Below are positions 1 through 64,000 of a DNA stretch of 64,000 nt, in pieces (the first letter of the stretch is position 1; the number at the start of each line of letters is the position of its first letter). The notes beneath the pieces were generated by a model. That model was not told where the DNA came from. It saw only the letters and a program-made list of their open reading frames with translations, and ran no database searches. The stretch is from assembly GCF_004117855.1 (NCBI RefSeq), contig NZ_QWBW01000008.1:62001-126000 (forward strand), written 5' to 3'. This DNA comes from Modicisalibacter coralii. Its GTDB lineage: Bacteria; Pseudomonadota; Gammaproteobacteria; Pseudomonadales; Halomonadaceae. The position numbers and the translations under genes are program-made.

Positions 1-350
1 ATCCCGGCGAGTTCGACCAGCGACAGGCCCAGCCGGTTGGGACGGTGGGTGCTGCGTGTGGCGAATACCCCGAGCTTGGCGTTGCCGCCGAGCCGCGGTG
101 GGCGAACCAGCGGCGTCCAGCGTTCGGGGCTGCGGTGGAAGACGAAGGTCAGCCACAGGTGGCTGACGCGCTCGAGCCCGCGTACCGTAAGTGGATCGTC
201 ATAGGGCGGCAGCAGGTGCAGCACGGCACATGCCTCGGTGGCGAGGCCGGGCTGACGGGGGATGCCGAACTTGTCGGGGTAGTCGCTGGCGATGCGCCCG
301 ATGGGCTGCAGCGCGTAGGGGGCGTCAAGAGTTGGGTCGGGCTCGGACAT
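1..350 (-). CDS. trmO: tRNA m6t6A37 methyltransferase TrmO, 3' end outside the window
   Basis: Only the N-terminal ~116 residues are inside the window; the reading frame runs off the left edge without a stop. The ATG is at 348-350. TrmO (YaeB/TsaA-like fold) uses S-adenosylmethionine to methylate N6-threonylcarbamoyladenosine at position 37 of tRNA. Visible family blocks are PIGRIASDYPDKFGIPRQPG near residue 16, LERVSHLWLTFVFH near residue 61 and RPPRLGGNAKLGVFATRS near residue 82, ending in RPNRLGLSLVEL. All match the E. coli YaeB N-terminal half in order and spacing. It is divergent from mtnD with about 160 bp between them. The family assignment is from recognised sequence; function is not tested here. 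Confidence 0.9.
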   Translation of the reverse strand, partial: MSEPDPTLDAPYALQPIGRIASDYPDKFGIPRQPGLATEACAVLHLLPPYDDPLTVRGLERVSHLWLTFVFHRSPERWTPLVRPPRLGGNAKLGVFATRSTHRPNRLGLSLVELAG

Positions 351-511
351 GGTCGCATTATGCACGCTGAGTGGGGGGAGCGGCGAGTCGCCCCTACCAC
401 TGACGTGTAACCTCTCTACACTGAGGCACAGGACAAGGACGCCTGTCCGTGCCGAAGGGCGGTGTGGGCTCTTATGGTCGACGACGAATCGGAACCAAGG
501 AGGGAGATGCT

Positions 512-1078
512 ATGAGTTTTCTGCGGGTCTATCACGAGGCGGATGGTGAGCAGCCGCTACTGGTCAGCCGCGATGGCGAGCGTATCGCCAGCGAACTGGC
601 CGCTCACGGGGTGCGTTTCGAGCGCTGGGCGCTGCGTGAACCGGTCACCGCGACGACCGATCCGGAGGCGGTGCTGGCCGATTATGTCGACGAAGTGGCG
701 CGACTCCAGCAGGAAGACGGCTTCACGGTCGCCGATGTGATCGCCGCCACTCCCGATGATCCCGACTCGCCGGCACTGCGTGCCCGCTACCTCGACGAGT
801 ATCGCCATGACGAGGACGAGGCGCGTTTCTTCGTGCAGGGTGGGGGCATCTTCTACCTGCATCTGGACGCCCGGGTCTACGTGGTCGGCTGCAGCGCCGG
901 CGATCTGGTCTCGGTGCCGGCAGGCACCCGCCACTGGTTCGACATGGGCCCCGCGCCCGACTTCCTGGCGATTCGCCTGTTCACCGCTGCCCAGGGGCGT
1001 GCAACCGACATGACCGGCAGTGGCATCGCCGAGCGCTTTCCCCGGTTCGAGGCATTCGGCGAGGATCATGCCGCATGA
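512..1078 (+). CDS. mtnD: Acireductone dioxygenase (methionine salvage)
   Basis: A 188-residue cupin of the ARD family. It oxidises the acireductone of the methionine salvage pathway to the 2-keto acid precursor of methionine plus formate (Fe form). The ATG at 512 is preceded by AGGAGGGAG at 498-506, so the longer in-frame extension to 449 is rejected. Family blocks are present: DEDEARFFVQG (101-111) and SVPAGTRHWFDMG (134-146). Three of the four usual metal ligands are visible (H99, E103, H141), but the first histidine of the HxHxxxE motif is Tyr97 (codon TAT). No mtnB or mtnC lies next to it; the neighbours are trmO (divergent) and a GNAT gene. It is otherwise full length. The Tyr97 change could affect metal binding or activity. 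Confidence 0.88.
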   Translation: MSFLRVYHEADGEQPLLVSRDGERIASELAAHGVRFERWALREPVTATTDPEAVLADYVDEVARLQQEDGFTVADVIAATPDDPDSPALRARYLDEYRHDEDEARFFVQGGGIFYLHLDARVYVVGCSAGDLVSVPAGTRHWFDMGPAPDFLAIRLFTAAQGRATDMTGSGIAERFPRFEAFGEDHAA

Positions 1079-1198
1079 GGGCCGGTGTACCGGCATGGGC
1101 CCGCCCGGCCGGCACGCGGGCTGGGCTGCTGTCGGTCGCCATGTCATGATGCGATGCCGAATACGAATGAACGATGTCGATGAACAAGGAAAGCGGGG

Positions 1199-1681
1199 AT
1201 GCGTGAACGGATTCGCTATCGCGAGGCGCTGCCGCGGGATGCAGCGGATCAGGCCGAAGTCTTTCATCATGCGGTGATGCAGGGCGCGGCGGGGCGCTAT
1301 ACCTTGGCCCAGCGCGAGGCCTGGGCCAGCGCGCTGCCACGCGAGGCCTCCGCCTGGGTCGCCCGTCAGACACTCTACGAGACGTTGATTGCCGAATGTG
1401 ACGGACGTTGCGTGGGCTTCACCGAGCTTGATGTCATCGAGGCGCGCATCGAGACGCTCTATGTCTGGCCGTCGCTGGCGCGTCGTGGTATCGGTGGGCG
1501 TCTGCTCGAGCTTGCCGAGGCGCAATTGCGCGAGCGGGGTGCCTCGCGAATACGCATCGAGGCCAGTCTGGTGCTCGCCGACGGCCTGGAGCGGCGCGGT
1601 TGGCAGCGGCTCGGCGAGGAGTGGGTGGAGCGCCAGGGCGAGCCGCTGGCGCGAATACGCCTGGAGAAGCCGCTGATGTGA
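1199..1681 (+). CDS. GNAT family N-acetyltransferase
   Basis: A 160-residue single-domain GNAT protein predicted to move an acetyl group from acetyl-CoA to an amine; the substrate is unknown. The acetyl-CoA pyrophosphate-binding loop is R-R-G-I-G-G at residues 95-100, preceded by the beta-4 strand IETLYVWP and followed by the helix LLELAEAQLRERG. The C-terminal part (FLERRGW-like segment near residue 130) is typical of the family. The ATG at 1199 follows GGAAAGCGGGG. It lies 120 bp after mtnD in the same direction and tail-to-tail with nadC. Nothing in the sequence identifies the acceptor. Confidence 0.8.
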   Translation: MRERIRYREALPRDAADQAEVFHHAVMQGAAGRYTLAQREAWASALPREASAWVARQTLYETLIAECDGRCVGFTELDVIEARIETLYVWPSLARRGIGGRLLELAEAQLRERGASRIRIEASLVLADGLERRGWQRLGEEWVERQGEPLARIRLEKPLM

Positions 1682-1710
1682 CGGTGAGGAGGCGGTCCCT
1701 TCGGCCGCCC

Positions 1711-2565
1711 TCAGCGGGTCTCGACCTGATCGACGCGCATCGACAGGTCGATCGCCTTGACGTCCTTGGTCAGCGCGCCGATCGAGATGCAGTCGACGCC
1801 GGTGGCGGCGATCGCCTCGAGAGTGGTGTCGCTGACGTTGCCGGAGGCTTCCAGGGTCGCCTTGCCGGCGTTACGCGCCACGGCCTCGCGCAAGTCCTCG
1901 AGCGAGAAGTTGTCGAGCATCACCACGTCGGCCTCGGCCGCGAGAGCCTGCTCCAGCTCGTCGAGGTTCTCCACCTCGACCTCCACCGGCAGGTCGCGGG
2001 CGATATTGCGCGCCTCGCGCACCGCCGCGGCGATTCCGCCGCAGGCGGCAATGTGGTTCTCCTTGATCAGGAAGGCATCGTAGAGGCCGATGCGGTGGTT
2101 GTGACAGCCACCGCAGGTCACTGCGTACTTCTGCGCCAGGCGCAGGCCGGGCAGGGTCTTGCGGGTGTCGAGCAGGCGCACGCCGGTATCGGCGACGCGG
2201 TCGGCGTAGTAACGGGCGCGCGTCGCGGTGCCCGAGAGCGTCTGCAGCAGGTTGAGTGCGGCACGCTCGCCGCTCATCAGGCTGCGTGCCGGACCCTCGA
2301 GCTCAACGATCACCTGGCCGGCCTCGAGCCGATCGCCGTCGGCCGCCTTCCAGTCGATCAGCACGCGATGGTCGAGTCGGCGGAACAGTTCGTCGACCCA
2401 CGCCACGCCGCAAAGCACGGCGTTCTCGCGGGTGATCACCCGCGCCTTTGCCCATTGGCGCTCGGGGATCAACTGTGCGGTGATATCGCCGGGGCCGACA
2501 TCCTCGGCGAGCAGGCGCGCGGTGCTGGTTCGGATCTCCTCGGCGAGGGCCTCGTAATAACGCAT
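1711..2565 (-). CDS. nadC: Quinolinate phosphoribosyltransferase (nicotinate-nucleotide pyrophosphorylase), housekeeping copy
   Basis: A 284-residue NadC that converts quinolinate plus PRPP to nicotinate mononucleotide, CO2 and pyrophosphate in de novo NAD synthesis. The start is set at the ATG ending at 2565 ([10 protein letters not shown]), giving normal family length; the longer frame to 2643 would overlap ampD. Active-site blocks are [30 protein letters not shown] (131-142), NHR (156-158) and FLIKENH. The C-terminal [17 protein letters not shown] block is also canonical. The nadC/ampD divergent arrangement is common in gammaproteobacteria and marks this as the core copy. A second, divergent nadC lies at 13037-13885. 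Confidence 0.95.
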
Positions 2566-2642
2566 GGCTTGACTGGCTCTCCGGTATGCGACAATGCCGA
2601 CATTATAGGGAATGGCGCGCCGATTCGGCAGGGGAGAACGCA

Positions 2643-3215
2643 ATGCAGGTCGACAATGGCTGGCTGGATGCAGTGCGCCGGGTGCCTTCGCCCAACGTCA
2701 ATGCCCGACCCGAGGGCGAGGTCTCGGCGCTGGTGCTGCATTCGATCAGTCTGCCGCCGGGCGAATTCGGCGGCGACGCCATCGAGGCGCTGTTCACCAA
2801 TCGGCTCGATACGCAGGCGCATCCGTTCTACCGCCAGCTCGAGGGGCTGCGCGTTTCCGCGCACCTGCTGATCCGGCGCGATGGCGAGGCGGTCCAGTTC
2901 GCGTCCTTCGACGAGCGTGCCTGGCACGCCGGGCGTTCGCGCTGGTTCGACGGCGAGCGCGAACGCCGCGAACTCAACGACTTCAGCGTCGGCATCGAGC
3001 TCGAGGGCGACGAGATCCATCCCTATCGCGAGGCCCAGTACCGCTGCCTGGCGCGCGTCGTGCGCACACTCATGGCGCGCTATCCGCGCCTTGCCGAGAC
3101 GCGCATCACCAGTCATGCGCGAATTGCCCCGCTGCGCAAGAACGATCCCGGCCCGGCATTCGACTGGGCCTACTTTCGTCAATGTCTCGCCGCGCAAGTG
3201 CCGTTTTGTAGCTAG
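2643..3215 (+). CDS. ampD: 1,6-anhydro-N-acetylmuramyl-L-alanine amidase AmpD
   Basis: A 190-residue cytoplasmic zinc amidase of the Amidase_2 (PGRP-like) family. It strips the peptide from anhydro-muropeptides during cell-wall recycling and thereby keeps AmpR-type beta-lactamase induction low. Zinc ligands are visible as H33 (LVLHSIS), H158 (ITSHARIAP) and D168 ([10 protein letters not shown]), with E119 and K166 as catalytic residues. The ATG at 2643 has GGGGAG at 2631-2636 and no signal peptide, as expected for AmpD. It diverges from nadC across a 77-bp gap that must hold both promoters. No ampE follows; aceE is downstream. Confidence 0.93.
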
Positions 3216-3278
3216 GCTACAACCAGCAGGCCCCTGGGAGGCGCTCGCAAGCGCCTAATATTGCAGTGCAATGTGAGA

Positions 3279-3304
3279 TGTGGAATGGATTTCCATGTTC
3301 CACA
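3279..3304. promoter_or_regulatory. Long imperfect palindrome upstream of aceE
   Basis: TGTGGAA at 3279-3285 pairs with TTCCACA at 3298-3304, and an inner ATGGA-TT-TCCAT palindrome (3285-3296) sits between them. The element lies about 200 bp before the aceE start, in the 290-bp gap after ampD. It could be an operator for an aceEF regulator or an RNA hairpin; no regulator can be named. It does not match the E. coli PdhR consensus. Confidence 0.4.
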
Positions 3305-3348
3305 TAATTGGCAGGGGACGGGGATTGCGGTATCTTCGTGGCCGGAAT

Positions 3349-3386
3349 TTGTAACCTTCGCATCATGGTCTGTAAAACGGTTACAA
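3349..3386. promoter_or_regulatory. Separated 8-bp inverted repeat in the aceEF promoter region
   Basis: TTGTAACC (3349-3356) and GGTTACAA (3379-3386) are exact inverted copies separated by 22 bp, about 120 bp upstream of the aceE ATG. The spacing would place both half-sites roughly three helical turns apart. It may be a paired operator for the aceEF operon; the cognate protein is unknown. Confidence 0.35.
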
Positions 3387-3505
3387 CCGCGAATTTTACG
3401 GAAAGACGACCCACAAGAAGGTCGGCCCGCACTGAAGAGCGCCACATGCCCCGCCGCCGATGTGGGGGGCAGACTGACACCCTATCTTCATTCGGAGAGA
3501 CGTCT

Positions 3506-6083
3506 ATGAGTCTGGAGGCAAGAGAAGATATCGATCCGACCGAAACCACGGAATGGATTGAATCCCTGGAATCGGTCCTGGATCGAGAGGGCGAGGAGCG
3601 CGCCCAGTACCTGATGAGCCGGCTGGCCGACCGGTTTCGTCGCGACGGCCGACAGGTGCCCTTCTCGGTCAACACCCCCCATCGCAACACGATCCCGGTG
3701 CACCGCGAGGCGCGCATGCCCGGCGATCTGTTCATGGAGCGCAAGATCCGCTCGCTAATCCGCTGGAACATGGCCGCCCAGGTCATTCGTGCCAACAAGA
3801 AGCACAAGGGACTGGGCGGCCACCTGGCCAGCTACATGTCGAGCGCGACCCTCTACGAGGTTGGCTTCAACCACTTCTTCCGCGCCCCCAGCGGTGACTT
3901 CAAGGGCGATCTGCTCTATATCCAGGGCCACGTCTCTCCGGGCATCTACGCGCGCTCCTTCCTCGAGGGGCGGCTGACCGAAGAGCAGATGGACAACTTT
4001 CGCCAGGAAGTCGACGGCAACGGCCTGTCCTCCTACCCGCACCCCTGGCTGATGCCGGACTACTGGCAGTTCCCCACCGTATCGATGGGCCTGGGTCCGA
4101 TCACCGCGATCGCTGGGCGCGCTACACCTGGCCAGTCGCGAGAAGCTCGACAACCTGATCTTCGTGGTCAACTGCAACCTGCAGCGCCTCGACGGTCCGG
4201 TGCGCGGCAACTCGCGGATCATGGACGAGCTGGAGGGCGTGTTCCGCGGCGCCGGCTGGAACGTCCTCAAGGTCGTCTGGGGCCGCTTCTGGGATCCGCT
4301 GTTCGAGCAGGACTCCAAGGGCGTGCTGCAGAAGCTGATGGACGAGACCGTCGACGGCGAGTACCAGAACTGCAAGGCCAACGGTGGCGGCTACACGCGT
4401 GAGCACTTCTTCGGCAAGTACCCCGAAACCGCCAAGATGGTCGAGAACATGTCCGACGAGGACATCTGGAAGCTCAACCGCGGCGGCCATGACCCCTACA
4501 AGGTCTATGCGGCCTATCAGGAGGCGGTCAGCAACGCCAACGGCAAGCCCACGGTGATCCTGGCGCACACCGTCAAGGGCTACGGCATGGGCGGCGGCAG
4601 CGGCGAAGCCGACATGGAAGCCCACCAGATCAAGTCGATGGATACCGAGGCGCTCAAGAAATTCCGCGACCGCTTCGCCATTCCGGTCACCGACGAACAA
4701 CTCGACAGCGGCGACATGCCCTACTTCAAACCGGCCGACGACAGCCCGGAGATGAAGTACCTGCACATGCGTCGCGAGCAGCTTGGCGGCTACCTGCCGG
4801 CGCGCAAGCACGACTTCGAGGGCATCGAGATCCCCGGGCTCGACGATAAGATGTTCGCCAGCCAGATCTCCGGCTCCGGCGACCGCGAAGTCTCTACCAC
4901 CATGGCGTTCGTGCGCGTGCTCAACGGCCTGGTCAAGAACAAGGCCTTCGGCAAGCAGGTGGTGCCGATCGTGCCCGACGAGGCGCGGACCTTCGGTATG
5001 GAGGGCATGTTCCGCCAGCTCGGCATCTACACCTCCGAGGGCCAGAAGTACGAGCCCATGGATTCCGGCCAGATCATGTACTACCGCGAGGACAAGGCCG
5101 GGCAGATCCTCGAGGAGGGCATCACCGAGGCGGGCGCCATGTCGGCGTGGATCGCCGCGGCGACCTCCTACTCCAACCACCACATGCCGCTGCTGCCGTT
5201 CTACATCTACTACTCGATGTTCGGCTTCCAGCGCATCGGTGACCTGGCGTGGCTGGCCGGCGACATGCAGGCGCGCGGCTTCCTGGTCGGCGGCACCGCC
5301 GGTCGCACGCCGCTCAACGGCGAAGGCCTGCAGCACCAGGACGGTCACAGCCACATCCAGGCCTCGACCATCCCCAACTGCCGCAGCTATGACCCGACCT
5401 ACTCCTACGAGCTGGCGGTGATCATCCAGGACGGTCTGAAGCGGATGTATCAGGACAAGGAGAACTGCTTCTACTACCTGACCGTGATGAACGAGAACTA
5501 CGCGCATCCGGAGATGCCCGAAGGTGTCGAGGGCGACATCATCAAGGGCATGTATCTGCTGCGCGAAGTGTCGGGCAAGAAGGGCAAGGGCCACGTCCAG
5601 CTGCTGGGCTCCGGCACCATTCTGCGCGAGGTCGAGGCGGCCGCCGAGATCCTCAAGGAGGACTACGGCGTCGGCTCCGACATCTGGAGCGTGCCGAGCT
5701 TCAACGAGCTGCGTCGCGAGGCACTCGAGCTGGATCGCCAGGCGTTCCTCAAGCCCGAGCAGGAGCCGGCCAAGCCGCACATCACGGCCTGTCTGGAAGG
5801 GCGCAAGGGCCCGGCCATCGCCTCCACCGATTACATGAAGCTGTTCGCCGATCAGGTGCGCGCCTGGGTGCCCACCGACTACCACGTGCTCGGCACCGAC
5901 GGGTTCGGTCGTTCGGACACCCGCGAGAAGCTGCGTCATTTCTTCGAGGTCGACCGTCACTTCGTGACCGTGATCGCCCTCAAGGCGCTGGCCGATCGCG
6001 GCGAGATCGACCGCAAGGTCGTCGCCGATGCCATCAAGAAGTACGGCATCGATCCGAACAAGCCCAATCCGCTGGTCTCTTGA
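3506..6083 (+). pseudogene. aceE: Pyruvate dehydrogenase E1 (homodimeric AceE), disrupted by an out-of-frame internal deletion
   Basis: AceE is the thiamine-diphosphate E1 subunit that decarboxylates pyruvate and acetylates the lipoyl groups of AceF. The ATG at 3506 has GGAGAG at 3494-3499. Residues 1-202 (to GLGPITAI, ending at 4111) match the family. Homology then resumes in the +1-shifted frame at 4110 as SLGALHLASREKLDNLIFV and continues unbroken to the stop at 6083. By comparison with E. coli AceE about 35 residues are missing between the two parts, roughly 107 bp. The loss includes the ThDP-binding GDGEMDEPE segment, so no active E1 can be made even if the frame were restored. The upstream frame ends at 4402, and the downstream part has no start signal. 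aceF follows intact. The cause may be a real mutation or an assembly error. Confidence 0.85.
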
Positions 6084-6174
6084 GAGCGGTGATCTGCTGA
6101 CCCGACGCCAGACGGGCTACGCTGAGACACACGTGGCCCGCCTGCGCCGAGCATGAATTGGAAGGAGCGCGACC

Positions 6175-8208
6175 TTGAGTAGCGAAATCATCAAAGTTCC
6201 CGATATCGGCGGTAGCGAAGACGTCGAGATCATCGAGGTGGCGGTGTCCGAGGGTGATGTCATCGAACCCGAGGACACCATGATCACTCTGGAGTCCGAC
6301 AAGGCCAGCATGGACGTCCCGGCGCCCAAGGGCGGCAAGGTCGTCAAGATTCTGGTCAAGGAGGGCGATACCGTCTCCGAGGGCGACGACATCCTCGAGC
6401 TGGAAGCCGAGGGCGGCGGCGACGCCGATCAGGACGAGGCGCCCGCCGAGGAAGCCCCCAAGGCCGAGGACAAACCGGCCGAGAAGGCCGACAAGAAGGA
6501 CAGCGGTCAGGCGGCGAAGAAGTCCTCGGGCGGCGGCAAGCGCACGGTGGAGGTCAAGGTCCCCGACATCGGCGGCAGCGAGGACGTCGAGATCATCGAG
6601 GTGGCCGTCGCCGAGGGCGACGAGGTCAATGCCGAGGACGCACTGATCACCCTGGAGTCCGACAAGGCCTCGATGGACGTGCCCAGCCCCTACACCGGCA
6701 AGCTGGTCTCGCTGGCGATCAAGGAGGGCGACACGGTCTCCGAGGGTGACCTGATCGGCACCATGGAGATCGAAGGCGAGGGCGGCGACGAGGCCGAGCC
6801 CGAACAGGCTGCCGGCGGCGAAGCCGTCAGCGAGATCGCCGAACCCGACGAGCCCGAGAGCGGCGAGGTCGAGGAGAGCGAGGGCCCAGAGGAAGCAGGA
6901 AAGGGTCAGCGCAAGGAGATTCGCGTTCCCGACATCGGCGGCAGCGAGAACGTCGAGATCATCGAGGTCGCGGTATCGGCCGGCGACGAGATCGACGAGG
7001 AAGACCCGCTGATCACCCTGGAGTCCGACAAGGCCTCGATGGACGTGCCCAGTCCCTTCAAGGGCACGTTGGTCGAGGTCAGCGTCAAGGTGGGTGACAC
7101 CGTCTCCGAGGGCGACCTGATCGGCTATGTGGAAGTGGCCGGCGCCAAGCCCAAGCCGAAGAAGGCCGAAGCGCCCAAGGGCGACAGCAAGCCGGCGGCT
7201 CAGGCCGAGAAGCCTTCGGCATCGCCGGCCGGTTCGCCGAGCCCCGAGGCGCAGATGGCCAGCGAGACGCCGCGCGACGGCAAGCTGGTCCACGCCGGCC
7301 CGGCGGTGCGCATGCTGGCCCGCGAGCTGGGCGTCGACCTGGCGCAGGTCAAGCCCAGCGGGCCCAAGGAGCGCGTGCTCAAGGAAGACGTGCACGCCTA
7401 CGTCAAGCAGGTGATGAGCCAGAAGCCGGCAGGTGGCGCGCCCGCGAGTGCCGCCCCGGCCGCCGGTGGCTCGGGCATCCCGCCGATTCCCGATCAGGAT
7501 TTCAGCCAGTTCGGCGAGGTCGAAGAGAAGCCGATGGGCCGCCTGATGAAGATGGGCGCCACCAACCTGCATCGCAGCTGGGTCAACCTGCCGCACGTCA
7601 CCCAGTTCGACGAGGCCGACATCACCGAGCTGGAGGCTTTCCGCAAGTCGATGAAGGCCGAGGCCGAGGCCCAGGGCGCCAAGCTCACGCCGCTGCCGTT
7701 CCTGATCAAGGCCTGTGCGCTGGCGCTGCGTCAGTACCCGCAGTTCAACGTCAGCCTGAAGAGCGACGGCGAGACGGTGGTGCACAAGAAGTACGTGCAC
7801 ATCGGCATCGCCGTGGACACCCCGGACGGCCTGATGGTGCCGGTGATCCGCAACGCCGATCAGAAGTCGCTGATCGAGCTGGCCAAGGAGTCCGTGGAGC
7901 TGGCCAAGAAGGCGCAGTCGAAGAAGCTCAAGCGCGAGGAGATGACCGGTGGCTGCTTCACCATCTCCAGCCTGGGCTCGATCGGCGGCACGGCGTTCAC
8001 GCCGATCGTCAACGCGCCGGAAGTGGCGATCCTCGGGGTCTCCAAGTCGCAGATGAAGCCAGTGTGGGATGGCCAGACCTTCCAGCCGCGGCTGATGATG
8101 CCGTTGTCGCTGTCCTACGACCACCGTGCGGTCAACGGCGCGGATGCGGCACGCTTTACCGCGTATCTGGGTCAGGTGCTCACCGACATTCGTCGCATGC
8201 TGCTGTAA
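6175..8208 (+). CDS. aceF: Dihydrolipoyllysine acetyltransferase, PDH E2 with three lipoyl domains
   Basis: A 677-residue E2 core of the pyruvate dehydrogenase complex; it carries acetyl groups from E1 to CoA. Three tandem biotinyl-lipoyl domains (about 3-77, 124-198, 246-320) each contain ESDKASMDVP, with lipoylated lysines at K43, K164 and K286. They are joined by Ala/Glu/Lys/Pro-rich linkers. A peripheral subunit-binding domain (about 371-414) and the catalytic acyltransferase domain (about 450-677) follow, the latter ending in SYDHRAVNGAD with the active-site His. The start is a TTG at 6175 with GGAG at 6164-6167; no ATG or GTG in this frame suits. It sits 91 bp after aceE, as in a normal aceEF operon, but lpd is not in the window. 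A terminator follows. Confidence 0.95.
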   Translation: MSSEIIKVPDIGGSEDVEIIEVAVSEGDVIEPEDTMITLESDKASMDVPAPKGGKVVKILVKEGDTVSEGDDILELEAEGGGDADQDEAPAEEAPKAEDKPAEKADKKDSGQAAKKSSGGGKRTVEVKVPDIGGSEDVEIIEVAVAEGDEVNAEDALITLESDKASMDVPSPYTGKLVSLAIKEGDTVSEGDLIGTMEIEGEGGDEAEPEQAAGGEAVSEIAEPDEPESGEVEESEGPEEAGKGQRKEIRVPDIGGSENVEIIEVAVSAGDEIDEEDPLITLESDKASMDVPSPFKGTLVEVSVKVGDTVSEGDLIGYVEVAGAKPKPKKAEAPKGDSKPAAQAEKPSASPAGSPSPEAQMASETPRDGKLVHAGPAVRMLARELGVDLAQVKPSGPKERVLKEDVHAYVKQVMSQKPAGGAPASAAPAAGGSGIPPIPDQDFSQFGEVEEKPMGRLMKMGATNLHRSWVNLPHVTQFDEADITELEAFRKSMKAEAEAQGAKLTPLPFLIKACALALRQYPQFNVSLKSDGETVVHKKYVHIGIAVDTPDGLMVPVIRNADQKSLIELAKESVELAKKAQSKKLKREEMTGGCFTISSLGSIGGTAFTPIVNAPEVAILGVSKSQMKPVWDGQTFQPRLMMPLSLSYDHRAVNGADAARFTAYLGQVLTDIRRMLL

Positions 8209-8235
8209 TCGGCCGGTCTTTCCGGCCACACCCGC

Positions 8236-8266
8236 GGCGGCCCGAGCGATCGGGCCGCCGTTTTTT
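8236..8266 (+). terminator. Intrinsic terminator after aceF
   Basis: GGCGGCCCG (8236-8244) and CGGGCCGCC (8251-8259) form a perfect 9-bp GC-rich stem with a 6-base loop. GTTTTTT (8260-8266) follows. It ends the aceE-aceF transcript before glnE. Confidence 0.9.
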
Positions 8267-8345
8267 ATGCGCGTGCGGCGGTTCAGTGTCCCGGGCGCGT
8301 TGGTTATGCTGGGGGCACGACCATTCACAGCACGGAATCCTCGCC

Positions 8346-11300
8346 ATGGCGCTGCCCGACTCCTTTCTGCCGATGACGGACATCCCCTCGCCGCTCCAGG
8401 CGCGGCTGCGCCAGGCCGAGCAGCGCCTGCGTGAGGCGCTCGGCGAGGCCGACCGTCAGGCCGAGCGGCAAGGCGCGGAGCCGCCCAGCGAGGGCTGGAA
8501 CGCGCTGACCGAGGCGCGCCGAATCGCGCTGGCGCGGGTGCTGGCGGTTTCCGATTTCGTCACCGACGTGCTGGCACGTCATCCGAACTGGTTGCTGCTG
8601 CTCGATGCCGAGAACGAGCTCGACGCCGCGCCCGATCGCGCGACGCTCGACGGGCTGCTCGGTGATGTCCTGGAAGGCGTCGAGAATGAAGAGCAGATGC
8701 ACGCCGCCTTGAGGCGGTTTCGCAACGCGCGCATGCTGGGGATCGTCTGGCGCGATCTGGTGCGCCCTGCCGGGTATGACATGTGGCAGACCGCGGCGAG
8801 CGTCTCGCAGCTCGCCGAGTGTTGCCTGGAGGGGGCGCTGGGCTGGCTGGAAGCACACTTCGCGCCGCGCTGGGGGAGTCCGGCCCCCCGCGCCGACGGC
8901 ACGCCCCAGCGGTTGGTGGTGCTGGGCATGGGCAAGCTGGGCGCCGGCGAGCTCAACCTCTCCTCGGATATCGACCTGATCTTCGCCTTCCCCGAGAAGG
9001 GCATCACTCAGGGCGGCAGACGCGAATACGACCATCAGGAGTACTTCACCCGTCTGGGGCAGAAGCTGATCGCCGCGCTCGATGCCCTTACCGTCGAGGG
9101 CTTCGTGTTTCGCGTCGACATGCGCCTGCGCCCGCTCGGTGACGGTGGCCCCCTGGTGGGCAGCTTCGCCATGCTGGCCAGCTACTATCAGGACCAGGGT
9201 CGCGAGTGGGAGCGCTATGCCATGCTCAAGGCGCGGCCGGTGGCCGGCGATCGCGAAGCCGGCCGCGCGCTGCTGGAAAGCCTGCGGCCGTTCGTCTATC
9301 GCAAGTACCTGGACTTCGGCGCCATCGAGTCGCTGCGCGAGATGAAGTCGTTGATCAATCGCGAGGTGCGGCGCAAGGGCATGGCCGAGAACATCAAGCT
9401 CGGCCCGGGCGGGATCCGCGAGGTCGAGTTCGTGGTCCAGGCCTTCCAGCTGATTCGCGGTGGACGCGATACCGAATTGCAGGTCACCTCCCTGAAGCAG
9501 GCATTGGCGCAGTTGCCCGAACTCGAGCTGCTACCCTGGGAGGTGGTCGACGAGCTCGTGCCCGATTACGTCTTCCTGCGCGATCTCGAGCACGTCCTGC
9601 AGGCGCTCGACGACCGCCAGACCCAGTCGTTGCCCGACGACGACCAGGCCCGTGAGCGGGTCGCGCTGGGCATGAGCCAGGGCGAGCGCTGCTTCGAGGA
9701 CTGGCCGGCGCTGATGGCGGATCTCGCCGAGGTGCGCGAGCGTATCCGTGGGCACTTCAACGCCGTGATCGCCGACCCCGAGGAGGATGCCGATACTCCG
9801 GTCGAAGCGGGCGAGGCCGGCAAGGAGGAACGTATACCCCTTGACGAATGGCGCGCCCTGTGGCGCGGCGAGCTGGCCGATGACGAGGCCCGAGTGTTGC
9901 TTGAGAGCGGCGGCTTCGACGATGTCGATACCGCCCTGCGGCGCATCGAGACGCTGCGCTATTCGCGCGCCGTGCAGAGCATGCAGCGGGTCGGCTTCGA
10001 GCGCCTCGATGCGCTGATGCCGATGCTGTTCGATGCTGCTGCCGGCAGTGACTATCCGGCCACGGCACTCACTCGGGTGCTGCCGCTGATCGAGGCGGTG
10101 CTGCGGCGGACCGCCTACCTGGCGCTGCTGCGCGAGAATCCCGACGCCTTGGCACACCTGATGCGCCTGTGCGGCGCCAGCCCGTGGATCGCCGAGCAAC
10201 TCGCCCGCCATCCGGTGTTGCTCGATGAACTGCTGACCCCGGCGACGCTCTATTCGCCGGCCGACAAGACGCGGCTCGCCGACGAGCTGCGTCAGGCCCT
10301 GGCGCGGATCCCCGAGGACGACGAGGAAGCCCAGCTCGAGGCGCTGCGCGTCTTCAAGCATGCCCAGGTGCTCCATGTCGCGGCGTCCGACATCGCCGGT
10401 GCGCGCACGCTGATGAAGGTCAGCGACTATCTCACCTTCATCGCCGAGGTGGTGCTCGAGCGGGTGCTGGCGATGGCCTGGCGGCATCTGATCCGCAAGC
10501 ACGGCCGTCCGCAGCGCCGCGACGGGTCACGGGTCGATCGGCATGTCCCGGAATTTCTGATCGTCGGCTACGGCAAGCTGGGCGGTATCGAGCTGGGCTA
10601 CGGCTCGGATCTCGACCTGGTGTTCATCCACGACGGTGCCCTGCAGGGCAGCACCGACGGCAAGCGTTCGATCGACAATGCGGTGTTCTTCACCCGGCTG
10701 GGTCAGCGCATCATCCACTTGCTGACCGCCATCACGCCGTCTGGGGCGCTCTATGAGGTCGACATGCGCCTGCGCCCGTCGGGCAACTCGGGGCTCCTGG
10801 TCACCGGGCTCGATGCCTTCGCCGAGTATCAGCACCACGAGGCCTGGACCTGGGAACATCAGGCGCTGGTTCGTGCCCGGGTGGTCGCCGGCAGCGAGGA
10901 CCTGGCCGAGCGGTTCGCGGCGATCCGCGGCGAGGTGCTGGGCCGTCGCCGCGATCTCGGGGCGCTGCGCGAGGAGGTGGTCAGGATGCGCCACAAGATG
11001 CGCGAGCACCTGGGCAGCAGCGCCAGCGACCGCGAGGCCGGCCGCTTCGATCTCAAGCAAGACGCCGGCGGGATGATCGACATCGAGTTCCTCTGCCAGT
11101 ACGCGGTACTGGCGATGAGCCATGACGAGCCGGCGCTGCTCGAATGGAGCGACAACATGCGCCTGCTCGAGACGCTCGAGGAGACCAGGAGACTCGAACC
11201 CGAAGACGCCCGCCGGTTGCGCGAGGCCTATCTCGCCTATCGCGACACCAATCACCGTCGGGCGCTGGCCAAGGCGGAGGGCCCGGTGGCGGAGGCCGAG

Positions 11301-11369
11301 TTCCACGACCATCGCGAGGCGGTGAAGTCGCTCTGGCGACAGTGGCTCGAACCCGAGGCGAACGATTAG
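8346..11369 (+). CDS. glnE: Bifunctional glutamine synthetase adenylyltransferase/deadenylylase
   Basis: A 1007-residue GlnE that adds AMP to, or removes it from, the regulatory tyrosine of glutamine synthetase in response to PII and glutamine. Two nucleotidyltransferase domains are visible. The N-terminal deadenylylase half has GKLGAGELNLSSDIDLIF at about residues 195-212. The C-terminal adenylylase half has GKLGGIELGYGSDLDLVF at about 741-758. Both contain the G-S/S-D-x-D metal-binding signature. The ATG at 8346 gives the usual family length; a second ATG at 8373 is also possible. An upstream extension in the same frame overlaps aceF and is rejected. A terminator follows at 11395. Confidence 0.95.
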   Translation: MALPDSFLPMTDIPSPLQARLRQAEQRLREALGEADRQAERQGAEPPSEGWNALTEARRIALARVLAVSDFVTDVLARHPNWLLLLDAENELDAAPDRATLDGLLGDVLEGVENEEQMHAALRRFRNARMLGIVWRDLVRPAGYDMWQTAASVSQLAECCLEGALGWLEAHFAPRWGSPAPRADGTPQRLVVLGMGKLGAGELNLSSDIDLIFAFPEKGITQGGRREYDHQEYFTRLGQKLIAALDALTVEGFVFRVDMRLRPLGDGGPLVGSFAMLASYYQDQGREWERYAMLKARPVAGDREAGRALLESLRPFVYRKYLDFGAIESLREMKSLINREVRRKGMAENIKLGPGGIREVEFVVQAFQLIRGGRDTELQVTSLKQALAQLPELELLPWEVVDELVPDYVFLRDLEHVLQALDDRQTQSLPDDDQARERVALGMSQGERCFEDWPALMADLAEVRERIRGHFNAVIADPEEDADTPVEAGEAGKEERIPLDEWRALWRGELADDEARVLLESGGFDDVDTALRRIETLRYSRAVQSMQRVGFERLDALMPMLFDAAAGSDYPATALTRVLPLIEAVLRRTAYLALLRENPDALAHLMRLCGASPWIAEQLARHPVLLDELLTPATLYSPADKTRLADELRQALARIPEDDEEAQLEALRVFKHAQVLHVAASDIAGARTLMKVSDYLTFIAEVVLERVLAMAWRHLIRKHGRPQRRDGSRVDRHVPEFLIVGYGKLGGIELGYGSDLDLVFIHDGALQGSTDGKRSIDNAVFFTRLGQRIIHLLTAITPSGALYEVDMRLRPSGNSGLLVTGLDAFAEYQHHEAWTWEHQALVRARVVAGSEDLAERFAAIRGEVLGRRRDLGALREEVVRMRHKMREHLGSSASDREAGRFDLKQDAGGMIDIEFLCQYAVLAMSHDEPALLEWSDNMRLLETLEETRRLEPEDARRLREAYLAYRDTNHRRALAKAEGPVAEAEFHDHREAVKSLWRQWLEPEAND

Positions 11370-11394
11370 CGTCGAAGCATCAGGCGATGGCCCG

Positions 11395-11427
11395 GCCCCG
11401 CTCTCCGGCAGGAGATCGGGGCTTTTT
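11395..11427 (+). terminator. Intrinsic terminator after glnE
   Basis: GCCCCGCTCTCC and GGAGATCGGGGC (11395-11422) form a 12-bp stem with one mismatch and a GGCA-type loop, followed by TTTTT (11423-11427). Confidence 0.85.
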
Positions 11428-11545
11428 CCGTCTAGGCTTGCTTCATGATAACGAAGAGAGAATGGGCGACCCGTTAGGGTCTGGCCGACTTCCCGGTTTC
11501 ACCCGGTTTACATGACAAGGCCAGTTGTTCACGACAAGGAGCGTT

Positions 11546-12265
11546 ATGTTCCACTGGATCTCGCAACACAACGATGTTCTCACCGTCTTCACCAATGTGG
11601 GCACGCTGTGCATCTGGCTGGTCTATGCTCAGCTGCTCTACTGGGGGTTCCGGCGCCAGCGCCGGCCGCGGCTGATCATCAACCGCGGTAAGAAGAAGGA
11701 CATCAACGCGCTGTGCATCATCAGCAACATGAGCGCCGAGTCGATCTTCATCGAGTACATCATCGCCGAACTAAAGACCAACCAGGGCACGATCACCATG
11801 GATGTCACCGATTTCGAGCAGCAATACAGCGAGGGTGACGAGCTTGATGACAAGGAAGAGGAGCGGCGCCAGCTGCTCAACAACTCCCCTGTGAAGGAAA
11901 ACACCCGCCAGGGGCCGCTGGGGTCGGGGGATTTCCTGCACATCGGCACCTTTGACGACCTGATCCGGCGCATGGCGCGCGACGAGGGTATCGAGATGGA
12001 GGGCCACCGGCCCAAGGGCGATCTCGAGTTCAAGAGCCTGATGGTGCGTCTGATCGGCATCTACGGCCCCGAGGACATGCCGGTAGGTGCCGAACGCGAG
12101 TTCCTCCTGCAGGACAACGATCGCTACTGCTCGCTGACACCGGCTACCTGGGATACCCGGCGGCTGGCTTCGAAGCGTGAGCGCCGCGAGTTACGCCAGA
12201 TGGTCCAGCGTCTCAATTCGACCAACTTCAGCGTGTCGTCGTCCTTCGGGCGTGCCGAGAAGTGA
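11546..12265 (+). CDS. Membrane-anchored protein of unknown function
   Basis: A 239-residue protein that I do not recognise. One N-terminal transmembrane helix (about residues 12-36, VLTVFTNVGTLCIWLVYAQL) is followed by a basic RRQRRPR stop-transfer stretch and a soluble, probably cytoplasmic domain of about 200 residues. That domain is rich in acidic and arginine residues, with a charged run DDKEEERRQ near residue 101. No cysteine pairs, nucleotide-binding loop or catalytic signature stands out. The ATG at 11546 has AAGGAG at 11536-11541, although spaced only 4 bases away. It stands alone between the glnE terminator and aroQ. Real coding is supported by the clean frame and ribosome-binding site. 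Confidence 0.7.
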   Translation: MFHWISQHNDVLTVFTNVGTLCIWLVYAQLLYWGFRRQRRPRLIINRGKKKDINALCIISNMSAESIFIEYIIAELKTNQGTITMDVTDFEQQYSEGDELDDKEEERRQLLNNSPVKENTRQGPLGSGDFLHIGTFDDLIRRMARDEGIEMEGHRPKGDLEFKSLMVRLIGIYGPEDMPVGAEREFLLQDNDRYCSLTPATWDTRRLASKRERRELRQMVQRLNSTNFSVSSSFGRAEK

Positions 12266-12420
12266 GCGGAGCTGAAGAGCAATCAGCTGTTCTTTTCCGT
12301 AGTCGTGGCGACGTTGACCTTTCTTCTACAAGGTTTCGGCAAGCGGGCGCATCGGCCAATCTTGGTTATGCCCTTGCCACTATGCGATCATGATATGAAC
12401 CGGTTGCAGGAGAAGAACGC

Positions 12421-12852
12421 ATGAGCGCGCACAGAATCCTGGTGCTGCATGGCCCCAACCTCAACCTGCTGGGTAGTCGCCAGCCGGAGATCTATGGCCA
12501 CGAGACGCTCGACGACATCAATAACCGGCTCTATGAAAAGGCTGCGATCAATGGCTGGGATATCACCTGTCGCCAGAGCAACCATGAGGGTGAGCTGATC
12601 GATGCTATCCATGCCGCGCGAACCGATGGCACCGACCTGATTGTCATCAACCCGGCGGCCTACACGCATACCTCGGTAGCGATCCTTGATGCCCTCAATG
12701 CCTACGAGGGGCGGGTCATCGAAGTGCATCTGTCGAATATCCACAAGCGCGAAACGTTCCGCCACCACTCCTACGTCTCGCGGCGCGCTGATGGCGTGAT
12801 CGCTGGCCTGGGTAGTCGAGGCTATCTGCTGGCGCTCGATAGCCTGTCCTGA
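12421..12852 (+). CDS. aroQ: Type II 3-dehydroquinate dehydratase
   Basis: A 143-residue type II dehydroquinase, which interconverts 3-dehydroquinate and 3-dehydroshikimate (shikimate synthesis or quinate breakdown). Family landmarks are [16 protein letters not shown] with Arg20 and the active-site Tyr25, [10 protein letters not shown] (76-85), and EVHLSN with the general-acid His103. The ATG at 12421 has AGGAG at 12408-12412. It is not in the accBC operon where aroQ often lies. Instead it stands at the left edge of the lower-GC phthalate block, convergent with nadC2. A catabolic role cannot be excluded, since dehydroshikimate can feed protocatechuate, but no dehydroshikimate dehydratase is in the window. 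Confidence 0.93.
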
Positions 12853-12881
12853 GCCTCCAGCGCTCGTAGCACATTTTTCCG

Positions 12882-12906
12882 CCATGGCGTTGCGCCATGG
12901 CGTTTT
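12882..12906 (+). terminator. Probable terminator after aroQ
   Basis: CCATGGCG (12882-12889) and CGCCATGG (12893-12900) form a perfect 8-bp stem with a TTG loop, followed by CGTTTT. The T tract is short, so efficiency is uncertain. Confidence 0.55.
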
Positions 12907-13036
12907 GCGTCGATCTGGTGCCAAAGGATTCGCCGACACCCCGTACAGAACAGCAATGCGTCTGGCGGACCCGAAGCAAGAGACGTGTTGGACGTAGCTG
13001 ACGCGTCACTCGAAGCGGTCTCTCAAGGAGAAATCA

Positions 13037-13885
13037 CTATAGCGATAGCCGCATCGAGAGATCCGCTGCCTTGACATCCTTTGTGAGGGTGCCTAGGGAA
13101 ATGTAATCGACTCCCGTCTGAGCGATATCGGCCAGCGTATTTTCAGTAATACCGCCCGACGCTTCCAGTACAGCGCTGCCATTGTTCAACTGGACGGCTG
13201 AATACATGTCATCAAGGGTGAAATTGTCCAGCATGATAATATCGGCTTTGGCTGCGAGAGCTTGTTTCAGCTCGGAAAGGTTTTCAACTTCGATCTCGAT
13301 AGGAGCCTCCAGTCCCGTCTGCCTTGCCGCTGTTATGGCTTCGCTGATACCACCGCAGGACATGATATGGTTTTCCTTGATGAGGAAACCGTCATAGAGA
13401 CCTGTCCGGTGGGAATGGCAGCCACCACAGGTTACAGCATACTTCTGCGCCAGGCGTAGACCGGGCAACGTCTTGCGAGTATCCAGGAGCTTGGCGTGTG
13501 TATTGCCGACCAGGGTTGAATAGGCATGACAACGCGTAGCGATCCCCATCAGCAGCTGCAGGAAGTTGAGAGCGCTACGCTCACCGCTCAAGAGGGAGCG
13601 GGCTGAACCTGACAGGTGACACAACGGGGTATTGGCTTCGACCATGTCTCCGTCCGAAGCCACCCACTCGATCTTCACGCCTTGGTCAATTTCTCGGAAA
13701 ACCTCATCGACCCATCGGCTACCACACATTACGGCACGTTCCCTTGTCGTGACAGTGGCTTCGGCGTGAATGTTCTCGGGAATCAGGTGGCTAGTGATAT
13801 CGCCACTGCCGATGTCCTCCAGAAGTGCTGCGGCGACGTTGTCGTGGATGGCTCGTGCAAGGGCCTCTTTGTCAATCTCGTACAT
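13037..13885 (-). CDS. Second, divergent quinolinate phosphoribosyltransferase (NadC2) beside the phthalate cluster
   Basis: A 282-residue NadC paralog with the full fold and most active-site blocks: [12 protein letters not shown] (133-144), [14 protein letters not shown] and [13 protein letters not shown]. It departs from the housekeeping copy at conserved spots. NHR becomes S158-H159-R160, the TLSG segment becomes LLMG (Met113), YDAF becomes YDGF, and SIGAL becomes SLGTL. The ATG at 13883-13885 has AAGGA upstream. A palindrome sits just before the gene, and a terminator separates it from the TRAP genes, so it is its own transcription unit. Base composition resembles the phthalate block and not the core genes. 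Quinolinate phosphoribosyltransferase activity is expected. The suggestion that it tolerates phthalate, a quinolinate mimic, is inference. ModD is less likely because no molybdate genes are near. Confidence 0.85.
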
Positions 13886-13895
13886 CAGGATGGTC

Positions 13896-13911
13896 CTTTT
13901 AGTGCTAAAAG
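13896..13911. promoter_or_regulatory. Operator-like palindrome directly upstream of nadC2
   Basis: CTTTTAG-TG-CTAAAAG is a perfect 7-bp inverted repeat with a 2-base centre, ending 10 bases before the nadC2 start codon. It overlaps the region of the ribosome-binding site and the probable promoter or leader. It may be a repressor site; the protein is unknown. Confidence 0.5.
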
Positions 13912-14001
13912 TCGTTTTGTGAGCAGTTTCTTAAGAAGAGATTCGGAATTTTCATGCAGGATCGCCGAACGGGCGAAGCAGGGAGCTCGGCTCATAGTCA
14001 G

Positions 14002-14026
14002 AAAAAGGCACCCTGTGAAGGGTGCC
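14002..14026 (-). terminator. Intrinsic terminator of the TAXI-TRAP/phthalate operon
   Basis: On the minus strand GGCACCCT and AGGGTGCC (8-bp stem, 4-base loop, 14007-14026) are followed by TTTTT (14002-14006 complement). It lies 35 bp past the TRAP permease stop and separates that operon from nadC2. Confidence 0.85.
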
Positions 14027-14060
14027 GTAGGATAAGCCGAGGTCGTTTTGGGTTCTTAAA

Positions 14061-15974
14061 TCATGCGGGTATTTTATGATCGCTGTGTCGAAGGTGTGGC
14101 GTAGTCACGAAACAAATGCCAAAGATCACTATGGCCACGATAACTGTCCACCAACTGGGAACGATGAACATCAGGCCCGCTACGCCAAAGCCGACTCTTT
14201 GGAGGGTTTTCAGAGGCTTTCGCCAATAGCCTTCGATTCCGATGCTCAGGAGCAGCACCCCAGCTACCGCCGTCAGGCAGGACATGGCGATATTGGGCCA
14301 ACTCCCGACCAGCAGCAACCCTTCACCATAAACGAAGGCAAAGGGCACAATGAACGCCGTGATGGCCAATTTGACTGCGCCTATTGCGATTTCGGTGGGC
14401 TTTGCGTCTGCTATCGCCGACGCTGCAAAGGCGGCGACGGCTACCGGGGGCGTCATTGCCGACAAGACCGCGAAGTACAAGATGAACATGTTGGTCTGTA
14501 ATACGCTGAACCCCAAGGACAGCAACGTTGGGCTGACCAGGACGGTGGCGAGAATGAAGGCAGATGGTGTGGGCATGCCCATACCGAGAATGATCGCCAA
14601 GATGGCCGAAATGACCAGTGCCAGGAACGCACTGTTACCGGCCAGCAAGAAGACCAGATCGGAGAATTTGCTGCCGAGCCCAGTCATGGAGATGCCGCCG
14701 ATGACGAGCCCGGCAGCCGCACAGGCGGCCACGACAGATACCATGCGTAGGGTGGTAACCGCTAGCGCATCCCAGACCGCCCTGGGGCCCATACGGGTCG
14801 ATTGCCGGAAGGCGGCAACAACCAGAACCATGAAAGTCGAAATGGCAGCCACATAGGTAGGCGAGTACCCCATGACCAGTGCGGTCGACAAGGCTATGAG
14901 CGGAACGATGAAAAGACCGCCATTTTTTAGAGTGCCCTTGAAAGACGGCGTTTCCCCTTTGGTAAGCCCACCAAGGCCCAGCTTCGTCGACCGAAGATGT
15001 ACTTGGCTATAGACACACAGGTAGTAGAGGAGAGCGGGGATGATGCCAGCGATGGCGATATCCCGGTAATCAATGCCGGTGTACTCTGCCATGATAAAGG
15101 CTGCAGAGCCCATGACAGGGGGGAGCAAGCTGCCACCGGTCGAAGCAGCGACTTCGACACTACCCGAGAGCGCCTTGTTGTAACCCAGGCGTTGCATGAT
15201 GGGAATGGTGACAGAGCCCGTCGTCACAACGTCAGAAGTGGGGCTGCCAGACATGGTGCCGTAGAGGCCGGAGGAGATTACTGCAATCTTGGCAGGACCT
15301 CCCGTTCTCCGTCCCGCAATGGCGGAAGATAAATTATAGAAAAATTCGGCGCCACCTGCTTTAGAAAGGAAGGTCCCGAACATGACGAACAGGAACGCAT
15401 AAGTGGCCGCTACCCGCAGGGGAACGCCGAACAGGCCGTCAGAGGTGAACATCATGATGTCCATGAAGTGATTGTAACTCACTTCTCTGAAACCCAATGG
15501 ACCAGGCAGCGAGTGGCCGAACAAGTTATAGACAAGGAACAGGAGAACGACACTGGTCAGGCCCATGCCGACCGTGCGACGCGTCGCTTCTATGGTGAGA
15601 AAGAGCAATACGCTGGACGCGATCAGGTCCGCTGTCTCCAGTGGGAAAAGCAGGGTTATCCTTTCAGCGATACGATCACTCTCGATGAAAAAATAAATGC
15701 CTACCGCTATGCTGGCCGTCACTAACAACCAGTCCAGCAGGCTGGGTCGGTCGGTACGGCCCTTGGGGCCAGCATTGATGACCAAGAATAATACCGCCAG
15801 CATGGCGGACAGGAAGATGACGGTCATCGTGTACAAATCAATATAGACGATGGTCGTCGTGTAAATGACCGCAATCGCTATCAAGGCAGCACATCCATGT
15901 ACTGCCATGCCCAGTTTACCCTTTAGTGGCCGCCTCGTTCCCGTGCCGGCCAAGAGTTTGAAAAACGGAATCAT
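14061..15974 (-). CDS. TRAP transporter fused permease (DctQM fusion, TAXI type)
   Basis: A roughly 637-residue inner-membrane protein with the small and large TRAP permease parts fused. About four helices in the first 170 residues are followed by the DctM-like domain. Family motifs in that domain include YGTMSGSPTSDVVTTG, ASTGGSLLPPVMGSAAF and GMGMPTPSAFIL. TAXI-type TRAP systems use such fusions for sodium-driven uptake of organic acids. Two ATGs are possible. The first (ending at 15983) directly abuts its GAGG, so the second at 15972-15974, 9 bases from GAGG, is preferred. It follows the TAXI binding protein and the phthalate enzymes on the same strand, so phthalate or a related diacid is the likely cargo. 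That substrate is inferred from context only. Confidence 0.92.
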   Translation of the reverse strand: MIPFFKLLAGTGTRRPLKGKLGMAVHGCAALIAIAVIYTTTIVYIDLYTMTVIFLSAMLAVLFLVINAGPKGRTDRPSLLDWLLVTASIAVGIYFFIESDRIAERITLLFPLETADLIASSVLLFLTIEATRRTVGMGLTSVVLLFLVYNLFGHSLPGPLGFREVSYNHFMDIMMFTSDGLFGVPLRVAATYAFLFVMFGTFLSKAGGAEFFYNLSSAIAGRRTGGPAKIAVISSGLYGTMSGSPTSDVVTTGSVTIPIMQRLGYNKALSGSVEVAASTGGSLLPPVMGSAAFIMAEYTGIDYRDIAIAGIIPALLYYLCVYSQVHLRSTKLGLGGLTKGETPSFKGTLKNGGLFIVPLIALSTALVMGYSPTYVAAISTFMVLVVAAFRQSTRMGPRAVWDALAVTTLRMVSVVAACAAAGLVIGGISMTGLGSKFSDLVFLLAGNSAFLALVISAILAIILGMGMPTPSAFILATVLVSPTLLSLGFSVLQTNMFILYFAVLSAMTPPVAVAAFAASAIADAKPTEIAIGAVKLAITAFIVPFAFVYGEGLLLVGSWPNIAMSCLTAVAGVLLLSIGIEGYWRKPLKTLQRVGFGVAGLMFIVPSWWTVIVAIVIFGICFVTTPHLRHSDHKIPA

Positions 15975-16015
15975 CGAAATCATCCTCAGCAGCGAGAGTA
16001 TGCCGGGTTAGTCAG

Positions 16016-17011
16016 TTAACGAAGCCCCGCTTCCTTCAGATAGCGAATAGCCCCTTCGTGGTAGGGCACGCCTTCGGAGGAAGCCATGACTTCGGGGGTC
16101 AACCCTTTCATCGCAGGATGAACGGTGGCGATCTTCTGGTAGTTGTCAAACAGGGCCTTGGTGATGTTGTACGCAGTCTGCTCGTCCATGTCGCTGCGTA
16201 CTGCCAAGGCGGCACTGATGGTCACGGTGGGAATGGCTTCGGGAGCCCACTTGTAGGCACCGCCGGGGATGATAAAAGGCTTGGTGCCTGATTTTTCATC
16301 GACAGCCTTGACCGTGTCTTCTGAAAGCGGCAACAGAGTCAGGTCGATACTATTGCTGGCTTGCAGAATGGAGCTCTGGCGTACAAACAGGCTATTCAGG
16401 AACATATCGATGCGGCGATCCTGGATGAGATTGGACTGCTCACCTGAAGCCGCATAAATAATTTCCCCACCCCAACTTTTAATCTTGTCAGGCCCAGCGC
16501 CGATTTCGTTCAGCATGTCCATGGCAACGCTGGAGGCAATATTGCCTCGCTTGTTGATGGCGATCGTGATCGGGGGCTTGACCTTGGCAATGTCCGAAAA
16601 GGTCTTGATGCCGTATTTCTCGGCAAAGTCCTTCCGCATGACGGCCTGCATGGGGGCCCAGTTGTACAGGTTGGCAAGGACCCTGATGTCCTTGATCGGC
16701 TCCCGGAACGGAGGCGAGCCATCCTGTGCCAGCTTCAACACGGCATCCTCGATGATCGCGAGGCTGGCGTCGTCACGCTCCAGGACGGCGACATTGGCCA
16801 GGCCGCCGCCCGAAGTCTGATAGGTGATCGTCGAACCAGGGTACTCGGCCTTCAAGGCTGAGTCGATGCCAGCCCCCAGCAGCGACCACAATCCACCGGG
16901 AGAGGCACCGGCCACGGTCATTTCGTAACTTTGTGCCGAGGCAGGGTTGATGAGCAGGCTGGGAGCTATAAAGGCGGCTGTGCAGAGCGCTTTCTTGATG
17001 AACTTCTTCAT
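16016..17011 (-). CDS. TAXI family TRAP transporter solute-binding protein
   Basis: A 331-residue periplasmic binding protein. The signal peptide is basic MKKFIKKAL, then hydrophobic AAFIAPSLLINPASA, with cleavage after ASA near residue 26. The mature protein begins QSYEMTVAGASPGGLWSLLG, characteristic of the TAXI (TRAP-associated extracytoplasmic immunogenic) family, with TYQTSGGGLANVAVLE shortly after. The ATG ending at 17011 has GGTGA five bases upstream; the GTG nine bases earlier is less likely. It partners the fused permease 40 bp downstream and lies between that gene and the dihydroxyphthalate decarboxylase. It is therefore probably the ligand receptor of a phthalate-type importer; the ligand is not determinable from sequence. 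Confidence 0.92.
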   Translation of the reverse strand: MKKFIKKALCTAAFIAPSLLINPASAQSYEMTVAGASPGGLWSLLGAGIDSALKAEYPGSTITYQTSGGGLANVAVLERDDASLAIIEDAVLKLAQDGSPPFREPIKDIRVLANLYNWAPMQAVMRKDFAEKYGIKTFSDIAKVKPPITIAINKRGNIASSVAMDMLNEIGAGPDKIKSWGGEIIYAASGEQSNLIQDRRIDMFLNSLFVRQSSILQASNSIDLTLLPLSEDTVKAVDEKSGTKPFIIPGGAYKWAPEAIPTVTISAALAVRSDMDEQTAYNITKALFDNYQKIATVHPAMKGLTPEVMASSEGVPYHEGAIRYLKEAGLR

Positions 17012-17065
17012 TATATTCACCGTGTTTGTCAGGTTTGAAGGTTGTTTTTATAAATAACCATGAAT

Positions 17066-18058
17066 TTATATTTTAAAACTTTCCAGGGTGGAAGGATGGA
17101 ATAGATCCTCGGGTTTGAGTCGGCGACTGGAGAGGCCTTCCGCATGGTGCTGGTTCAGGAAACGCTCGAGGGTATTTTTATTTTCGGCAAAACCATACGA
17201 CCAGAAGTCGTCGCCCATCAAGTTCCGGGCAGCACGGAGCTGATCTTCAACGAAGGGTAGCGTCACTTTCGTGGCGGCAGTATCGCTGAGCTTGGCCACG
17301 GCTAATGCCTTGGACTGTTCGAAGGCCTTGTAGACCGAAAACGGCAGCCAAGGGTGACGTTCGACCAGTGTCTTGCGAATGCCCAATAAATGCATGATCG
17401 GAAAGATACCGGTACGCTGGTACCAGTCCGATGCGGCCTGTTGCGGGTCGGCATAGAGATAGCCCACATGAGGGTGTCCGCGGTCGAAACAGGATGGGGC
17501 ACGTGGCCCCATCACTGCGTCCAGTTCACCCGAGGCGAGCATGCCGGAAAGCGTTTCCCCTGCAGGGATGTTTTCCACATGGACGCCTTCCGGCAGATTG
17601 AGGTTGATTTTCTCGACTCGACCCGGCTGCTCGTAACCGCCGCGCAGCCAAGTGACGTCGCTAGGCTTCAGACCATGGTCTTCTTCGAGAAACAGCCGCG
17701 CCCAGACGTTGGCAGTGAGCTGGTACTCCGGAACGCCGATGCGCTTGCCTCGAAGATCCGCGGGCGTCTCGATGCCTCGGTCGGTGCGGATATAGATCGA
17801 GGTGTGGCGAAAGGCGCGCGAGGGAAACACGGGGACACCCACGTAGGGGCAATTGTCTGCCGCGGTCTTCACCGAGAAACTGCTCAGCGAAAGCTCGGTG
17901 ATGTCGAATTCGGCATGACGAAAAGCGCGGAAGAAAATCTCTTCCGGGTCGTGGAGCATGAACACCGGATCCACGCCGTCGATCTGTACTTCCCCGTCGA
18001 TCAAGGGACGCATGCGATCATAGTTACCTACGGCAATGGAGAGTTCTAGTTTGTTCAT
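17066..18058 (-). CDS. 4,5-dihydroxyphthalate decarboxylase (Pht5/OphC-like)
   Basis: A 330-residue protein of the 4,5-dihydroxyphthalate decarboxylase family, which has an ABC-type periplasmic-binding-protein fold but no signal peptide here. It would decarboxylate 4,5-dihydroxyphthalate to protocatechuate in the cytoplasm. Family-like blocks are SIAVGNYDRMRPLIDGEV at the N-terminus, DITELSLSSF near residue 52, and LRGKRIGVPEYQLTANVWAR near residue 102. The ATG ending at 18058 has AGGA upstream. It lies 66 bp after the Rieske oxygenase in the same operon, as expected for sequential steps. The family also holds uncharacterised binding-like proteins, so the assignment leans partly on context. 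Confidence 0.85.
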   Translation of the reverse strand: MNKLELSIAVGNYDRMRPLIDGEVQIDGVDPVFMLHDPEEIFFRAFRHAEFDITELSLSSFSVKTAADNCPYVGVPVFPSRAFRHTSIYIRTDRGIETPADLRGKRIGVPEYQLTANVWARLFLEEDHGLKPSDVTWLRGGYEQPGRVEKINLNLPEGVHVENIPAGETLSGMLASGELDAVMGPRAPSCFDRGHPHVGYLYADPQQAASDWYQRTGIFPIMHLLGIRKTLVERHPWLPFSVYKAFEQSKALAVAKLSDTAATKVTLPFVEDQLRAARNLMGDDFWSYGFAENKNTLERFLNQHHAEGLSSRRLKPEDLFHPSTLESFKI

Positions 18059-18124
18059 CAGCAGTCCTGGGTCGGTCGTTGATTGTCGTTTGCCGTGTAT
18101 CAGCCGGGATCAGGAACTGATCGG

Positions 18125-19432
18125 CTACTTGGCTTGGGCATCCGCCGCATAGAGTTCGGCTTCCTCGGGCGCGGTGCCCAGCTCGCGCCAATCGGTTTCC
18201 TTGGGGACGACGCCCTGGAAAGATTTCAGCTTGTACTGCGGAATGCGCGGCTCTTCGGTACCAATTGCCGGTCCACCTTGCTGCATGGTCTTGGCCGCCT
18301 GGACCATCTGGCGACGGAACTCGACGATGGCGAGGTCGCTGGCACCAAGGCGGTCGTGGGTGCGGTCGGCAATGGGGCCCATGGTTTCCCACATGGCGAT
18401 GTCCTGGTTGGGGATGCCGCGGATACCGGTGAAACTGGTGCCGAGCTGCATGATCCGCCGATCCTGCCAGTAATTGTTCTCGCGGTTACGGAACTTGTGG
18501 AAGCGCTCGTCCAGATCGATACCGACTTGAGCACCGAGGAATTTGCGCCAGGATTCGGTATCCGGGGTGGTGGCTTCGTCGCCCCAGGCGATGAAGTGGA
18601 ATGCCGTGTGGGTATCATCGATCGGCACATGCAGAATCGCGATATCATAAAGATTATTCGGGGGAATCTGCACGGTGTAAGGAGCAATGAACAGGGTCGT
18701 ACGCACATAGTCGTGCGTTTTGGCATCAGTGATTGGCCGCCGAATTGCCGCGTAACGGAATCCGAAACGAGTCTTTTGCAATTGCAGGCGCGGCGCCTTG
18801 TCCGTGGACGGACGAAGCCAGAGTTTATCGTTGGCTTCGGCACCACCGATGCGTGCGGGGACCATATCGGTGGAATGCAGGGAGGACGAGTGTGCCGAGT
18901 CGATGGCACCTTCCAGAATCTGCGCCCAGTTGCAATCGATGATGATCTTGGCGATCGATACCTTGGTTTCCGGCGTCGGCTGGAACACCGGTGCGGTGAA
19001 TTCCGGCTTCTCCTCGGCGGGCCCCATGTAGACCCAGATGAAACCGGCCTCCTCGTGGGTCGGGTACGCCTTGTGCTTGACCTTTTCGGTCATTTTCGAT
19101 TCCGGCGGCTCGGACGACATTTCGAGGACATTGCCTTCGACGTCCATCTTCCAGCCATGGTACAGACAGCGCAGCCCGCACTCCTCATTGCGGCCCAGCG
19201 CCAGTGATGCGCGGCGGTGAGGACACATCTCGTCCATAACACCAACGCGACCATCAGTGTCGCGGAAGGCTACCAGGTCTTCGCCCAAAAGGCGTACCCG
19301 AACGGGATCGCCGTCCGGTTCGGCGACTTCTTCGGAGAGGCAGGCAGGCAGCCAGTGACGACGCATGATCTGCCCCATGGGGGCGTCACCTTCGACACGG
19401 CAGAGGAGTTCGTTTTCTTCGTGAGTCAACAT
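18125..19432 (-). CDS. Phthalate 4,5-dioxygenase oxygenase subunit (Rieske, Pht3/OphA2-like)
   Basis: A 435-residue Rieske non-heme iron oxygenase alpha subunit. The Rieske cluster ligands are C70-x-H72 (EMCPHRRAS) and C89-xx-H92 (LRCLYHGW). The mononuclear iron site is D178, H181 and H186 in GAIDSAHSSSLH. It would insert O2 into phthalate to give the 4,5-cis-dihydrodiol, with electrons from the reductase encoded at 22596. The start is at the ATG ending at 19432 with GGAG 10 bases upstream; the upstream frame extension is rejected. It heads the operon oxygenase, decarboxylase, TAXI binding protein, TRAP permease. A palindromic operator and a motif shared with the reductase promoter lie just upstream. 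Confidence 0.9.
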   Translation of the reverse strand: MLTHEENELLCRVEGDAPMGQIMRRHWLPACLSEEVAEPDGDPVRVRLLGEDLVAFRDTDGRVGVMDEMCPHRRASLALGRNEECGLRCLYHGWKMDVEGNVLEMSSEPPESKMTEKVKHKAYPTHEEAGFIWVYMGPAEEKPEFTAPVFQPTPETKVSIAKIIIDCNWAQILEGAIDSAHSSSLHSTDMVPARIGGAEANDKLWLRPSTDKAPRLQLQKTRFGFRYAAIRRPITDAKTHDYVRTTLFIAPYTVQIPPNNLYDIAILHVPIDDTHTAFHFIAWGDEATTPDTESWRKFLGAQVGIDLDERFHKFRNRENNYWQDRRIMQLGTSFTGIRGIPNQDIAMWETMGPIADRTHDRLGASDLAIVEFRRQMVQAAKTMQQGGPAIGTEEPRIPQYKLKSFQGVVPKETDWRELGTAPEEAELYAADAQAK

Positions 19433-19484
19433 TGCACGAGATCTCCAGATTGGGTTTGCGACGCTATCCAAGCCTTGTGCAGTG

Positions 19485-19521
19485 AAAATGCTTAGATATC
19501 TAACTTACATGCCTAAGTTAG
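19485..19521. promoter_or_regulatory. Operator cluster in the phthalate oxygenase promoter
   Basis: Overlapping elements are AAAATGCTTAGATAT (19485-19499), the perfect palindrome TTAGATATCTAA (19492-19503), and the inverted repeat CTAACTTA / TAAGTTAG (19500-19507, 19514-19521). On the minus strand TTGGAC followed 17 bases later by TTAGAT could be the promoter, so a protein bound here would block it. The first element recurs with one mismatch before the reductase gene (23613-23627). The MarR protein encoded at 20835 is the obvious candidate ligand; that link is inference. Confidence 0.6.
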
Positions 19522-19589
19522 TCCAAGAGTCCGCAACGTCAAATACGGCGAAAGTCGTATTTTGTGCCGTATTCGCAATATTTTGAGAC

Positions 19590-19830
19590 CTTCGTCTAGA
19601 GGGGCTTCCCGGGATCTGGCGGTAATTCTTCCGCGATCCCTTCGCGCTTGACGCGAGCCCCACGCGGCGACTCGGTATCGTTCGGCCAAGGCGTATTTTC
19701 TGATCGTAGAAAGGCGGAATGGCGAATGGTTTGCAATGACTTATAAAGCATTATCGAGCGGTACTTTATTGTCCGCGATGCGTTCGCGCACCTCGCGCTG
19801 CAGAAAAAGAGAGCACGGCCCATGCGCCTT
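19590..19830 (-). pseudogene. Degenerate remnant of a GntR-type DNA-binding domain
   Basis: Read on the minus strand, LQREVRERIADNKVPLDNAL followed by a stop, then in another frame KYALAERYRVAAWGSRQARR, resembles the winged-helix N-terminus of GntR regulators (pattern Q-x-R-x-x-I-xx-G-x-L-P-P, then LAERFGVSRGTVRQAL). Frame breaks and a stop make it non-functional, and no effector domain follows. The call rests on pattern resemblance only. Confidence 0.3.
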
Positions 19831-19902
19831 GTGCTTGGCACTTATCGAAACTGTCGGGAAGCGGTGGCGGGCAACTACAAAAAGGCTCGTCCGATGGCAT
19901 GA

Positions 19903-19943
19903 CCGTGCGCCCCGCTCCTCGGTCAAGGGAGCGGGGCGCACGG
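19903..19943. other. Strong 16-bp hairpin below the class II aldolase gene
   Basis: Perfect arms at 19903-19918 and 19928-19943 (core GTGCGCCCCGCTCC) with a 9-base loop. A T run in the minus direction exists (complement of 19879-19883) but is about 20 bases away, so this is not a standard intrinsic terminator. It may stabilise the 3' end of the reductase-to-aldolase mRNA. Confidence 0.5.
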
Positions 19944-20044
19944 GGTCGACTGAATTGAACACGCTGATCGGGCAGGAGTGCCGGAGCGATGGCCCCGTCA
20001 GTCGCCGTTGCCAATCATAATGGCGCCGGCGAGCGGGCGGTCGG

Positions 20045-20791
20045 CTAGCGACGTGCCTGGGCGCGCTGCTTCCACAGCTGCCAGGGTCTCTCGACCTGAC
20101 CCTCGATCATCTCCATCGCCGTCTTGGCTTCTCCCGGGGTCAGGTATTCGACAGGACCGAGGCGCAGGGCATCGGCCTGCAGGCGTGCATTCACCTCAAC
20201 GTAAACCGCCCGATAGACGGCTTGCTTGAGTGTTGGGCCGGTGACCGTCGCACCGTGTCCACGCATCAGCACGACATTATTGTCGCCCAGTGAGTGGGCC
20301 AGTGACTCGCCAAGCGGGGCGTTTCGGATCAGCAGGTCCGTGGCGTCACCAGCGACGTCGCGGATCTCGAAGATCGGGGCGCCTTCGCCGATAAAACCGC
20401 TCATGTGACACATGGGTCTCAGCGGCGTCGACTTGACCGCACTGAACGGGACCACCGAGGGTGAATGACTATGCACCACCGCCATCACGTCCGGCCGTGC
20501 CCGGTAGATCTCGCCATGGATGAAGCGCTCGAGATAGACCTTTCGCCCATCGGCGTCAACGGGGGTGCCATCCAGCTCGAACTCGATGATGTCCTCCGCG
20601 CGAACCAGGCCGGGTGCCATGTTGCGCGCGAGCAGGAAGCGATCGGGTCTGTCGGGATGGCGGACACTGACGTGACCGAAGGCATCGAGGACGCCCTCGT
20701 CGAAGAGGATGTGGTTGGCGTGAACCAGGTCTTGCAGCAGGTCGTCGCTATCCGATACCGCAGCAGCGGCTTGCGGGGTTTGGGTATTCAT
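20045..20791 (-). CDS. Class II aldolase/adducin family protein, possible hydroxyphthalate decarboxylase
   Basis: A 248-residue protein of the class II aldolase/adducin fold. Zinc ligands are suggested by VVHSHSPSVVPFS (two His) and the C-terminal MRGHGAT (His), with HGEIYRARPDV ahead of them. Family members include sugar-phosphate aldolases and the PhtC-type 3,4-dihydroxyphthalate decarboxylase of actinobacterial phthalate pathways. The ATG ending at 20791 has AGGGA 7 bases upstream; the extension that overlaps the MarR gene is rejected. It is the last gene of the reductase, dehydrogenase, MarR, aldolase unit. Its exact reaction is open: a second decarboxylase, or an auxiliary lyase acting on a pathway intermediate. 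Confidence 0.75.
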   Translation of the reverse strand: MNTQTPQAAAAVSDSDDLLQDLVHANHILFDEGVLDAFGHVSVRHPDRPDRFLLARNMAPGLVRAEDIIEFELDGTPVDADGRKVYLERFIHGEIYRARPDVMAVVHSHSPSVVPFSAVKSTPLRPMCHMSGFIGEGAPIFEIRDVAGDATDLLIRNAPLGESLAHSLGDNNVVLMRGHGATVTGPTLKQAVYRAVYVEVNARLQADALRLGPVEYLTPGEAKTAMEMIEGQVERPWQLWKQRAQARR

Positions 20792-20834
20792 CTTGGGTCC
20801 CTGATGGCTGGGGTGGGGGGCCTGGCGTGTCGCG

Positions 20835-21320
20835 CTACTCGTTGGCCTCCGCCAGGTTGCTGATAATGGCAAGCAGGGTGCGTCGGGTCGCGCGCAGGTC
20901 GTTCTCGTCGATGCCGGACACGGCACGCTCGTTGATCGTCTCGGCAAGAGGGATCAGGGTTTCCTTGAGGTCGCGACCTTTCTGAGTCAGATAGATGTGA
21001 ATATTCTTGCGGTTGCCGTTGAGTTGGCGCCGCTCGATCAATCCGTTGGCTTCCATGGCTTTCAGAGCCGTGTAGGTCGTTGGCTCCATGAGGCCGGCTT
21101 GTTCACTGAGCTCACGCTGGGTGAGCCCCTCGGTGACCCACAGGATGCGCAGAAACGACCAATGGCCGAAGCTGATGGAGTGTTCCGCTAGCCTGGTCTG
21201 CAAGCTCTTGGTGAGTACGCGTCCGGCATCGCGTATCAAGTGAGCCAGGCGGTCGTCGGGGACGTCCTCCTGCCAGTGCCGAAGCACCGTTACCGTTTCC
21301 TGGGTATTGCTTCGTGCCAT
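20835..21320 (-). CDS. MarR family transcriptional regulator of the phthalate cluster
   Basis: A 161-residue winged-helix MarR protein. The recognition region is LTQRELSEQAGLMEPTTYTALKAMEANGLIERRQLNGNRK (about residues 66-105), followed by the typical LTQKGRDL turn and a dimerisation helix. MarR proteins commonly repress degradation operons until an aromatic ligand binds. It lies between the Gfo/Idh dehydrogenase and the class II aldolase in the same unit, so it is likely autoregulated. The shared motif in front of the reductase and oxygenase genes is its probable target. Ligand and mode are inferred from family and position. Confidence 0.88.
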   Translation of the reverse strand: MARSNTQETVTVLRHWQEDVPDDRLAHLIRDAGRVLTKSLQTRLAEHSISFGHWSFLRILWVTEGLTQRELSEQAGLMEPTTYTALKAMEANGLIERRQLNGNRKNIHIYLTQKGRDLKETLIPLAETINERAVSGIDENDLRATRRTLLAIISNLAEANE

Positions 21321-21363
21321 CGCGGTTTCCTTTTGACGATCCAGTGGGTCTCCCAGCCAACGT

Positions 21364-22569
21364 TTACCTTAACGCAGGAGAGCGGGGGAGTCCCACCTGT
21401 TGGGACAACGCCACATCGCGTCCCGTGTCTGCGGACGTGAGCATGCCCAGGCAGACTTCCATGGTCGCCAGCCCCCATTCACCACAATGGATCGGCGGTC
21501 GATCGTGACGTACGGCGTCGATCAGTTCGTCCAGGACTTCACGACGAGGGATCGCCGGTGGCGCAAGCGGTTCCAGGTACTGGTGATTATCGGCATAGAC
21601 TTGCACCCCTTCGGGGGTGGGGCGAAGGTCGGCGTGATCACACGAGACCAGGATGAAGCCGAAATGATTGTGCGTGATGCCCTCGAGGCTGCTGGTAGCA
21701 AGCGACAGGCCGGCGCCATAGGTGCGGGTGTTCTTGAGTGCGGCCTCTTCCTCGGGGGTCTGTACCTGGGCGAGTCTGCGTCGGGCATGACCGTACTGGC
21801 TGGGGTCGCGTGGCTGACCGAGCTCGCCCGACCAGCCACAGAACTCGTCGCTGTCGAAGTGCGCGAAGCCGCTGTAGGTCATGGTGGCGAAGGGGCCGCC
21901 CTCGAAGCTCAGCAGGGCGCCATAAGCGCCTTCGGTGGGGCGGGCGGCATCCCAGCTGCCGGTGATGGCCCGTACGCTGCTCGCTCGACCGCCTCCCAGT
22001 AGTCGCACGATATCGACCTGATGGGCGGCCTGGCTGAAGACCACGCCGCCACCGCGTGATGTATCCAGTTCCTCGGGACGTCGCGGGCGATAGAGAAAGT
22101 CGGTGAAGTTGAGCGCATGAATCATGCGGACTGCGCCGAACTCGCCGCTGTCGATCAGTTCACGGGTACGCAGATAGGGCGTATCGAAGCTGTGGCTGTG
22201 CCCGACCATCAGCCAGCGTCCGGCCTGGCGCATGGCCGCTATCATGGCCCGGCAATCCTCGAGCGAGAGTGCCATGGGCTTCTCGACGAGGACATGCTTG
22301 CCGTGCGCCGCCGCCAGTTCGACATGCTCGCGGTGAAACTGGTGCGGTGTGGCGACGTAGACGGCTTCGACATCAGGGTTGGCGCACAGCTCGGCAACGT
22401 CGGCGTAAGTCACGGCGTCGAAATCGCTTGCGAATTGCCGCCGGGCCTCCTCTCGAGGATCGGCGGCCGCAACGAGACGAATGCCAGGGTGTGCCGCCAG
22501 GGTCGGCAGCAGCAACATGAAGCCGCGACCGAGACCGGCGATCCCGAGTCGCAAGGGCGGTGGTGTCAT
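21364..22569 (-). CDS. Gfo/Idh/MocA oxidoreductase, probable phthalate 4,5-cis-dihydrodiol dehydrogenase (Pht4/OphB-like)
   Basis: A 401-residue NAD(P)-dependent dehydrogenase. The Rossmann start is LRLGIAGLGRGFMLLLPTL, then the EKP motif in HGKHVLVEKPMALS near residue 100 and the GGGVVFSQAAHQVDIVRLLG helix with its conserved His. Phthalate dihydrodiol dehydrogenases (Pht4, OphB) belong to this superfamily at this length, and the gene neighbours the dioxygenase reductase. It would rearomatise the cis-dihydrodiol to 4,5-dihydroxyphthalate. The ATG ending at 22569 has GGAG 6 bases upstream; the first residues of the longer frame overlap the reductase gene. Sugar dehydrogenase activity would be the alternative for the superfamily but does not fit the cluster. 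Confidence 0.82.
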   Translation of the reverse strand: MTPPPLRLGIAGLGRGFMLLLPTLAAHPGIRLVAAADPREEARRQFASDFDAVTYADVAELCANPDVEAVYVATPHQFHREHVELAAAHGKHVLVEKPMALSLEDCRAMIAAMRQAGRWLMVGHSHSFDTPYLRTRELIDSGEFGAVRMIHALNFTDFLYRPRRPEELDTSRGGGVVFSQAAHQVDIVRLLGGGRASSVRAITGSWDAARPTEGAYGALLSFEGGPFATMTYSGFAHFDSDEFCGWSGELGQPRDPSQYGHARRRLAQVQTPEEEAALKNTRTYGAGLSLATSSLEGITHNHFGFILVSCDHADLRPTPEGVQVYADNHQYLEPLAPPAIPRREVLDELIDAVRHDRPPIHCGEWGLATMEVCLGMLTSADTGRDVALSQQVGLPRSPALR

Positions 22570-22595
22570 GGGATTCTCCGGCGAAAGCGAACGGC

Positions 22596-23585
22596 TCATT
22601 CTGGAAGGTCGATGATTAGTTCTTCCGAGATGGCACGCGAGACGCAGACCATAATGTTGTCCTGGTGTTCGGCCTCTGACAGCACCAGGTCGCGATGGTC
22701 TGCCTCACCTTCCACCAGGCGGGTGCGACAGGAGCCACAGGTGCCGCTTTCGCAGGAGTAAGGGACGTGATGCCCGTTGGCTCTCAACGCTTCGAGAATC
22801 GACACGCCCGCCGGGACAGGCACGGCTTCGCCGGTCTTGGCCAACCGTACGGTGAAGGGCTTGTCATCTTCCTTGCTTGCTGACTTGCGCGTGCCGAAAT
22901 CCTCGAAACGCACACTCGAGGATGACCAGTGCCCCGTCATATCGCGTACGGCTTCCATCAGGCCGCGCGGACCACAACAGTAGACGTGTGCGCCCTTGGG
23001 CTGCTCGAGTACCGGCCACAGGTCGTAAGCATTATCAGGGTCACCCTGGTCATGGTGAATGATGACCTTGCCACGGTACTCGGGGCCGCTCAGCTCCTCG
23101 AGAAAGGCCGTCTGGGCGGCGTCGCGCGTTAGATAATAGAGCTTGAAGGGTTTGCCGCTCGTGGCTCTGAGGTGATGGATCATCGCCATGATCGGTGTGA
23201 TGCCGATACCGCCGGCGATGAAAATGTAGCGTGCCGGATTGCCCTTCAATTCAAAATCGTTATGCGGTTCAGAGACCTGAAGCTGATCCCCGACGCGGGT
23301 TTCGTCGGTCAGGCTCTTCGAGCCACCGGTCCCGGATTCCTCGCGCTTGACCGCGATGACGTAATGGTGATGCTCCTCGGGGTCGTTGCACAGGGAGTAG
23401 CGCCTTACCTGGCCGTTGGGCACCTCGACATAGATATGAGCACCGGGCGTGAACTCTGGCAGATCCTCACCCTCGGGGTGCACGAATTCGATTTGATAGA
23501 TGCCCTCGGCAATGGCATCCAGTGCCTTGACTTCGAGCGCGCTCATGGGGATTTCATCGGATGGGGAGGCCATGGGAAGCACCAT
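22596..23585 (-). CDS. Phthalate dioxygenase reductase (FMN/NAD domain plus 2Fe-2S ferredoxin)
   Basis: An approximately 329-residue class IA reductase. The flavin domain has RRYSLCNDPEEH, the NAD domain has IFIAGGIGITPIMAMIHHL, and the C-terminal plant-type ferredoxin has C278, C283, C286 and C314 (pattern CxxxxCxxC...C). It passes NADH electrons to the Rieske oxygenase encoded at 18125. It heads the second minus-strand unit (reductase, dehydrogenase, MarR, aldolase). The start is uncertain: ATGs ending at 23585 and 23573 both lack a clear ribosome-binding site, and the longer frame to 23675 crosses the promoter. The same architecture occurs in VanB at 41168, a paralog. Confidence 0.88.
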   Translation of the reverse strand: MVLPMASPSDEIPMSALEVKALDAIAEGIYQIEFVHPEGEDLPEFTPGAHIYVEVPNGQVRRYSLCNDPEEHHHYVIAVKREESGTGGSKSLTDETRVGDQLQVSEPHNDFELKGNPARYIFIAGGIGITPIMAMIHHLRATSGKPFKLYYLTRDAAQTAFLEELSGPEYRGKVIIHHDQGDPDNAYDLWPVLEQPKGAHVYCCGPRGLMEAVRDMTGHWSSSSVRFEDFGTRKSASKEDDKPFTVRLAKTGEAVPVPAGVSILEALRANGHHVPYSCESGTCGSCRTRLVEGEADHRDLVLSEAEHQDNIMVCVSRAISEELIIDLPE

Positions 23586-23612
23586 AATTGTCGTCAGTTT
23601 TAAAATTCTTTT

Positions 23613-23627
23613 ATATCTAAGTATTTT
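23613..23627 (-). promoter_or_regulatory. Second copy of the phthalate promoter motif, before the reductase gene
   Basis: On the minus strand AAAATACTTAGATAT matches AAAATGCTTAGATAT of the oxygenase promoter at 14 of 15 positions. It runs into TATAAAAG, so it overlaps a likely -10 region about 30 bases before the reductase start. It is a candidate operator for the cluster's MarR protein. Confidence 0.55.
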
Positions 23628-23703
23628 GGCGAGGCAGATGCAAGTAGGGAGGCATTCAACTTTAGGGGTAGGCAAAGAGCGGTTATAAAAAACCCGGGGA
23701 GGG

Positions 23704-23733
23704 GCGCTGGCTGATCCTGTACATAGCCAGCGG
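23704..23733. other. Hairpin between the AEC transporter gene and the phthalate reductase promoter
   Basis: CGCTGGCT (23705-23712) and AGCCAGCG (23725-23732) form an 8-bp stem with a 12-base loop. In the minus direction a T run (complement of 23687-23692) follows after about 12 bases, so it may act as a weak terminator for the AEC gene. Confidence 0.4.
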
Positions 23734-23851
23734 GATTGCGATTACTCGGTTCTTTCGTGCCGCACCGACGGCGTTATCGCCGTGGTCGGGATGACGGCAT
23801 GAAAGGCTGGCAGGAGGGGGGCGAGGATCACCCGTCACCAGCCAGGACCTG

Positions 23852-24802
23852 TCAGGACAGCGGGAGACGGTAGGTCTCGAGCAACCACAATAGACTGCTG
23901 ACGGTGATGAAGGACATCAGGGTCGCCAGCATCAATGAGGCCGTGCAGAGCTCGCCGTGGCCATAGCGCTGGCCGAGGATCGGGTAGACGCTGAGCATCG
24001 GTGCGCTGGCCATGATGATTGCTGCGGTAGTCAGGGCGGGGTCGGTGGGCGGCAGCCAGAGCAGCAGCAGGAACACTGCCAAGGGATGCAGCAGCAGCTT
24101 GCCGATGACGATCTGGCCGACGTCGCCGAGCATGCCGCCGATGCGCAGCCCGTGGAGCGTGCCGCCGATCACGAACAGCGCCGTGGGCGCGGAGGCCGAG
24201 GCCAGCATGTCGATCGCCTTGGCCAACGGGGCGGGCAGTTCGAAGCCGCTGAGGGCGACGACGACACCGGCACAGATACCGATCACCAGCGGGTTGCGGG
24301 TGAGCCGAGCCAACGTCTGACGCAGCGTGATGAAGAACGAGGCGTCCTGCTGGCGTCCTGCCTCGGCCAGCGCCAGCGCGGTGGGGATCATCAGCAGGTT
24401 CTCGACCACCATACTCAGCGCCATGGCGATGACCGCGGTTGACCCGACAGCCATGGCGGCGATGGGATAGCCGATGAAGCCGCTATTGGAGGCCGACATG
24501 CCCAGCGCCATGATGCCGCTATCGCCGAGCGACTTGCGGCGCACCCGGGTCATGAACAGCAGAGCGCCGGCGAAGGCCGCCACCGAGCCCAAAACATAGG
24601 CGCTCAGATAGACCGGATCGAAGACCTCGCTCAGCGGGTGCTCGACCAGGGCGCGGAAGATCAGCGAGGGCAGCGCGAAGTTGATCACGAAACCGCCTAG
24701 CCCCTGGACCTGAGCCTTGCTGAGCAGCCGGGTCATGACGGCCAAATACCCAATGCCGATCAGCAGGAAGATCGGGGTGGTGATGGCAAGTATGTCGAGC
24801 AC
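23852..24802 (-). CDS. AEC family transporter (auxin efflux carrier type)
   Basis: A 316-residue integral membrane protein with about ten helices in the inverted five-plus-five AEC arrangement. Helical breaks occur at GFVINFALPSLIFRAL and GMSASNSGFIGYPIAA. AEC proteins in bacteria move organic anions such as malonate or malate; the substrate here is unknown. The start is taken as GTG at 24800-24802 because AAGGA lies 7 bases upstream; a TTG 21 bases earlier is weaker. It follows the IclR regulator on the same strand by about 108 bp and could be cotranscribed, which would link it to beta-ketoadipate metabolism. Confidence 0.85.
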   Translation of the reverse strand: MLDILAITTPIFLLIGIGYLAVMTRLLSKAQVQGLGGFVINFALPSLIFRALVEHPLSEVFDPVYLSAYVLGSVAAFAGALLFMTRVRRKSLGDSGIMALGMSASNSGFIGYPIAAMAVGSTAVIAMALSMVVENLLMIPTALALAEAGRQQDASFFITLRQTLARLTRNPLVIGICAGVVVALSGFELPAPLAKAIDMLASASAPTALFVIGGTLHGLRIGGMLGDVGQIVIGKLLLHPLAVFLLLLWLPPTDPALTTAAIIMASAPMLSVYPILGQRYGHGELCTASLMLATLMSFITVSSLLWLLETYRLPLS

Positions 24803-24910
24803 GGCGAATTCCTTGATGAGCAACGTGTTTCGCGGTGATGCATGATCCCGTTGCGCAGCTATTCGAGGATCGGGACACGCGATCGCCGAGGCACGTTGCC
24901 GCTGCCGGTG

Positions 24911-25747
24911 TCAGCTGACCTGACTGGCGATCTGCTGCGCTTTCTCGCGGAGCAGTGGCAGAAAGTTCTCGCTCAGCGTTGTCAGGTCGATGCGAGCCGC
25001 ATTGGTGCTCACGTTGATCGCGCCGAGCAGCTTGCCGTGAGCGTCGAAGGTGGGTACGGCGAGCGAGCGCAGGCCGGAGTCGAGTTCCTGGTCGACGATG
25101 CAGTAACCCTGCTCGCGCACCCGGCGCAGGCAATCGCGGAGTTCGGCCTTGTCGGTAATGGTTTGCTCGGTATACCGCTCGAGGGTCACCGTCTCGAGCA
25201 GGGCGTCGAGCTCGTCGTCGGGCAACTGCGCGAGCAGCACGCGGCCCATCGAAGTCACTACCGCCGGCAGGCGGGTGCCGATCGACAGGGTGATCGCCAT
25301 CAGCCGGTGCGGCGCCGCCGAGCGGCCGACGTAGATCACGTCGCTGCCATCGAGCACGCCCAGTGACGACGATTCACCGGTCTGCTGGGTAATGTCCTCG
25401 AGATGTTGCTGAATCACTGTGCGGTAGTTGTTGGCCGAAAGAAAGGCGTAACCGAGCTGCAGTGTCTTGGGTGCCAGTTCGAAATGGCGATGCTGCTTGC
25501 GCACGTAGCCCAAGGCATTGAGCGTCAGCAGGAAGCGCCGGGCGCGGGCGCGGTTCATGCCGGTCTTGGCGGCAACCTCGCTGAGCGTCATGCGCGGGTT
25601 GGCATGATCGAAGGCGAGTATGACATCCAGGCCGCTGGCCAGTGCAGTCACGAAATCGCGATCGTCCGGGCTGAGGCGTTCATCCTTGCTCTGTGTGGTC
25701 ATGGGGGTGGCGCCATCGTGTCGCTGATCGTTGCATTGCTCGGTCAT
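24911..25747 (-). CDS. pcaR: IclR family regulator of protocatechuate catabolism (PcaR/PcaU type)
   Basis: A protein of about 278 residues. The N-terminal winged helix-turn-helix includes MTLSEVAAKTGMNRARARRFLLTLNALGYVR, and the C-terminal ligand-binding IclR domain contains GTRLPAVVTSMGRVLLAQL and EGYCIVDQELDSGLRSLAVP-like segments. IclR proteins of the PcaR/PcaU/PobR branch regulate pca genes with beta-ketoadipate or protocatechuate as effectors. It diverges from pcaB, with a GTTCG-N5-CGAAC palindrome between them, and similar sites precede pcaI and dctP. The start is uncertain: the ATG ending at 25747 has a weak AGAG, and the ATG ending at 25702 has none. Confidence 0.85.
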   Translation of the reverse strand: MTEQCNDQRHDGATPMTTQSKDERLSPDDRDFVTALASGLDVILAFDHANPRMTLSEVAAKTGMNRARARRFLLTLNALGYVRKQHRHFELAPKTLQLGYAFLSANNYRTVIQQHLEDITQQTGESSSLGVLDGSDVIYVGRSAAPHRLMAITLSIGTRLPAVVTSMGRVLLAQLPDDELDALLETVTLERYTEQTITDKAELRDCLRRVREQGYCIVDQELDSGLRSLAVPTFDAHGKLLGAINVSTNAARIDLTTLSENFLPLLREKAQQIASQVS

Positions 25748-25767
25748 CGTGCCGACTCTAGCATAGA

Positions 25768-25782
25768 GTTCGAAATGCGAAC
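25768..25782. promoter_or_regulatory. PcaR-type operator between pcaR and pcaB
   Basis: GTTCG-AAATG-CGAAC is a perfect 5-bp inverted repeat with a 5-base spacer in the divergent promoter region. The element reported for P. putida PcaR at pcaIJ has the same GTTCG-N5-CGnAC design (recalled, not looked up). It lies about 20 bases before the pcaR start and 50 before pcaB, so it can serve both. Confidence 0.65.
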
Positions 25783-25831
25783 ATATGTCCGCCAATGCGC
25801 CATTGGTGGTAGGAGCCGACGGAGAAAATCC

Positions 25832-27169
25832 ATGTACGAGCAGTTGTTACGCCACCCCTTCACGAGCGTCAGCGGTCGCGAGCACTGCCGGGCCCGGGAC
25901 CTCGTCGCGGCGATGCGCGACGTGGAGCTGGCCCTGGCCGCCGAGCAGGAGCACCTGGGCCTGCTGCCCGACGGGACTGCCGAGGCGCTGGGCCGGCACC
26001 TGCCGCTCGAGGCCTTCGACACCGAGGCCCTGGCGCTCGACACCGCCAAGGGCGGCAATGCCGCGATCCCCTTCGTCAAGCAGGCCAAGGCGGCCCTACC
26101 CGATGCATTGAAGCCGTATTTCCACCGTGGGGCAACCAGCCAGGACATCGTCGACAGCGCATTGATGCTGTTGATCAAGCCGCGGTTGACACGCTGCCGA
26201 CACCTTCTGGGGGAGGCCATCGACGCCGGGCGGGGGCTGATGATCGCGCATCGCGAGACGCCCATGGTCGGACGCACGCTGATGCAGCAGGCGCTGCCGA
26301 TCACTTTCGGCGCCAAGGTCGGCCAGTGGCTGTGGGGGCTGCACCAGGCCGGCGAACGCCTGGATGCGGTGATCGACGCGGGGCTCTACGTGCAGTTCGG
26401 CGGCGCCGTGGGCGTGCACTCCGGGCTCGACGACGCCGGCGTGACGATCATGAGCGGCATGGCCCGCCGCCTGGGCCTGGCCGAGCCGTGGCTGCCCTGG
26501 CACACCGAGCGTCAGCCGATCCATGCCCTGGGTTGTGCCCTCGACGCCGTGGCGGTGGCCGCCGAGAAGGTGGCGCTGGATGTCGCCCTGCTGACCCAGA
26601 CCGAGATCGGCGAACTCGCCGAACCCGCCGAGGCGGGCGTCGGCGAATCGTCGTCGATGCCCCACAAGCGCAATCCGGTGGGCTGCGCCCGCATTCGTGC
26701 CGCGGCGCGCCAGATCCATGCCGCGCTGAACGTGCTGGCCAACGCCGGTGCGCAGCCGCTCGAGCGTGGCTTGGGCGAATGGCACGCCGAATGGGCCCCG
26801 CTACTCGACGCGGTGCTGCTGCTCGAGGGGGCACTGGAGACCCTGCGCCAGCTGCTCGGTGGGCTCGAGGTCCACCCCGAGGCCATGGCACGCAACCTGG
26901 CGGTCACCGGCGGGGCGATCATGGCCGAGCCGGCCGCGCGCTTCCTGCAGAGCGTGCTGGACAGCGACGATGCCCGGCGTGTCGCCCGCGAGGCTTCGGA
27001 AACCGCGCGTCGCGATGGCGTGACCTATGCCGAGGCGCTGCTGGCTCACGAGCGGGTGGCGGGCAGCGGCATCGACGCCGAGGCGTTGCGCCGGGCGGTG
27101 CATCCGGAATCATACATTGGTAGTAGCCGGCAACTGGTCGAACGCGTCCTGGAGCGGCTCGGCGGCTGA
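25832..27169 (+). CDS. pcaB: 3-carboxy-cis,cis-muconate cycloisomerase
   Basis: A 445-residue enzyme of the fumarase/aspartase superfamily. It lactonises beta-carboxy-cis,cis-muconate, the ring-cleavage product of PcaHG, to gamma-carboxymuconolactone. The superfamily signature is GESSSMPHKRNPVG at about residues 270-283; GATSQDIVDSA near residue 95 is the second conserved region. The ATG at 25832 has GGAG at 25821-25824; the long frame upstream overlaps pcaR and is rejected. It is the first of the pca genes on the plus strand. The next gene pcaI is 163 bp away with its own operator sites, so it may be transcribed separately. Confidence 0.93.
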   Translation: MYEQLLRHPFTSVSGREHCRARDLVAAMRDVELALAAEQEHLGLLPDGTAEALGRHLPLEAFDTEALALDTAKGGNAAIPFVKQAKAALPDALKPYFHRGATSQDIVDSALMLLIKPRLTRCRHLLGEAIDAGRGLMIAHRETPMVGRTLMQQALPITFGAKVGQWLWGLHQAGERLDAVIDAGLYVQFGGAVGVHSGLDDAGVTIMSGMARRLGLAEPWLPWHTERQPIHALGCALDAVAVAAEKVALDVALLTQTEIGELAEPAEAGVGESSSMPHKRNPVGCARIRAAARQIHAALNVLANAGAQPLERGLGEWHAEWAPLLDAVLLLEGALETLRQLLGGLEVHPEAMARNLAVTGGAIMAEPAARFLQSVLDSDDARRVAREASETARRDGVTYAEALLAHERVAGSGIDAEALRRAVHPESYIGSSRQLVERVLERLGG

Positions 27170-27273
27170 CAAGTGACTGTTTGCGCAGGGGATCACGGGG
27201 TTCTCACGCCGCCACCAGGGGCCCGTCGTGGCGCGCCGTGCGGTTTGACGATCGATGACTTCGCGATTACTTT

Positions 27274-27307
27274 GTTCGTATCACAAACCCATGTTCACTT
27301 AGCGAAC
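27274..27307. promoter_or_regulatory. Two PcaR-type operator sites before pcaIJF
   Basis: GTTCG-TATCA-CAAAC (27274-27288) and GTTCA-CTTAG-CGAAC (27293-27307) each match GTTCG-N5-CGAAC with one changed base. Their starts are 19 bases apart, nearly two helical turns. They end 25 bases before the pcaI ATG. Confidence 0.6.
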
Positions 27308-27332
27308 AATTCGTGTTGAGAGAGACCACACC

Positions 27333-28151
27333 ATGGCCGAAGTCCTCAGCCTGCATGACGCGGTGGCGCGCTACGTCGATGACGGCGCCACCGTTGCCAT
27401 GGAAGGCTTTACCCACCTGATCCCCTTCGCCGCCGGTCACGAGATCATCCGCCAGGGCAAGCGCGACCTGACGCTGGTGCGCATGACGCCGGATCTGATC
27501 TACGACCAGTTGATCGGTGCCGGCTGTGCCCGGAAGGTGATCTTCTCGTGGGGCGGCAACCCCGGCGTGGGCTCGCTGCACCGCTTGCGCGACGCCGTCG
27601 AGAAGGGCTGGCCGCACCCGGTCGAGATCCTCGAACACAGTCACGCCGCCATGGCCTGCGCCTACGAGGCCGGTGCCGCCGGCCTGCCCCTGGCGGTACT
27701 GCGCGGCTACATCGGCAGCGATCTGCCCAAGGTCAACGACCAGATCAAGTTCATCGAGTGCCCGTTCAGCGGCGAGCGGCTTGCCGCGGTGCCGTCGATC
27801 CGGCCCGATGTCGGCGTGATCCACGCCCAGAAGGCCGACCGCAAGGGCAACGTGCTCATCGAGGGGATCATCGGCGTGCAGAAGGAGGCGGTACTGGCGG
27901 CCAGGCGCAGCATCGTCACCGTCGAAGAGATCGTCGACGACCTCGAGGCCACCCCCAACGCCTGCGTGATCCCCGGCTGGGCGATCGATGCCATCGCCGT
28001 GGCCGAGCAGGGCGCCTACCCGTCCTATGCGCACGGCTACTACCCGCGCCACAACCGCTTCTACAAGGAGTGGGACGCCATCGCCCGTGACCGCGACAGC
28101 TTCAACGCCTGGCTCGAGGAAAACGTCTACAACGCCGGAGGAGCGTCCTGA
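27333..28151 (+). CDS. pcaI: 3-oxoadipate CoA-transferase subunit A
   Basis: A 272-residue alpha subunit of beta-ketoadipate:succinyl-CoA transferase. With PcaJ it moves CoA from succinyl-CoA to 3-oxoadipate. Family landmarks are DDGATVAMEGFTHLIPFAAGHE, ELTLVRMTPDLIYDQLIGAG-like sequence near residue 47, and SWGGNPGVGSLHRLRDA. It is the long CatI-like form and not the shorter E. coli AtoD-like form. It overlaps pcaJ by one base (TGATG), a classic translationally coupled pair. PcaR-type sites lie immediately upstream. Confidence 0.93.
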   Translation: MAEVLSLHDAVARYVDDGATVAMEGFTHLIPFAAGHEIIRQGKRDLTLVRMTPDLIYDQLIGAGCARKVIFSWGGNPGVGSLHRLRDAVEKGWPHPVEILEHSHAAMACAYEAGAAGLPLAVLRGYIGSDLPKVNDQIKFIECPFSGERLAAVPSIRPDVGVIHAQKADRKGNVLIEGIIGVQKEAVLAARRSIVTVEEIVDDLEATPNACVIPGWAIDAIAVAEQGAYPSYAHGYYPRHNRFYKEWDAIARDRDSFNAWLEENVYNAGGAS

Positions 28152-28924
28152 TGACTCTCGAATACACCTCTGCGGAAATGATGACCGTTACCGCGGCGCG
28201 GGCGCTGGAAAACGGCACCACCTGCTTCGTGGGGATCGGCCTGCCCAGCGAGGCCGCCAACCTGGCACGCTTGACCCACGCCCCCGACGTGGTGCTGATC
28301 TACGAGTCCGGCACGCTGCAGACCAAGCCCGAGGTACTGCCGTTGTCGATCGGTGATGGCGAGCTGTGCGAGACCGCCTTGACCACCGTCTCGGTCCCCG
28401 AGATGTTCCGCTACTGGCTGCAGGGCGGGAAGGTCGACGTGGGCTTTCTGGGCACGGCGCAGATCGATCGCTACTGCAACCTCAACACCACCCTGATCGG
28501 CGACTACCGCGAGCCCAAGGTGCGCCTGCCGGGCGGCGGCGGGGCGCCCGAGATCGCCACCAATGCCGGCGAGGTGTTCATCACCGTCAAGCACTCCAAG
28601 CGCACCTTCGTCGATGGCGTCGATTTTGTCACCACCCTGGGTTTCGGCCGCGATGGTACCGCCCGCGACGGCGTGCCCCACATCGGCAAGGGCCCGACGC
28701 GGGTGATCACCGACCTGTGCGTGATGAAGCCCGACCCCGAGACCAAGGAGCTGGTGGTGGTGTCGCTGCATCCGGGCGTCACCGCCGAGCAGGTCCAGGA
28801 CGCCACCGGCTGGGAGATCCGTTTCGCCGAGCGGCTCGAGACCACGGCCGAGCCCAGCGACAAGGAACTCGAGGTGCTGCGCGAACTCAAGGCGCGGACC
28901 GAACGCCATCATTCCGGCGAGTGA
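28151..28924 (+). CDS. pcaJ: 3-oxoadipate CoA-transferase subunit B
   Basis: A 257-residue beta subunit partnering PcaI. Conserved parts are CFVGIGLPSEAANLARL, LIYESGTLQTKPEVLPLSIGD with the probable catalytic glutamate in YESG, and LPGGGGAPEIATNAGEVFI. The ATG at 28151 overlaps the pcaI stop. pcaF follows after 14 bp, so pcaIJF is one operon. Confidence 0.93.
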   Translation: MTLEYTSAEMMTVTAARALENGTTCFVGIGLPSEAANLARLTHAPDVVLIYESGTLQTKPEVLPLSIGDGELCETALTTVSVPEMFRYWLQGGKVDVGFLGTAQIDRYCNLNTTLIGDYREPKVRLPGGGGAPEIATNAGEVFITVKHSKRTFVDGVDFVTTLGFGRDGTARDGVPHIGKGPTRVITDLCVMKPDPETKELVVVSLHPGVTAEQVQDATGWEIRFAERLETTAEPSDKELEVLRELKARTERHHSGE

Positions 28925-28938
28925 AGGGGAGAGAACGC

Positions 28939-30144
<1,206 letters not shown>

Positions 30145-30178
30145 CGCACGAGAAAAGAGGGAAGAGAGAAGAAGACAG

Positions 30179-30202
30179 AGGAACATCGAGGTGTTCCTTT
30201 TT
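30179..30202 (+). terminator. Probable intrinsic terminator after pcaF
   Basis: AGGAACA (30179-30185) and TGTTCCT (30192-30198) form a 7-bp stem with a 6-base loop, and the T run extends to 30202. The stem is AT-richer than usual here, so read-through into pcaL is possible. Confidence 0.6.
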
Positions 30203-30292
30203 CCGGTGCCAAGCACCGGGCCTGCGTCTCGAGCGGCGAAGCCGCGCTCTTCCGTCTCAGTCGAATCGGGCGCCGAGCCTCGTCTCGGCGCC
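30203..30292. other. Two further hairpins in the pcaF-pcaL spacer
   Basis: CCGGTGC-CAA-GCACCGG (30203-30219) and GGCGCCGAG-N6-CTCGGCGCC (30269-30292) are perfect inverted repeats. The second ends about 8 bases before the ribosome-binding region of pcaL. Neither has a T tract. They could tune processing or translation of pcaL. Confidence 0.45.
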
Positions 30293-30311
30293 TTGCCATG
30301 GGAGAATATGA

Positions 30312-31493
30312 ATGGCTTTTCTGACCATCAACGGCCGCAGCGTCGCCTATCGCCTGCTGGGCGCCGAGGCCAATCCGCTGGTGCTGCTGGCGCATCCGCT
30401 GGGCATGAGCCAGGCGGTGTGGGACGACATCCTGGCGCGGCTGCTGCCGCGCTACCGGGTGCTGACCTGGGACCTGCCCGGGCACGGCGCCAGCCAGGCC
30501 TGGCCGGCGGACGGCGGCGACATCACCCCGGCCGAGCTGGCCCGGGAGGCGCTGGCGCTGGCCGACCACGCCGGGGCCGAGCGCTTTCACGTCGTCGGCA
30601 CCTCGATCGGCGGGGTGATCGGCCAGCAACTGATCGCCGCCCACGGCGAGCGACTGCTGTCCGCGTCCCTGACCAACACCGGCGCGGTGATCGGCAATGC
30701 CGAGCTGTGGAACACCCGGGCCCGGCGCGTGCGCGAGGAAGGCCTGGCGGCGATGGCCGGCGAGATCGTGCCGCGCTGGTTCGCGCCGGCGCGGGTCGAG
30801 GCCGACCCGGCGCTGAAGGACGGCTGGTGCGTGTCGATGGGCCGCGGCGACGACGAGTCCTACGCGCGACTCTGCGAGATGCTGGGACGCGATACCTTCA
30901 CCGGCCGGTTGAGCGGCAAGGGGGTGACGGTTCACCTCTACGGCGGCAGCGAGGACGCGGCGACCCCGCCGGCCACCCTCGAGACGCTTGCCGGGGAGTG
31001 CGACGGCGCGCCGCTGACGATCCTCGACGGGGTCGGTCATGTGCCCTCGGTCGAGGTCCCCGAGCGCTTCGCGGCGGCGCTGCTCGAAGCGTTGGCGGTG
31101 GATCTGGGCGATGTCGGTGCGCACGGCGTCGATTACGCCACCGGGCTCGAGACGCGCAAGCAGGTGCTCGGCGAGGCGCATGTCGCGCGCTCCACCGACA
31201 ACGCCACCTCTCTCGACGCGCCCTTCCAGCGGATGATCACCCGCCTGGCCTGGGGCGAGCTGTGGAGCAACGACGACCTGACGCGTCGCGAGCGCAGCAT
31301 GATCACCACCGGCATCCTCGCCGCGCTGGGCCGTGAGGAGCTGGAGTTGCATCTCAAGACCGCCCGCCGTATCGGCCTGAGCGAGGCCGAGCTGCGTCAG
31401 GTGCTGATGCACGTGGCGATCTACGCCGGAGTGCCGGCGGCCAACCATGCCTTTGCATTGGCCAAGACGCTGGGGTGGGGCGACGCCCGATAG
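30312..31493 (+). CDS. pcaL: Fused 3-oxoadipate enol-lactonase / 4-carboxymuconolactone decarboxylase (PcaD-PcaC)
   Basis: A 393-residue two-domain enzyme. Residues 1 to about 262 are an alpha/beta hydrolase (PcaD), with nucleophile Ser98 in VGTSIGG and His243 in GVGHVPS. Residues about 270-393 are a carboxymuconolactone decarboxylase domain (PcaC), containing ALGREELELHLKTARRIGLS and HVAIYAGVPAANHAFA. The fusion carries out two consecutive steps, decarboxylating the muconolactone and hydrolysing the enol-lactone to beta-ketoadipate. Such PcaL fusions are known from actinobacteria and some proteobacteria. The ATG at 30312 has GGGAGA upstream. A separate pcaC or pcaD is not in the window and would not be needed. 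Confidence 0.93.
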   Translation: MAFLTINGRSVAYRLLGAEANPLVLLAHPLGMSQAVWDDILARLLPRYRVLTWDLPGHGASQAWPADGGDITPAELAREALALADHAGAERFHVVGTSIGGVIGQQLIAAHGERLLSASLTNTGAVIGNAELWNTRARRVREEGLAAMAGEIVPRWFAPARVEADPALKDGWCVSMGRGDDESYARLCEMLGRDTFTGRLSGKGVTVHLYGGSEDAATPPATLETLAGECDGAPLTILDGVGHVPSVEVPERFAAALLEALAVDLGDVGAHGVDYATGLETRKQVLGEAHVARSTDNATSLDAPFQRMITRLAWGELWSNDDLTRRERSMITTGILAALGREELELHLKTARRIGLSEAELRQVLMHVAIYAGVPAANHAFALAKTLGWGDAR

Positions 31494-31667
31494 CGCGTGT
31501 CGGTGCGACGAAGCGCCCGGGCCGGGTCCGCGTGGCCCGGGCGTTCGTCGTTTGGGCGGCGGCCTACGACCAATGTCGGTCACCGATCTTGCAAATTGAC
31601 AAGTTTATATGCGGTTTCGCTGCTTTCATGGCCCACGGGCGTGCCAGAATACGCGGCAGGGTCGTGA

Positions 31668-31693
31668 GTTCGTCAGACGAACTAACGTTCGTC
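31668..31693. promoter_or_regulatory. PcaR-type operator before the dctPQM TRAP operon
   Basis: GTTCGTCAGACGAAC (31668-31682) is a perfect palindrome that also fits GTTCG-N5-CGAAC. A second half-site GTTCGTC lies at 31687-31693, 19 bases from the first, the same spacing as in front of pcaI. It lies about 90 bases before dctP. Confidence 0.55.
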
Positions 31694-31780
31694 TAATAGA
31701 CAAAACGGCCGTCTCCGACAACGATAAGCGCCAATCCGAGCGCCTCGATCAGGCTCATCGCCAATTGGAAGGGACCCATC

Positions 31781-32809
31781 ATGAATCGTACCTTTGCACG
31801 CTGCCTTCTCGCGCTTTCCGTCGCCGGCCTGACCGCGGGTGCCACCACGGCCCAGGCGTCGACCACGCTGCGTCTGTCGCATTTCTGGCCGGGCGCCTCG
31901 GCCATCAACCAGCAGATCTTCGAGCAGTGGGCCAAGCGCGTCGAGGAGCAGTCCAACGGCGAGATCAAGATCCAGAACTTTCCGTCACAGACACTGAGTC
32001 AGGCCGATGAAACCTACGACGCCGCGGTCAACGGTATCGCCGACATCGGCATCACCGCCCAGGGCTATACCAACGGCCGTTTCCCGTTGAGTCAGATCGT
32101 CGAGCTGCCGGGCGTGGCGGAGTCCGCGCCGCAGGGCGCCTGTGTGCTGCAGACCCTCTACGACGACGGCAAGATCGCCAGCGAGTACGACAACTCGCAC
32201 GTGCTGTTCCTGTTCACCACCGGGCCGGGCTATATCCATACCAAGGATACCGACGTGCAGAAGCCGAGCGATCTCGAGGGGTTGCGTATCCGTCGACCGA
32301 CGGCGGTGGCCGGCGAGATTCTCGAGAACATGGGCGCGCAGCCGGTGGGCATGCCGGCGCCGGACATCTACACCTCGCTGCAGCGTGGCGTGATCGACGG
32401 TCTGAGCTTCCCCTGGGAGGGCATCAATAGCTTCCAGTTGGGTGAGCAGCTCCACTACCACACCCAGGTGCCGTTCTACACGCTGATCTTCGTCGCGACG
32501 ATGAACCAGCAGGCCTATGACCGGCTCAGCCCCGAGCAGAAGCAGGTCATCGACGACAACTCCGGCATGCAGTGGGCCGAGAAGGCCGGCGCCGTGTTCG
32601 CCGCCCAGGACCGGGCCGGCAAGCAGCAGGCCGAGAAGGCCGGTGACACCATCCGTGTCGTCGATCATCCGCTGGACGACCCCGACTGGCAGCAGCCGCT
32701 GCGCAACGGGATCGACAACTATCTGAGCGAACTCGAAGCGCGGGGCCTGGATCAGGCGCGCGACGTCTATCAGGCGGCGCTGGACGCCAGTCAGTCCTGC
32801 GCCCAGTGA
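31781..32809 (+). CDS. TRAP transporter solute-binding protein DctP, copy 1
   Basis: A 342-residue periplasmic DctP-type receptor. The signal peptide is MNRTFARCLLALSVAGLTAGATTAQA, and the mature protein begins STTLRLSHFWPGAS. The ligand-region arginine-containing block LEGLRIRRPTAVAGEIL near residue 165 and the GAQPVGMPAPDIYTSLQRGVIDG block near residue 185 are typical. It is followed by its membrane partners DctQ and DctM. Two close paralogs at 37390 and 40064 share the same blocks. The PcaR-like operator and the pca/van neighbours suggest an aromatic acid ligand; this is inference. Confidence 0.93.
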   Translation: MNRTFARCLLALSVAGLTAGATTAQASTTLRLSHFWPGASAINQQIFEQWAKRVEEQSNGEIKIQNFPSQTLSQADETYDAAVNGIADIGITAQGYTNGRFPLSQIVELPGVAESAPQGACVLQTLYDDGKIASEYDNSHVLFLFTTGPGYIHTKDTDVQKPSDLEGLRIRRPTAVAGEILENMGAQPVGMPAPDIYTSLQRGVIDGLSFPWEGINSFQLGEQLHYHTQVPFYTLIFVATMNQQAYDRLSPEQKQVIDDNSGMQWAEKAGAVFAAQDRAGKQQAEKAGDTIRVVDHPLDDPDWQQPLRNGIDNYLSELEARGLDQARDVYQAALDASQSCAQ

Positions 32810-32823
32810 GTCGGAGAGACTGA

Positions 32824-33342
32824 ATGCAAGTCTTGCTACGAATCAGCCGCTGGCTGGAGATCATCGGCCGCGTCATCGCCGGCGTGGCCCTGCTGGCCAT
32901 GCTCGGGGTGACGGTGGTCGATGTGGCCCTGCGTTACCTCTACCGCCTCAGCGACGGTGCCCTGTCGCTGAGCGTGGTGGGTAGCGTCGAACTGGTCAGC
33001 TATCTGATGTTGTTCGCGATCCTGGCGGCCATGGCCGCCAACGTCGAAAAGGCCCAGGTGGTGGTCGAGGCCTTCAGTCATGGCCTGAGCGACACCCTCA
33101 AGGCGCGTATCGCCGGCGTCTATCTGCTGGGATTCGTCGTGCTGGGTGCGATCCTCTGCTGGGGGCTGTGGGACTCCGGGGCGAGTGCCGCCGACTATGG
33201 CGAGACCACCCAGGACCTGCGCCTGCCCATGGCGCCCATCTATTTCTTCGCCGCCGGGCTGTGTGCCCTGCTCAGCGTGCGCTGCCTGCTGCACGCCGTG
33301 CTCGGCGCGGTGTTCGCCCATCGCGTGGAGGCCGTCGAATGA
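32824..33342 (+). CDS. TRAP transporter small permease DctQ
   Basis: A 172-residue integral membrane protein with four predicted helices: residues about 12-35, 52-74, 93-118 and 133-158. It is the small subunit of a tripartite periplasmic transporter. GGAGAG precedes the ATG at 32824. It lies 14 bp after dctP and overlaps dctM by ATGA, so the three genes are one operon. Confidence 0.92.
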   Translation: MQVLLRISRWLEIIGRVIAGVALLAMLGVTVVDVALRYLYRLSDGALSLSVVGSVELVSYLMLFAILAAMAANVEKAQVVVEAFSHGLSDTLKARIAGVYLLGFVVLGAILCWGLWDSGASAADYGETTQDLRLPMAPIYFFAAGLCALLSVRCLLHAVLGAVFAHRVEAVE

Positions 33343-34631
33343 GTAGTGAAATGATCGGTGCCGTCGGCCTGGGTCTGCTGCTGGTGATGATGGTGCTGCG
33401 CGTGCCGGTGGCGCTGTGCATGCTGTTCGTCGGCGTCGGCGGTTTCTCCCAGGTGATCTCCTGGAGCGCGGCGATCTCGATGGTCAAGTCGGTGCCCGTG
33501 GAGGTGCTGTCGAACTACAGCTTCAGTGCGGTGCCCATGTTCATCCTGATGGGGGTACTGGCCGCGCATTCCGGCATGGCCGGCAAGCTGTTCGATTCCA
33601 CGCGAACCTTGTGCGGTGGCTGGAAGGGCGGTCTGGCGATCGCCGCGGTGGGCTCGTGCGGGATGTTCTCGGCGATCTCCGGCTCGTCGCTGGCCACCGC
33701 CAGCACCATGACCCGTGTTGCCCTGCCGGAGATGGAGCGCCTGGGCTACAATCGCGGCCTGGCCACCGGGGCGCTCGCCGCCGGCGGCACCCTGGGGATC
33801 ATGATCCCGCCGAGCATCGCGCTGCTGATCTACGCCATCCTCACCGAGCAGTCGGTGGGCGACATGTTCATCGCCGGCTTCGTGCCCGGCCTGATGGGCC
33901 TGCTGTTCTACGCCCTGACGGTCACCGTGGTGGTCCACCTCAAGCCCTCGCTGGCGGTGCCCGGCGAGCCGACCTCGTGGCGCGAGAAGATCGCCTCGCT
34001 AGGCGGTCTGCTGCCGTTCTTCGCGGTGTTCCTGGTGATCATCCTGGGGATCTACTTCGGCCTGTTCACGCCCACCGAGGGGGCCAGCGTCGGTGCCTTC
34101 GCCACGCTGCTCTATGCCCTGGTCAAGGGGCTGCGCGGCAGGGAGCTGTGGGTCGCCACGCAGGAGACCCTGGCGCTGTCGACGGTGGTGTTCTTCATGC
34201 TGGTGGGGGCCGACACCCTGGGCTATTTCATCTCGGTGTCGCGCATCTCGTTCTCGATCAGCGACTTCATCTACGGCCTGTCACTGTCGCCGATGGCGGT
34301 CCTGCTGTGCATCCTGCTGCTCTACTTCGTGCTGGGGATGTTCATGGACTCGATCGCCATGCTGGTGATCACCGTGCCGGTGGTCTTCCCGATCGTCCAG
34401 GCGCTGGGCATCGATCCGGTGTGGTTCGGCGTGGTCACCGTGCTCACCGTCGAGCTCGGCCTGATCACCCCGCCGGTGGGCATGAACGTCTTCGTCATCA
34501 AGGCGATGGCGCCCCACGTGGGGCTGGGCGAGATCTTCCGCGGAGTGGCGCCGTTCATCCTCTCCGACTTCGTGCGCCTGACGCTGCTGATCCTGTTCCC
34601 GGTGCTGTCCACCTATCTGTTGACCGTCTGA
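33339..34631 (+). CDS. TRAP transporter large permease DctM
   Basis: A 430-residue transport subunit with about twelve helices. Family motifs are SAISGSSLATASTMTRVALPEM (first part), AAGGTLGIMIPPSIALLIYA and GLITPPVGMNVFVIKAMAP. It catalyses sodium-coupled uptake of the solute delivered by DctP. The ATG at 33339 overlaps the dctQ stop; the longer frame is rejected. It is the only DctQM pair in the window although three DctP-type receptors are present, so it may serve several of them. A terminator follows at 34653. Confidence 0.93.
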   Translation: MSSEMIGAVGLGLLLVMMVLRVPVALCMLFVGVGGFSQVISWSAAISMVKSVPVEVLSNYSFSAVPMFILMGVLAAHSGMAGKLFDSTRTLCGGWKGGLAIAAVGSCGMFSAISGSSLATASTMTRVALPEMERLGYNRGLATGALAAGGTLGIMIPPSIALLIYAILTEQSVGDMFIAGFVPGLMGLLFYALTVTVVVHLKPSLAVPGEPTSWREKIASLGGLLPFFAVFLVIILGIYFGLFTPTEGASVGAFATLLYALVKGLRGRELWVATQETLALSTVVFFMLVGADTLGYFISVSRISFSISDFIYGLSLSPMAVLLCILLLYFVLGMFMDSIAMLVITVPVVFPIVQALGIDPVWFGVVTVLTVELGLITPPVGMNVFVIKAMAPHVGLGEIFRGVAPFILSDFVRLTLLILFPVLSTYLLTV

Positions 34632-34652
34632 CCCTCCGACTCCCAGAGATTG

Positions 34653-34686
34653 CCGCCGTGTGCCCCGTGCCGCGGCGGCTTTTTTG
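34653..34686 (+). terminator. Intrinsic terminator after dctPQM
   Basis: GCCGCCG (34653-34659) and CGGCGGC (34674-34680) pair across a 14-base loop and are followed by TTTTTT (34681-34686). Confidence 0.8.
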
Positions 34687-34715
34687 TTGCCCGAGCGGGC
34701 GGCGCGAGAGGGTGT

Positions 34716-35630
34716 TCAGGACGGTGTGTGGTCGAGAGCGTCGTCGATTGCGGCGACGACCGAGTCATGGAACCAGCGCTGCGCGGGGGCCCGGGTGGCT
34801 GGCTCGTACCAGTGCAGGGCGACATCGAACTCGGGCACCGTGAACGGCAGTTCGACGATCTTCAAGGGCAGCTCGACGGCGAAGCGACGGGCGATCTGAC
34901 CCGGCACGATCGCCACCAGGTCGCTCTCGATCAACAGTCGTGGAAGGATCGAGAAGTGCGGCACCTCGAGGCTGATCTTGCGCAGGATGCCCCGTTCGCG
35001 CAGCACCTCGGCTGCCAGGCCGTGCCCCGAGGAGGGCGTTACCACGGCGTGACGGGCCGCGAGAAACTGGTCGAGGCTCATGTGCGCGCCGATCGTGGGG
35101 TGCTCGCGGGCCATCAACGCCACGTAGCGCTCGCGAAGGAGCGCGCGTCGGGCGATCGCCGGGGCATGGAGCGGCCGACTGCAGATGGCGGCATTGACGG
35201 TACCGCTGACCAGCCAGTCGCCGACCCGCTCGATCTCCAGCGGCACCACTTCCAGTTCGACTTGCGGGGCCAGGGCCTGAAGGCGGGCGAGGATAGGGGG
35301 CAGCAGGGTCATTTCGCCGAGATCCGTCAGTGCCAGCCGGTAGCGACGTTCGCTGCTCGCGGGATTGAAGTCGCGGCTGCTTTCCACCGCACCGTCGATG
35401 CACGCCAGCGGGTCGCGGAACTGACGATAGAGCTGCTCGGCCACGAAGGTCGGCGCCATGCCCTCACGGCGGCGCACGAACAGCTTGTCGTCGAACAATT
35501 CGCGCAGACGCCCCAGCGCGTAGCTCACCGACGGCTGGGTGACGTGCAACCGCTCGGCGGCGGCGGTGACGCTGCGGGCCTCGTAAAGAACGACGAAGGT
35601 GCGTATCAGATTGAGATCGGTCTGTGCCAT
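34716..35630 (-). CDS. LysR family regulator divergent from benzoylformate decarboxylase
   Basis: A 304-residue LysR-type protein. The helix-turn-helix is TFVVLYEARSVTAAAERLHVTQPSVSYALGRLRELFDDKLFVRR (about residues 11-55), followed by a substrate-binding effector domain. The SVSYALGRLRELF form resembles NodD/LinR-like LysR proteins and not the PcaQ type encoded at 38701. It is divergent from mdlC with AT-rich palindromes in the 99-bp gap, so mdlC control is likely. The inducer is unknown. The ATG ending at 35630 lacks an obvious ribosome-binding site. Confidence 0.9.
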   Translation of the reverse strand: MAQTDLNLIRTFVVLYEARSVTAAAERLHVTQPSVSYALGRLRELFDDKLFVRRREGMAPTFVAEQLYRQFRDPLACIDGAVESSRDFNPASSERRYRLALTDLGEMTLLPPILARLQALAPQVELEVVPLEIERVGDWLVSGTVNAAICSRPLHAPAIARRALLRERYVALMAREHPTIGAHMSLDQFLAARHAVVTPSSGHGLAAEVLRERGILRKISLEVPHFSILPRLLIESDLVAIVPGQIARRFAVELPLKIVELPFTVPEFDVALHWYEPATRAPAQRWFHDSVVAAIDDALDHTPS

Positions 35631-35644
35631 AAAATAAAGGATGT

Positions 35645-35679
35645 CTATTTTTTATAGAAAAACTATCGATTTGATCGAT
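35645..35679. promoter_or_regulatory. LysR-type palindromes between the regulator and mdlC
   Basis: CTAT-TTTTT-ATAG (35645-35657) and ATCGAT-TTG-ATCGAT (35665-35679) are perfect inverted repeats in the AT-rich divergent region, starting 15 bases before the regulator gene's start codon and 50 before that of mdlC. They fit the regulatory and activation boxes of a LysR target. Confidence 0.5.
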
Positions 35680-35696
35680 TCTATCGCGGCGGCTAG

Positions 35697-37316
<1,620 letters not shown>

Positions 37317-37389
37317 ATCGCGCTGCGCTCGAGCCGAGCCGAAGAGGCCGGCGATATCTCTACCCACAACAGCACAACACGAGGTAGCC

Positions 37390-38439
37390 ATGAATCACGC
37401 CATCTCACGGGGTCTCGCGACCTGTCTCCTGCCGGCGCTGACGCTACTGGTGTCTTCCGGCGCCGATGCCGCAACAACACTGCGCATGGGACACATATGG
37501 CCGGCCGGTTCGGCGGTCAACCAGCAGGTCTTCGAGGCCTGGGCCGATGCCATCGAGCGGGAGTCCGACGGTCGGCTGGAGGTGCAGAACTACCCCTCCC
37601 AGACGCTGACGCCGGCCAACCAGGCCTACGACAGTGCGGTCAATGGCATCGCCGATATCGCCATCACGCTGCAGGGCTATACCGCCGGACGCTTTCCGCT
37701 CACCGAGATCGTGCAGTTGCCAGGTGTCTCGAGCAGCGCCGTGCAGGGCTCCTGCATCCTGCAATCGCTCTACGACGAGGGCAGGATCGACCAGGAGTAT
37801 GACGATACCCACGTGCTGTTCCTGTTCACCACCGGACCAGCCTATCTGCATACCCGCGACACCGAGATCGAGACCCCGACGGATCTCCAGGGACTGCGCA
37901 TCCGGCGTCCCAGTGAGGTCGCCGGCGAGATGCTCGAGCGCATGGGCGCTCAGCCGGTGGGAATGCCGGCACCGGATATCTACAGCGCCATGCAGCGCGG
38001 GGTGATCGATGGCCTGAGCTTTCCCTTCGAGGCGATGAAGGTCTTTCGTATCAATGAGTTGACCAAGTATCACCTGCAGATCCCGTACTATTCGGGGGCG
38101 CTCGTCGCGACCATGAACCAGCGCGCCTACCAGCGGCTGCCCGACGATCTGAAGACAGTGATCGATGACAACAGCGGCATGGCCTGGTCGCTCAAGGCCG
38201 GCGGGGTGTTCGCCGAACTCGACAAGGCCGGGCGCGAGCAGGCGCTCGAGCAGGGCGACGTCATTCATGAAGTTGCCGATCCGCTCGCCGACCCCGACTG
38301 GTCCGGGCCACTCGAGGCGGGTACCCGGCGCTATCTCGGGCGTCTCGCCGAACGGGGGCTCGACCAGGCCGAGGGCATCTATCATGAGGCACTCGATCTG
38401 CGCGACCGGTGTGCGGTGTCGCGTGACGAGGCTTCGTGA
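37390..38439 (+). CDS. TRAP transporter solute-binding protein DctP, copy 2 (no adjacent permease)
   Basis: A 349-residue periplasmic receptor. The signal peptide is MNHAISRGLATCLLPALTLLVSSGADA, and the mature start is ATTLRMGHIWPAGSAVNQQVF. Long stretches such as HVLFLFTTGP, LQGLRIRRPSEVAGEML and GAQPVGMPAPDIYSAMQRGVIDG nearly match copies 1 and 3. It follows mdlC by about 70 bp on the same strand and is probably cotranscribed with it, which hints at an arylglyoxylate or mandelate-like ligand. No DctQ or DctM follows, so it must borrow the permease at 32824-34631 or one outside the window. GAGGT precedes the ATG. Confidence 0.92.
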   Translation: MNHAISRGLATCLLPALTLLVSSGADAATTLRMGHIWPAGSAVNQQVFEAWADAIERESDGRLEVQNYPSQTLTPANQAYDSAVNGIADIAITLQGYTAGRFPLTEIVQLPGVSSSAVQGSCILQSLYDEGRIDQEYDDTHVLFLFTTGPAYLHTRDTEIETPTDLQGLRIRRPSEVAGEMLERMGAQPVGMPAPDIYSAMQRGVIDGLSFPFEAMKVFRINELTKYHLQIPYYSGALVATMNQRAYQRLPDDLKTVIDDNSGMAWSLKAGGVFAELDKAGREQALEQGDVIHEVADPLADPDWSGPLEAGTRRYLGRLAERGLDQAEGIYHEALDLRDRCAVSRDEAS

Positions 38440-38700
38440 TGGGGCCCCTCATCGACCACCCGGGAGCGCGGAAGCTGGCGGTCGGGAAGAGGCTGGCCCC
38501 CCATGCCCGGCAAGGGAGGCGCGCCCAGGGGCCACGCGTGCTTCGGCGGCGATAGGGTGATCGCCGAGCCCGGCGAATCCGCACGGACGACACTACAGCC
38601 GGCCCGCGTCTCTCCTCGATCCGATGGACCGGGCCGCTGACCCGGCGGCATACCTGGGTTACAGTCGGGGGCTCGTCGTCTCGGGGGTCATCGTCGAATC

Positions 38701-39633
38701 ATGCTCAACCCGCGTATCAAGCTGCGTCACCTGCAGGCCTTTCTCGAACTGGCCAAGCGGCGCAGTTTCGTGCGCGCCGCGGAGGGGCTGGCGATCACCC
38801 AGCCGGCGCTCTCCAAGGCGATTCGCGAACTCGAGGACAATCTCGGCACGCCGCTGTTCGAGCGGACCCCGCAGGGCGTGTCGCTCAACCAGGCCGGGCT
38901 GACCCTGCTGCGCCACGCCGGCCCGGCACTGCGTGCGCTGGAAGAGGGTGTCACCGCGATCGGCAACGGCCTGGGACGCGAGCGGCGGGTGCGCGTCGGC
39001 GCGTTGTCCACCGTCGAGAGCCGTTTCCTGCCCAGGGCCATCGAGCGTCTGCATGCCCGCCATGCGGACATCGGCGTGCGGGTCGTCGGTGGCCCCAGCG
39101 CCTATCTGCTGTCGCGGTTGCGTGCCGGAGAGCTCGACCTGGTGGTGGGGCGCATGACGGCGGCGCGGGAGATCCGCGACTTGACCTTCGAGCACCTCTA
39201 CTACGAATCACTGGTATTCGCCGTGCGCCACGACCACCCCCTGGCGGGGCTCGTCGCCCCGGCGCCGGCGCGGCTAAGCGAGTTTCCCTGGGTATTGCCG
39301 CTGCCCCAGACCACGCTGCGTCAGCAGGTCGACAGCTTCTGCGTGCGTCACGGCCTTGACGTGCCCGGGCGTGTGGTGGAAACCCTGTCGTTGGCGATCA
39401 GCCGTCACTACGTGCTGGACGGCGACGCCTTGTGGGTCGCCGCGCCCCGCGAGGCGGTGGCCGGGGACGTCGAGGCCGGGCGGCTCGCCGTGCTGGATAT
39501 TGCCCTGGAGGAGCAGGGCGGCTCGGTGGGTCTGTGCACCAATGCGTCTCTTCAGCCCTCGCTGGCGCTGGAGGCCTTCTGCGAGAGCCTGCGCGAGGTC
39601 GCGGCCGAGCGCCGCGACGCCGCCACGCAGTGA
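38701..39633 (+). CDS. pcaQ: LysR family regulator PcaQ (protocatechuate genes)
   Basis: A 310-residue LysR protein. The N-terminus KLRHLQAFLELAKRRSFVRAAEGLAITQPALSKAIRELEDNLGTPLFER is of the PcaQ type. The effector domain includes VRVGALSTVESRFLPRAIERL. PcaQ activates protocatechuate genes in response to beta-carboxymuconate and related metabolites, and its reported binding site is ATAACC-N4-GGTTAA (recalled). A site of that form lies before pcaHG at 44136. pcaHG is 4.5 kb away, unlike the adjacent arrangement in rhizobia. The ATG at 38701 has only a weak ribosome-binding site. The 261-bp gap upstream shows no clear signal. Confidence 0.8.
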   Translation: MLNPRIKLRHLQAFLELAKRRSFVRAAEGLAITQPALSKAIRELEDNLGTPLFERTPQGVSLNQAGLTLLRHAGPALRALEEGVTAIGNGLGRERRVRVGALSTVESRFLPRAIERLHARHADIGVRVVGGPSAYLLSRLRAGELDLVVGRMTAAREIRDLTFEHLYYESLVFAVRHDHPLAGLVAPAPARLSEFPWVLPLPQTTLRQQVDSFCVRHGLDVPGRVVETLSLAISRHYVLDGDALWVAAPREAVAGDVEAGRLAVLDIALEEQGGSVGLCTNASLQPSLALEAFCESLREVAAERRDAATQ

Positions 39634-39652
39634 GGTCGCGCCGACGGGGCGT

Positions 39653-39901
39653 TCAGGCGTAGTCGGGATCGTCCGTTCTCACCGTGACCGCTTCCCCTTC
39701 GCCGGGGACCCGCACCGAGAACTCGCCGCCGCCGAGGTAGGTGGCGGTGTGGCCCTCGAGGGTCCGGAAGGTGGGCAGGCCGCCCTGGATGGCGCCGCCC
39801 TGAGCCATCTCGTTGAGTTCCTTGTTGCTGGTGAACACGTCGATCATGTACTCGCGACCGAAGTCGTCGAAGGCCATGAGGGTCTTCTCGTGATGTTCCA
39901 T
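39653..39901 (-). CDS. Small conserved-looking protein of unknown function
   Basis: An 82-residue acidic protein that I do not recognise. It has no signal peptide or membrane helix. The sequence has a Gly-rich middle (AQGGAIQGGLPTFRTLEGHTATYLGGGEF) that could form a small beta structure, and it ends EAVTVRTDDPDYA. Support for coding comes from the strong ribosome-binding site GGGAGG 6 bases before the ATG ending at 39901. It lies in the same orientation as the TRAP receptor copy 3, which is upstream of it by about 160 bp, and converges with pcaQ. Its role is unknown. Confidence 0.6.
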   Translation of the reverse strand: MEHHEKTLMAFDDFGREYMIDVFTSNKELNEMAQGGAIQGGLPTFRTLEGHTATYLGGGEFSVRVPGEGEAVTVRTDDPDYA

Positions 39902-40063
39902 GGGGTGCCTCCCGCTGTCGTCATGCCGATAGCGATAGGTCTAGCAGCATGATCCGCCGTCGGCAACGCCGACCACTGGCGAGTGAAGCCCGGCGGTGGC
40001 ATCCAGCGACGGGAAGCCGGCTCGCACCCCGAACGCAGGGCGCGAGCCGTGGGCGGTACCGGC

Positions 40064-41089
40064 TCACGCCGGGCAGCTTTCCTGTCCCAGGCGCTTCGCC
40101 TCCTCATAGATCGATTCGACCGAGTCGGACTCGCTGCCGACGTCCTGCAGATAGCGGTCGATGGTGTCCTGCAGGACGGGCCCCCAGTCGGCATTCTGCA
40201 GGGGATCGTCGATGGTCAGGAAATGGTGTCCCGCGTCCACCGCGTCCTGGCGCCCCTCGGCGATCAGCCGGTCGTAAACGGCGGCGGCCTTCATCGACCA
40301 CGCCATGCCGCTGTGCGCGTCGATGACCTGCTTGAGGTCGTCGGGCAGCGCGTCATAGGAGGACCGGCTCATGGTGGCGACCAGCGACAGATCGTAGAGC
40401 GGCACTTCGGTGTGGTAGGAGGCCAGGTCGTTGAGCCGGAAGGTCTTCATGCCTTCCCAGTTGAAGCTGAGGCCATCGATGACACCGCGCTGCATCGAGG
40501 TGTAGACGTCCGGCGCCGGCATGCCGACGGCCTGAGCGCCAAGGCGGGTCAACATGTCGCCGACGACGGGGGTCGGTCGGCGAATGCGCAGGCCGGCCAG
40601 GTCCTGGGGTTTTTCGATCAACTGATCCTTGGTGTGCAGGTAGCCCGGTCCGGTGGTGAACAGGAACAGCACGTGGGTGTCGTCGTACTCGCCCTCGAAG
40701 GCGCCCTGGTCGTAGAGCGACTGCAGGATGCAGGAGCCCTGGCGGCTGCTGTGCGAGACCCCCGGCAGTTCGACGATCTGGGTCAGCGGGAAGCGGCCGG
40801 GCGTGTAACCCTGGGCGGTCGAGCCGATATCGGTGACGCCGTTGACCGTGCTCTGGTAGGTACGATCGGATTTGGCGAGGGTCTGTCCCGGAAAGACCTG
40901 CACGTCGAGGCGTCCGTCGGAGGCCTCCTCGACGCTCTCGGCCCAGGCCTGGAAGAGGGCCTTGTCGATCAGCGATCCGCCCGGCCAGACGTGGGCGATG
41001 CGCAATGTCGTGGCGGCCTCGGCGACGGGCGTCAGCAGGCTCAGTGTCAGTCCCATCGCGAGTCCGGTGGCTAGCGTTCTTGTCGTCAT
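40064..41089 (-). CDS. TRAP transporter solute-binding protein DctP, copy 3 (no adjacent permease)
   Basis: A 341-residue periplasmic receptor. The signal peptide is MTTRTLATGLAMGLTLSLLTPVAEA, and the mature start is ATTLRIAHVWPGGSLIDKALF. The conserved blocks LAGLRIRRPTPVVGDML and GAQAVGMPAPDVYTSMQRGVIDG match the other two copies. It lies downstream of vanA and vanB on the same strand, 79 bp past the vanB gene start side, so vanillate or another methoxylated aromatic acid is a plausible ligand. No DctQM is adjacent. Sharing of the 32.8-34.6 kb permease is inferred. Confidence 0.92.
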   Translation of the reverse strand: MTTRTLATGLAMGLTLSLLTPVAEAATTLRIAHVWPGGSLIDKALFQAWAESVEEASDGRLDVQVFPGQTLAKSDRTYQSTVNGVTDIGSTAQGYTPGRFPLTQIVELPGVSHSSRQGSCILQSLYDQGAFEGEYDDTHVLFLFTTGPGYLHTKDQLIEKPQDLAGLRIRRPTPVVGDMLTRLGAQAVGMPAPDVYTSMQRGVIDGLSFNWEGMKTFRLNDLASYHTEVPLYDLSLVATMSRSSYDALPDDLKQVIDAHSGMAWSMKAAAVYDRLIAEGRQDAVDAGHHFLTIDDPLQNADWGPVLQDTIDRYLQDVGSESDSVESIYEEAKRLGQESCPA

Positions 41090-41167
41090 GGTTGGCTCTT
41101 TTGTCGGTATTGTCAGGACGTTGAGGGTGCCGATGTCACGACGCCGAGGGCGTCTCCTGCCGGTGGC

Positions 41168-42136
41168 TCACAAATCGAGAACCAGCATCTTGCTCTTGGC
41201 ACGGGAGCAGCAAGGCGTGAACTGATCGTTGGCGGCGTGCTCGTCGTCGTCGAGATACAGGTCGCGATGGTCGGGAATGCCCTCGAGCACCCGTGTCAGG
41301 CAGGTGCCGCAGACGCCTTCCTCGCAGGAGACCATCACCTCGATGCCGTTCTCCTCGAGCACCTTGTGGACCGTCTTGTCGTCGGGCACCGAGAAGACGG
41401 CGCCGGTGCTGGCGATCTTGATGTCGAAGCCGGTGTCGTCGCTGGTATCCACCGCGGCGCCGGAGAAGTATTCCCGATGCAGGCGGTCGTCCGACCAGCC
41501 GCGCGCCTTGCAGGTCGACAGTACGTGATCGATGAAGCCCGCCGGGCCGCAGATATAGACGTGGGTCTCGGTGTCCGCGGCATCGAGCAGCGCGTCGAGA
41601 TCGAAGCGCTGCGCCTCGTCGCCGTCGTCGAAGTGACTGTGGACGCGGTCCGCGTAGGCGGCGGTCTCGAGACGCTCGCGAAAGGCCATGCGGGCCGGGG
41701 AGCGGGTCGCGTAGTGCAGGGCGAAGTCGGCCTGGGTGCTGGCCAGGTGGTCGGCCATGCTGAGGATCGGCGTGATGCCGATGCCGCCGGCCAGCAGCAG
41801 GTAGCGCCCTGCCGGTTTCAGGGGGAAGTGATTCTTGGGCGCGCTGATCTGCAGCAGATCGCCTTCCTGGATCTCGTCGTGCATGGCGAGGGAGCCGCCA
41901 CGCGACTCGGGTTCGCGCAGCACGGCGATCAGGTAGCGGTCGGGTGCCTCGGGATGGTTGCACAGCGAGTACTGGCGAATGACCCCATCCCGGACGCGGA
42001 CGTCGATATGGGCGCCGGCGCTGGAGGCCGGCAGGGGGCGACCGTGCGGGTCGGCGAGTTCGAAGCTGACGATGTCCTCGGCCTCGGAACGTTTGCGGAC
42101 GACCCTGACGAACAGGGAAAGCGTATCCTGGGACAT
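41168..42136 (-). CDS. vanB: Vanillate O-demethylase reductase subunit
   Basis: A 322-residue class IA reductase: flavin domain with RQYSLCNHPEAPDRYLIAV, NAD domain with LLLAGGIGITPILSMADHL, and a C-terminal 2Fe-2S ferredoxin with C271, C276, C279 and C309. It supplies electrons to VanA. The ATG ending at 42136 has GAGGT 6 bases upstream; the longer frame is rejected. It follows vanA by about 96 bp. It is a paralog of the phthalate reductase at 22596, but each lies with its own oxygenase. Confidence 0.93.
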   Translation of the reverse strand: MSQDTLSLFVRVVRKRSEAEDIVSFELADPHGRPLPASSAGAHIDVRVRDGVIRQYSLCNHPEAPDRYLIAVLREPESRGGSLAMHDEIQEGDLLQISAPKNHFPLKPAGRYLLLAGGIGITPILSMADHLASTQADFALHYATRSPARMAFRERLETAAYADRVHSHFDDGDEAQRFDLDALLDAADTETHVYICGPAGFIDHVLSTCKARGWSDDRLHREYFSGAAVDTSDDTGFDIKIASTGAVFSVPDDKTVHKVLEENGIEVMVSCEEGVCGTCLTRVLEGIPDHRDLYLDDDEHAANDQFTPCCSRAKSKMLVLDL

Positions 42137-42232
42137 GCGGTTACCTCGTGCCGGTGGTGACCGGCGAATGGTTGTCACCGCCACGCCGTACCGGCGCCAA
42201 CCGGCCGGCACGGGGGCGATGAGCGTGGTGTG

Positions 42233-43282
42233 TCAGCTGGCGATGTCGGCGCTGGCCTGGCGCTCGGCGTCGAGGAGGCGATCGATGATGCGTCGGGCCT
42301 GAACGCCGCCACCGTCGATGTTGAGCTTGAGTAGACGCCGCTCGGGGTAGGCCAGCAGGTTGCGCTGCTGGGCTTCGAGCATCTCCAGATCTTCGGCGAA
42401 GATCTGGCCCTGGCCTTCGCGGATGCGGTCGGTCAGTGCCTGGTCGCCGGGATTGAAGTTGCGCGCCATGCCCCAGAAGTACCAGATCGAGGTGTCGGTC
42501 TCCGGGGTGATGAAGTCGACCACGATGCTTGAGGCCTTGTACTCGGCGGGGGCGTCGTAGCCGCCCCTGCCGGCGTGGGCGACGCCGACCTCGATCATCA
42601 CGTGGCTGGGTGGCGTGAAGCGACAGATCTGCCAGCGGTCGACGGGCACGTCGTCGGCCAGGTTGTTGCCGCGCAGGGCCGCCTGCCAGAACGGTGGGGC
42701 GGAGATGTTTTCCATGTGCCGGCTGGTGATGACCTCGGTACCGTCGACCGTGGTTTCCGGGGCGGCTTCCTCGATCTCGGGCTGACCGATGCTCGAGGCG
42801 TGGACGTAGGTCTCGTGGGTCAGGTCCATGAGGTTGTCGATCATCAGGCGGTAGTCGCAACCCACGTGGTAGAGACCGCCGCCATAGGCCCATTCGTCGC
42901 TCTCGGCCCAGTGCAGCACGGGGATGTCGGCCGGGTCGGCCAGTTCGGCGTCGCCGGTCCACACCCAGATGAAGCCGTAGCGCTCGACGACGGGATAGGC
43001 GCGAATGCTGGGGAAGCCGCGCACGCGCTGGCCGGGCATGCTCGAGCACTTGCCGTCGCAGCCCATTTCCAGGCCATGGTAGCCGCAGACGAGCTGGCCA
43101 TCGCGCACGAAGCCCAGCGACAGCGGGGCGCCGCGGTGCGGGCAGAAGTCCTCGACGGCGGCCACCTTGCCTTGCTCGCCGCGGAAGAACACGATCGGCT
43201 CGTTGCAGATGGTGCGTCCCAGCGGCTTGGCGTCGATCTCGTCGGGGGTGCAGGCGACATACCAGGTGTTCTTGGGGAACAT
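42233..43282 (-). CDS. vanA: Vanillate O-demethylase oxygenase subunit
   Basis: A 349-residue Rieske oxygenase that removes the methyl group of vanillate to give protocatechuate and formaldehyde. Rieske ligands are C47/H49 (EDFCPHRGAP) and C66/H69 (LVCGYHG); the iron site is D153, H156 and H161 in NLMDLTHETYVH. Length and the MFPKNTWYVACTPDEI start match VanA. It is divergent from vanR, with two TGGATCCA operator sites between. No formaldehyde-oxidising genes are adjacent. Confidence 0.94.
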   Translation of the reverse strand: MFPKNTWYVACTPDEIDAKPLGRTICNEPIVFFRGEQGKVAAVEDFCPHRGAPLSLGFVRDGQLVCGYHGLEMGCDGKCSSMPGQRVRGFPSIRAYPVVERYGFIWVWTGDAELADPADIPVLHWAESDEWAYGGGLYHVGCDYRLMIDNLMDLTHETYVHASSIGQPEIEEAAPETTVDGTEVITSRHMENISAPPFWQAALRGNNLADDVPVDRWQICRFTPPSHVMIEVGVAHAGRGGYDAPAEYKASSIVVDFITPETDTSIWYFWGMARNFNPGDQALTDRIREGQGQIFAEDLEMLEAQQRNLLAYPERRLLKLNIDGGGVQARRIIDRLLDAERQASADIAS

Positions 43283-43331
43283 GTCGGTCTCCTCGGGGCG
43301 GTCAGGATCTTTTGTGTCGTTATGACTGTTA

Positions 43332-43339
43332 TGGATCCA
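43332..43339. promoter_or_regulatory. VanR-type operator, vanA side
   Basis: TGGATCCA within ATGGATCCAAAG. It matches the core of the ATTGGATCCAAT VanR operator known from Caulobacter (recalled). It sits about 50 bases before the vanA start and 51 bases from the second site. Confidence 0.6.
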
Positions 43340-43382
43340 AAGTTAAGCGCTGGACGGCTTTGGTGGTCAATATATGCTTTAG

Positions 43383-43392
43383 TTGGATCCAA
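43383..43392. promoter_or_regulatory. VanR-type operator abutting the vanR start codon
   Basis: TTGGATCCAA is a perfect 10-bp palindrome ending one base before the ATG at 43394. Binding here would block vanR and probably vanA transcription. Confidence 0.65.
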
Positions 43393-43393
43393 A

Positions 43394-44095
43394 ATGGCGA
43401 AAGAACGGAAACGGGGAGTGAAACACCAGGTGAGCAAGAACGATTCGAGTGTCGTGACCAGCCTTCGCAAGCTGATCAGCGAGGGGCGCTACGCCCCCGG
43501 GGCGCGGGTGGCGGAAATGCATGTCGCCGAGCAGTTGGGCGTGTCGCGCACGCCGGTCCGGCTGGCCTTTCGCACCCTGGAGCAGGAGGGCCTGCTCGAA
43601 CGCGCCGGCAAGCGGGGTTACCGGGTGCGCGAGTTCACCGAAGAGGACGTGCTCTGCGCCCTGGAGGTCCGCGGCGCGCTGGAGGGCCTGGCGGCTCGCC
43701 GCCTGGCGGAGCGGGGGCTCCCGGCCGCCATCCGCGAGCGGCTGGCGGAGGCGATCGAGCGTGGTCGCGGGATCCTCGACAAGGGCTATCTAACGACCGA
43801 GGACATCAGTCTGTGGAGCGAACTCAACCAGACCTTCCACACCACCATCGTCCAGGCCACGGGGAGCCAGGTGATCGCCGATGCCATCGGTCGCAACGAC
43901 CACCTGCCGTTCGCCTCGGCGGACTCGATCATCATCGACACCGAGGCCCTCGACAGCGAGTACGCGAAGCTGCAGTTCGCTCATCAACAGCACCGCATGG
44001 TCTATCAGGCGCTGTGCCTCGGGGAGGGCGCCCGGGCGGAAATGTTGATGCGCGAGCACGCCTACGTGGGGTTGCGCTACCTGCTGCAGCTCTGA
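43394..44095 (+). CDS. vanR: GntR/FadR family repressor of vanAB
   Basis: A protein of about 233 residues. The winged helix region is VVTSLRKLISEGRYAPGARVAEMHVAEQLGVSRTPVRLAFRTLEQEGLL, followed by an all-helical FCD ligand domain with the His-containing segment ELNQTFHTTIV. VanR proteins repress vanAB until vanillate binds. The ATG at 43394 has no ribosome-binding site and abuts the operator; the transcript may be leaderless, or a GTG about 36 bases further in may be used. It diverges from vanA and is followed by pcaHG in the same direction. Confidence 0.85.
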   Translation: MAKERKRGVKHQVSKNDSSVVTSLRKLISEGRYAPGARVAEMHVAEQLGVSRTPVRLAFRTLEQEGLLERAGKRGYRVREFTEEDVLCALEVRGALEGLAARRLAERGLPAAIRERLAEAIERGRGILDKGYLTTEDISLWSELNQTFHTTIVQATGSQVIADAIGRNDHLPFASADSIIIDTEALDSEYAKLQFAHQQHRMVYQALCLGEGARAEMLMREHAYVGLRYLLQL

Positions 44096-44135
44096 CGGGA
44101 TCCCGTGTCCTGGCATGGCCCAAACCGGCTTCCTT

Positions 44136-44151
44136 ATAACCCTATGGTTAT
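44136..44151. promoter_or_regulatory. PcaQ-type binding site before pcaHG
   Basis: ATAACC-CTAT-GGTTAT is a perfect 6-bp inverted repeat with a 4-base spacer. It fits the ATAACC-N4-GGTTAA consensus reported for PcaQ (recalled). It lies about 100 bases before the pcaH ATG, a normal position for a LysR activator site. Confidence 0.65.
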
Positions 44152-44253
44152 GGGGGCGTGGCGACATTTCATTTCTCCCCCGTTGGCGGGCGCGGGAGAC
44201 TGTGCCGATTCACCCCCTGACGGGTGTTTCATCCACCTCACGAGACGCCAGCC

Positions 44254-44991
44254 ATGCAAGATTCCGATAACAAGCGCTTCGTGCCGCGCGACCGTAACTG
44301 GCATCCGCCCGCCTATGCGCCGGGCTACAAGACCACCGTGGCGCGCTCGCCGCGCCAGTCGCTGGTCAGCATGCAGCATCCCAGCCGCAGCGAGCTGACG
44401 GGCCCCAGTTTCCAGGCGCTGCGCCTGGGCCCCCATGACAACGACCTGCTGATGAACTACCGCGAAGGCCAGGGGCGGGACGGTCTGCCGATCGGCGAGC
44501 GGATCGTGATGTTCGGTCGCGTGCTCGATCAGTTCGGCAAGCCGGTGCCGCATACCCTGGTCGAGATGTGGCAGGCCAATGCCGGCGGTCGTTACCGGCA
44601 CAAGAAGGACGGTTATCTGGCGCCACTCGACCCCAACTTCGGCGGCGTCGGCCGGTGCATCACCGACGAGCAGGGCTGGTACCACTTCCGCACCGTGCGT
44701 CCCGGCCCCTATCCGTGGCCCAACGACATCAACTCCTGGCGTCCGGCGCACATTCACGTCTCGGTGATGGGGCCGGCGATCGCCACGCGTCTGATCACCC
44801 AGATGTACTTCGAGGGCGATCCGCTGATTCCCCACTGCCCGATCGTCCATACGCTCAACGACCCGTTGGCCGTCGATACGCTGACCGGCCGCCTGGACAT
44901 GGCCCGCAGCCGGCCGATGGACTACCTGGCCTATCGCTTCGATATCGTCACGCGCGGCGAATTCCAGACCTATTTCGAGAATCAGGGGTGA
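44254..44991 (+). CDS. pcaH: Protocatechuate 3,4-dioxygenase beta subunit
   Basis: A 245-residue iron-bearing subunit that cleaves protocatechuate between the hydroxyls to beta-carboxy-cis,cis-muconate. Iron ligands are Tyr114 (GGRYRHKK), Tyr153 (PGPYPW), and His166 and His168 (RPAHIHVSV), all offset by the same 6 residues from the P. putida beta subunit. The start at 44254 matches family length. pcaG follows 4 bp downstream. Phthalate and vanillate routes both feed this enzyme. Confidence 0.95.
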
Positions 44992-44995
44992 GATC

Positions 44996-45625
44996 ATGAG
45001 CCAACAACCGACCCATGACGGTGGCGTGCTGTATCGCGAAACGCCGTCGCAGACCGCCGGCCCCTACGTGCATATCGGTCTGGCCCTCGACGTGGCCGGG
45101 ATCCCGTTGCGCGACGAGGAGGTCTGGAGTCGCCTGGCCACCCCCGAGGCCGACGGCGAGCCGATCGAACTGGTGGGGCGCGTGATCGACGGCAACGGCG
45201 ATCTGGTGCGCGACGCCTTCGTCGAGGCCTGGCAGGCCGATGCCCACGGCGCCTTCCAGCCGGACTACGACCTGCGCAAGCCGTTCAACAGCTTCGGGCG
45301 TTCCGCCACCACCGCCGACGGCGACAGCGAGTGGTCCTTCACCACCGTCAAGCCCGGCCGGGTGCCCGCCGCCAACGGCAAGCCGATGGCCCCGCACGTC
45401 TGCCTCGCGATCTTCGCCCGCGGCATCAACATTCAACTGCAGACGCGGCTGTACTTCGACGACGAGGCCGAGGCCAACGCCGAGTGCCCGGTGCTCAATG
45501 CCATCGAGTCGCCGACACGGCGTCGCACCCTGATCGCCACACGCGAAGAGGCCGATGGCAAGGTGCGCTATCGCCTGGACATCCGCCTGCAGGGCGACGG
45601 CGAGACGGTGTTCTTCGAGTTCTGA
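44996..45625 (+). CDS. pcaG: Protocatechuate 3,4-dioxygenase alpha subunit
   Basis: A 209-residue alpha subunit of the PcaHG oligomer, homologous to PcaH but lacking the iron ligands. Typical parts are SQTAGPYVHIGLALDVAG, VEAWQADAHGAFQ and HVCLAIFARGINIQLQTRLYF. The ATG at 44996 is 4 bp after the pcaH stop, so the two are translated from one message. A very strong hairpin follows at 45650. Confidence 0.95.
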   Translation: MSQQPTHDGGVLYRETPSQTAGPYVHIGLALDVAGIPLRDEEVWSRLATPEADGEPIELVGRVIDGNGDLVRDAFVEAWQADAHGAFQPDYDLRKPFNSFGRSATTADGDSEWSFTTVKPGRVPAANGKPMAPHVCLAIFARGINIQLQTRLYFDDEAEANAECPVLNAIESPTRRRTLIATREEADGKVRYRLDIRLQGDGETVFFEF

Positions 45626-45649
45626 TTCCGCCGCCGACCGGCCCCTCGT

Positions 45650-45693
45650 GACAGGGCCCGCCACCTCCAGGGTGGCGGGCCCTGTCGCGTTTG
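45650..45693 (+). terminator. Terminator-like hairpin after pcaHG
   Basis: Perfect 16-bp arms at 45650-45665 and 45671-45686 with a TCCAG loop, then GCGTTTGG. The T run is poor, so it may be a strong pause or an mRNA-stabilising end as well as a terminator. The rest of the 321-bp gap to the next gene shows no other clear signal. Confidence 0.65.
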
Positions 45694-45946
45694 GGGCGCT
45701 TGTCTCCCTGCGACGAGGGATGCGACCTCGCGATGTCGATTTGCGACATTCTTGTCGTTTATCAGTGCGTCGGGACCCGCTAATCCGCAAGAATGATCGA
45801 CCAGCGGGAGCCGTTCGACGTATCGTTGTCGGTCTCGGCAAAGCATGATCGGCGATGGTGCAGGATGTCTCGCCCGCTTCGCACAACAAACACAACAGGC
45901 GCCCCGGCCGGCACCGGGGACGAATCCGCGGAAGAGGAGATCCCTG

Positions 45947-47092
45947 ATGGCATCCTCCAAGGCTGTAAATGCAACATCGGCGGCCGACCGCGCCGTCGTC
46001 CCCCAGACGCTGGGTTTCCTGCTGCTGGACAACTTCACCCTGATCTCGCTGGCATCGGCCATCGAACCGTTGCGGATGGCCAACCAGCTGGCCGGGCGCG
46101 AGCTCTATCGCTGGTACACGCTGACGCCCAACGGCGAGCCGGTGCGGGCCAGCGACGGCCTGCAGATCACGCCGGATGCGGCGACCAACATTCCGCTGAC
46201 CCTGGACTGGGTGGTCGTCTGCGGCGGCGTGGGCCCGCAACGCAGCGTGACCCGCGAGCACATCGGCTGGCTGCAGGCCCAGGCGCGGCTGTCGCGCCGG
46301 CTGGGCTCGGTGTGTACCGGCAGCTGGGCGCTGGCCCGGGCCGGGCTGCTCGACGGCTACGAGACCAGCATCCACTGGGAGTGCCTGGCGGCGATGCAGG
46401 AGGCCTTCCCCCGGGTTCCGCTGACCACCCGGTTGTTCTCGATCGACCGCGATCGCTTCACCGCGTCCGGCGGCACCGCGCCGCTCGACATGATGCTCAA
46501 CCTGATCGGTCGCGATCACGGTCGCGAACTCGCCGCGGGCATCTCCGAGATGTTCATCTACGACCGGGTACGCGGCGAGCAGGATCAGCAGCGGGTGCCG
46601 CTCAAGCACGTGCTGGGCACCACCCAGCCCAAGCTGCTGGAGATCGTCGCGCTGATGGAGGCCAACCTCGAGGAGCCCATCGGACTCGACGAACTGGCCA
46701 CCTATGTCGACGTCTCGCGGCGTCAGCTCGAGCGGCTGTTCCAGAAGTATCTCAACTGCTCACCGTCGCGCTACTACCTCAAGCTGCGCCTGACCCGCGC
46801 CCGACAACTGCTCAAGCAGACCCCGATGTCGATCATCGAGGTCGCCTCGGCCTGCGGTTTCGTCTCCACGCCGCATTTCTCGAAATGCTACCGCGAGTAC
46901 TTCGGCATCCCGCCGCGCGATGAACGTGGCGGCATCGCCTCGCGGCAGGCGCGCAGCGACGGCGAGCTCATGATGCCGCGCTTCACCCGGCGAACCCTGA
47001 GCGAGAGCGTGGCCGAGCCGATGTCGAGTGCGGTGGTCGCCCTCAATCAGGCGCAGGGCGAGCCGACCTACGCCAGTGTGCCCTTGCGCTAG
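45947..47092 (+). CDS. gbdR: GlxA-type AraC family regulator, GbdR-like (glycine betaine/dimethylglycine catabolism)
   Basis: A 381-residue regulator. An N-terminal DJ-1/PfpI-like amidotransferase domain (about 20-190) contains GFLLLDNFTLISLASAIEPLRMANQL and VCTGSWALARAGLLDGY. A C-terminal AraC helix-turn-helix pair (about 230-330) contains ISRRQLERLFQKYLNCSPSRYYLKLRLTRARQLL-like sequence and IIEVASACGFVSTPHFSKCYREYFG. These blocks are very close to Pseudomonas GbdR as I recall it. AGGAG precedes the ATG at 45947. No betaine catabolic genes are adjacent, so its targets must lie elsewhere, or it may control a different amine pathway. Confidence 0.78.
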   Translation: MASSKAVNATSAADRAVVPQTLGFLLLDNFTLISLASAIEPLRMANQLAGRELYRWYTLTPNGEPVRASDGLQITPDAATNIPLTLDWVVVCGGVGPQRSVTREHIGWLQAQARLSRRLGSVCTGSWALARAGLLDGYETSIHWECLAAMQEAFPRVPLTTRLFSIDRDRFTASGGTAPLDMMLNLIGRDHGRELAAGISEMFIYDRVRGEQDQQRVPLKHVLGTTQPKLLEIVALMEANLEEPIGLDELATYVDVSRRQLERLFQKYLNCSPSRYYLKLRLTRARQLLKQTPMSIIEVASACGFVSTPHFSKCYREYFGIPPRDERGGIASRQARSDGELMMPRFTRRTLSESVAEPMSSAVVALNQAQGEPTYASVPLR

Positions 47093-47331
47093 CCCATAGC
47101 CCAGGCAGGTCTCCTCCCTCCCGCAAGGCCCAGGCCGGGTTTTGCGGGAGCGATGTCGTTCGTGGTGGTGACTGGCTCTCCATCGGAAGCACCGTCGCTT
47201 GCCGCGTGCCGTCCCCAAACGGGCGTCGCCATGGGGTGACGACGCCCCGGTGCGTTGGCGGCCGTCCGCCCGCCGTGGCGCCGCGAGTTGTTATACTCGC
47301 GGGACTTTCGCACCCACGGGATCGCCATCGC

Positions 47332-48036
47332 ATGTCAAACCCCTGGCCGCGCAGGCTGCTGCGTTACTTGCTGCTGGGCATCGCTGCCTTCGTGCTCGCC
47401 TCGCTGGCGCTGGTGCTGTTCTTCCGGGTGGTCCCGGTTTTCGGTTCGATGGTGATGGTCGAGCGCAAGGTCGAATCCTGGGTCGATGGCGAGCCGCTCG
47501 ACATCCGCCAGACCTGGATGCCCTGGGCGCGTCTCTCCGACGAGGCCAAGCTGGCGGTGATCGCAGGCGAGGACCAGCGCTTTCCCGATCACTTCGGCTT
47601 CGACTTCAACCAGTTGCGCAAGGCGATCACCACCTGGCAGTCGGGCGGCGATCTGCGCGGGGCGAGCACCATCACCCAGCAGACCGCCAAGAACCTGTTC
47701 CTGTGGACCGGGCGCAGTTGGGTCCGCAAGCTGTTCGAGGCGTGGTTCACGGTATTGCTCGAACTCCTGTGGCCCAAGGAGCGCATCCTCGAGGTCTATC
47801 TCAATATCGTCGAGTGGGATGACGGCGTGTTCGGCCTGGAAGCCGCCGCCCGCCACTACTTCGGCGTTTCCGCCGACCGTCTGAGCGCGACCCAGGCCAG
47901 CCGCCTGGCGGCGATCCTGCCCAATCCCCGCGGCTGGAGTGCCTCGCATCCCTCGCCGCGCGTGCTCGAGCGCAGTCACTGGATCCGTCAGCAGATGCGT
48001 CAGCTCGGCGGGACGGCCTACCTGAACCGACTCTGA
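47332..48036 (+). CDS. mtgA: Monofunctional biosynthetic peptidoglycan glycosyltransferase
   Basis: A 234-residue GT51 enzyme that polymerises lipid II into glycan strands at the periplasmic face. An N-terminal membrane anchor spans about residues 9-32. The catalytic glutamate is Glu80 in AVIAGEDQRFPDHFGFD, followed by GASTITQQTAKNLFLW and the ERILEVYLNIVEWDDGVFGLEAAARHYF block. There is no transpeptidase domain, which separates it from class A PBPs. The ATG at 47332 gives standard length. It stands alone between the GbdR-like gene and the sugar cluster. Confidence 0.94.
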   Translation: MSNPWPRRLLRYLLLGIAAFVLASLALVLFFRVVPVFGSMVMVERKVESWVDGEPLDIRQTWMPWARLSDEAKLAVIAGEDQRFPDHFGFDFNQLRKAITTWQSGGDLRGASTITQQTAKNLFLWTGRSWVRKLFEAWFTVLLELLWPKERILEVYLNIVEWDDGVFGLEAAARHYFGVSADRLSATQASRLAAILPNPRGWSASHPSPRVLERSHWIRQQMRQLGGTAYLNRL

Positions 48037-48052
48037 ACCCAGCGGGACATAA

Positions 48053-49081
<1,029 letters not shown>

Positions 49082-49098
49082 AGCCCTGGCAGGGCGTA

Positions 49099-50049
49099 TC
49101 ACCGGCTCCGGCGCTGGTGCTCGATCAACTCGCGCAACGTGCCCATCAGTCTCGCGGCGCCGGGGGACAGGCGCTGCTTGCGCAGGCTCACCAGGCCGTA
49201 GGGTTGTACGCTCAACGATTCGGTGAAGGGCAGGATACGGAAACGCTGCGGCGCGCAGAGCAGGTCGGCGACTTCGCGGGTGGTCACCGTCAGGGTGTCC
49301 GAGCGGGCCACCAGGGCCAGCGCCACCAGGATGTCCGGGGTGTCGACGATCTGGCCCGGTGGCGTGACGCCGTGCTGCAACAGCAGGTGATCGAAGCGCT
49401 GACGCATCAGGGCGCCGGGGGGCTGCAGCGCCCAGGGGTAGGCGGTCATGGCGGCCAGATCGAGCCTGTTCACACCGGCCAGTGGATGCCCTTCGCGGCA
49501 CACGAAGCATAGCGCCTCTTCGCCGATCTCCTCGAAGACGAAGGCCTCGCTGGGAAACCCCTCGGGGATCCGGGTAATGGCGAAATCGAACTCGCCGGCC
49601 ATCAGTCGCGGCACCAGGCGCTTGCTGACGTCGACATCGACACCTACCTTGAGACCGGGCAGATCGCGATGGACCCGCTCGATGGCGCCGGCCAGCAGCG
49701 TCACCGCCGGCGCCATCACCGTACCCACCGCCACCACGCCGGCGTTGCCCGATTCCAGGGCGTTGAGTTCGTCACCGGCATGCTGCAGTTCGGAAAGAAT
49801 GTTGCGGGCGTGGCGGATCAGGCTTTCGCCGTACCAGTTGGGGCTGACGCCCCGTGAATGGCGTTCGAACAGCGTCACGCCGAGTTGTGTCTCGAGATCG
49901 CCGAGCAGTTTGGAGGCCGCCGGTTGACTCATGCCCAGGTGCTCGGCGGCTCGGTGCAGATTGCGTCTGTCATCGAGCGCCACCATCAGTTGCAAATGGC
50001 GCAACTTTAGTCTCACCCGGAGGAACCAGTCGGCGGGGAGTTGGCCCAT
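49099..50049 (-). CDS. LysR family sugar-pathway regulator (GbpR-like)
   Basis: A 316-residue LysR protein whose N-terminus RLKLRHLQLMVALDDRRNLHRAAEHLGMSQPAASKLLGDLE is the form seen in GbpR-type regulators of galactose/arabinose-binding protein genes. The effector domain includes VGTVMAPAVTLLAGAIERVHRDLPGL. AGGAGG lies 9 bases before the ATG ending at 50049. It sits between the aldose dehydrogenase (convergent) and periplasmic galM (divergent, 139 bp), and likely controls both this cluster and araFGH. Candidate binding palindromes are at 51834-51893. Confidence 0.85.
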   Translation of the reverse strand: MGQLPADWFLRVRLKLRHLQLMVALDDRRNLHRAAEHLGMSQPAASKLLGDLETQLGVTLFERHSRGVSPNWYGESLIRHARNILSELQHAGDELNALESGNAGVVAVGTVMAPAVTLLAGAIERVHRDLPGLKVGVDVDVSKRLVPRLMAGEFDFAITRIPEGFPSEAFVFEEIGEEALCFVCREGHPLAGVNRLDLAAMTAYPWALQPPGALMRQRFDHLLLQHGVTPPGQIVDTPDILVALALVARSDTLTVTTREVADLLCAPQRFRILPFTESLSVQPYGLVSLRKQRLSPGAARLMGTLRELIEHQRRSR

Positions 50050-50188
50050 GACGTCAGGCCTCCTGTCGTATTGATAATCAAAGGGCTATTAACTGGGCGG
50101 CCAAACAGTATTAGTCGCTCATATAGGCCCTGTCTATCGTTCTTTCCGCATCAACGCCCGTTTTTCAATGACAAGGAAGGAGACAATA

Positions 50189-51379
50189 ATGACGACCCGG
50201 ACACGCTTCCCGAGCCGTTGGCAAGACGGCATTCTCGTTCTGGGCGCGGCGGTTGTCCTCTGCGCCTCGAACGTGACGGTCGCGGCGGACAAGACATCCG
50301 AATCGCTGGCGGTGACGCAAAGCCGGTTCGGCAAGACGCCCCAGGGGCAGGCCGTCGAACGCTATCACTTGACCAACCGCAATGGCATGTCGGTGGACAT
50401 CATCACTTATGGGGCCCGGGTCCAGGCGATCGAACTGCCCGACAAGAACGGCAAGATCGCGGATATCGCCCTCGGCTTCGACGACGTCCAGGGCTATATC
50501 GACCACGCGGATACGTACTTCGGCGCGACCATCGGCCGCTATGGCAACCGTATCGCCGGCGGCCAGTTCCGTCTCGATGGCGAGACCTATCAGTTGCCGC
50601 AGAACGATGGCCCCAACACCCTGCATGGCGGGACTCAAGGCTTCGACAAGGCGGTCTGGGCGGCTTCGCCGATCGAAACGGACCGGGCCGTCGGCGTGGA
50701 GTTGACCCACGTCTCGCCGGACGGCGACATGGGATTCCCCGGCGAGCTCGCGGTCACGCTGCGTTATACCCTGGACAACGACAATGACCTGCGGATCCAC
50801 TATTCGGCGGTCGCCGACCAGGACACGGTCATCAACCTCACCAACCATACCTATTTCAACCTGGCGGGGGCCGGCAACGGCACGATTCTCGATCAGGTCG
50901 CGATGATCAATGCCGATCGGTTCACTCCCGTCGACGAGACACTGATCCCCACCGGCGAGCTGGCCGACGTGGCGGGGACGCCCATGGACTTTCGCACACC
51001 CACCGCCATCGGCAAGAACATCCATGCGGACAATCAGCAGCTCGATTATGCCGAGCCGAAACAGGGCGGTTACGACTTCAACTGGGTCCTCGATACCCGG
51101 GGCAACCTGGACGACCTGGCGGTACGGGTCAGCGATCCGCAATCCGGGCGCACGGTCGAGATGTACACCACCGAGCCGGGCGTGCAGTTCTATACCAGTA
51201 ATTTCCTGACGGGATCCTTCACCGGCAAGGGCGGCAAGACCTACGACCATTGGGGCGGATTCACCCTGGAGGCGCAGCACTATCCCGATACGCCGAACCA
51301 GCCGGATTTCCCCTCCACCACCCTCGAGGCCGGCGACAAGTACAGCCAGACCACGGTGTACAAGTTCCTGCCGGAATGA
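50189..51379 (+). CDS. Aldose 1-epimerase with signal peptide (periplasmic GalM)
   Basis: A 396-residue mutarotase that interconverts alpha and beta anomers of aldoses. A signal peptide (hydrophobic GILVLGAAVVLCASNVTVA, cleaved near AVA/AADK) places it in the periplasm, unlike E. coli GalM. Catalytic parts are GRYGNRIAGG, LTNHTYFNLAG with the acid His, and TTEPGVQFYTSN with the base Glu. The ATG at 50189 has AAGGAG at 50177-50182. It precedes the sugar ABC transporter and would equilibrate anomers before uptake. A second, cytoplasmic epimerase is at 60290. Confidence 0.92.
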   Translation: MTTRTRFPSRWQDGILVLGAAVVLCASNVTVAADKTSESLAVTQSRFGKTPQGQAVERYHLTNRNGMSVDIITYGARVQAIELPDKNGKIADIALGFDDVQGYIDHADTYFGATIGRYGNRIAGGQFRLDGETYQLPQNDGPNTLHGGTQGFDKAVWAASPIETDRAVGVELTHVSPDGDMGFPGELAVTLRYTLDNDNDLRIHYSAVADQDTVINLTNHTYFNLAGAGNGTILDQVAMINADRFTPVDETLIPTGELADVAGTPMDFRTPTAIGKNIHADNQQLDYAEPKQGGYDFNWVLDTRGNLDDLAVRVSDPQSGRTVEMYTTEPGVQFYTSNFLTGSFTGKGGKTYDHWGGFTLEAQHYPDTPNQPDFPSTTLEAGDKYSQTTVYKFLPE

Positions 51380-51439
51380 AGGATCGAGGTGCCGAAAGCC
51401 GTGCGACACGCGGGTTCCGGTATGCCGCCGCTAAGAATG

Positions 51440-51600
51440 CATTTCCAAACTCTCTGATGATGGGGGCCGGTGGCAGAGCAAAGCGAGGGTCCTTTGCCAT
51501 GGATGGCAAAGGTAGCGCCCAGGGAGGGGTTCACAGCGCCCTCGCGACGTCCTGCCGCCGGAGAAGCTCACTTCGTCTACCGGTTGTGAAAGGCGTTCTA
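51440..51600 (+). repeat. Intergenic repeat copy A (about 160 bp)
   Basis: This stretch recurs almost unchanged at 53023-53178, in the same orientation, so the two copies bracket araF. It contains the inverted repeat CCTTTGCCAT/ATGGCAAAGG (51491-51512). Runs such as GGCAGAGCAAAGCGAGGGTC and CTTCGTCTACCGGTTGTGAA are identical in both. No coding potential is convincing. It looks like a dispersed repetitive extragenic element. Confidence 0.85.
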
Positions 51601-51693
51601 ACGGGCCAGGCGCTGGCGGTTCGACCGGCGTCATGGCCGGGCCCGGCGACGCCCTCTCGGGGTGACCCTTGCCCTTTTCTCTTGCCAAGCTTC

Positions 51694-51725
51694 GCCCCGG
51701 TCGCGCCAGCGCGACCGGGGCTTTT
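51694..51725 (+). terminator. Intrinsic terminator after galM
   Basis: Perfect 13-bp arms GCCCCGGTCGCGC (51694-51706) and GCGCGACCGGGGC (51709-51721) with a CA loop, followed by TTTT. Together with repeat copy A and the araF promoter it fills the 601-bp gap 51380-51980. Confidence 0.85.
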
Positions 51726-51833
51726 CTATTGTCGACGGCGACATCGCGCCGACCTCGTGGGGCACGATGACGACTTTAGTCTCAAGCGATCATCGCGAGT
51801 GTCGATGACTCGCCGCCTGCCGTCAGGCTTTCC

Positions 51834-51893
51834 GGTTATTCGATAACCAAATTAATATTAGTTTTTGGGGCAAGTGGCATTGGCTGGTTATTC
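51834..51893. promoter_or_regulatory. Candidate LysR (GbpR) binding sites upstream of araF
   Basis: GGTTAT-TCG-ATAACC (51834-51848) is a perfect palindrome. Its left half GGTTATTC recurs at 51886-51893, 52 bases away (five helical turns), within an AT-rich region about 90-150 bases before the araF ATG. Confidence 0.5.
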
Positions 51894-51980
51894 AATTGCC
51901 ATTTATCGTCTTTTCTGCATGAGCGGCGTTCCGCCCCGGAATCGCTGACAACAATAACGTTTTCGAGCAGGAGTCCGTCG

Positions 51981-52976
51981 ATGTCACTCACTCATACCCT
52001 GTCGCGTCTCGCCCTTGGTGTCGGTCTGACCCTGGGCAGTGTCGGTCTCGTCCAGGCCGCCGACGACGACGTCAAGATCGGCTTCATCGTCAAGAAGCCC
52101 GAGCAGGCGTGGTTCATCAACGAACAGGATGCCGCGACCAAGCTGGGCGAGGAAGAAGGCTTCGAGGTGGTACGTCTGGCCGGCGAGGATGGCCAGCAGG
52201 TGCTCAGCGCTATCGACAACCTCAATTCCCAGGGCGCCCAGGGTTTCGTGATCTGTCCGCCCGACGTCCGGCTGGGCCCGGCGATCGTCAACCGCGCCGA
52301 GCAGTACGGCATGAAGGTGGTCACCGTCGACGACCAGTTCGTCGGGCCGGACGGCAAGCCGATGGCATCCGTACCGCACCTGGGCATGTCCGGGTACAAG
52401 ATCGGCCGCCAGGTGGGCAATGCCATCGCCGAGGAAATGAAGGCGCGCGGCTGGGACCCGGAAAACGTCGCCGCGCTGCGCATCACCAACTATGAGCTGC
52501 CCACCGCCAAGGAACGCACCGACGGCGCCACCGACGCCCTGCTCGAGTCCGGCTTCGAGAAGGCCAACATCTTCGACGCCCCGCAGCAGAACACCGATAC
52601 CAGCAGTGCCTTCGCCGCCGCCTCGCCGGTGTTTTCCAAGCACGGCGACTTCGAGCACTGGGTGATCTACGCCCTCAACGAAGAGAGCGTGCTGGGCGGG
52701 GTGCGTGCCAGCGAGCAGTACGGCCTGTCGCCCGATCAGGTGATCGGGGTGGGCATCAACGGCTCGGGGGCGGCCTTCGCCGAGTTCTCCCGCGAGAAGC
52801 CCACCGGCTTCTACGGCACCGTGGCGGTGAGCTCGACCATGCACGGCCGCCAGAGCGCCGAGAATCTCTATGAGTGGATCACCGACGGCAAGAAGCCGCC
52901 GGCCGACACCCAGACCACCGGGACGCTGATGACCCGCGACAACTGGAAGCAGGTACGTGAGGACCTCAACCTGTAA
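51981..52976 (+). CDS. araF: L-arabinose ABC transporter periplasmic binding protein
   Basis: A 331-residue sugar receptor. The signal peptide ends LVQAA near residue 27. The mature sequence VKIGFIVKKPEQAWFINEQDAA, then GFVICPPDVRLGPAIVNRAEQYGMKVVTVDDQFV and NEESVLGGVRASEQYGL, parallels E. coli AraF along its length. It delivers L-arabinose (and probably D-galactose or D-fucose) to AraGH. The ATG at 51981 follows GCAGGAG. Repeat copy B separates it from araG, so differential expression of receptor and membrane parts is likely. Confidence 0.92.
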   Translation: MSLTHTLSRLALGVGLTLGSVGLVQAADDDVKIGFIVKKPEQAWFINEQDAATKLGEEEGFEVVRLAGEDGQQVLSAIDNLNSQGAQGFVICPPDVRLGPAIVNRAEQYGMKVVTVDDQFVGPDGKPMASVPHLGMSGYKIGRQVGNAIAEEMKARGWDPENVAALRITNYELPTAKERTDGATDALLESGFEKANIFDAPQQNTDTSSAFAAASPVFSKHGDFEHWVIYALNEESVLGGVRASEQYGLSPDQVIGVGINGSGAAFAEFSREKPTGFYGTVAVSSTMHGRQSAENLYEWITDGKKPPADTQTTGTLMTRDNWKQVREDLNL

Positions 52977-53022
52977 CCGCTGGCCGACCGGAGCGGTCTC
53001 CGGCCGGCCCAGCCTTAGAGCC

Positions 53023-53178
53023 CACTTCCAACCCCTCGGATGATGGGCGCCGGGGGCAGAGCAAAGCGAGGGTCCTTTGCCATGGATGGCAAAGGTAGCG
53101 CCCAGGGAGGGGTTTACAGCGCCCTCGCGACGTTCTGCCGCCGGAGCAGTCCACTTCGTCTACCGGTTGTGAAAGGCG
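53023..53178 (+). repeat. Intergenic repeat copy B (about 155 bp)
   Basis: Near-identical direct copy of 51440-51600, with the same CCTTTGCCAT/ATGGCAAAGG hairpin (53073-53094). It occupies the araF-araG gap and ends about 25 bp before the araG start. Its hairpin could stabilise the araF message or limit read-through. Confidence 0.85.
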
Positions 53179-53202
53179 GTCTTACTCCAGCGGAGTCCAG
53201 TC

Positions 53203-54696
<1,494 letters not shown>

Positions 54697-54733
54697 TCCC
54701 TTCGATCGACGACTTTCCAGAGAGACTTTCGCC

Positions 54734-55741
54734 ATGTCCACTGACAAACTCGCCCGACCCTCGGTCGCCGCGGCTACCGAGGGCCGCCGCGGCCTGCCCA
54801 AGCCGCTGCGCACCCTGCTCGATACCTCCGGGCTGCTCGCCATCTTCGTGCTGCTGTTCATCGGCCTGTCGGTGCTGGTGCCCGATTTCCTGACCGGGCG
54901 CAACATCGTCGGCCTACTGCTTTCGGTGACACTGATCGGCACCATCGCCACCACCATGATGATGGTGCTGGCGCTGGGTGAGGTCGATCTCTCGGTGGCC
55001 TCGATCGTCGCCTTCGCCGGGGTCGTGGCGGCGGTCATCACCTCGACGTCCGGCAGCGTGCTCGTCGGCGTGCTGGCGGGTGTCGCCGCCGGCGGGGCGG
55101 TGGGCGCCTTCAATGGCTTCGTGGTCGCCCGCTTCGGCGTCAACTCGCTGATCGCCACCCTGGCGGCAATGGAGTTCGTGCGCGGGCTGGCCTACATCAC
55201 CTCCGGCGGCGACGCGGTGATGATCACCGTGCCCGGCTTCTTCGACCTGGGCAGCGCCTCCTTCCTGGGGCTGACCCTGCCGGTGTGGACGATGATCGTC
55301 TGCTTTCTGATCTTCGGCGTGCTGCTCAACATGACCGCCTTCGGGCGCAACGTGCTGGCCACCGGCGGCAACGCCGAGGCGGCGAGCCTCGCCGGGGTCA
55401 ACGTGCGCCGGCTCAAGATCACCGTGTTCGCCCTGCAGGGCGTGGTCGCCGGCATCGCCGGGGTACTGCTCACCTCGCGCATGGGCCTGGGCGACCCCAA
55501 TACCTCCCAGGGCCTAGAGCTCGCGGTGATTTCGGCCTGTGTGCTGGGCGGGGTCTCGTTGTCCGGCGGTATCGCCTCGATCACCGGCGTGCTGGTCGGC
55601 GTGCTGATCATGGGCTGCGTGCAGAACGCCATGGGCCTGCTCAACGTGCCCACCTTCTACCAGTACCTGGTGCGCGGGGCGATCCTGCTGCTGGCGGTGA
55701 TGTTCGACCGCTGGAAGCAGACACGTCGGGCCAAGGCTTGA
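54734..55741 (+). CDS. araH: L-arabinose ABC transporter permease
   Basis: A 335-residue CUT2 permease with about nine to ten helices. Typical blocks are IGTIATTMMMVLALGEVDLSVASIVAF, GAVGAFNGFVVARFGVNSLIATLAAM and NAEAASLAGVNVRRLKITVFALQG (EAA-like loop). The start at 54734 gives the normal length; the longer frame overlaps araG. It is the last gene of araFGH. The arabonate dehydratase follows after about 154 bp on the same strand. Confidence 0.93.
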   Translation: MSTDKLARPSVAAATEGRRGLPKPLRTLLDTSGLLAIFVLLFIGLSVLVPDFLTGRNIVGLLLSVTLIGTIATTMMMVLALGEVDLSVASIVAFAGVVAAVITSTSGSVLVGVLAGVAAGGAVGAFNGFVVARFGVNSLIATLAAMEFVRGLAYITSGGDAVMITVPGFFDLGSASFLGLTLPVWTMIVCFLIFGVLLNMTAFGRNVLATGGNAEAASLAGVNVRRLKITVFALQGVVAGIAGVLLTSRMGLGDPNTSQGLELAVISACVLGGVSLSGGIASITGVLVGVLIMGCVQNAMGLLNVPTFYQYLVRGAILLLAVMFDRWKQTRRAKA

Positions 55742-55895
55742 AAATCACTGCATAAACGGCTGCAGGACCGAATCACTGCGTTGCACGGTGCTCATAGGCT
55801 CGCCTAACAGCAAGTTATGTCTCGCCTCTTGCGCGCCGTGCGCCTTGTGCTTCATGTCCTTCGCGGGTTTCTGCAGCGATTTACACGGAGCTTTT

Positions 55896-57641
55896 ATGAC
55901 TAATAGAAAACGCCTTCTGCGCAGCGCCGCCTGGTTCGGCACCGCCGACAAGAACGGCTTCATGTACCGCAGCTGGATGAAGAACCAGGGCATCCCCGAC
56001 CACGAGTTCCAGGGCAAGCCGATCATCGGCATCTGCAACACCTTCTCGGAGCTGACCCCCTGCAACGCCCACTTCCGCAAGCTCGCCGAGCACGTCAAGC
56101 AGGGCGTGCTCGAGGCCGGCGGTTACCCGCTGGAGTTCCCCGTGTTCTCCAACGGCGAGTCCAACCTGCGGCCGACGGCGATGTTCACCCGCAACCTGGC
56201 GAGCATGGACGTCGAGGAAGCGATCCGCGGCAACCCCCTCGATGCCGTGGTGCTGCTGGTGGGCTGCGACAAGACCACCCCGGCGCTGCTGATGGGCGCG
56301 GCGAGCTGCGACGTCCCCGCCATCGTGGTCAGCGGCGGACCGATGTTGAACGGCAAGCACCAGGGCCGCGACATCGGCTCCGGCACCGTGGTCTGGCAGC
56401 TCTCCGAGCAGGTCAAGGCGGGCCAGATCTCGCTGCACGACTTCATGGCCGCCGAGGCCGGCATGTCGCGCTCCGCCGGCACCTGCAACACCATGGGCAC
56501 CGCCTCGACCATGGCCTGCATGGCCGAATCGCTGGGAGTGTCATTGCCGCACAATGCCGCCATTCCGGCGGTGGACTCGCGGCGCTACGTGCTCGCCCAC
56601 CTCTCCGGCAACCGCATCGTCGAGATGGTCGACGAGGACCTCACGCTCTCCAAGGTGCTGACCCGCGAGGCCTTCGAGAACGCCATCCGCACCAACGCCG
56701 CCATCGGCGGCTCCACCAACGCGGTGATCCACCTCAAGGCCATCGCCGGGCGCATCGGCGTGGACCTGGCGCTGGACGACTGGAACCGCATCGGCCGCGG
56801 CACGCCGACGATCGTCGACCTGCAGCCCTCCGGGCGCTATCTGATGGAGGAGTTCTACTACGCCGGCGGGCTGCCGGCGGTACTCAAGCGCCTCGGCGAG
56901 GCCGAGCGGATTCCCCACAAGGACGCCCTGACCGTCAACGGCAAGACGCTGTGGGACAACGTCAAGGACGCCCCGCTCTACAACGACGCCGTGATCCGTC
57001 CCCTCGAGGATCCGCTGCGCGAGGACGGCGGCATGTGCATCCTGCGCGGCAACCTCGCCCCCCAGGGCGCGGTGTTGAAGCCCTCGGCGGCGACCCCCGA
57101 GCTGATGACCCATCGCGGCCGCGCGGTGGTGTTCGAGGACTTCGACGACTACAAGGCGCGCATCAACGACCCCGATCTCGATGTCACCGCCGACGACATC
57201 CTGGTCATGAAGCACTGCGGGCCGCGTGGCTATCACGGCATGGCCGAGGTCGGCAACATGGGCCTGCCCGCCAAGCTGCTCGAGCAGGGCGTCACCGACA
57301 TGGTGCGGCTCTCGGACGCGCGGATGAGCGGCACCGCCTACGGCACCGTGGTGCTGCACGTCGCCCCCGAGGCGGCCGCCGGCGGCCCGCTGGCGGCGGT
57401 CGAGAACGGCGACTGGATTGCGCTGGACGCCTACGCCGGCACCCTGCACCTGGAGGTCGACGACGCCGAACTCGCCCGCCGGCTGGCCGAGAACGACCCC
57501 ACCGCGGCGTCGCGCCGGATCGCCAGTAGCGGCGGCTACCGTCAGCTCTACATCGAGCATGTGCTGCAGGCCGACGAGGGCTGCGACTTCGACTTCCTGG
57601 TCGGCTGCCGTGGCGCCGAGGTGCCGCGCCACTCGCATTGA
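55896..57641 (+). CDS. IlvD/Edd family sugar-acid dehydratase, probable L-arabonate dehydratase
   Basis: A 581-residue Fe-S dehydratase. Cluster ligands are Cys56 (TPCNAHF), Cys124 (VGCDKTTPA) and Cys197 (AGTCNTMG), the pattern of the L-arabinonate and pentonate dehydratases. Length and the AAWFGTADKNGFMYRSWMKNQG start match the Azospirillum AraC type. It would convert L-arabonate to 2-keto-3-deoxy-L-arabonate (possibly also D-galactonate or D-fuconate). The ATG at 55896 has GGAG 5 bases upstream. It leads the set dehydratase, lactonase, SDR. The next pathway enzymes (keto-deoxy-arabonate dehydratase and KGSA dehydrogenase, or an aldolase) are not in the window. Confidence 0.88.
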   Translation: MTNRKRLLRSAAWFGTADKNGFMYRSWMKNQGIPDHEFQGKPIIGICNTFSELTPCNAHFRKLAEHVKQGVLEAGGYPLEFPVFSNGESNLRPTAMFTRNLASMDVEEAIRGNPLDAVVLLVGCDKTTPALLMGAASCDVPAIVVSGGPMLNGKHQGRDIGSGTVVWQLSEQVKAGQISLHDFMAAEAGMSRSAGTCNTMGTASTMACMAESLGVSLPHNAAIPAVDSRRYVLAHLSGNRIVEMVDEDLTLSKVLTREAFENAIRTNAAIGGSTNAVIHLKAIAGRIGVDLALDDWNRIGRGTPTIVDLQPSGRYLMEEFYYAGGLPAVLKRLGEAERIPHKDALTVNGKTLWDNVKDAPLYNDAVIRPLEDPLREDGGMCILRGNLAPQGAVLKPSAATPELMTHRGRAVVFEDFDDYKARINDPDLDVTADDILVMKHCGPRGYHGMAEVGNMGLPAKLLEQGVTDMVRLSDARMSGTAYGTVVLHVAPEAAAGGPLAAVENGDWIALDAYAGTLHLEVDDAELARRLAENDPTAASRRIASSGGYRQLYIEHVLQADEGCDFDFLVGCRGAEVPRHSH

Positions 57642-57654
57642 GGACGACACGACG

Positions 57655-58557
57655 ATGATTGCCGCGACAACGCTGGAATGCGTCTGGCAGGGGCGGGCCA
57701 TGCTCGGCGAGGGGCCGGTGTGGTGCCCGGAGCGTGGCGCGCAGGGGGAGTTGCTGTTCGTCGACATCCTCGGCGGGCGCCTGCACGCCTTCGACCCGGC
57801 TTCGCAGAGCGCGCGTAGCTGGTCGCTCGACGAACCGGCCTGCTGGCTGGTGCCGCGCGACGACGGTGACGGTTTCGTTGCCGGTCTGCGCTCGCGGCTG
57901 GTGCATCTGCGCCTGGGTGAGGCGGGGCCGGTGATCGTCGCCGACTGGCCGACCCCCGAGGAACCCGCCGGCAACCGCTTCAACGACGCCAAGGCGGATG
58001 CCCGCGGGCGGCTGTGGTTCGGCTCGATGGACGACGCCGCCGAGCGAGCCAGCGGTTCGCTCTATCGCTGGGACGGGCGCGGCGTGACGCGCGTCGACGC
58101 CGGCTACCGGGTGGCCAACGGGCCGGCGCTGAGCCCCGACGGGCGCACGCTCTATCACAGCGATACGCCCAATCGCACGATCTACGCCTTCGACCTGGAC
58201 GAGTGGGGCGCCCCCGGCAAGCGCCGCGAGCACATCCGTTTCGGCGACACCCAGGGCTACCCGGACGGCATGACCTGCGACGCCGAGGGCGGGCTGTGGG
58301 TAGCCCACTGGGACGGCGGCCGGATCAGCCGCTTCGGCCCCGACGGCCGGCTCGACGAGACGCTGCCGGTACCCGCCTCGCGGGTGACTTCCTGCTGCTT
58401 CGCCGGGCCCGAGCTCGAGCGGCTCTACATCACCACGGCGGCCGTCGAGCGCGATGGCGAGGCGCTGGCCGGGGGCCTGTTCCGCGTCACCCCGGGCGTT
58501 CGCGGCCTGCCGGCGGCGCGGGTGGCCATGCGGCTGGCCGCGAGGACGCCGGCGTGA
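57655..58557 (+). CDS. SMP-30/gluconolactonase family sugar lactonase, probable L-arabinolactonase
   Basis: A 300-residue six-bladed propeller hydrolase. Metal ligands are Glu19 (LGEGPVWCPE), the Asn of GNRFNDAKAD and the Asn of ANGPALSPDG, plus the Asp of YPDGMTCDAEGG. It opens the lactone made by the aldose dehydrogenase. The ATG at 57655 follows the dehydratase stop by 13 bp. It overlaps the SDR gene by GTGA. The position between arabonate dehydratase and SDR supports arabinono- or galactonolactone as substrate. Confidence 0.9.
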   Translation: MIAATTLECVWQGRAMLGEGPVWCPERGAQGELLFVDILGGRLHAFDPASQSARSWSLDEPACWLVPRDDGDGFVAGLRSRLVHLRLGEAGPVIVADWPTPEEPAGNRFNDAKADARGRLWFGSMDDAAERASGSLYRWDGRGVTRVDAGYRVANGPALSPDGRTLYHSDTPNRTIYAFDLDEWGAPGKRREHIRFGDTQGYPDGMTCDAEGGLWVAHWDGGRISRFGPDGRLDETLPVPASRVTSCCFAGPELERLYITTAAVERDGEALAGGLFRVTPGVRGLPAARVAMRLAARTPA

Positions 58558-59330
58558 GCGCGCGGCTGGCCGGCAAGCGGGTCTTCGTCACCGGCGCCGC
58601 GGCGGGCATCGGTGCGGCGATCGCCCGCGCCTGTGCCGAACAGGGCGCGGCGGTGTGCCTCGCCGACACCGACCTGGGCGGTGCCGAGCGCCTGGCCGGG
58701 GAGCTGACGACGGCCGGTCACCGAGCCCTGGCCGTCGAGTGCGATATCGCCGAACGGGCCTCGGTCGAGATGGCCGTGGCACTGGCCCGCGAACGGCTGG
58801 GGCCGCTGACCACGCTGGTCAACAACGCCGGCATGAACGTCTTCCACGAGCCGCTGGCGATGCCCGACGATGCCTGGCGGCGCTGTCTCGCCGTCGATCT
58901 CGAAGGGGCCTGGCTGTGCAGCCGGGCGGTGTTGCCGGACCTGCTCGCCAACGGTGGCGGGGCGATCGTCAACATCGCCTCGACCCATGCCTTCTCGATC
59001 ATTCGCGGCTGTTTTCCTTACCCGGTCGCCAAGCACGGCCTGATCGGTCTGACCCGGGCGCTGGGCGTCGAGTACGCGGCACGCGGTGTGCGGGTCAACG
59101 CCATCGCGCCGGGCTACATCGCCACGCCGGCGGTCGAGGCCCACTGGCGGACCTTCGACGACCCGGCGGCGGCGCGCGGGCGCATCGAGGCCCTGCTGCC
59201 GCCGGGGCGGCTGGGGCGCCCGGAGGAGGTCGCCATGACCGCCGTGTTCCTGGCCTCGGACGAGGCGCCGTTCATCAACGCCAGTTGCATCACCATCGAC
59301 GGCGGGCGCGGCGCCGTGCATCACGACTGA
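58554..59330 (+). CDS. Short-chain dehydrogenase/reductase in the arabinose cluster
   Basis: A 258-residue classical SDR. Cofactor motif TGAAAGIG (13-20), NNAG near residue 89, and active-site Ser and YPVAK near residue 155; PGYIATP and the C-terminal DGGRG are also typical. The start is GTG at 58554, overlapping the lactonase stop. In this context it may oxidise the sugar (a second aldose dehydrogenase) or a keto-deoxy acid, as in the 2-keto-3-deoxy-L-fuconate pathway. Sequence alone does not decide. Confidence 0.85.
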   Translation: MSARLAGKRVFVTGAAAGIGAAIARACAEQGAAVCLADTDLGGAERLAGELTTAGHRALAVECDIAERASVEMAVALARERLGPLTTLVNNAGMNVFHEPLAMPDDAWRRCLAVDLEGAWLCSRAVLPDLLANGGGAIVNIASTHAFSIIRGCFPYPVAKHGLIGLTRALGVEYAARGVRVNAIAPGYIATPAVEAHWRTFDDPAAARGRIEALLPPGRLGRPEEVAMTAVFLASDEAPFINASCITIDGGRGAVHHD

Positions 59331-59577
59331 GCCGGCCGAGAGGCGCTGTCGGGGCGAGTTGCGTCGCGGCAGCGGCGTAGGCGCCCCGACATCCACCGGG
59401 CTCCCGTGGTGGAAAGCAGGGTATGGCCCAGGTCCGAGACGATGCCGACACCCAGAAACGTCGAGAAGAGGATCGCCAACTGTGGCAATACGGGGGTGGC
59501 GGGATTGACGAATTGCGGCATGAAGGCCGTGAAGAACAGAATGCTCTTGGGTTCGACGATAAGAGACAAGGAGGGGA
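59321..59577 (-). pseudogene. Fragment of a second LysE family exporter gene
   Basis: On the minus strand PKSILFFTAFMPQFVNPATPVLPQLAILFSTFLGVGIVSDL is clearly the second half of a LysE/RhtB protein. The N-terminal half is missing: the frame begins within the ribosome-binding region of the complete plus-strand lysE gene. The C-terminal part also decays (ARWMSGRLRRCRD, then unrelated residues). It overlaps the SDR end by a few bases. It is probably a remnant left after rearrangement or replacement by the intact gene. Confidence 0.65.
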
Positions 59578-59579
59578 GT

Positions 59580-60203
59580 GTGGCCATGATGCTGTTGCTG
59601 GCATTTCTGCCGGCGTGCTTTGCCTTGAACATGGCGTTTGGCCCCAACAACCTGTTGGCGACGACCAATGCCGCCCGTGTCGGTCCCTTGAAGGCCATCA
59701 TCGCCTCGCTGGGTCGGATCGCCGCCTTCATCCCCATGATCACGATAGCGGGCGTCGGCCTGGGAACACTGCTGGCGACATCGATGTGGTTCTTCCTGGC
59801 CCTGAAATGGCTGGGTGCGGCCTATCTGGCCTGGCTGGGCATAAAGCTCCTGATGAGCAAGCCACAGGCGGTGACGTTCGAGGACGCGGCGCCGCAGTCG
59901 GCATGGCGCCTGATGCGCCAGGAGTTTCTGGTCGCGGCCGGCAATCCCAAGGCGATCCTGATATTCACCGCCTTCCTGCCGCAGTTCGTGACACCCGAAC
60001 ATTACGCGCTGAGCTTCACGATCCTGGGTGGGCTGTTCCTGATAATGGAAGTGCTGGCCATCGCGATCTATGCCGTCCTGGGCAGCAAGATCGGCCAATA
60101 CTTGCGTAGCGGCAAGGCCATGCAGTGGTTCAATCGGGCCAGTGGCGGCTTGATGTTGCTCTTCGGTCTTGGCCTGATGACGCTGAAACGCCCCGCTACC
60201 TGA
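59580..60203 (+). CDS. LysE family translocator (amino acid or metabolite exporter)
   Basis: A 207-residue membrane protein with about six helices. Diagnostic parts are FGPNNLLATTNAARVG, LKWLGAAYLAWLGIKLL and NPKAILIFTAFLPQFV. LysE/RhtB proteins export amino acids and their analogues; the substrate is unknown. The start is taken as GTG at 59580, 5 bases from AAGGAGG (59568-59574); ATGs at 59586 and 59589 are alternatives at longer spacing. It stands head-to-head against a lysE fragment on the opposite strand. It is less GC-rich than the surrounding sugar genes. Confidence 0.87.
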   Translation: MAMMLLLAFLPACFALNMAFGPNNLLATTNAARVGPLKAIIASLGRIAAFIPMITIAGVGLGTLLATSMWFFLALKWLGAAYLAWLGIKLLMSKPQAVTFEDAAPQSAWRLMRQEFLVAAGNPKAILIFTAFLPQFVTPEHYALSFTILGGLFLIMEVLAIAIYAVLGSKIGQYLRSGKAMQWFNRASGGLMLLFGLGLMTLKRPAT

Positions 60204-60289
60204 ACTCGGCACTTGCACTCGGCGATGCAAGGCCCGGGAGCGAGGAGCGCGGTATGCTGGGACGATTCGACCGATCAAGGAGCCAAGGC

Positions 60290-61168
60290 ATGACGCTGAC
60301 CCTCGAGAATACCCTGTTGCGCCTGGAGGTCGCCCCCGAGGTGGGCGGTTCGGTGGTGCGCTTCGAGGCATTGCGCCGGGACGGGCCGGTGGCGCTGTTC
60401 CGGCCGGGCGATCCCGAGTCCGACGACCCCAACGTCATGGGGCTCTACCCGCTGGTGCCCTGGTCCAACCGGATCAGCGGCGGGGGCTTCGAATGGCAGG
60501 GCGAGCACTATCCGCTCGCCGCCAACCGCGACGGCGAGCCGCTGCCCATCCACGGCGACGGTTGGCAGGGCGCCTGGCGGGTGGCCCATCGCGCCTCCAC
60601 CCAGGTGACCCTGGAGCGCGAGTCCGCCCATCAGCCACCGTTCGACTACCGCTCGCGGCTGATCTATCGGCTCGATGGCGGCACGCTGACGGTGGAACTG
60701 GTCGTCACCCATCGGGGCGAGACGCCCGCGCCCTACGGCCTGGGCGTGCATCCCTGGTTCCCGCGAACCCCCGGCGCGACGATCACGGCGGGCGCCGACG
60801 GCGTCTGGGACGTCGACGCCGCGCAACTGCCCACCGCCTGGCGCGGTATCGACGACGCCGGGCAGTGGGACTTCCGCCAGGGCCGGGCATTGCCCGACGG
60901 CGCGATCGACAACCTGTTCACCGGCTGGAATGGTCATGCCCGGCTGCACTGGCCCGAGCGCGACCTGAGCCTGTTCATCGATACCGACCCGCCCTGTCCG
61001 CGCTATCTGGTCTACTCGCCGGGCAGCGAGGCGACGTTCTTCTGCTTCGAGCCGGTCACGCATCGGGTCGACGCCCATCATGCCGAGGCGCCGCTCGAGG
61101 AGGGGTTGGTGGAACTCGCCAAGGGCCAGACGTTGCGTGGGCGATTCCGCTTCCAGGTCATGGCTTAA
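60290..61168 (+). CDS. Aldose 1-epimerase family protein (cytoplasmic)
   Basis: A 292-residue mutarotase-like protein without a signal peptide. Blocks PLVPWSNRISGGGFEWQGEHY, PIHGDGWQGAWRV and YGLGVHPWFPR are those of the galactose-mutarotase-like superfamily in sugar catabolic clusters. The catalytic His is probably in GVHPWFP. The ATG at 60290 has AAGGAG at 60277-60282. It is the second epimerase of the cluster and may act on the sugar entering the aldose dehydrogenase. Substrate specificity is unknown. Confidence 0.85.
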   Translation: MTLTLENTLLRLEVAPEVGGSVVRFEALRRDGPVALFRPGDPESDDPNVMGLYPLVPWSNRISGGGFEWQGEHYPLAANRDGEPLPIHGDGWQGAWRVAHRASTQVTLERESAHQPPFDYRSRLIYRLDGGTLTVELVVTHRGETPAPYGLGVHPWFPRTPGATITAGADGVWDVDAAQLPTAWRGIDDAGQWDFRQGRALPDGAIDNLFTGWNGHARLHWPERDLSLFIDTDPPCPRYLVYSPGSEATFFCFEPVTHRVDAHHAEAPLEEGLVELAKGQTLRGRFRFQVMA

Positions 61169-61205
61169 ATCGGGGGCATTGCATTTTGCTGGGGAGCGCG
61201 GTGCA

Positions 61206-61420
61206 GATCATCGCGAACACGCTCCCTTCCACAGCTCCTGCCGGTTGACTGGTCCTTGTGGGAGCGAATTTATTCGCGATGGCGGCGGGCACTGTACCTC
61301 CCCCGGTCATGACGGGCGCCTGCAGCGCCAATCGGGAACAAGTTCCCTTCCACAGGAGCCCCATGCGCCAGTGGACCATCCAGGCTGGTTTCCGTGGGAG
61401 AGAATTTACGCCCATGGCGG
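61206..61420. repeat. Cluster of four REP-like units in alternating orientation
   Basis: Units lie at about 61206-61234 (minus), 61253-61283 (plus), 61331-61360 (minus) and 61391-61420 (plus). Each carries GTGGGAG or GTGGAAGGGA followed by a short palindrome (GCGAATTTATTCGC, GGGAACAAGTTCCC and variants). This is the usual form of pseudomonad/halomonad extragenic palindromes. It sits between convergent genes in the 347-bp gap 61169-61515. Confidence 0.75.
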
Positions 61421-61454
61421 TGACTCGACATTCCACGCCGATCTGCGAAGAACC

Positions 61455-61487
61455 CAAAAAAACGGGGCGAGCCTGAGCTCGCCCCGT
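61455..61487 (-). terminator. Intrinsic terminator of the PQQ dehydrogenase operon
   Basis: On the minus strand the 11-bp stem ACGGGGCGAGC/GCTCGCCCCGT (61462-61487) with a 4-base loop is followed by a T run (complement of 61455-61462). It lies about 30 bp past the dehydrogenase stop. Confidence 0.88.
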
Positions 61488-61515
61488 CGCCTGGGTTGCT
61501 AGCGCCGGGTGGCGC

Positions 61516-63597
61516 TCAATCCTCGTCCTCGGGCAGTGCGTAGGCGACCACCTGATCGCCGACCTGCTGCTTGAGGATGGTGTTGCCGCCACCGATGAAC
61601 ACCACGTATTCGCGCCCTTGGTACTCGTAGACTGCGGGGTTCGAGACGGACGGCGCCTGGGCCTGATCCGCCCACAGCTCCTCGCCGGTCTCGAGCGAAT
61701 AGGCGCGCACCTTGGCATCCATCGAGGCGCCGATGAACACCACGCCGCCGGCGGTGACCGCCGGGCCGCCGATGGTCGGCGAGCCCCAGCTTTCGGGCAT
61801 GAAGAAGCCGTACTGCTGGGACGCCCCGACGGGCCGACGCCATTTCACGTCGCCGGTGGTCATGTCCAGGGCGACGATCTCGCCGTAGGGCGGTTCCCAG
61901 CAGGGCATGCCGAGCCAGTTCAGGGCGACCTCGAGGCGCATGCCATAGGGCGCCCCGGTCTGCGGGGCGAAGCCGCTCTCGTTGCCCGAGCCGCTGTTGG
62001 CCTTCTCGTAGGCCTGGCGATCGTACAGCTTGACGTACTGCACGAGCCGCGAGGTGTTGACGATGGCGGTCTGGCTCTCGGGATCGAAGGCCACGCCGCC
62101 CCACTGTACGCCACCGGCGCTGTCGGGGAAGGTCAGTGCCCCTTCGCCCTGGGTGGTGGGCGGCGTGTACATGCCCTCGTAGTGGAGCTCGTCCCAGAGC
62201 GCCGAACACTCGCCGCCGCTCACCGCGTCGGCCAGCCACCAGACCTTGGGCTTCTCGGACTGGTCGAGCAGCGGCGCGGGCTTGGTCGGGAAGGGCTGGG
62301 TCGCCGCGTACTTTTCACCCTTCACGGAACCGTCGCCCTGGGGCACCGGGCGCTCCTCGATCGGCCACACGTCCTCGCCGGTCAGCCGGTTGACGACGAA
62401 CAAAAAGCCCATCTTGGTCGACTGGATCAGCGCCGGGATCTGCTCGCCGTCGACGGTGATGTCCATCAGCGTCGGCGCGGCATTGATGTCGTAGTCCCAG
62501 ACGTCGTGATGTACCCACTGACGTGACCACACCACTTCGCCGGTATCCACGTCGAGCGCGGTGGTCGAGGTCGCCAGCGGCGCCTCTTCGGTCCGGTTGC
62601 CGCCCCAGTAGTTGGGCGAGGGCGAGGAGACCGGCAGGTAGACGAGGCCGTGTTCCTCGTCGGCCGACATGTGCGTCCAGACGTTGGCGGTGCCGCTCTT
62701 CTCGCGCATTTCGTCGGACAAGGCCTGGAAGGTCCATTCCCGCTCGCCGGTGCGGGCGTTGATGGAGAACACCGTGCCCGGCGGCGCCTGTTCGAAGGCC
62801 CAGTCCTTGCCGGCCCAGCCGAGAATCAGGTGATCGCCGACCACCGTCGGCGGCTGCAGCAGCGACAGCGGCCACTTGGCGTGGGTGTCGTTCCACTGGT
62901 TGACGTCGAGCACGCCGTTGTCGGCGAACGACTGGCAGGCCTTGCCGGTGTCGGCGTCCACGGCGAACAGGCGGGCGTCCATGGTGCCGATGTAGACGAT
63001 CTTCTGACACGGCTCGCCGGCGACCGGATCGTCCGCCTCCCAGTAGGCCACGCCGCGGTTCTTCAGCGCGGGCTGGGTCATGGCCTCGAGCGTGGACTGG
63101 GTGTCGAAGCTCCACTTCTGCTCGCCGGTGGCCGGGTCGAGCGCCAGGATCCGGTAGAACGGGGTGCCGATGTAGAGCGTGTCGTTGGCGAAGATGGGCG
63201 TCGCCGACCAGACCGTGGCGGGCAGGTCGCCCGAGCCGTCGGAGACGTCGCCGGTATGCACTTCCCAGACCTTTTCGAGATCGTCGACGTTGTCGGTGGT
63301 GATCTGATCGAGCGGGCTGTACTTCTGGGCGTTGAGCTGACCGTGGAAGCTGTCCCAGGTCGGCGTCTCGGGCACCAGCGGAATCGGCGGGCCGGAGGCT
63401 TCGTCGCCCGCGGCGGCGTCGCTCGTCGCGTCCGCCGTCTGCCCGGGCGTCGGGGCCTGGGGATCGGTCGACTGCTGATCGGGTGTCTGTTGCGGGTTCG
63501 CGGACTGCGTCTGGGCCGAGGCCATCAGGGGCACGACACAAAGCGTCAGGGCGGTGGCCGTGGCGAGACGCTTCAGGGCGAATCGGGGGGTCGACAT
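61516..63597 (-). CDS. PQQ-dependent quinoprotein dehydrogenase (glucose/aldose or quinate type), periplasmic subunit
   Basis: A 693-residue protein. The signal peptide ends LMASAQ, then a Gln/Pro/Thr-rich linker to about residue 75 and an eight-bladed PQQ propeller follow. Characteristic parts are WDSFHGQLNAQKYSPLDQI, WTHMSADEEHGLVYLPV, NYWGGNRTEE and VVWSRQWVHHDVWDYDINA, as in membrane glucose dehydrogenase (Gcd) and quinate dehydrogenase. There is no CxxCH heme motif. The five-helix membrane domain normally fused to Gcd is absent here. Instead a separate four-helix protein is encoded just upstream. The ATG ending at 63597 has GAGGAG 6 bases upstream. The aldose epimerases nearby favour a sugar substrate, but quinate is not excluded. 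Confidence 0.88.
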   Translation of the reverse strand: MSTPRFALKRLATATALTLCVVPLMASAQTQSANPQQTPDQQSTDPQAPTPGQTADATSDAAAGDEASGPPIPLVPETPTWDSFHGQLNAQKYSPLDQITTDNVDDLEKVWEVHTGDVSDGSGDLPATVWSATPIFANDTLYIGTPFYRILALDPATGEQKWSFDTQSTLEAMTQPALKNRGVAYWEADDPVAGEPCQKIVYIGTMDARLFAVDADTGKACQSFADNGVLDVNQWNDTHAKWPLSLLQPPTVVGDHLILGWAGKDWAFEQAPPGTVFSINARTGEREWTFQALSDEMREKSGTANVWTHMSADEEHGLVYLPVSSPSPNYWGGNRTEEAPLATSTTALDVDTGEVVWSRQWVHHDVWDYDINAAPTLMDITVDGEQIPALIQSTKMGFLFVVNRLTGEDVWPIEERPVPQGDGSVKGEKYAATQPFPTKPAPLLDQSEKPKVWWLADAVSGGECSALWDELHYEGMYTPPTTQGEGALTFPDSAGGVQWGGVAFDPESQTAIVNTSRLVQYVKLYDRQAYEKANSGSGNESGFAPQTGAPYGMRLEVALNWLGMPCWEPPYGEIVALDMTTGDVKWRRPVGASQQYGFFMPESWGSPTIGGPAVTAGGVVFIGASMDAKVRAYSLETGEELWADQAQAPSVSNPAVYEYQGREYVVFIGGGNTILKQQVGDQVVAYALPEDED

Positions 63598-63607
63598 GGC
63601 GTGCTCC

Positions 63608-63973
63608 TCAGGCATGGGTGGGGCGGTTGGTACGGGGCGAGCGGATCATGTCGATGATCAGCCCGACGAGACCCACGGCCATGGCGACGGTGATCCACCA
63701 TTGGTGCAGCAGGAGTCCGGCAAAGCCGGTACCGGCCAGCCCCAGCAGGATCAGCACGCGCAGCGCGATACGGCTACCGCGACCCGAGGCGGCGGCGAGT
63801 CCGAGCGCCAGGATGGCGAGCACGACACAGGCGAGAATGGCGACCAGCGCGCCCAGCGTGCCGTTGACGCCGGTCAGCGGGGTGAAATAGGCGTAGAGGG
63901 CGACGGCGAGCCCGGCCAGCGAGGCCGCTAGCAGCAGGATGGCGCCCGATCGGGACGAGGCGGATTGCGACAT
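63608..63973 (-). CDS. Four-helix membrane protein, probable anchor subunit of the PQQ dehydrogenase
   Basis: A 121-residue protein with four hydrophobic helices at about 10-31, 37-61, 68-87 and 89-108, and short charged ends. It resembles the N-terminal membrane domain of Gcd (helix spacing and the FTPLTGVNGTLGALVAIL loop), but as a separate gene. AAGGAGAG precedes the ATG ending at 63973. Its stop lies 10 bp before the dehydrogenase start, so the two are cotranscribed. It would anchor the dehydrogenase and may bind ubiquinone; this is inferred from position and topology. Confidence 0.75.
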   Translation of the reverse strand: MSQSASSRSGAILLLAASLAGLAVALYAYFTPLTGVNGTLGALVAILACVVLAILALGLAAASGRGSRIALRVLILLGLAGTGFAGLLLHQWWITVAMAVGLVGLIIDMIRSPRTNRPTHA

Positions 63974-64000
63974 GGCGTTTCTCTCTCCTTGGGAAACCGA

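Follow-up and report, generated by a model that had tools for sequence, protein, structure and literature searches.

Quinolinate phosphoribosyltransferase genes in phthalate clusters

The closest described systems are two quinolinate phosphoribosyltransferase (QPRTase) genes of phthalate degraders. As summarised in a passage of PMC6051330, which cites Chang and Zylstra (1999, J Bacteriol 181:3069) for it, the QPRTase of Burkholderia cepacia DBO1 (OphE) enhances growth on phthalate without being required for phthalate metabolism. The same paper, where it deals with Sphingobium yanoikuyae SHJ, describes the QPRTase gene phtD as part of a phthalate cluster that also holds a MarR regulator gene (PMC6051330). 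Uptake of o-phthalate by TAXI-TRAP transporters is documented in denitrifiers, according to the passage of PMC13040137 on this point.

The window analysed here, a stretch of 64,000 nucleotides from Modicisalibacter coralii (Halomonadaceae), carries the housekeeping gene nadC1 and, beside a phthalate cluster, a second copy called nadC2 (Table 1). This gene is of the OphE/PhtD kind, being a second NadC gene beside a phthalate cluster, and those members of the genus that lack phthalate genes carry a single nadC. It resembles the OphE gene as a second, dissimilar NadC next to phthalate 4,5-dioxygenase pathway genes, presumably with the same purpose, whereas it lies past a TAXI-TRAP operon and the neighbour of OphE in Burkholderia is an ophD-type permease. 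With phtD it shares the location in a phthalate cluster that includes a MarR gene, but the other sphingomonad cluster copies (L177, L182, L184) group with a Sphingomonas core NadC in the tree and stand in another gene order. With nadC1 it has in common the family and the contact residues, and it differs from it in sequence (62% identity), in GC content and in being tied to the phthalate island. The idea of the initial annotation that nadC2 protects the cell from its own phthalate is sound but not new, since OphE (1999) and phtD precede it.

Table 1. Position of nadC1, nadC2, the phthalate genes and the associated signals in the window
Feature	Position	Strand	Basis
nadC1, housekeeping copy for comparison	1711..2565	-	profile match, tree
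nadC2, OphE-like second carboxylating nicotinate-nucleotide diphosphorylase (quinolinate phosphoribosyltransferase)	13037..13885	-	ORF, profile match
16-bp inverted repeat just upstream of nadC2 start	13896..13911	.	two 7-bp arms, 2-bp spacer
Intrinsic-terminator-like hairpin between TRAP gene and nadC2	14007..14026	-	8 bp, T-rich tail
TRAP transporter fused permease, putative phthalate uptake	14061..15983	-	profile match, literature
TAXI-family solute-binding protein	16016..17020	-	profile and further match
4,5-Dihydroxyphthalate decarboxylase	17066..18058	-	structure-database match
Phthalate 4,5-dioxygenase-type Rieske oxygenase	18125..19432	-	structure-database match
Palindromic operator-like site, TTAGATATCTAA core, upstream of oxygenase operon	19491..19504	.	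conserved
Class II aldolase/adducin-family protein	20045..20794	-	profile match
MarR-family regulator, candidate regulator of cluster	20835..21320	-	profile match
Gfo/Idh/MocA dehydrogenase, candidate cis-phthalate dihydrodiol dehydrogenase	21364..22599	-	profile match; putative role
Phthalate dioxygenase reductase, predicted start codon	22596..23585	-	structure-database match
Second operator-like site, 2 mismatches to 14-mer, upstream of reductase gene	23608..23621	.	motif search

The nadC2 gene and its neighbours

The nadC2 reading frame is intact (282 aa, ATG start) and its product scores 300.5 bits against NCBIfam nadC (TIGR00078, curated cut-off 198.4 bits) over profile positions 2-268 of 269, NadC1 reaching 320.7 bits. 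This is the score of a NadC equivalog, far above ModD. By score and contact residues, NadC2 is a member of the NadC/type II quinolinate phosphoribosyltransferase family, with the corresponding predicted activity. Both proteins align without gaps over 274 aa and correspond to the two TIGR00078 matches of the 4.44-Mb genome. The gene had initially been described as a complete second copy past the terminator of the phthalate/TAXI-TRAP operon, with the low GC of that operon, and both points hold. Indeed, a hairpin (14026-14007) separates it from the TRAP gene, and its GC and GC3 (0.545/0.615) are low as in the oxygenase to TRAP genes (0.554-0.596/0.662-0.720) and unlike those of nadC1 (0.682/0.884). 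A similar hairpin is seen by eye at the matching place in locus L064.

The genome also contains nadA. As regards nicotinate salvage, which is a mere possibility here, the nicotinate phosphoribosyltransferase profile TIGR01514 gives sub-cut-off matches only, all in one 490-aa frame. Another neighbour, aroQ (12421-12852), was considered as a catabolic second copy and ruled out, as it is the sole type II dehydroquinase match in the genome. Between glnE and aroQ lies an unannotated ORF (11525-12265, + strand, 246 aa, TTG start), the stretch of which is kept at 77-81% DNA identity in L064 and in G013, a more distant member of the genus.

Upstream of nadC2 and on the same strand, the gene order is Rieske oxygenase, decarboxylase, TAXI binding protein and TRAP permease, and a second gene group includes the reductase, the Gfo/Idh/MocA dehydrogenase, the MarR regulator and the aldolase-type gene. 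The identification of these neighbours as phthalate genes is supported by solved structures: the reductase matches 2pia, a phthalate dioxygenase reductase (E 3e-106), and the decarboxylase matches 9jp7, a 4,5-dihydroxyphthalate decarboxylase (E 3e-142). The best matches of the oxygenase are 7fjl, 7v25 and 7v28 (7fjl, E 5e-205), entries labelled Rieske protein that we take to be the phthalate dioxygenase of Comamonas testosteroni KF1, followed by 7fhr, labelled putative phthalate 4,5-dioxygenase (E 1.5e-72). The Gfo/Idh/MocA gene is a candidate for the cis-phthalate dihydrodiol dehydrogenase, judging from the gene order and by analogy with OphB/Pht4.

Linkage of nadC to phthalate genes

Within the genus, the decarboxylase occurs in 4 of 14 genomes. 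All four have two nadC, whereas each of the ten others has one, nadC2 being missing where the phthalate genes are missing. In a family sample of 201 genomes, 13 have the decarboxylase, and a second nadC match is present in 9 of these 13 against 2 of the 188 without it (Fisher p 3e-11), the second match of one of these two (G137) lying under the family cut-off. The remaining four genomes with the decarboxylase (G018, G175, G177, G199) have one nadC only, and their loci hold oxygenase, decarboxylase and TAXI-TRAP.

A wider locus set was obtained by scanning genome contigs with the decarboxylase and keeping the best 80 of 415 relatives, some of these loci being cut by contig ends or sharing one genome. 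Among these best 80, 61 hold the oxygenase with a dehydrogenase or a reductase, and nadC is present in 36 of the 61 (33 full-length copies and, in L073, L074 and L141, broken pieces only) and lacking in 25. Only one of the 19 other loci, L079, cut on one side by a contig end, holds nadC. The 25 nadC-less loci (L066, L069, L070, L071, L084, L085, L088-L094, L096-L099, L101-L105, L108, L117, L127) include four of Halomonadaceae and Marinobacter with the oxygenase-decarboxylase-TAXI-TRAP order of the window. Close kin of the window's cluster are found among them. Broken or split nadC genes in or beside phthalate clusters are seen in L073, L074, L118 and L141, some of which may be draft sequencing errors.

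Whole-genome nadC counts cover 48 genomes from 49 chosen loci of the 80, L126 being left out. At least two nadC matches, pieces counted, are present in all 31 genomes from nadC-bearing clusters, so that the cluster copy is the extra one. Among 13 genomes from nadC-less clusters, 12 have one nadC and one (G206) has two, and of the remaining four genomes three have at least two and one has none. The presence of nadC in phthalate clusters is common, not universal. The enrichment of nadC paralogs near phthalate genes that the initial annotation had expected is therefore found among loci (36/61) as well as among family genomes (9/13 vs 2/188), but a second NadC is not required in every case, as 25 of the 61 loci lack nadC and 12 of 13 genomes of this kind have a single one.

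Plasmid records matching NadC2 number 303, and 12 regions were chosen among 60 of them, which gives examples rather than an unbiased count. Nine of these 12 regions have phthalate genes near nadC (Polaromonas, Acidovorax, Paraburkholderia, Massilia, Thalassospira, Neptuniibacter and three Sphingobium), and three have nadC without phthalate genes (P. veronii, Sphingomonas parapaucimobilis, Mesorhizobium). In two of the nine, L176 and L177, the nadC gene overlaps the decarboxylase or oxygenase gene or lies directly against it. On the plasmid of Massilia sp. WG5 (L181), the phthalate cluster with its nadC lies between IS6 copies, and part of the cluster is repeated past the second copy. The phylum sample is thin, with the oxygenase in 5 of 398 genomes, two of them outside the family; nadC lies about 7 kb away in one (G267), and the other (G336) has a single nadC, none being near the oxygenase.

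Origin and movement of the cluster copies

A NadC tree was computed by a quick method on 95 of 143 distinct rows after thinning, and eight fragments shorter than 230 aa (L073, L074, L118, L141) were left out of both tree and residue counts. Copies were labelled as cluster copies when two phthalate genes stood within 12 kb. This rule put L175 (Neptuniibacter plasmid), L079 and L184 in the core; L079 was moved by hand to the cluster set in the AU test and the residue counts and L184 in the residue counts, while L175 stayed core. The core rows also include second or third paralogs, such as L155-L157, L186 and L191.

The cluster copies are scattered in this tree. Those of Halomonadaceae and other Gammaproteobacteria (gamma) stand among gamma cores, and those of Burkholderiales (beta) stand beside Burkholderiales cores, with separate branches for the Comamonadaceae, Massilia, Thalassospira and sphingomonad copies. 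A single clade of gamma and beta cluster copies is rejected (AU p 7.4e-7, 31 rows held together), for a group named after the tree was seen and on a quick tree. As these copies do not form one clade, nadC was recruited into phthalate clusters at least twice; any higher number should be read with care, the tree having weakly supported nodes and long branches. If the Burkholderiales cluster copies are OphE, as we assume from gene order, nadC2 would not be orthologous to it, on the strength of the same test.

A comparison of the window with G013 points to joint movement. From about 13.25 to 20.5 kb, a block that takes in the larger part of nadC2 and the oxygenase operon in full, 21 of the 29 windows (250 bp each) are at least 97% identical and the lowest one is at 91.2%, whereas the immediate flanks are at 72-88%; a further patch of 100% lies at 21.75-22.5 kb. 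At the protein level, the nadC1 copies are 88% identical and the nadC2 copies 99%. Given this near-identical block between diverged flanks, nadC2 seems to have been transferred as one block with the oxygenase operon. The cluster nadC copies are under purifying selection, as judged from dN/dS values of 0.05-0.27 in eight pairs, in one of which dS is close to saturation.

Signals upstream of nadC2 and of the phthalate operons

The nadC2 gene had been credited with its own palindrome and promoter region, of which only the former was found. The inverted repeat upstream of its start has one other match within 3 mismatches in the window (55891), against an average of 0.02 in shuffles. The near-identical copy found in G013 (L233) has the repeat too, and visual inspection of the 200 bp preceding nadC in L064 shows none. 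As for the promoter, a sigma-70 scan of 12800-24900 gives four sites, with 4.6 expected in shuffles, and none at nadC2.

The TTAGATATCTAA palindrome recurs in gamma and beta clusters, in most cases about 50-100 bp ahead of an oxygenase or reductase gene. Exact sites number 19 in the 19 gamma loci (390 kb in all), where each of 20 first-order resamples gives 0-1. As a putative operator, the palindrome may be bound by the MarR regulator of the cluster. An imperfect copy with 3 mismatches (19504-19517) adjoins the site upstream of the oxygenase, and paired operator-like sites are likewise present in L064, L069, L070 and L071.

Of the 36 loci with nadC, seven (L075, L076, L086, L114, L115, L120, L142) have the TTAGATATCTAA core with one mismatch upstream of this gene, and these searches give no such operator-like site upstream of nadC in the 29 others. 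A common operator for the window's nadC2 and the phthalate operons was considered and discarded, no site within 3 mismatches of the 14-mer being found near nadC2, whose own palindrome is unrelated to the TTAGATATCTAA site. With no operator-like palindrome nearby and a terminator before the gene, induction of nadC2 by phthalate, through read-through or a promoter of its own, is hypothetical, which counts against its proposed role in the cluster.

Role of nadC2 and the question of tolerance

The best explanation is that nadC2 encodes an accessory quinolinate phosphoribosyltransferase of the phthalate island that does the job of OphE, to which we give a probability of about 0.8. It is based on gene identity, contact residues, linkage, absence of the gene from genus members without phthalate genes, near-identity of the block to G013 and purifying selection. 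Against it stand the 25 loci without nadC, four of them with the window's gene order, and the single nadC of 12 out of 13 such genomes and of 4 out of 13 family genomes with the decarboxylase. Phthalate taken up as food is a structural mimic of quinolinate that occupies NadC, and the cluster-borne second NadC would let enough quinolinate pass to nicotinate mononucleotide to sustain NAD synthesis during phthalate breakdown, the phthalate load being the presumed reason for its presence. The OphE effect was reportedly explained by Chang and Zylstra through a raised enzyme level against competitive inhibition, together with consumption of quinolinate by the phthalate pathway. Of the initial proposal of a self-protection gene, the linkage stands and the residues named as tolerance marks do not. 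Within the accessory role, extra enzyme capacity, which we put at about even odds, is likelier than a phthalate-tolerant active site.

Such a tolerant isozyme, whose pocket would reject phthalate and still bind quinolinate like a resistant target copy, would serve the same purpose by other means and is a tentative alternative. The residues proposed for it, S158-H-R, L111-L-M-G and S263-L-G-T-L, are present in NadC2. They had been placed at normally conserved positions, which is correct for N158 (96/96 core rows) and S113 (95/96) and incorrect for positions 111, 115, 264 and 266, variable among core NadCs. In the residue counts, which use all 143 rows (47 cluster and 96 labelled core), 10 of the 47 cluster copies, each of them gamma, have S158, which is found in none of the 96 core rows, and M113 (LLMG) occurs in 2 of 47, namely the window and its 99%-identical copy.

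NadC2 and each of the 47 cluster copies retain H159, R160, K170, R103, R137 and K138, and this conservation argues against a tolerant pocket. We take R103, R137 and K138 to be substrate contacts from bacterial structures. For the human enzyme, the relevant passage of PMC4726147 names H160, R161 and K171 as quinolinate-contact residues. Human QPRT, whose sequence carries S-H-R, is described there as binding phthalate in a mode highly similar to quinolinate, with Kd values of 5.2 uM for phthalate and 4.8 uM for quinolinate, the former rising to 33 uM, six-fold weaker, with PRPP saturated (PMC4726147). Because this enzyme has S-H-R and nevertheless binds phthalate as well as quinolinate, S158 alone is no mark of tolerance. 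The expected recurrence of S-H-R and LLMG as a shared tolerance signature is rejected, LLMG being confined to the window's type.

Position 161, right after the carboxylate-binding H-R, speaks in favour of tolerance, as it shifts in all three comparisons. In Halomonadaceae, the core I becomes M or T in 9 of 10 cluster rows, other gamma cluster rows have M in 8 of 8, and in beta the core L becomes R in 19 of 23 cluster rows and stays L in four. M161 is also found in two Comamonadaceae cluster rows and Massilia, but likewise in Sphingomonas and Marinomonas core copies. Positions 264 and 266 are often changed in cluster copies, but in other paralogs too. Halomonadaceae and beta have 23 shifted columns in common, more than the 13.8 expected (p 0.002). 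Between nadC2 and its kin, identity is 62-64%, compared with 88-90% for the decarboxylases, so that nadC2 seems to change fast. Both observations would fit a tolerant pocket. Against it, the shifted positions do not concentrate in the active site as we delimited it, with 5 vs 7.3 expected in Halomonadaceae, 4 vs 5.3 in other gamma and 5 vs 8.2 in beta. Moreover, beta cluster copies have the ordinary H159 (23/23) where Burkholderiales cores have Q. These cores (e.g., L203, L217) read N-Q-R in 25 of 25 rows, the other rows having N-H-R or S-H-R.

The residue shifts leave room for an altered ligand preference and prove none. The claim of phthalate tolerance is weaker than the linkage. It is doubtful, though conceivable, that several recruitments drew on the nadC of their own lineages (gamma, beta, probably Comamonadaceae, Massilia, Thalassospira and sphingomonads) and converged on changes at 161 (M/R) and 264/266 (around G265) that lower phthalate binding, which would make them repeatedly evolved resistant target copies in a catabolic setting instead of an antibiotic one.

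We consider it unlikely that nadC2 is a redundant passenger that rode along with the catabolic operon and has no role. Many genomes have clusters without nadC, and the broken copies of L073, L074, L118 and L141 would fit a dispensable gene, but cluster copies stand beside the same genes in several separate groups, they are under purifying selection, and second copies are rare without the cluster. Chance linkage is implausible. A new substrate, some other pyridine or benzene dicarboxylate phosphoribosylated for uptake trapping or detoxification, would suit the fast divergence of nadC2 and its place past the uptake operon, but is very improbable given the NadC equivalog score far above ModD, the retention of all listed quinolinate-contact residues and the lack, in a benzene ring, of a nitrogen to which the ribosyl group could be attached.

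Significance

To OphE and phtD, the survey adds the breadth and the repeated recruitment of cluster nadC, on which no paper was found in a literature coverage that excludes most subscription journals. Clusters with and without nadC form matched natural pairs and, together with the separate recruits, may serve to set dosage against tolerance. In the engineering of phthalate-eating strains, nadC may serve as a cheap helper gene. The threat that phthalate catabolism poses to NAD supply, described for a single strain of Burkholderia, may be general across several proteobacterial lineages, and a second nadC would be one answer to it without being that of every phthalate degrader.
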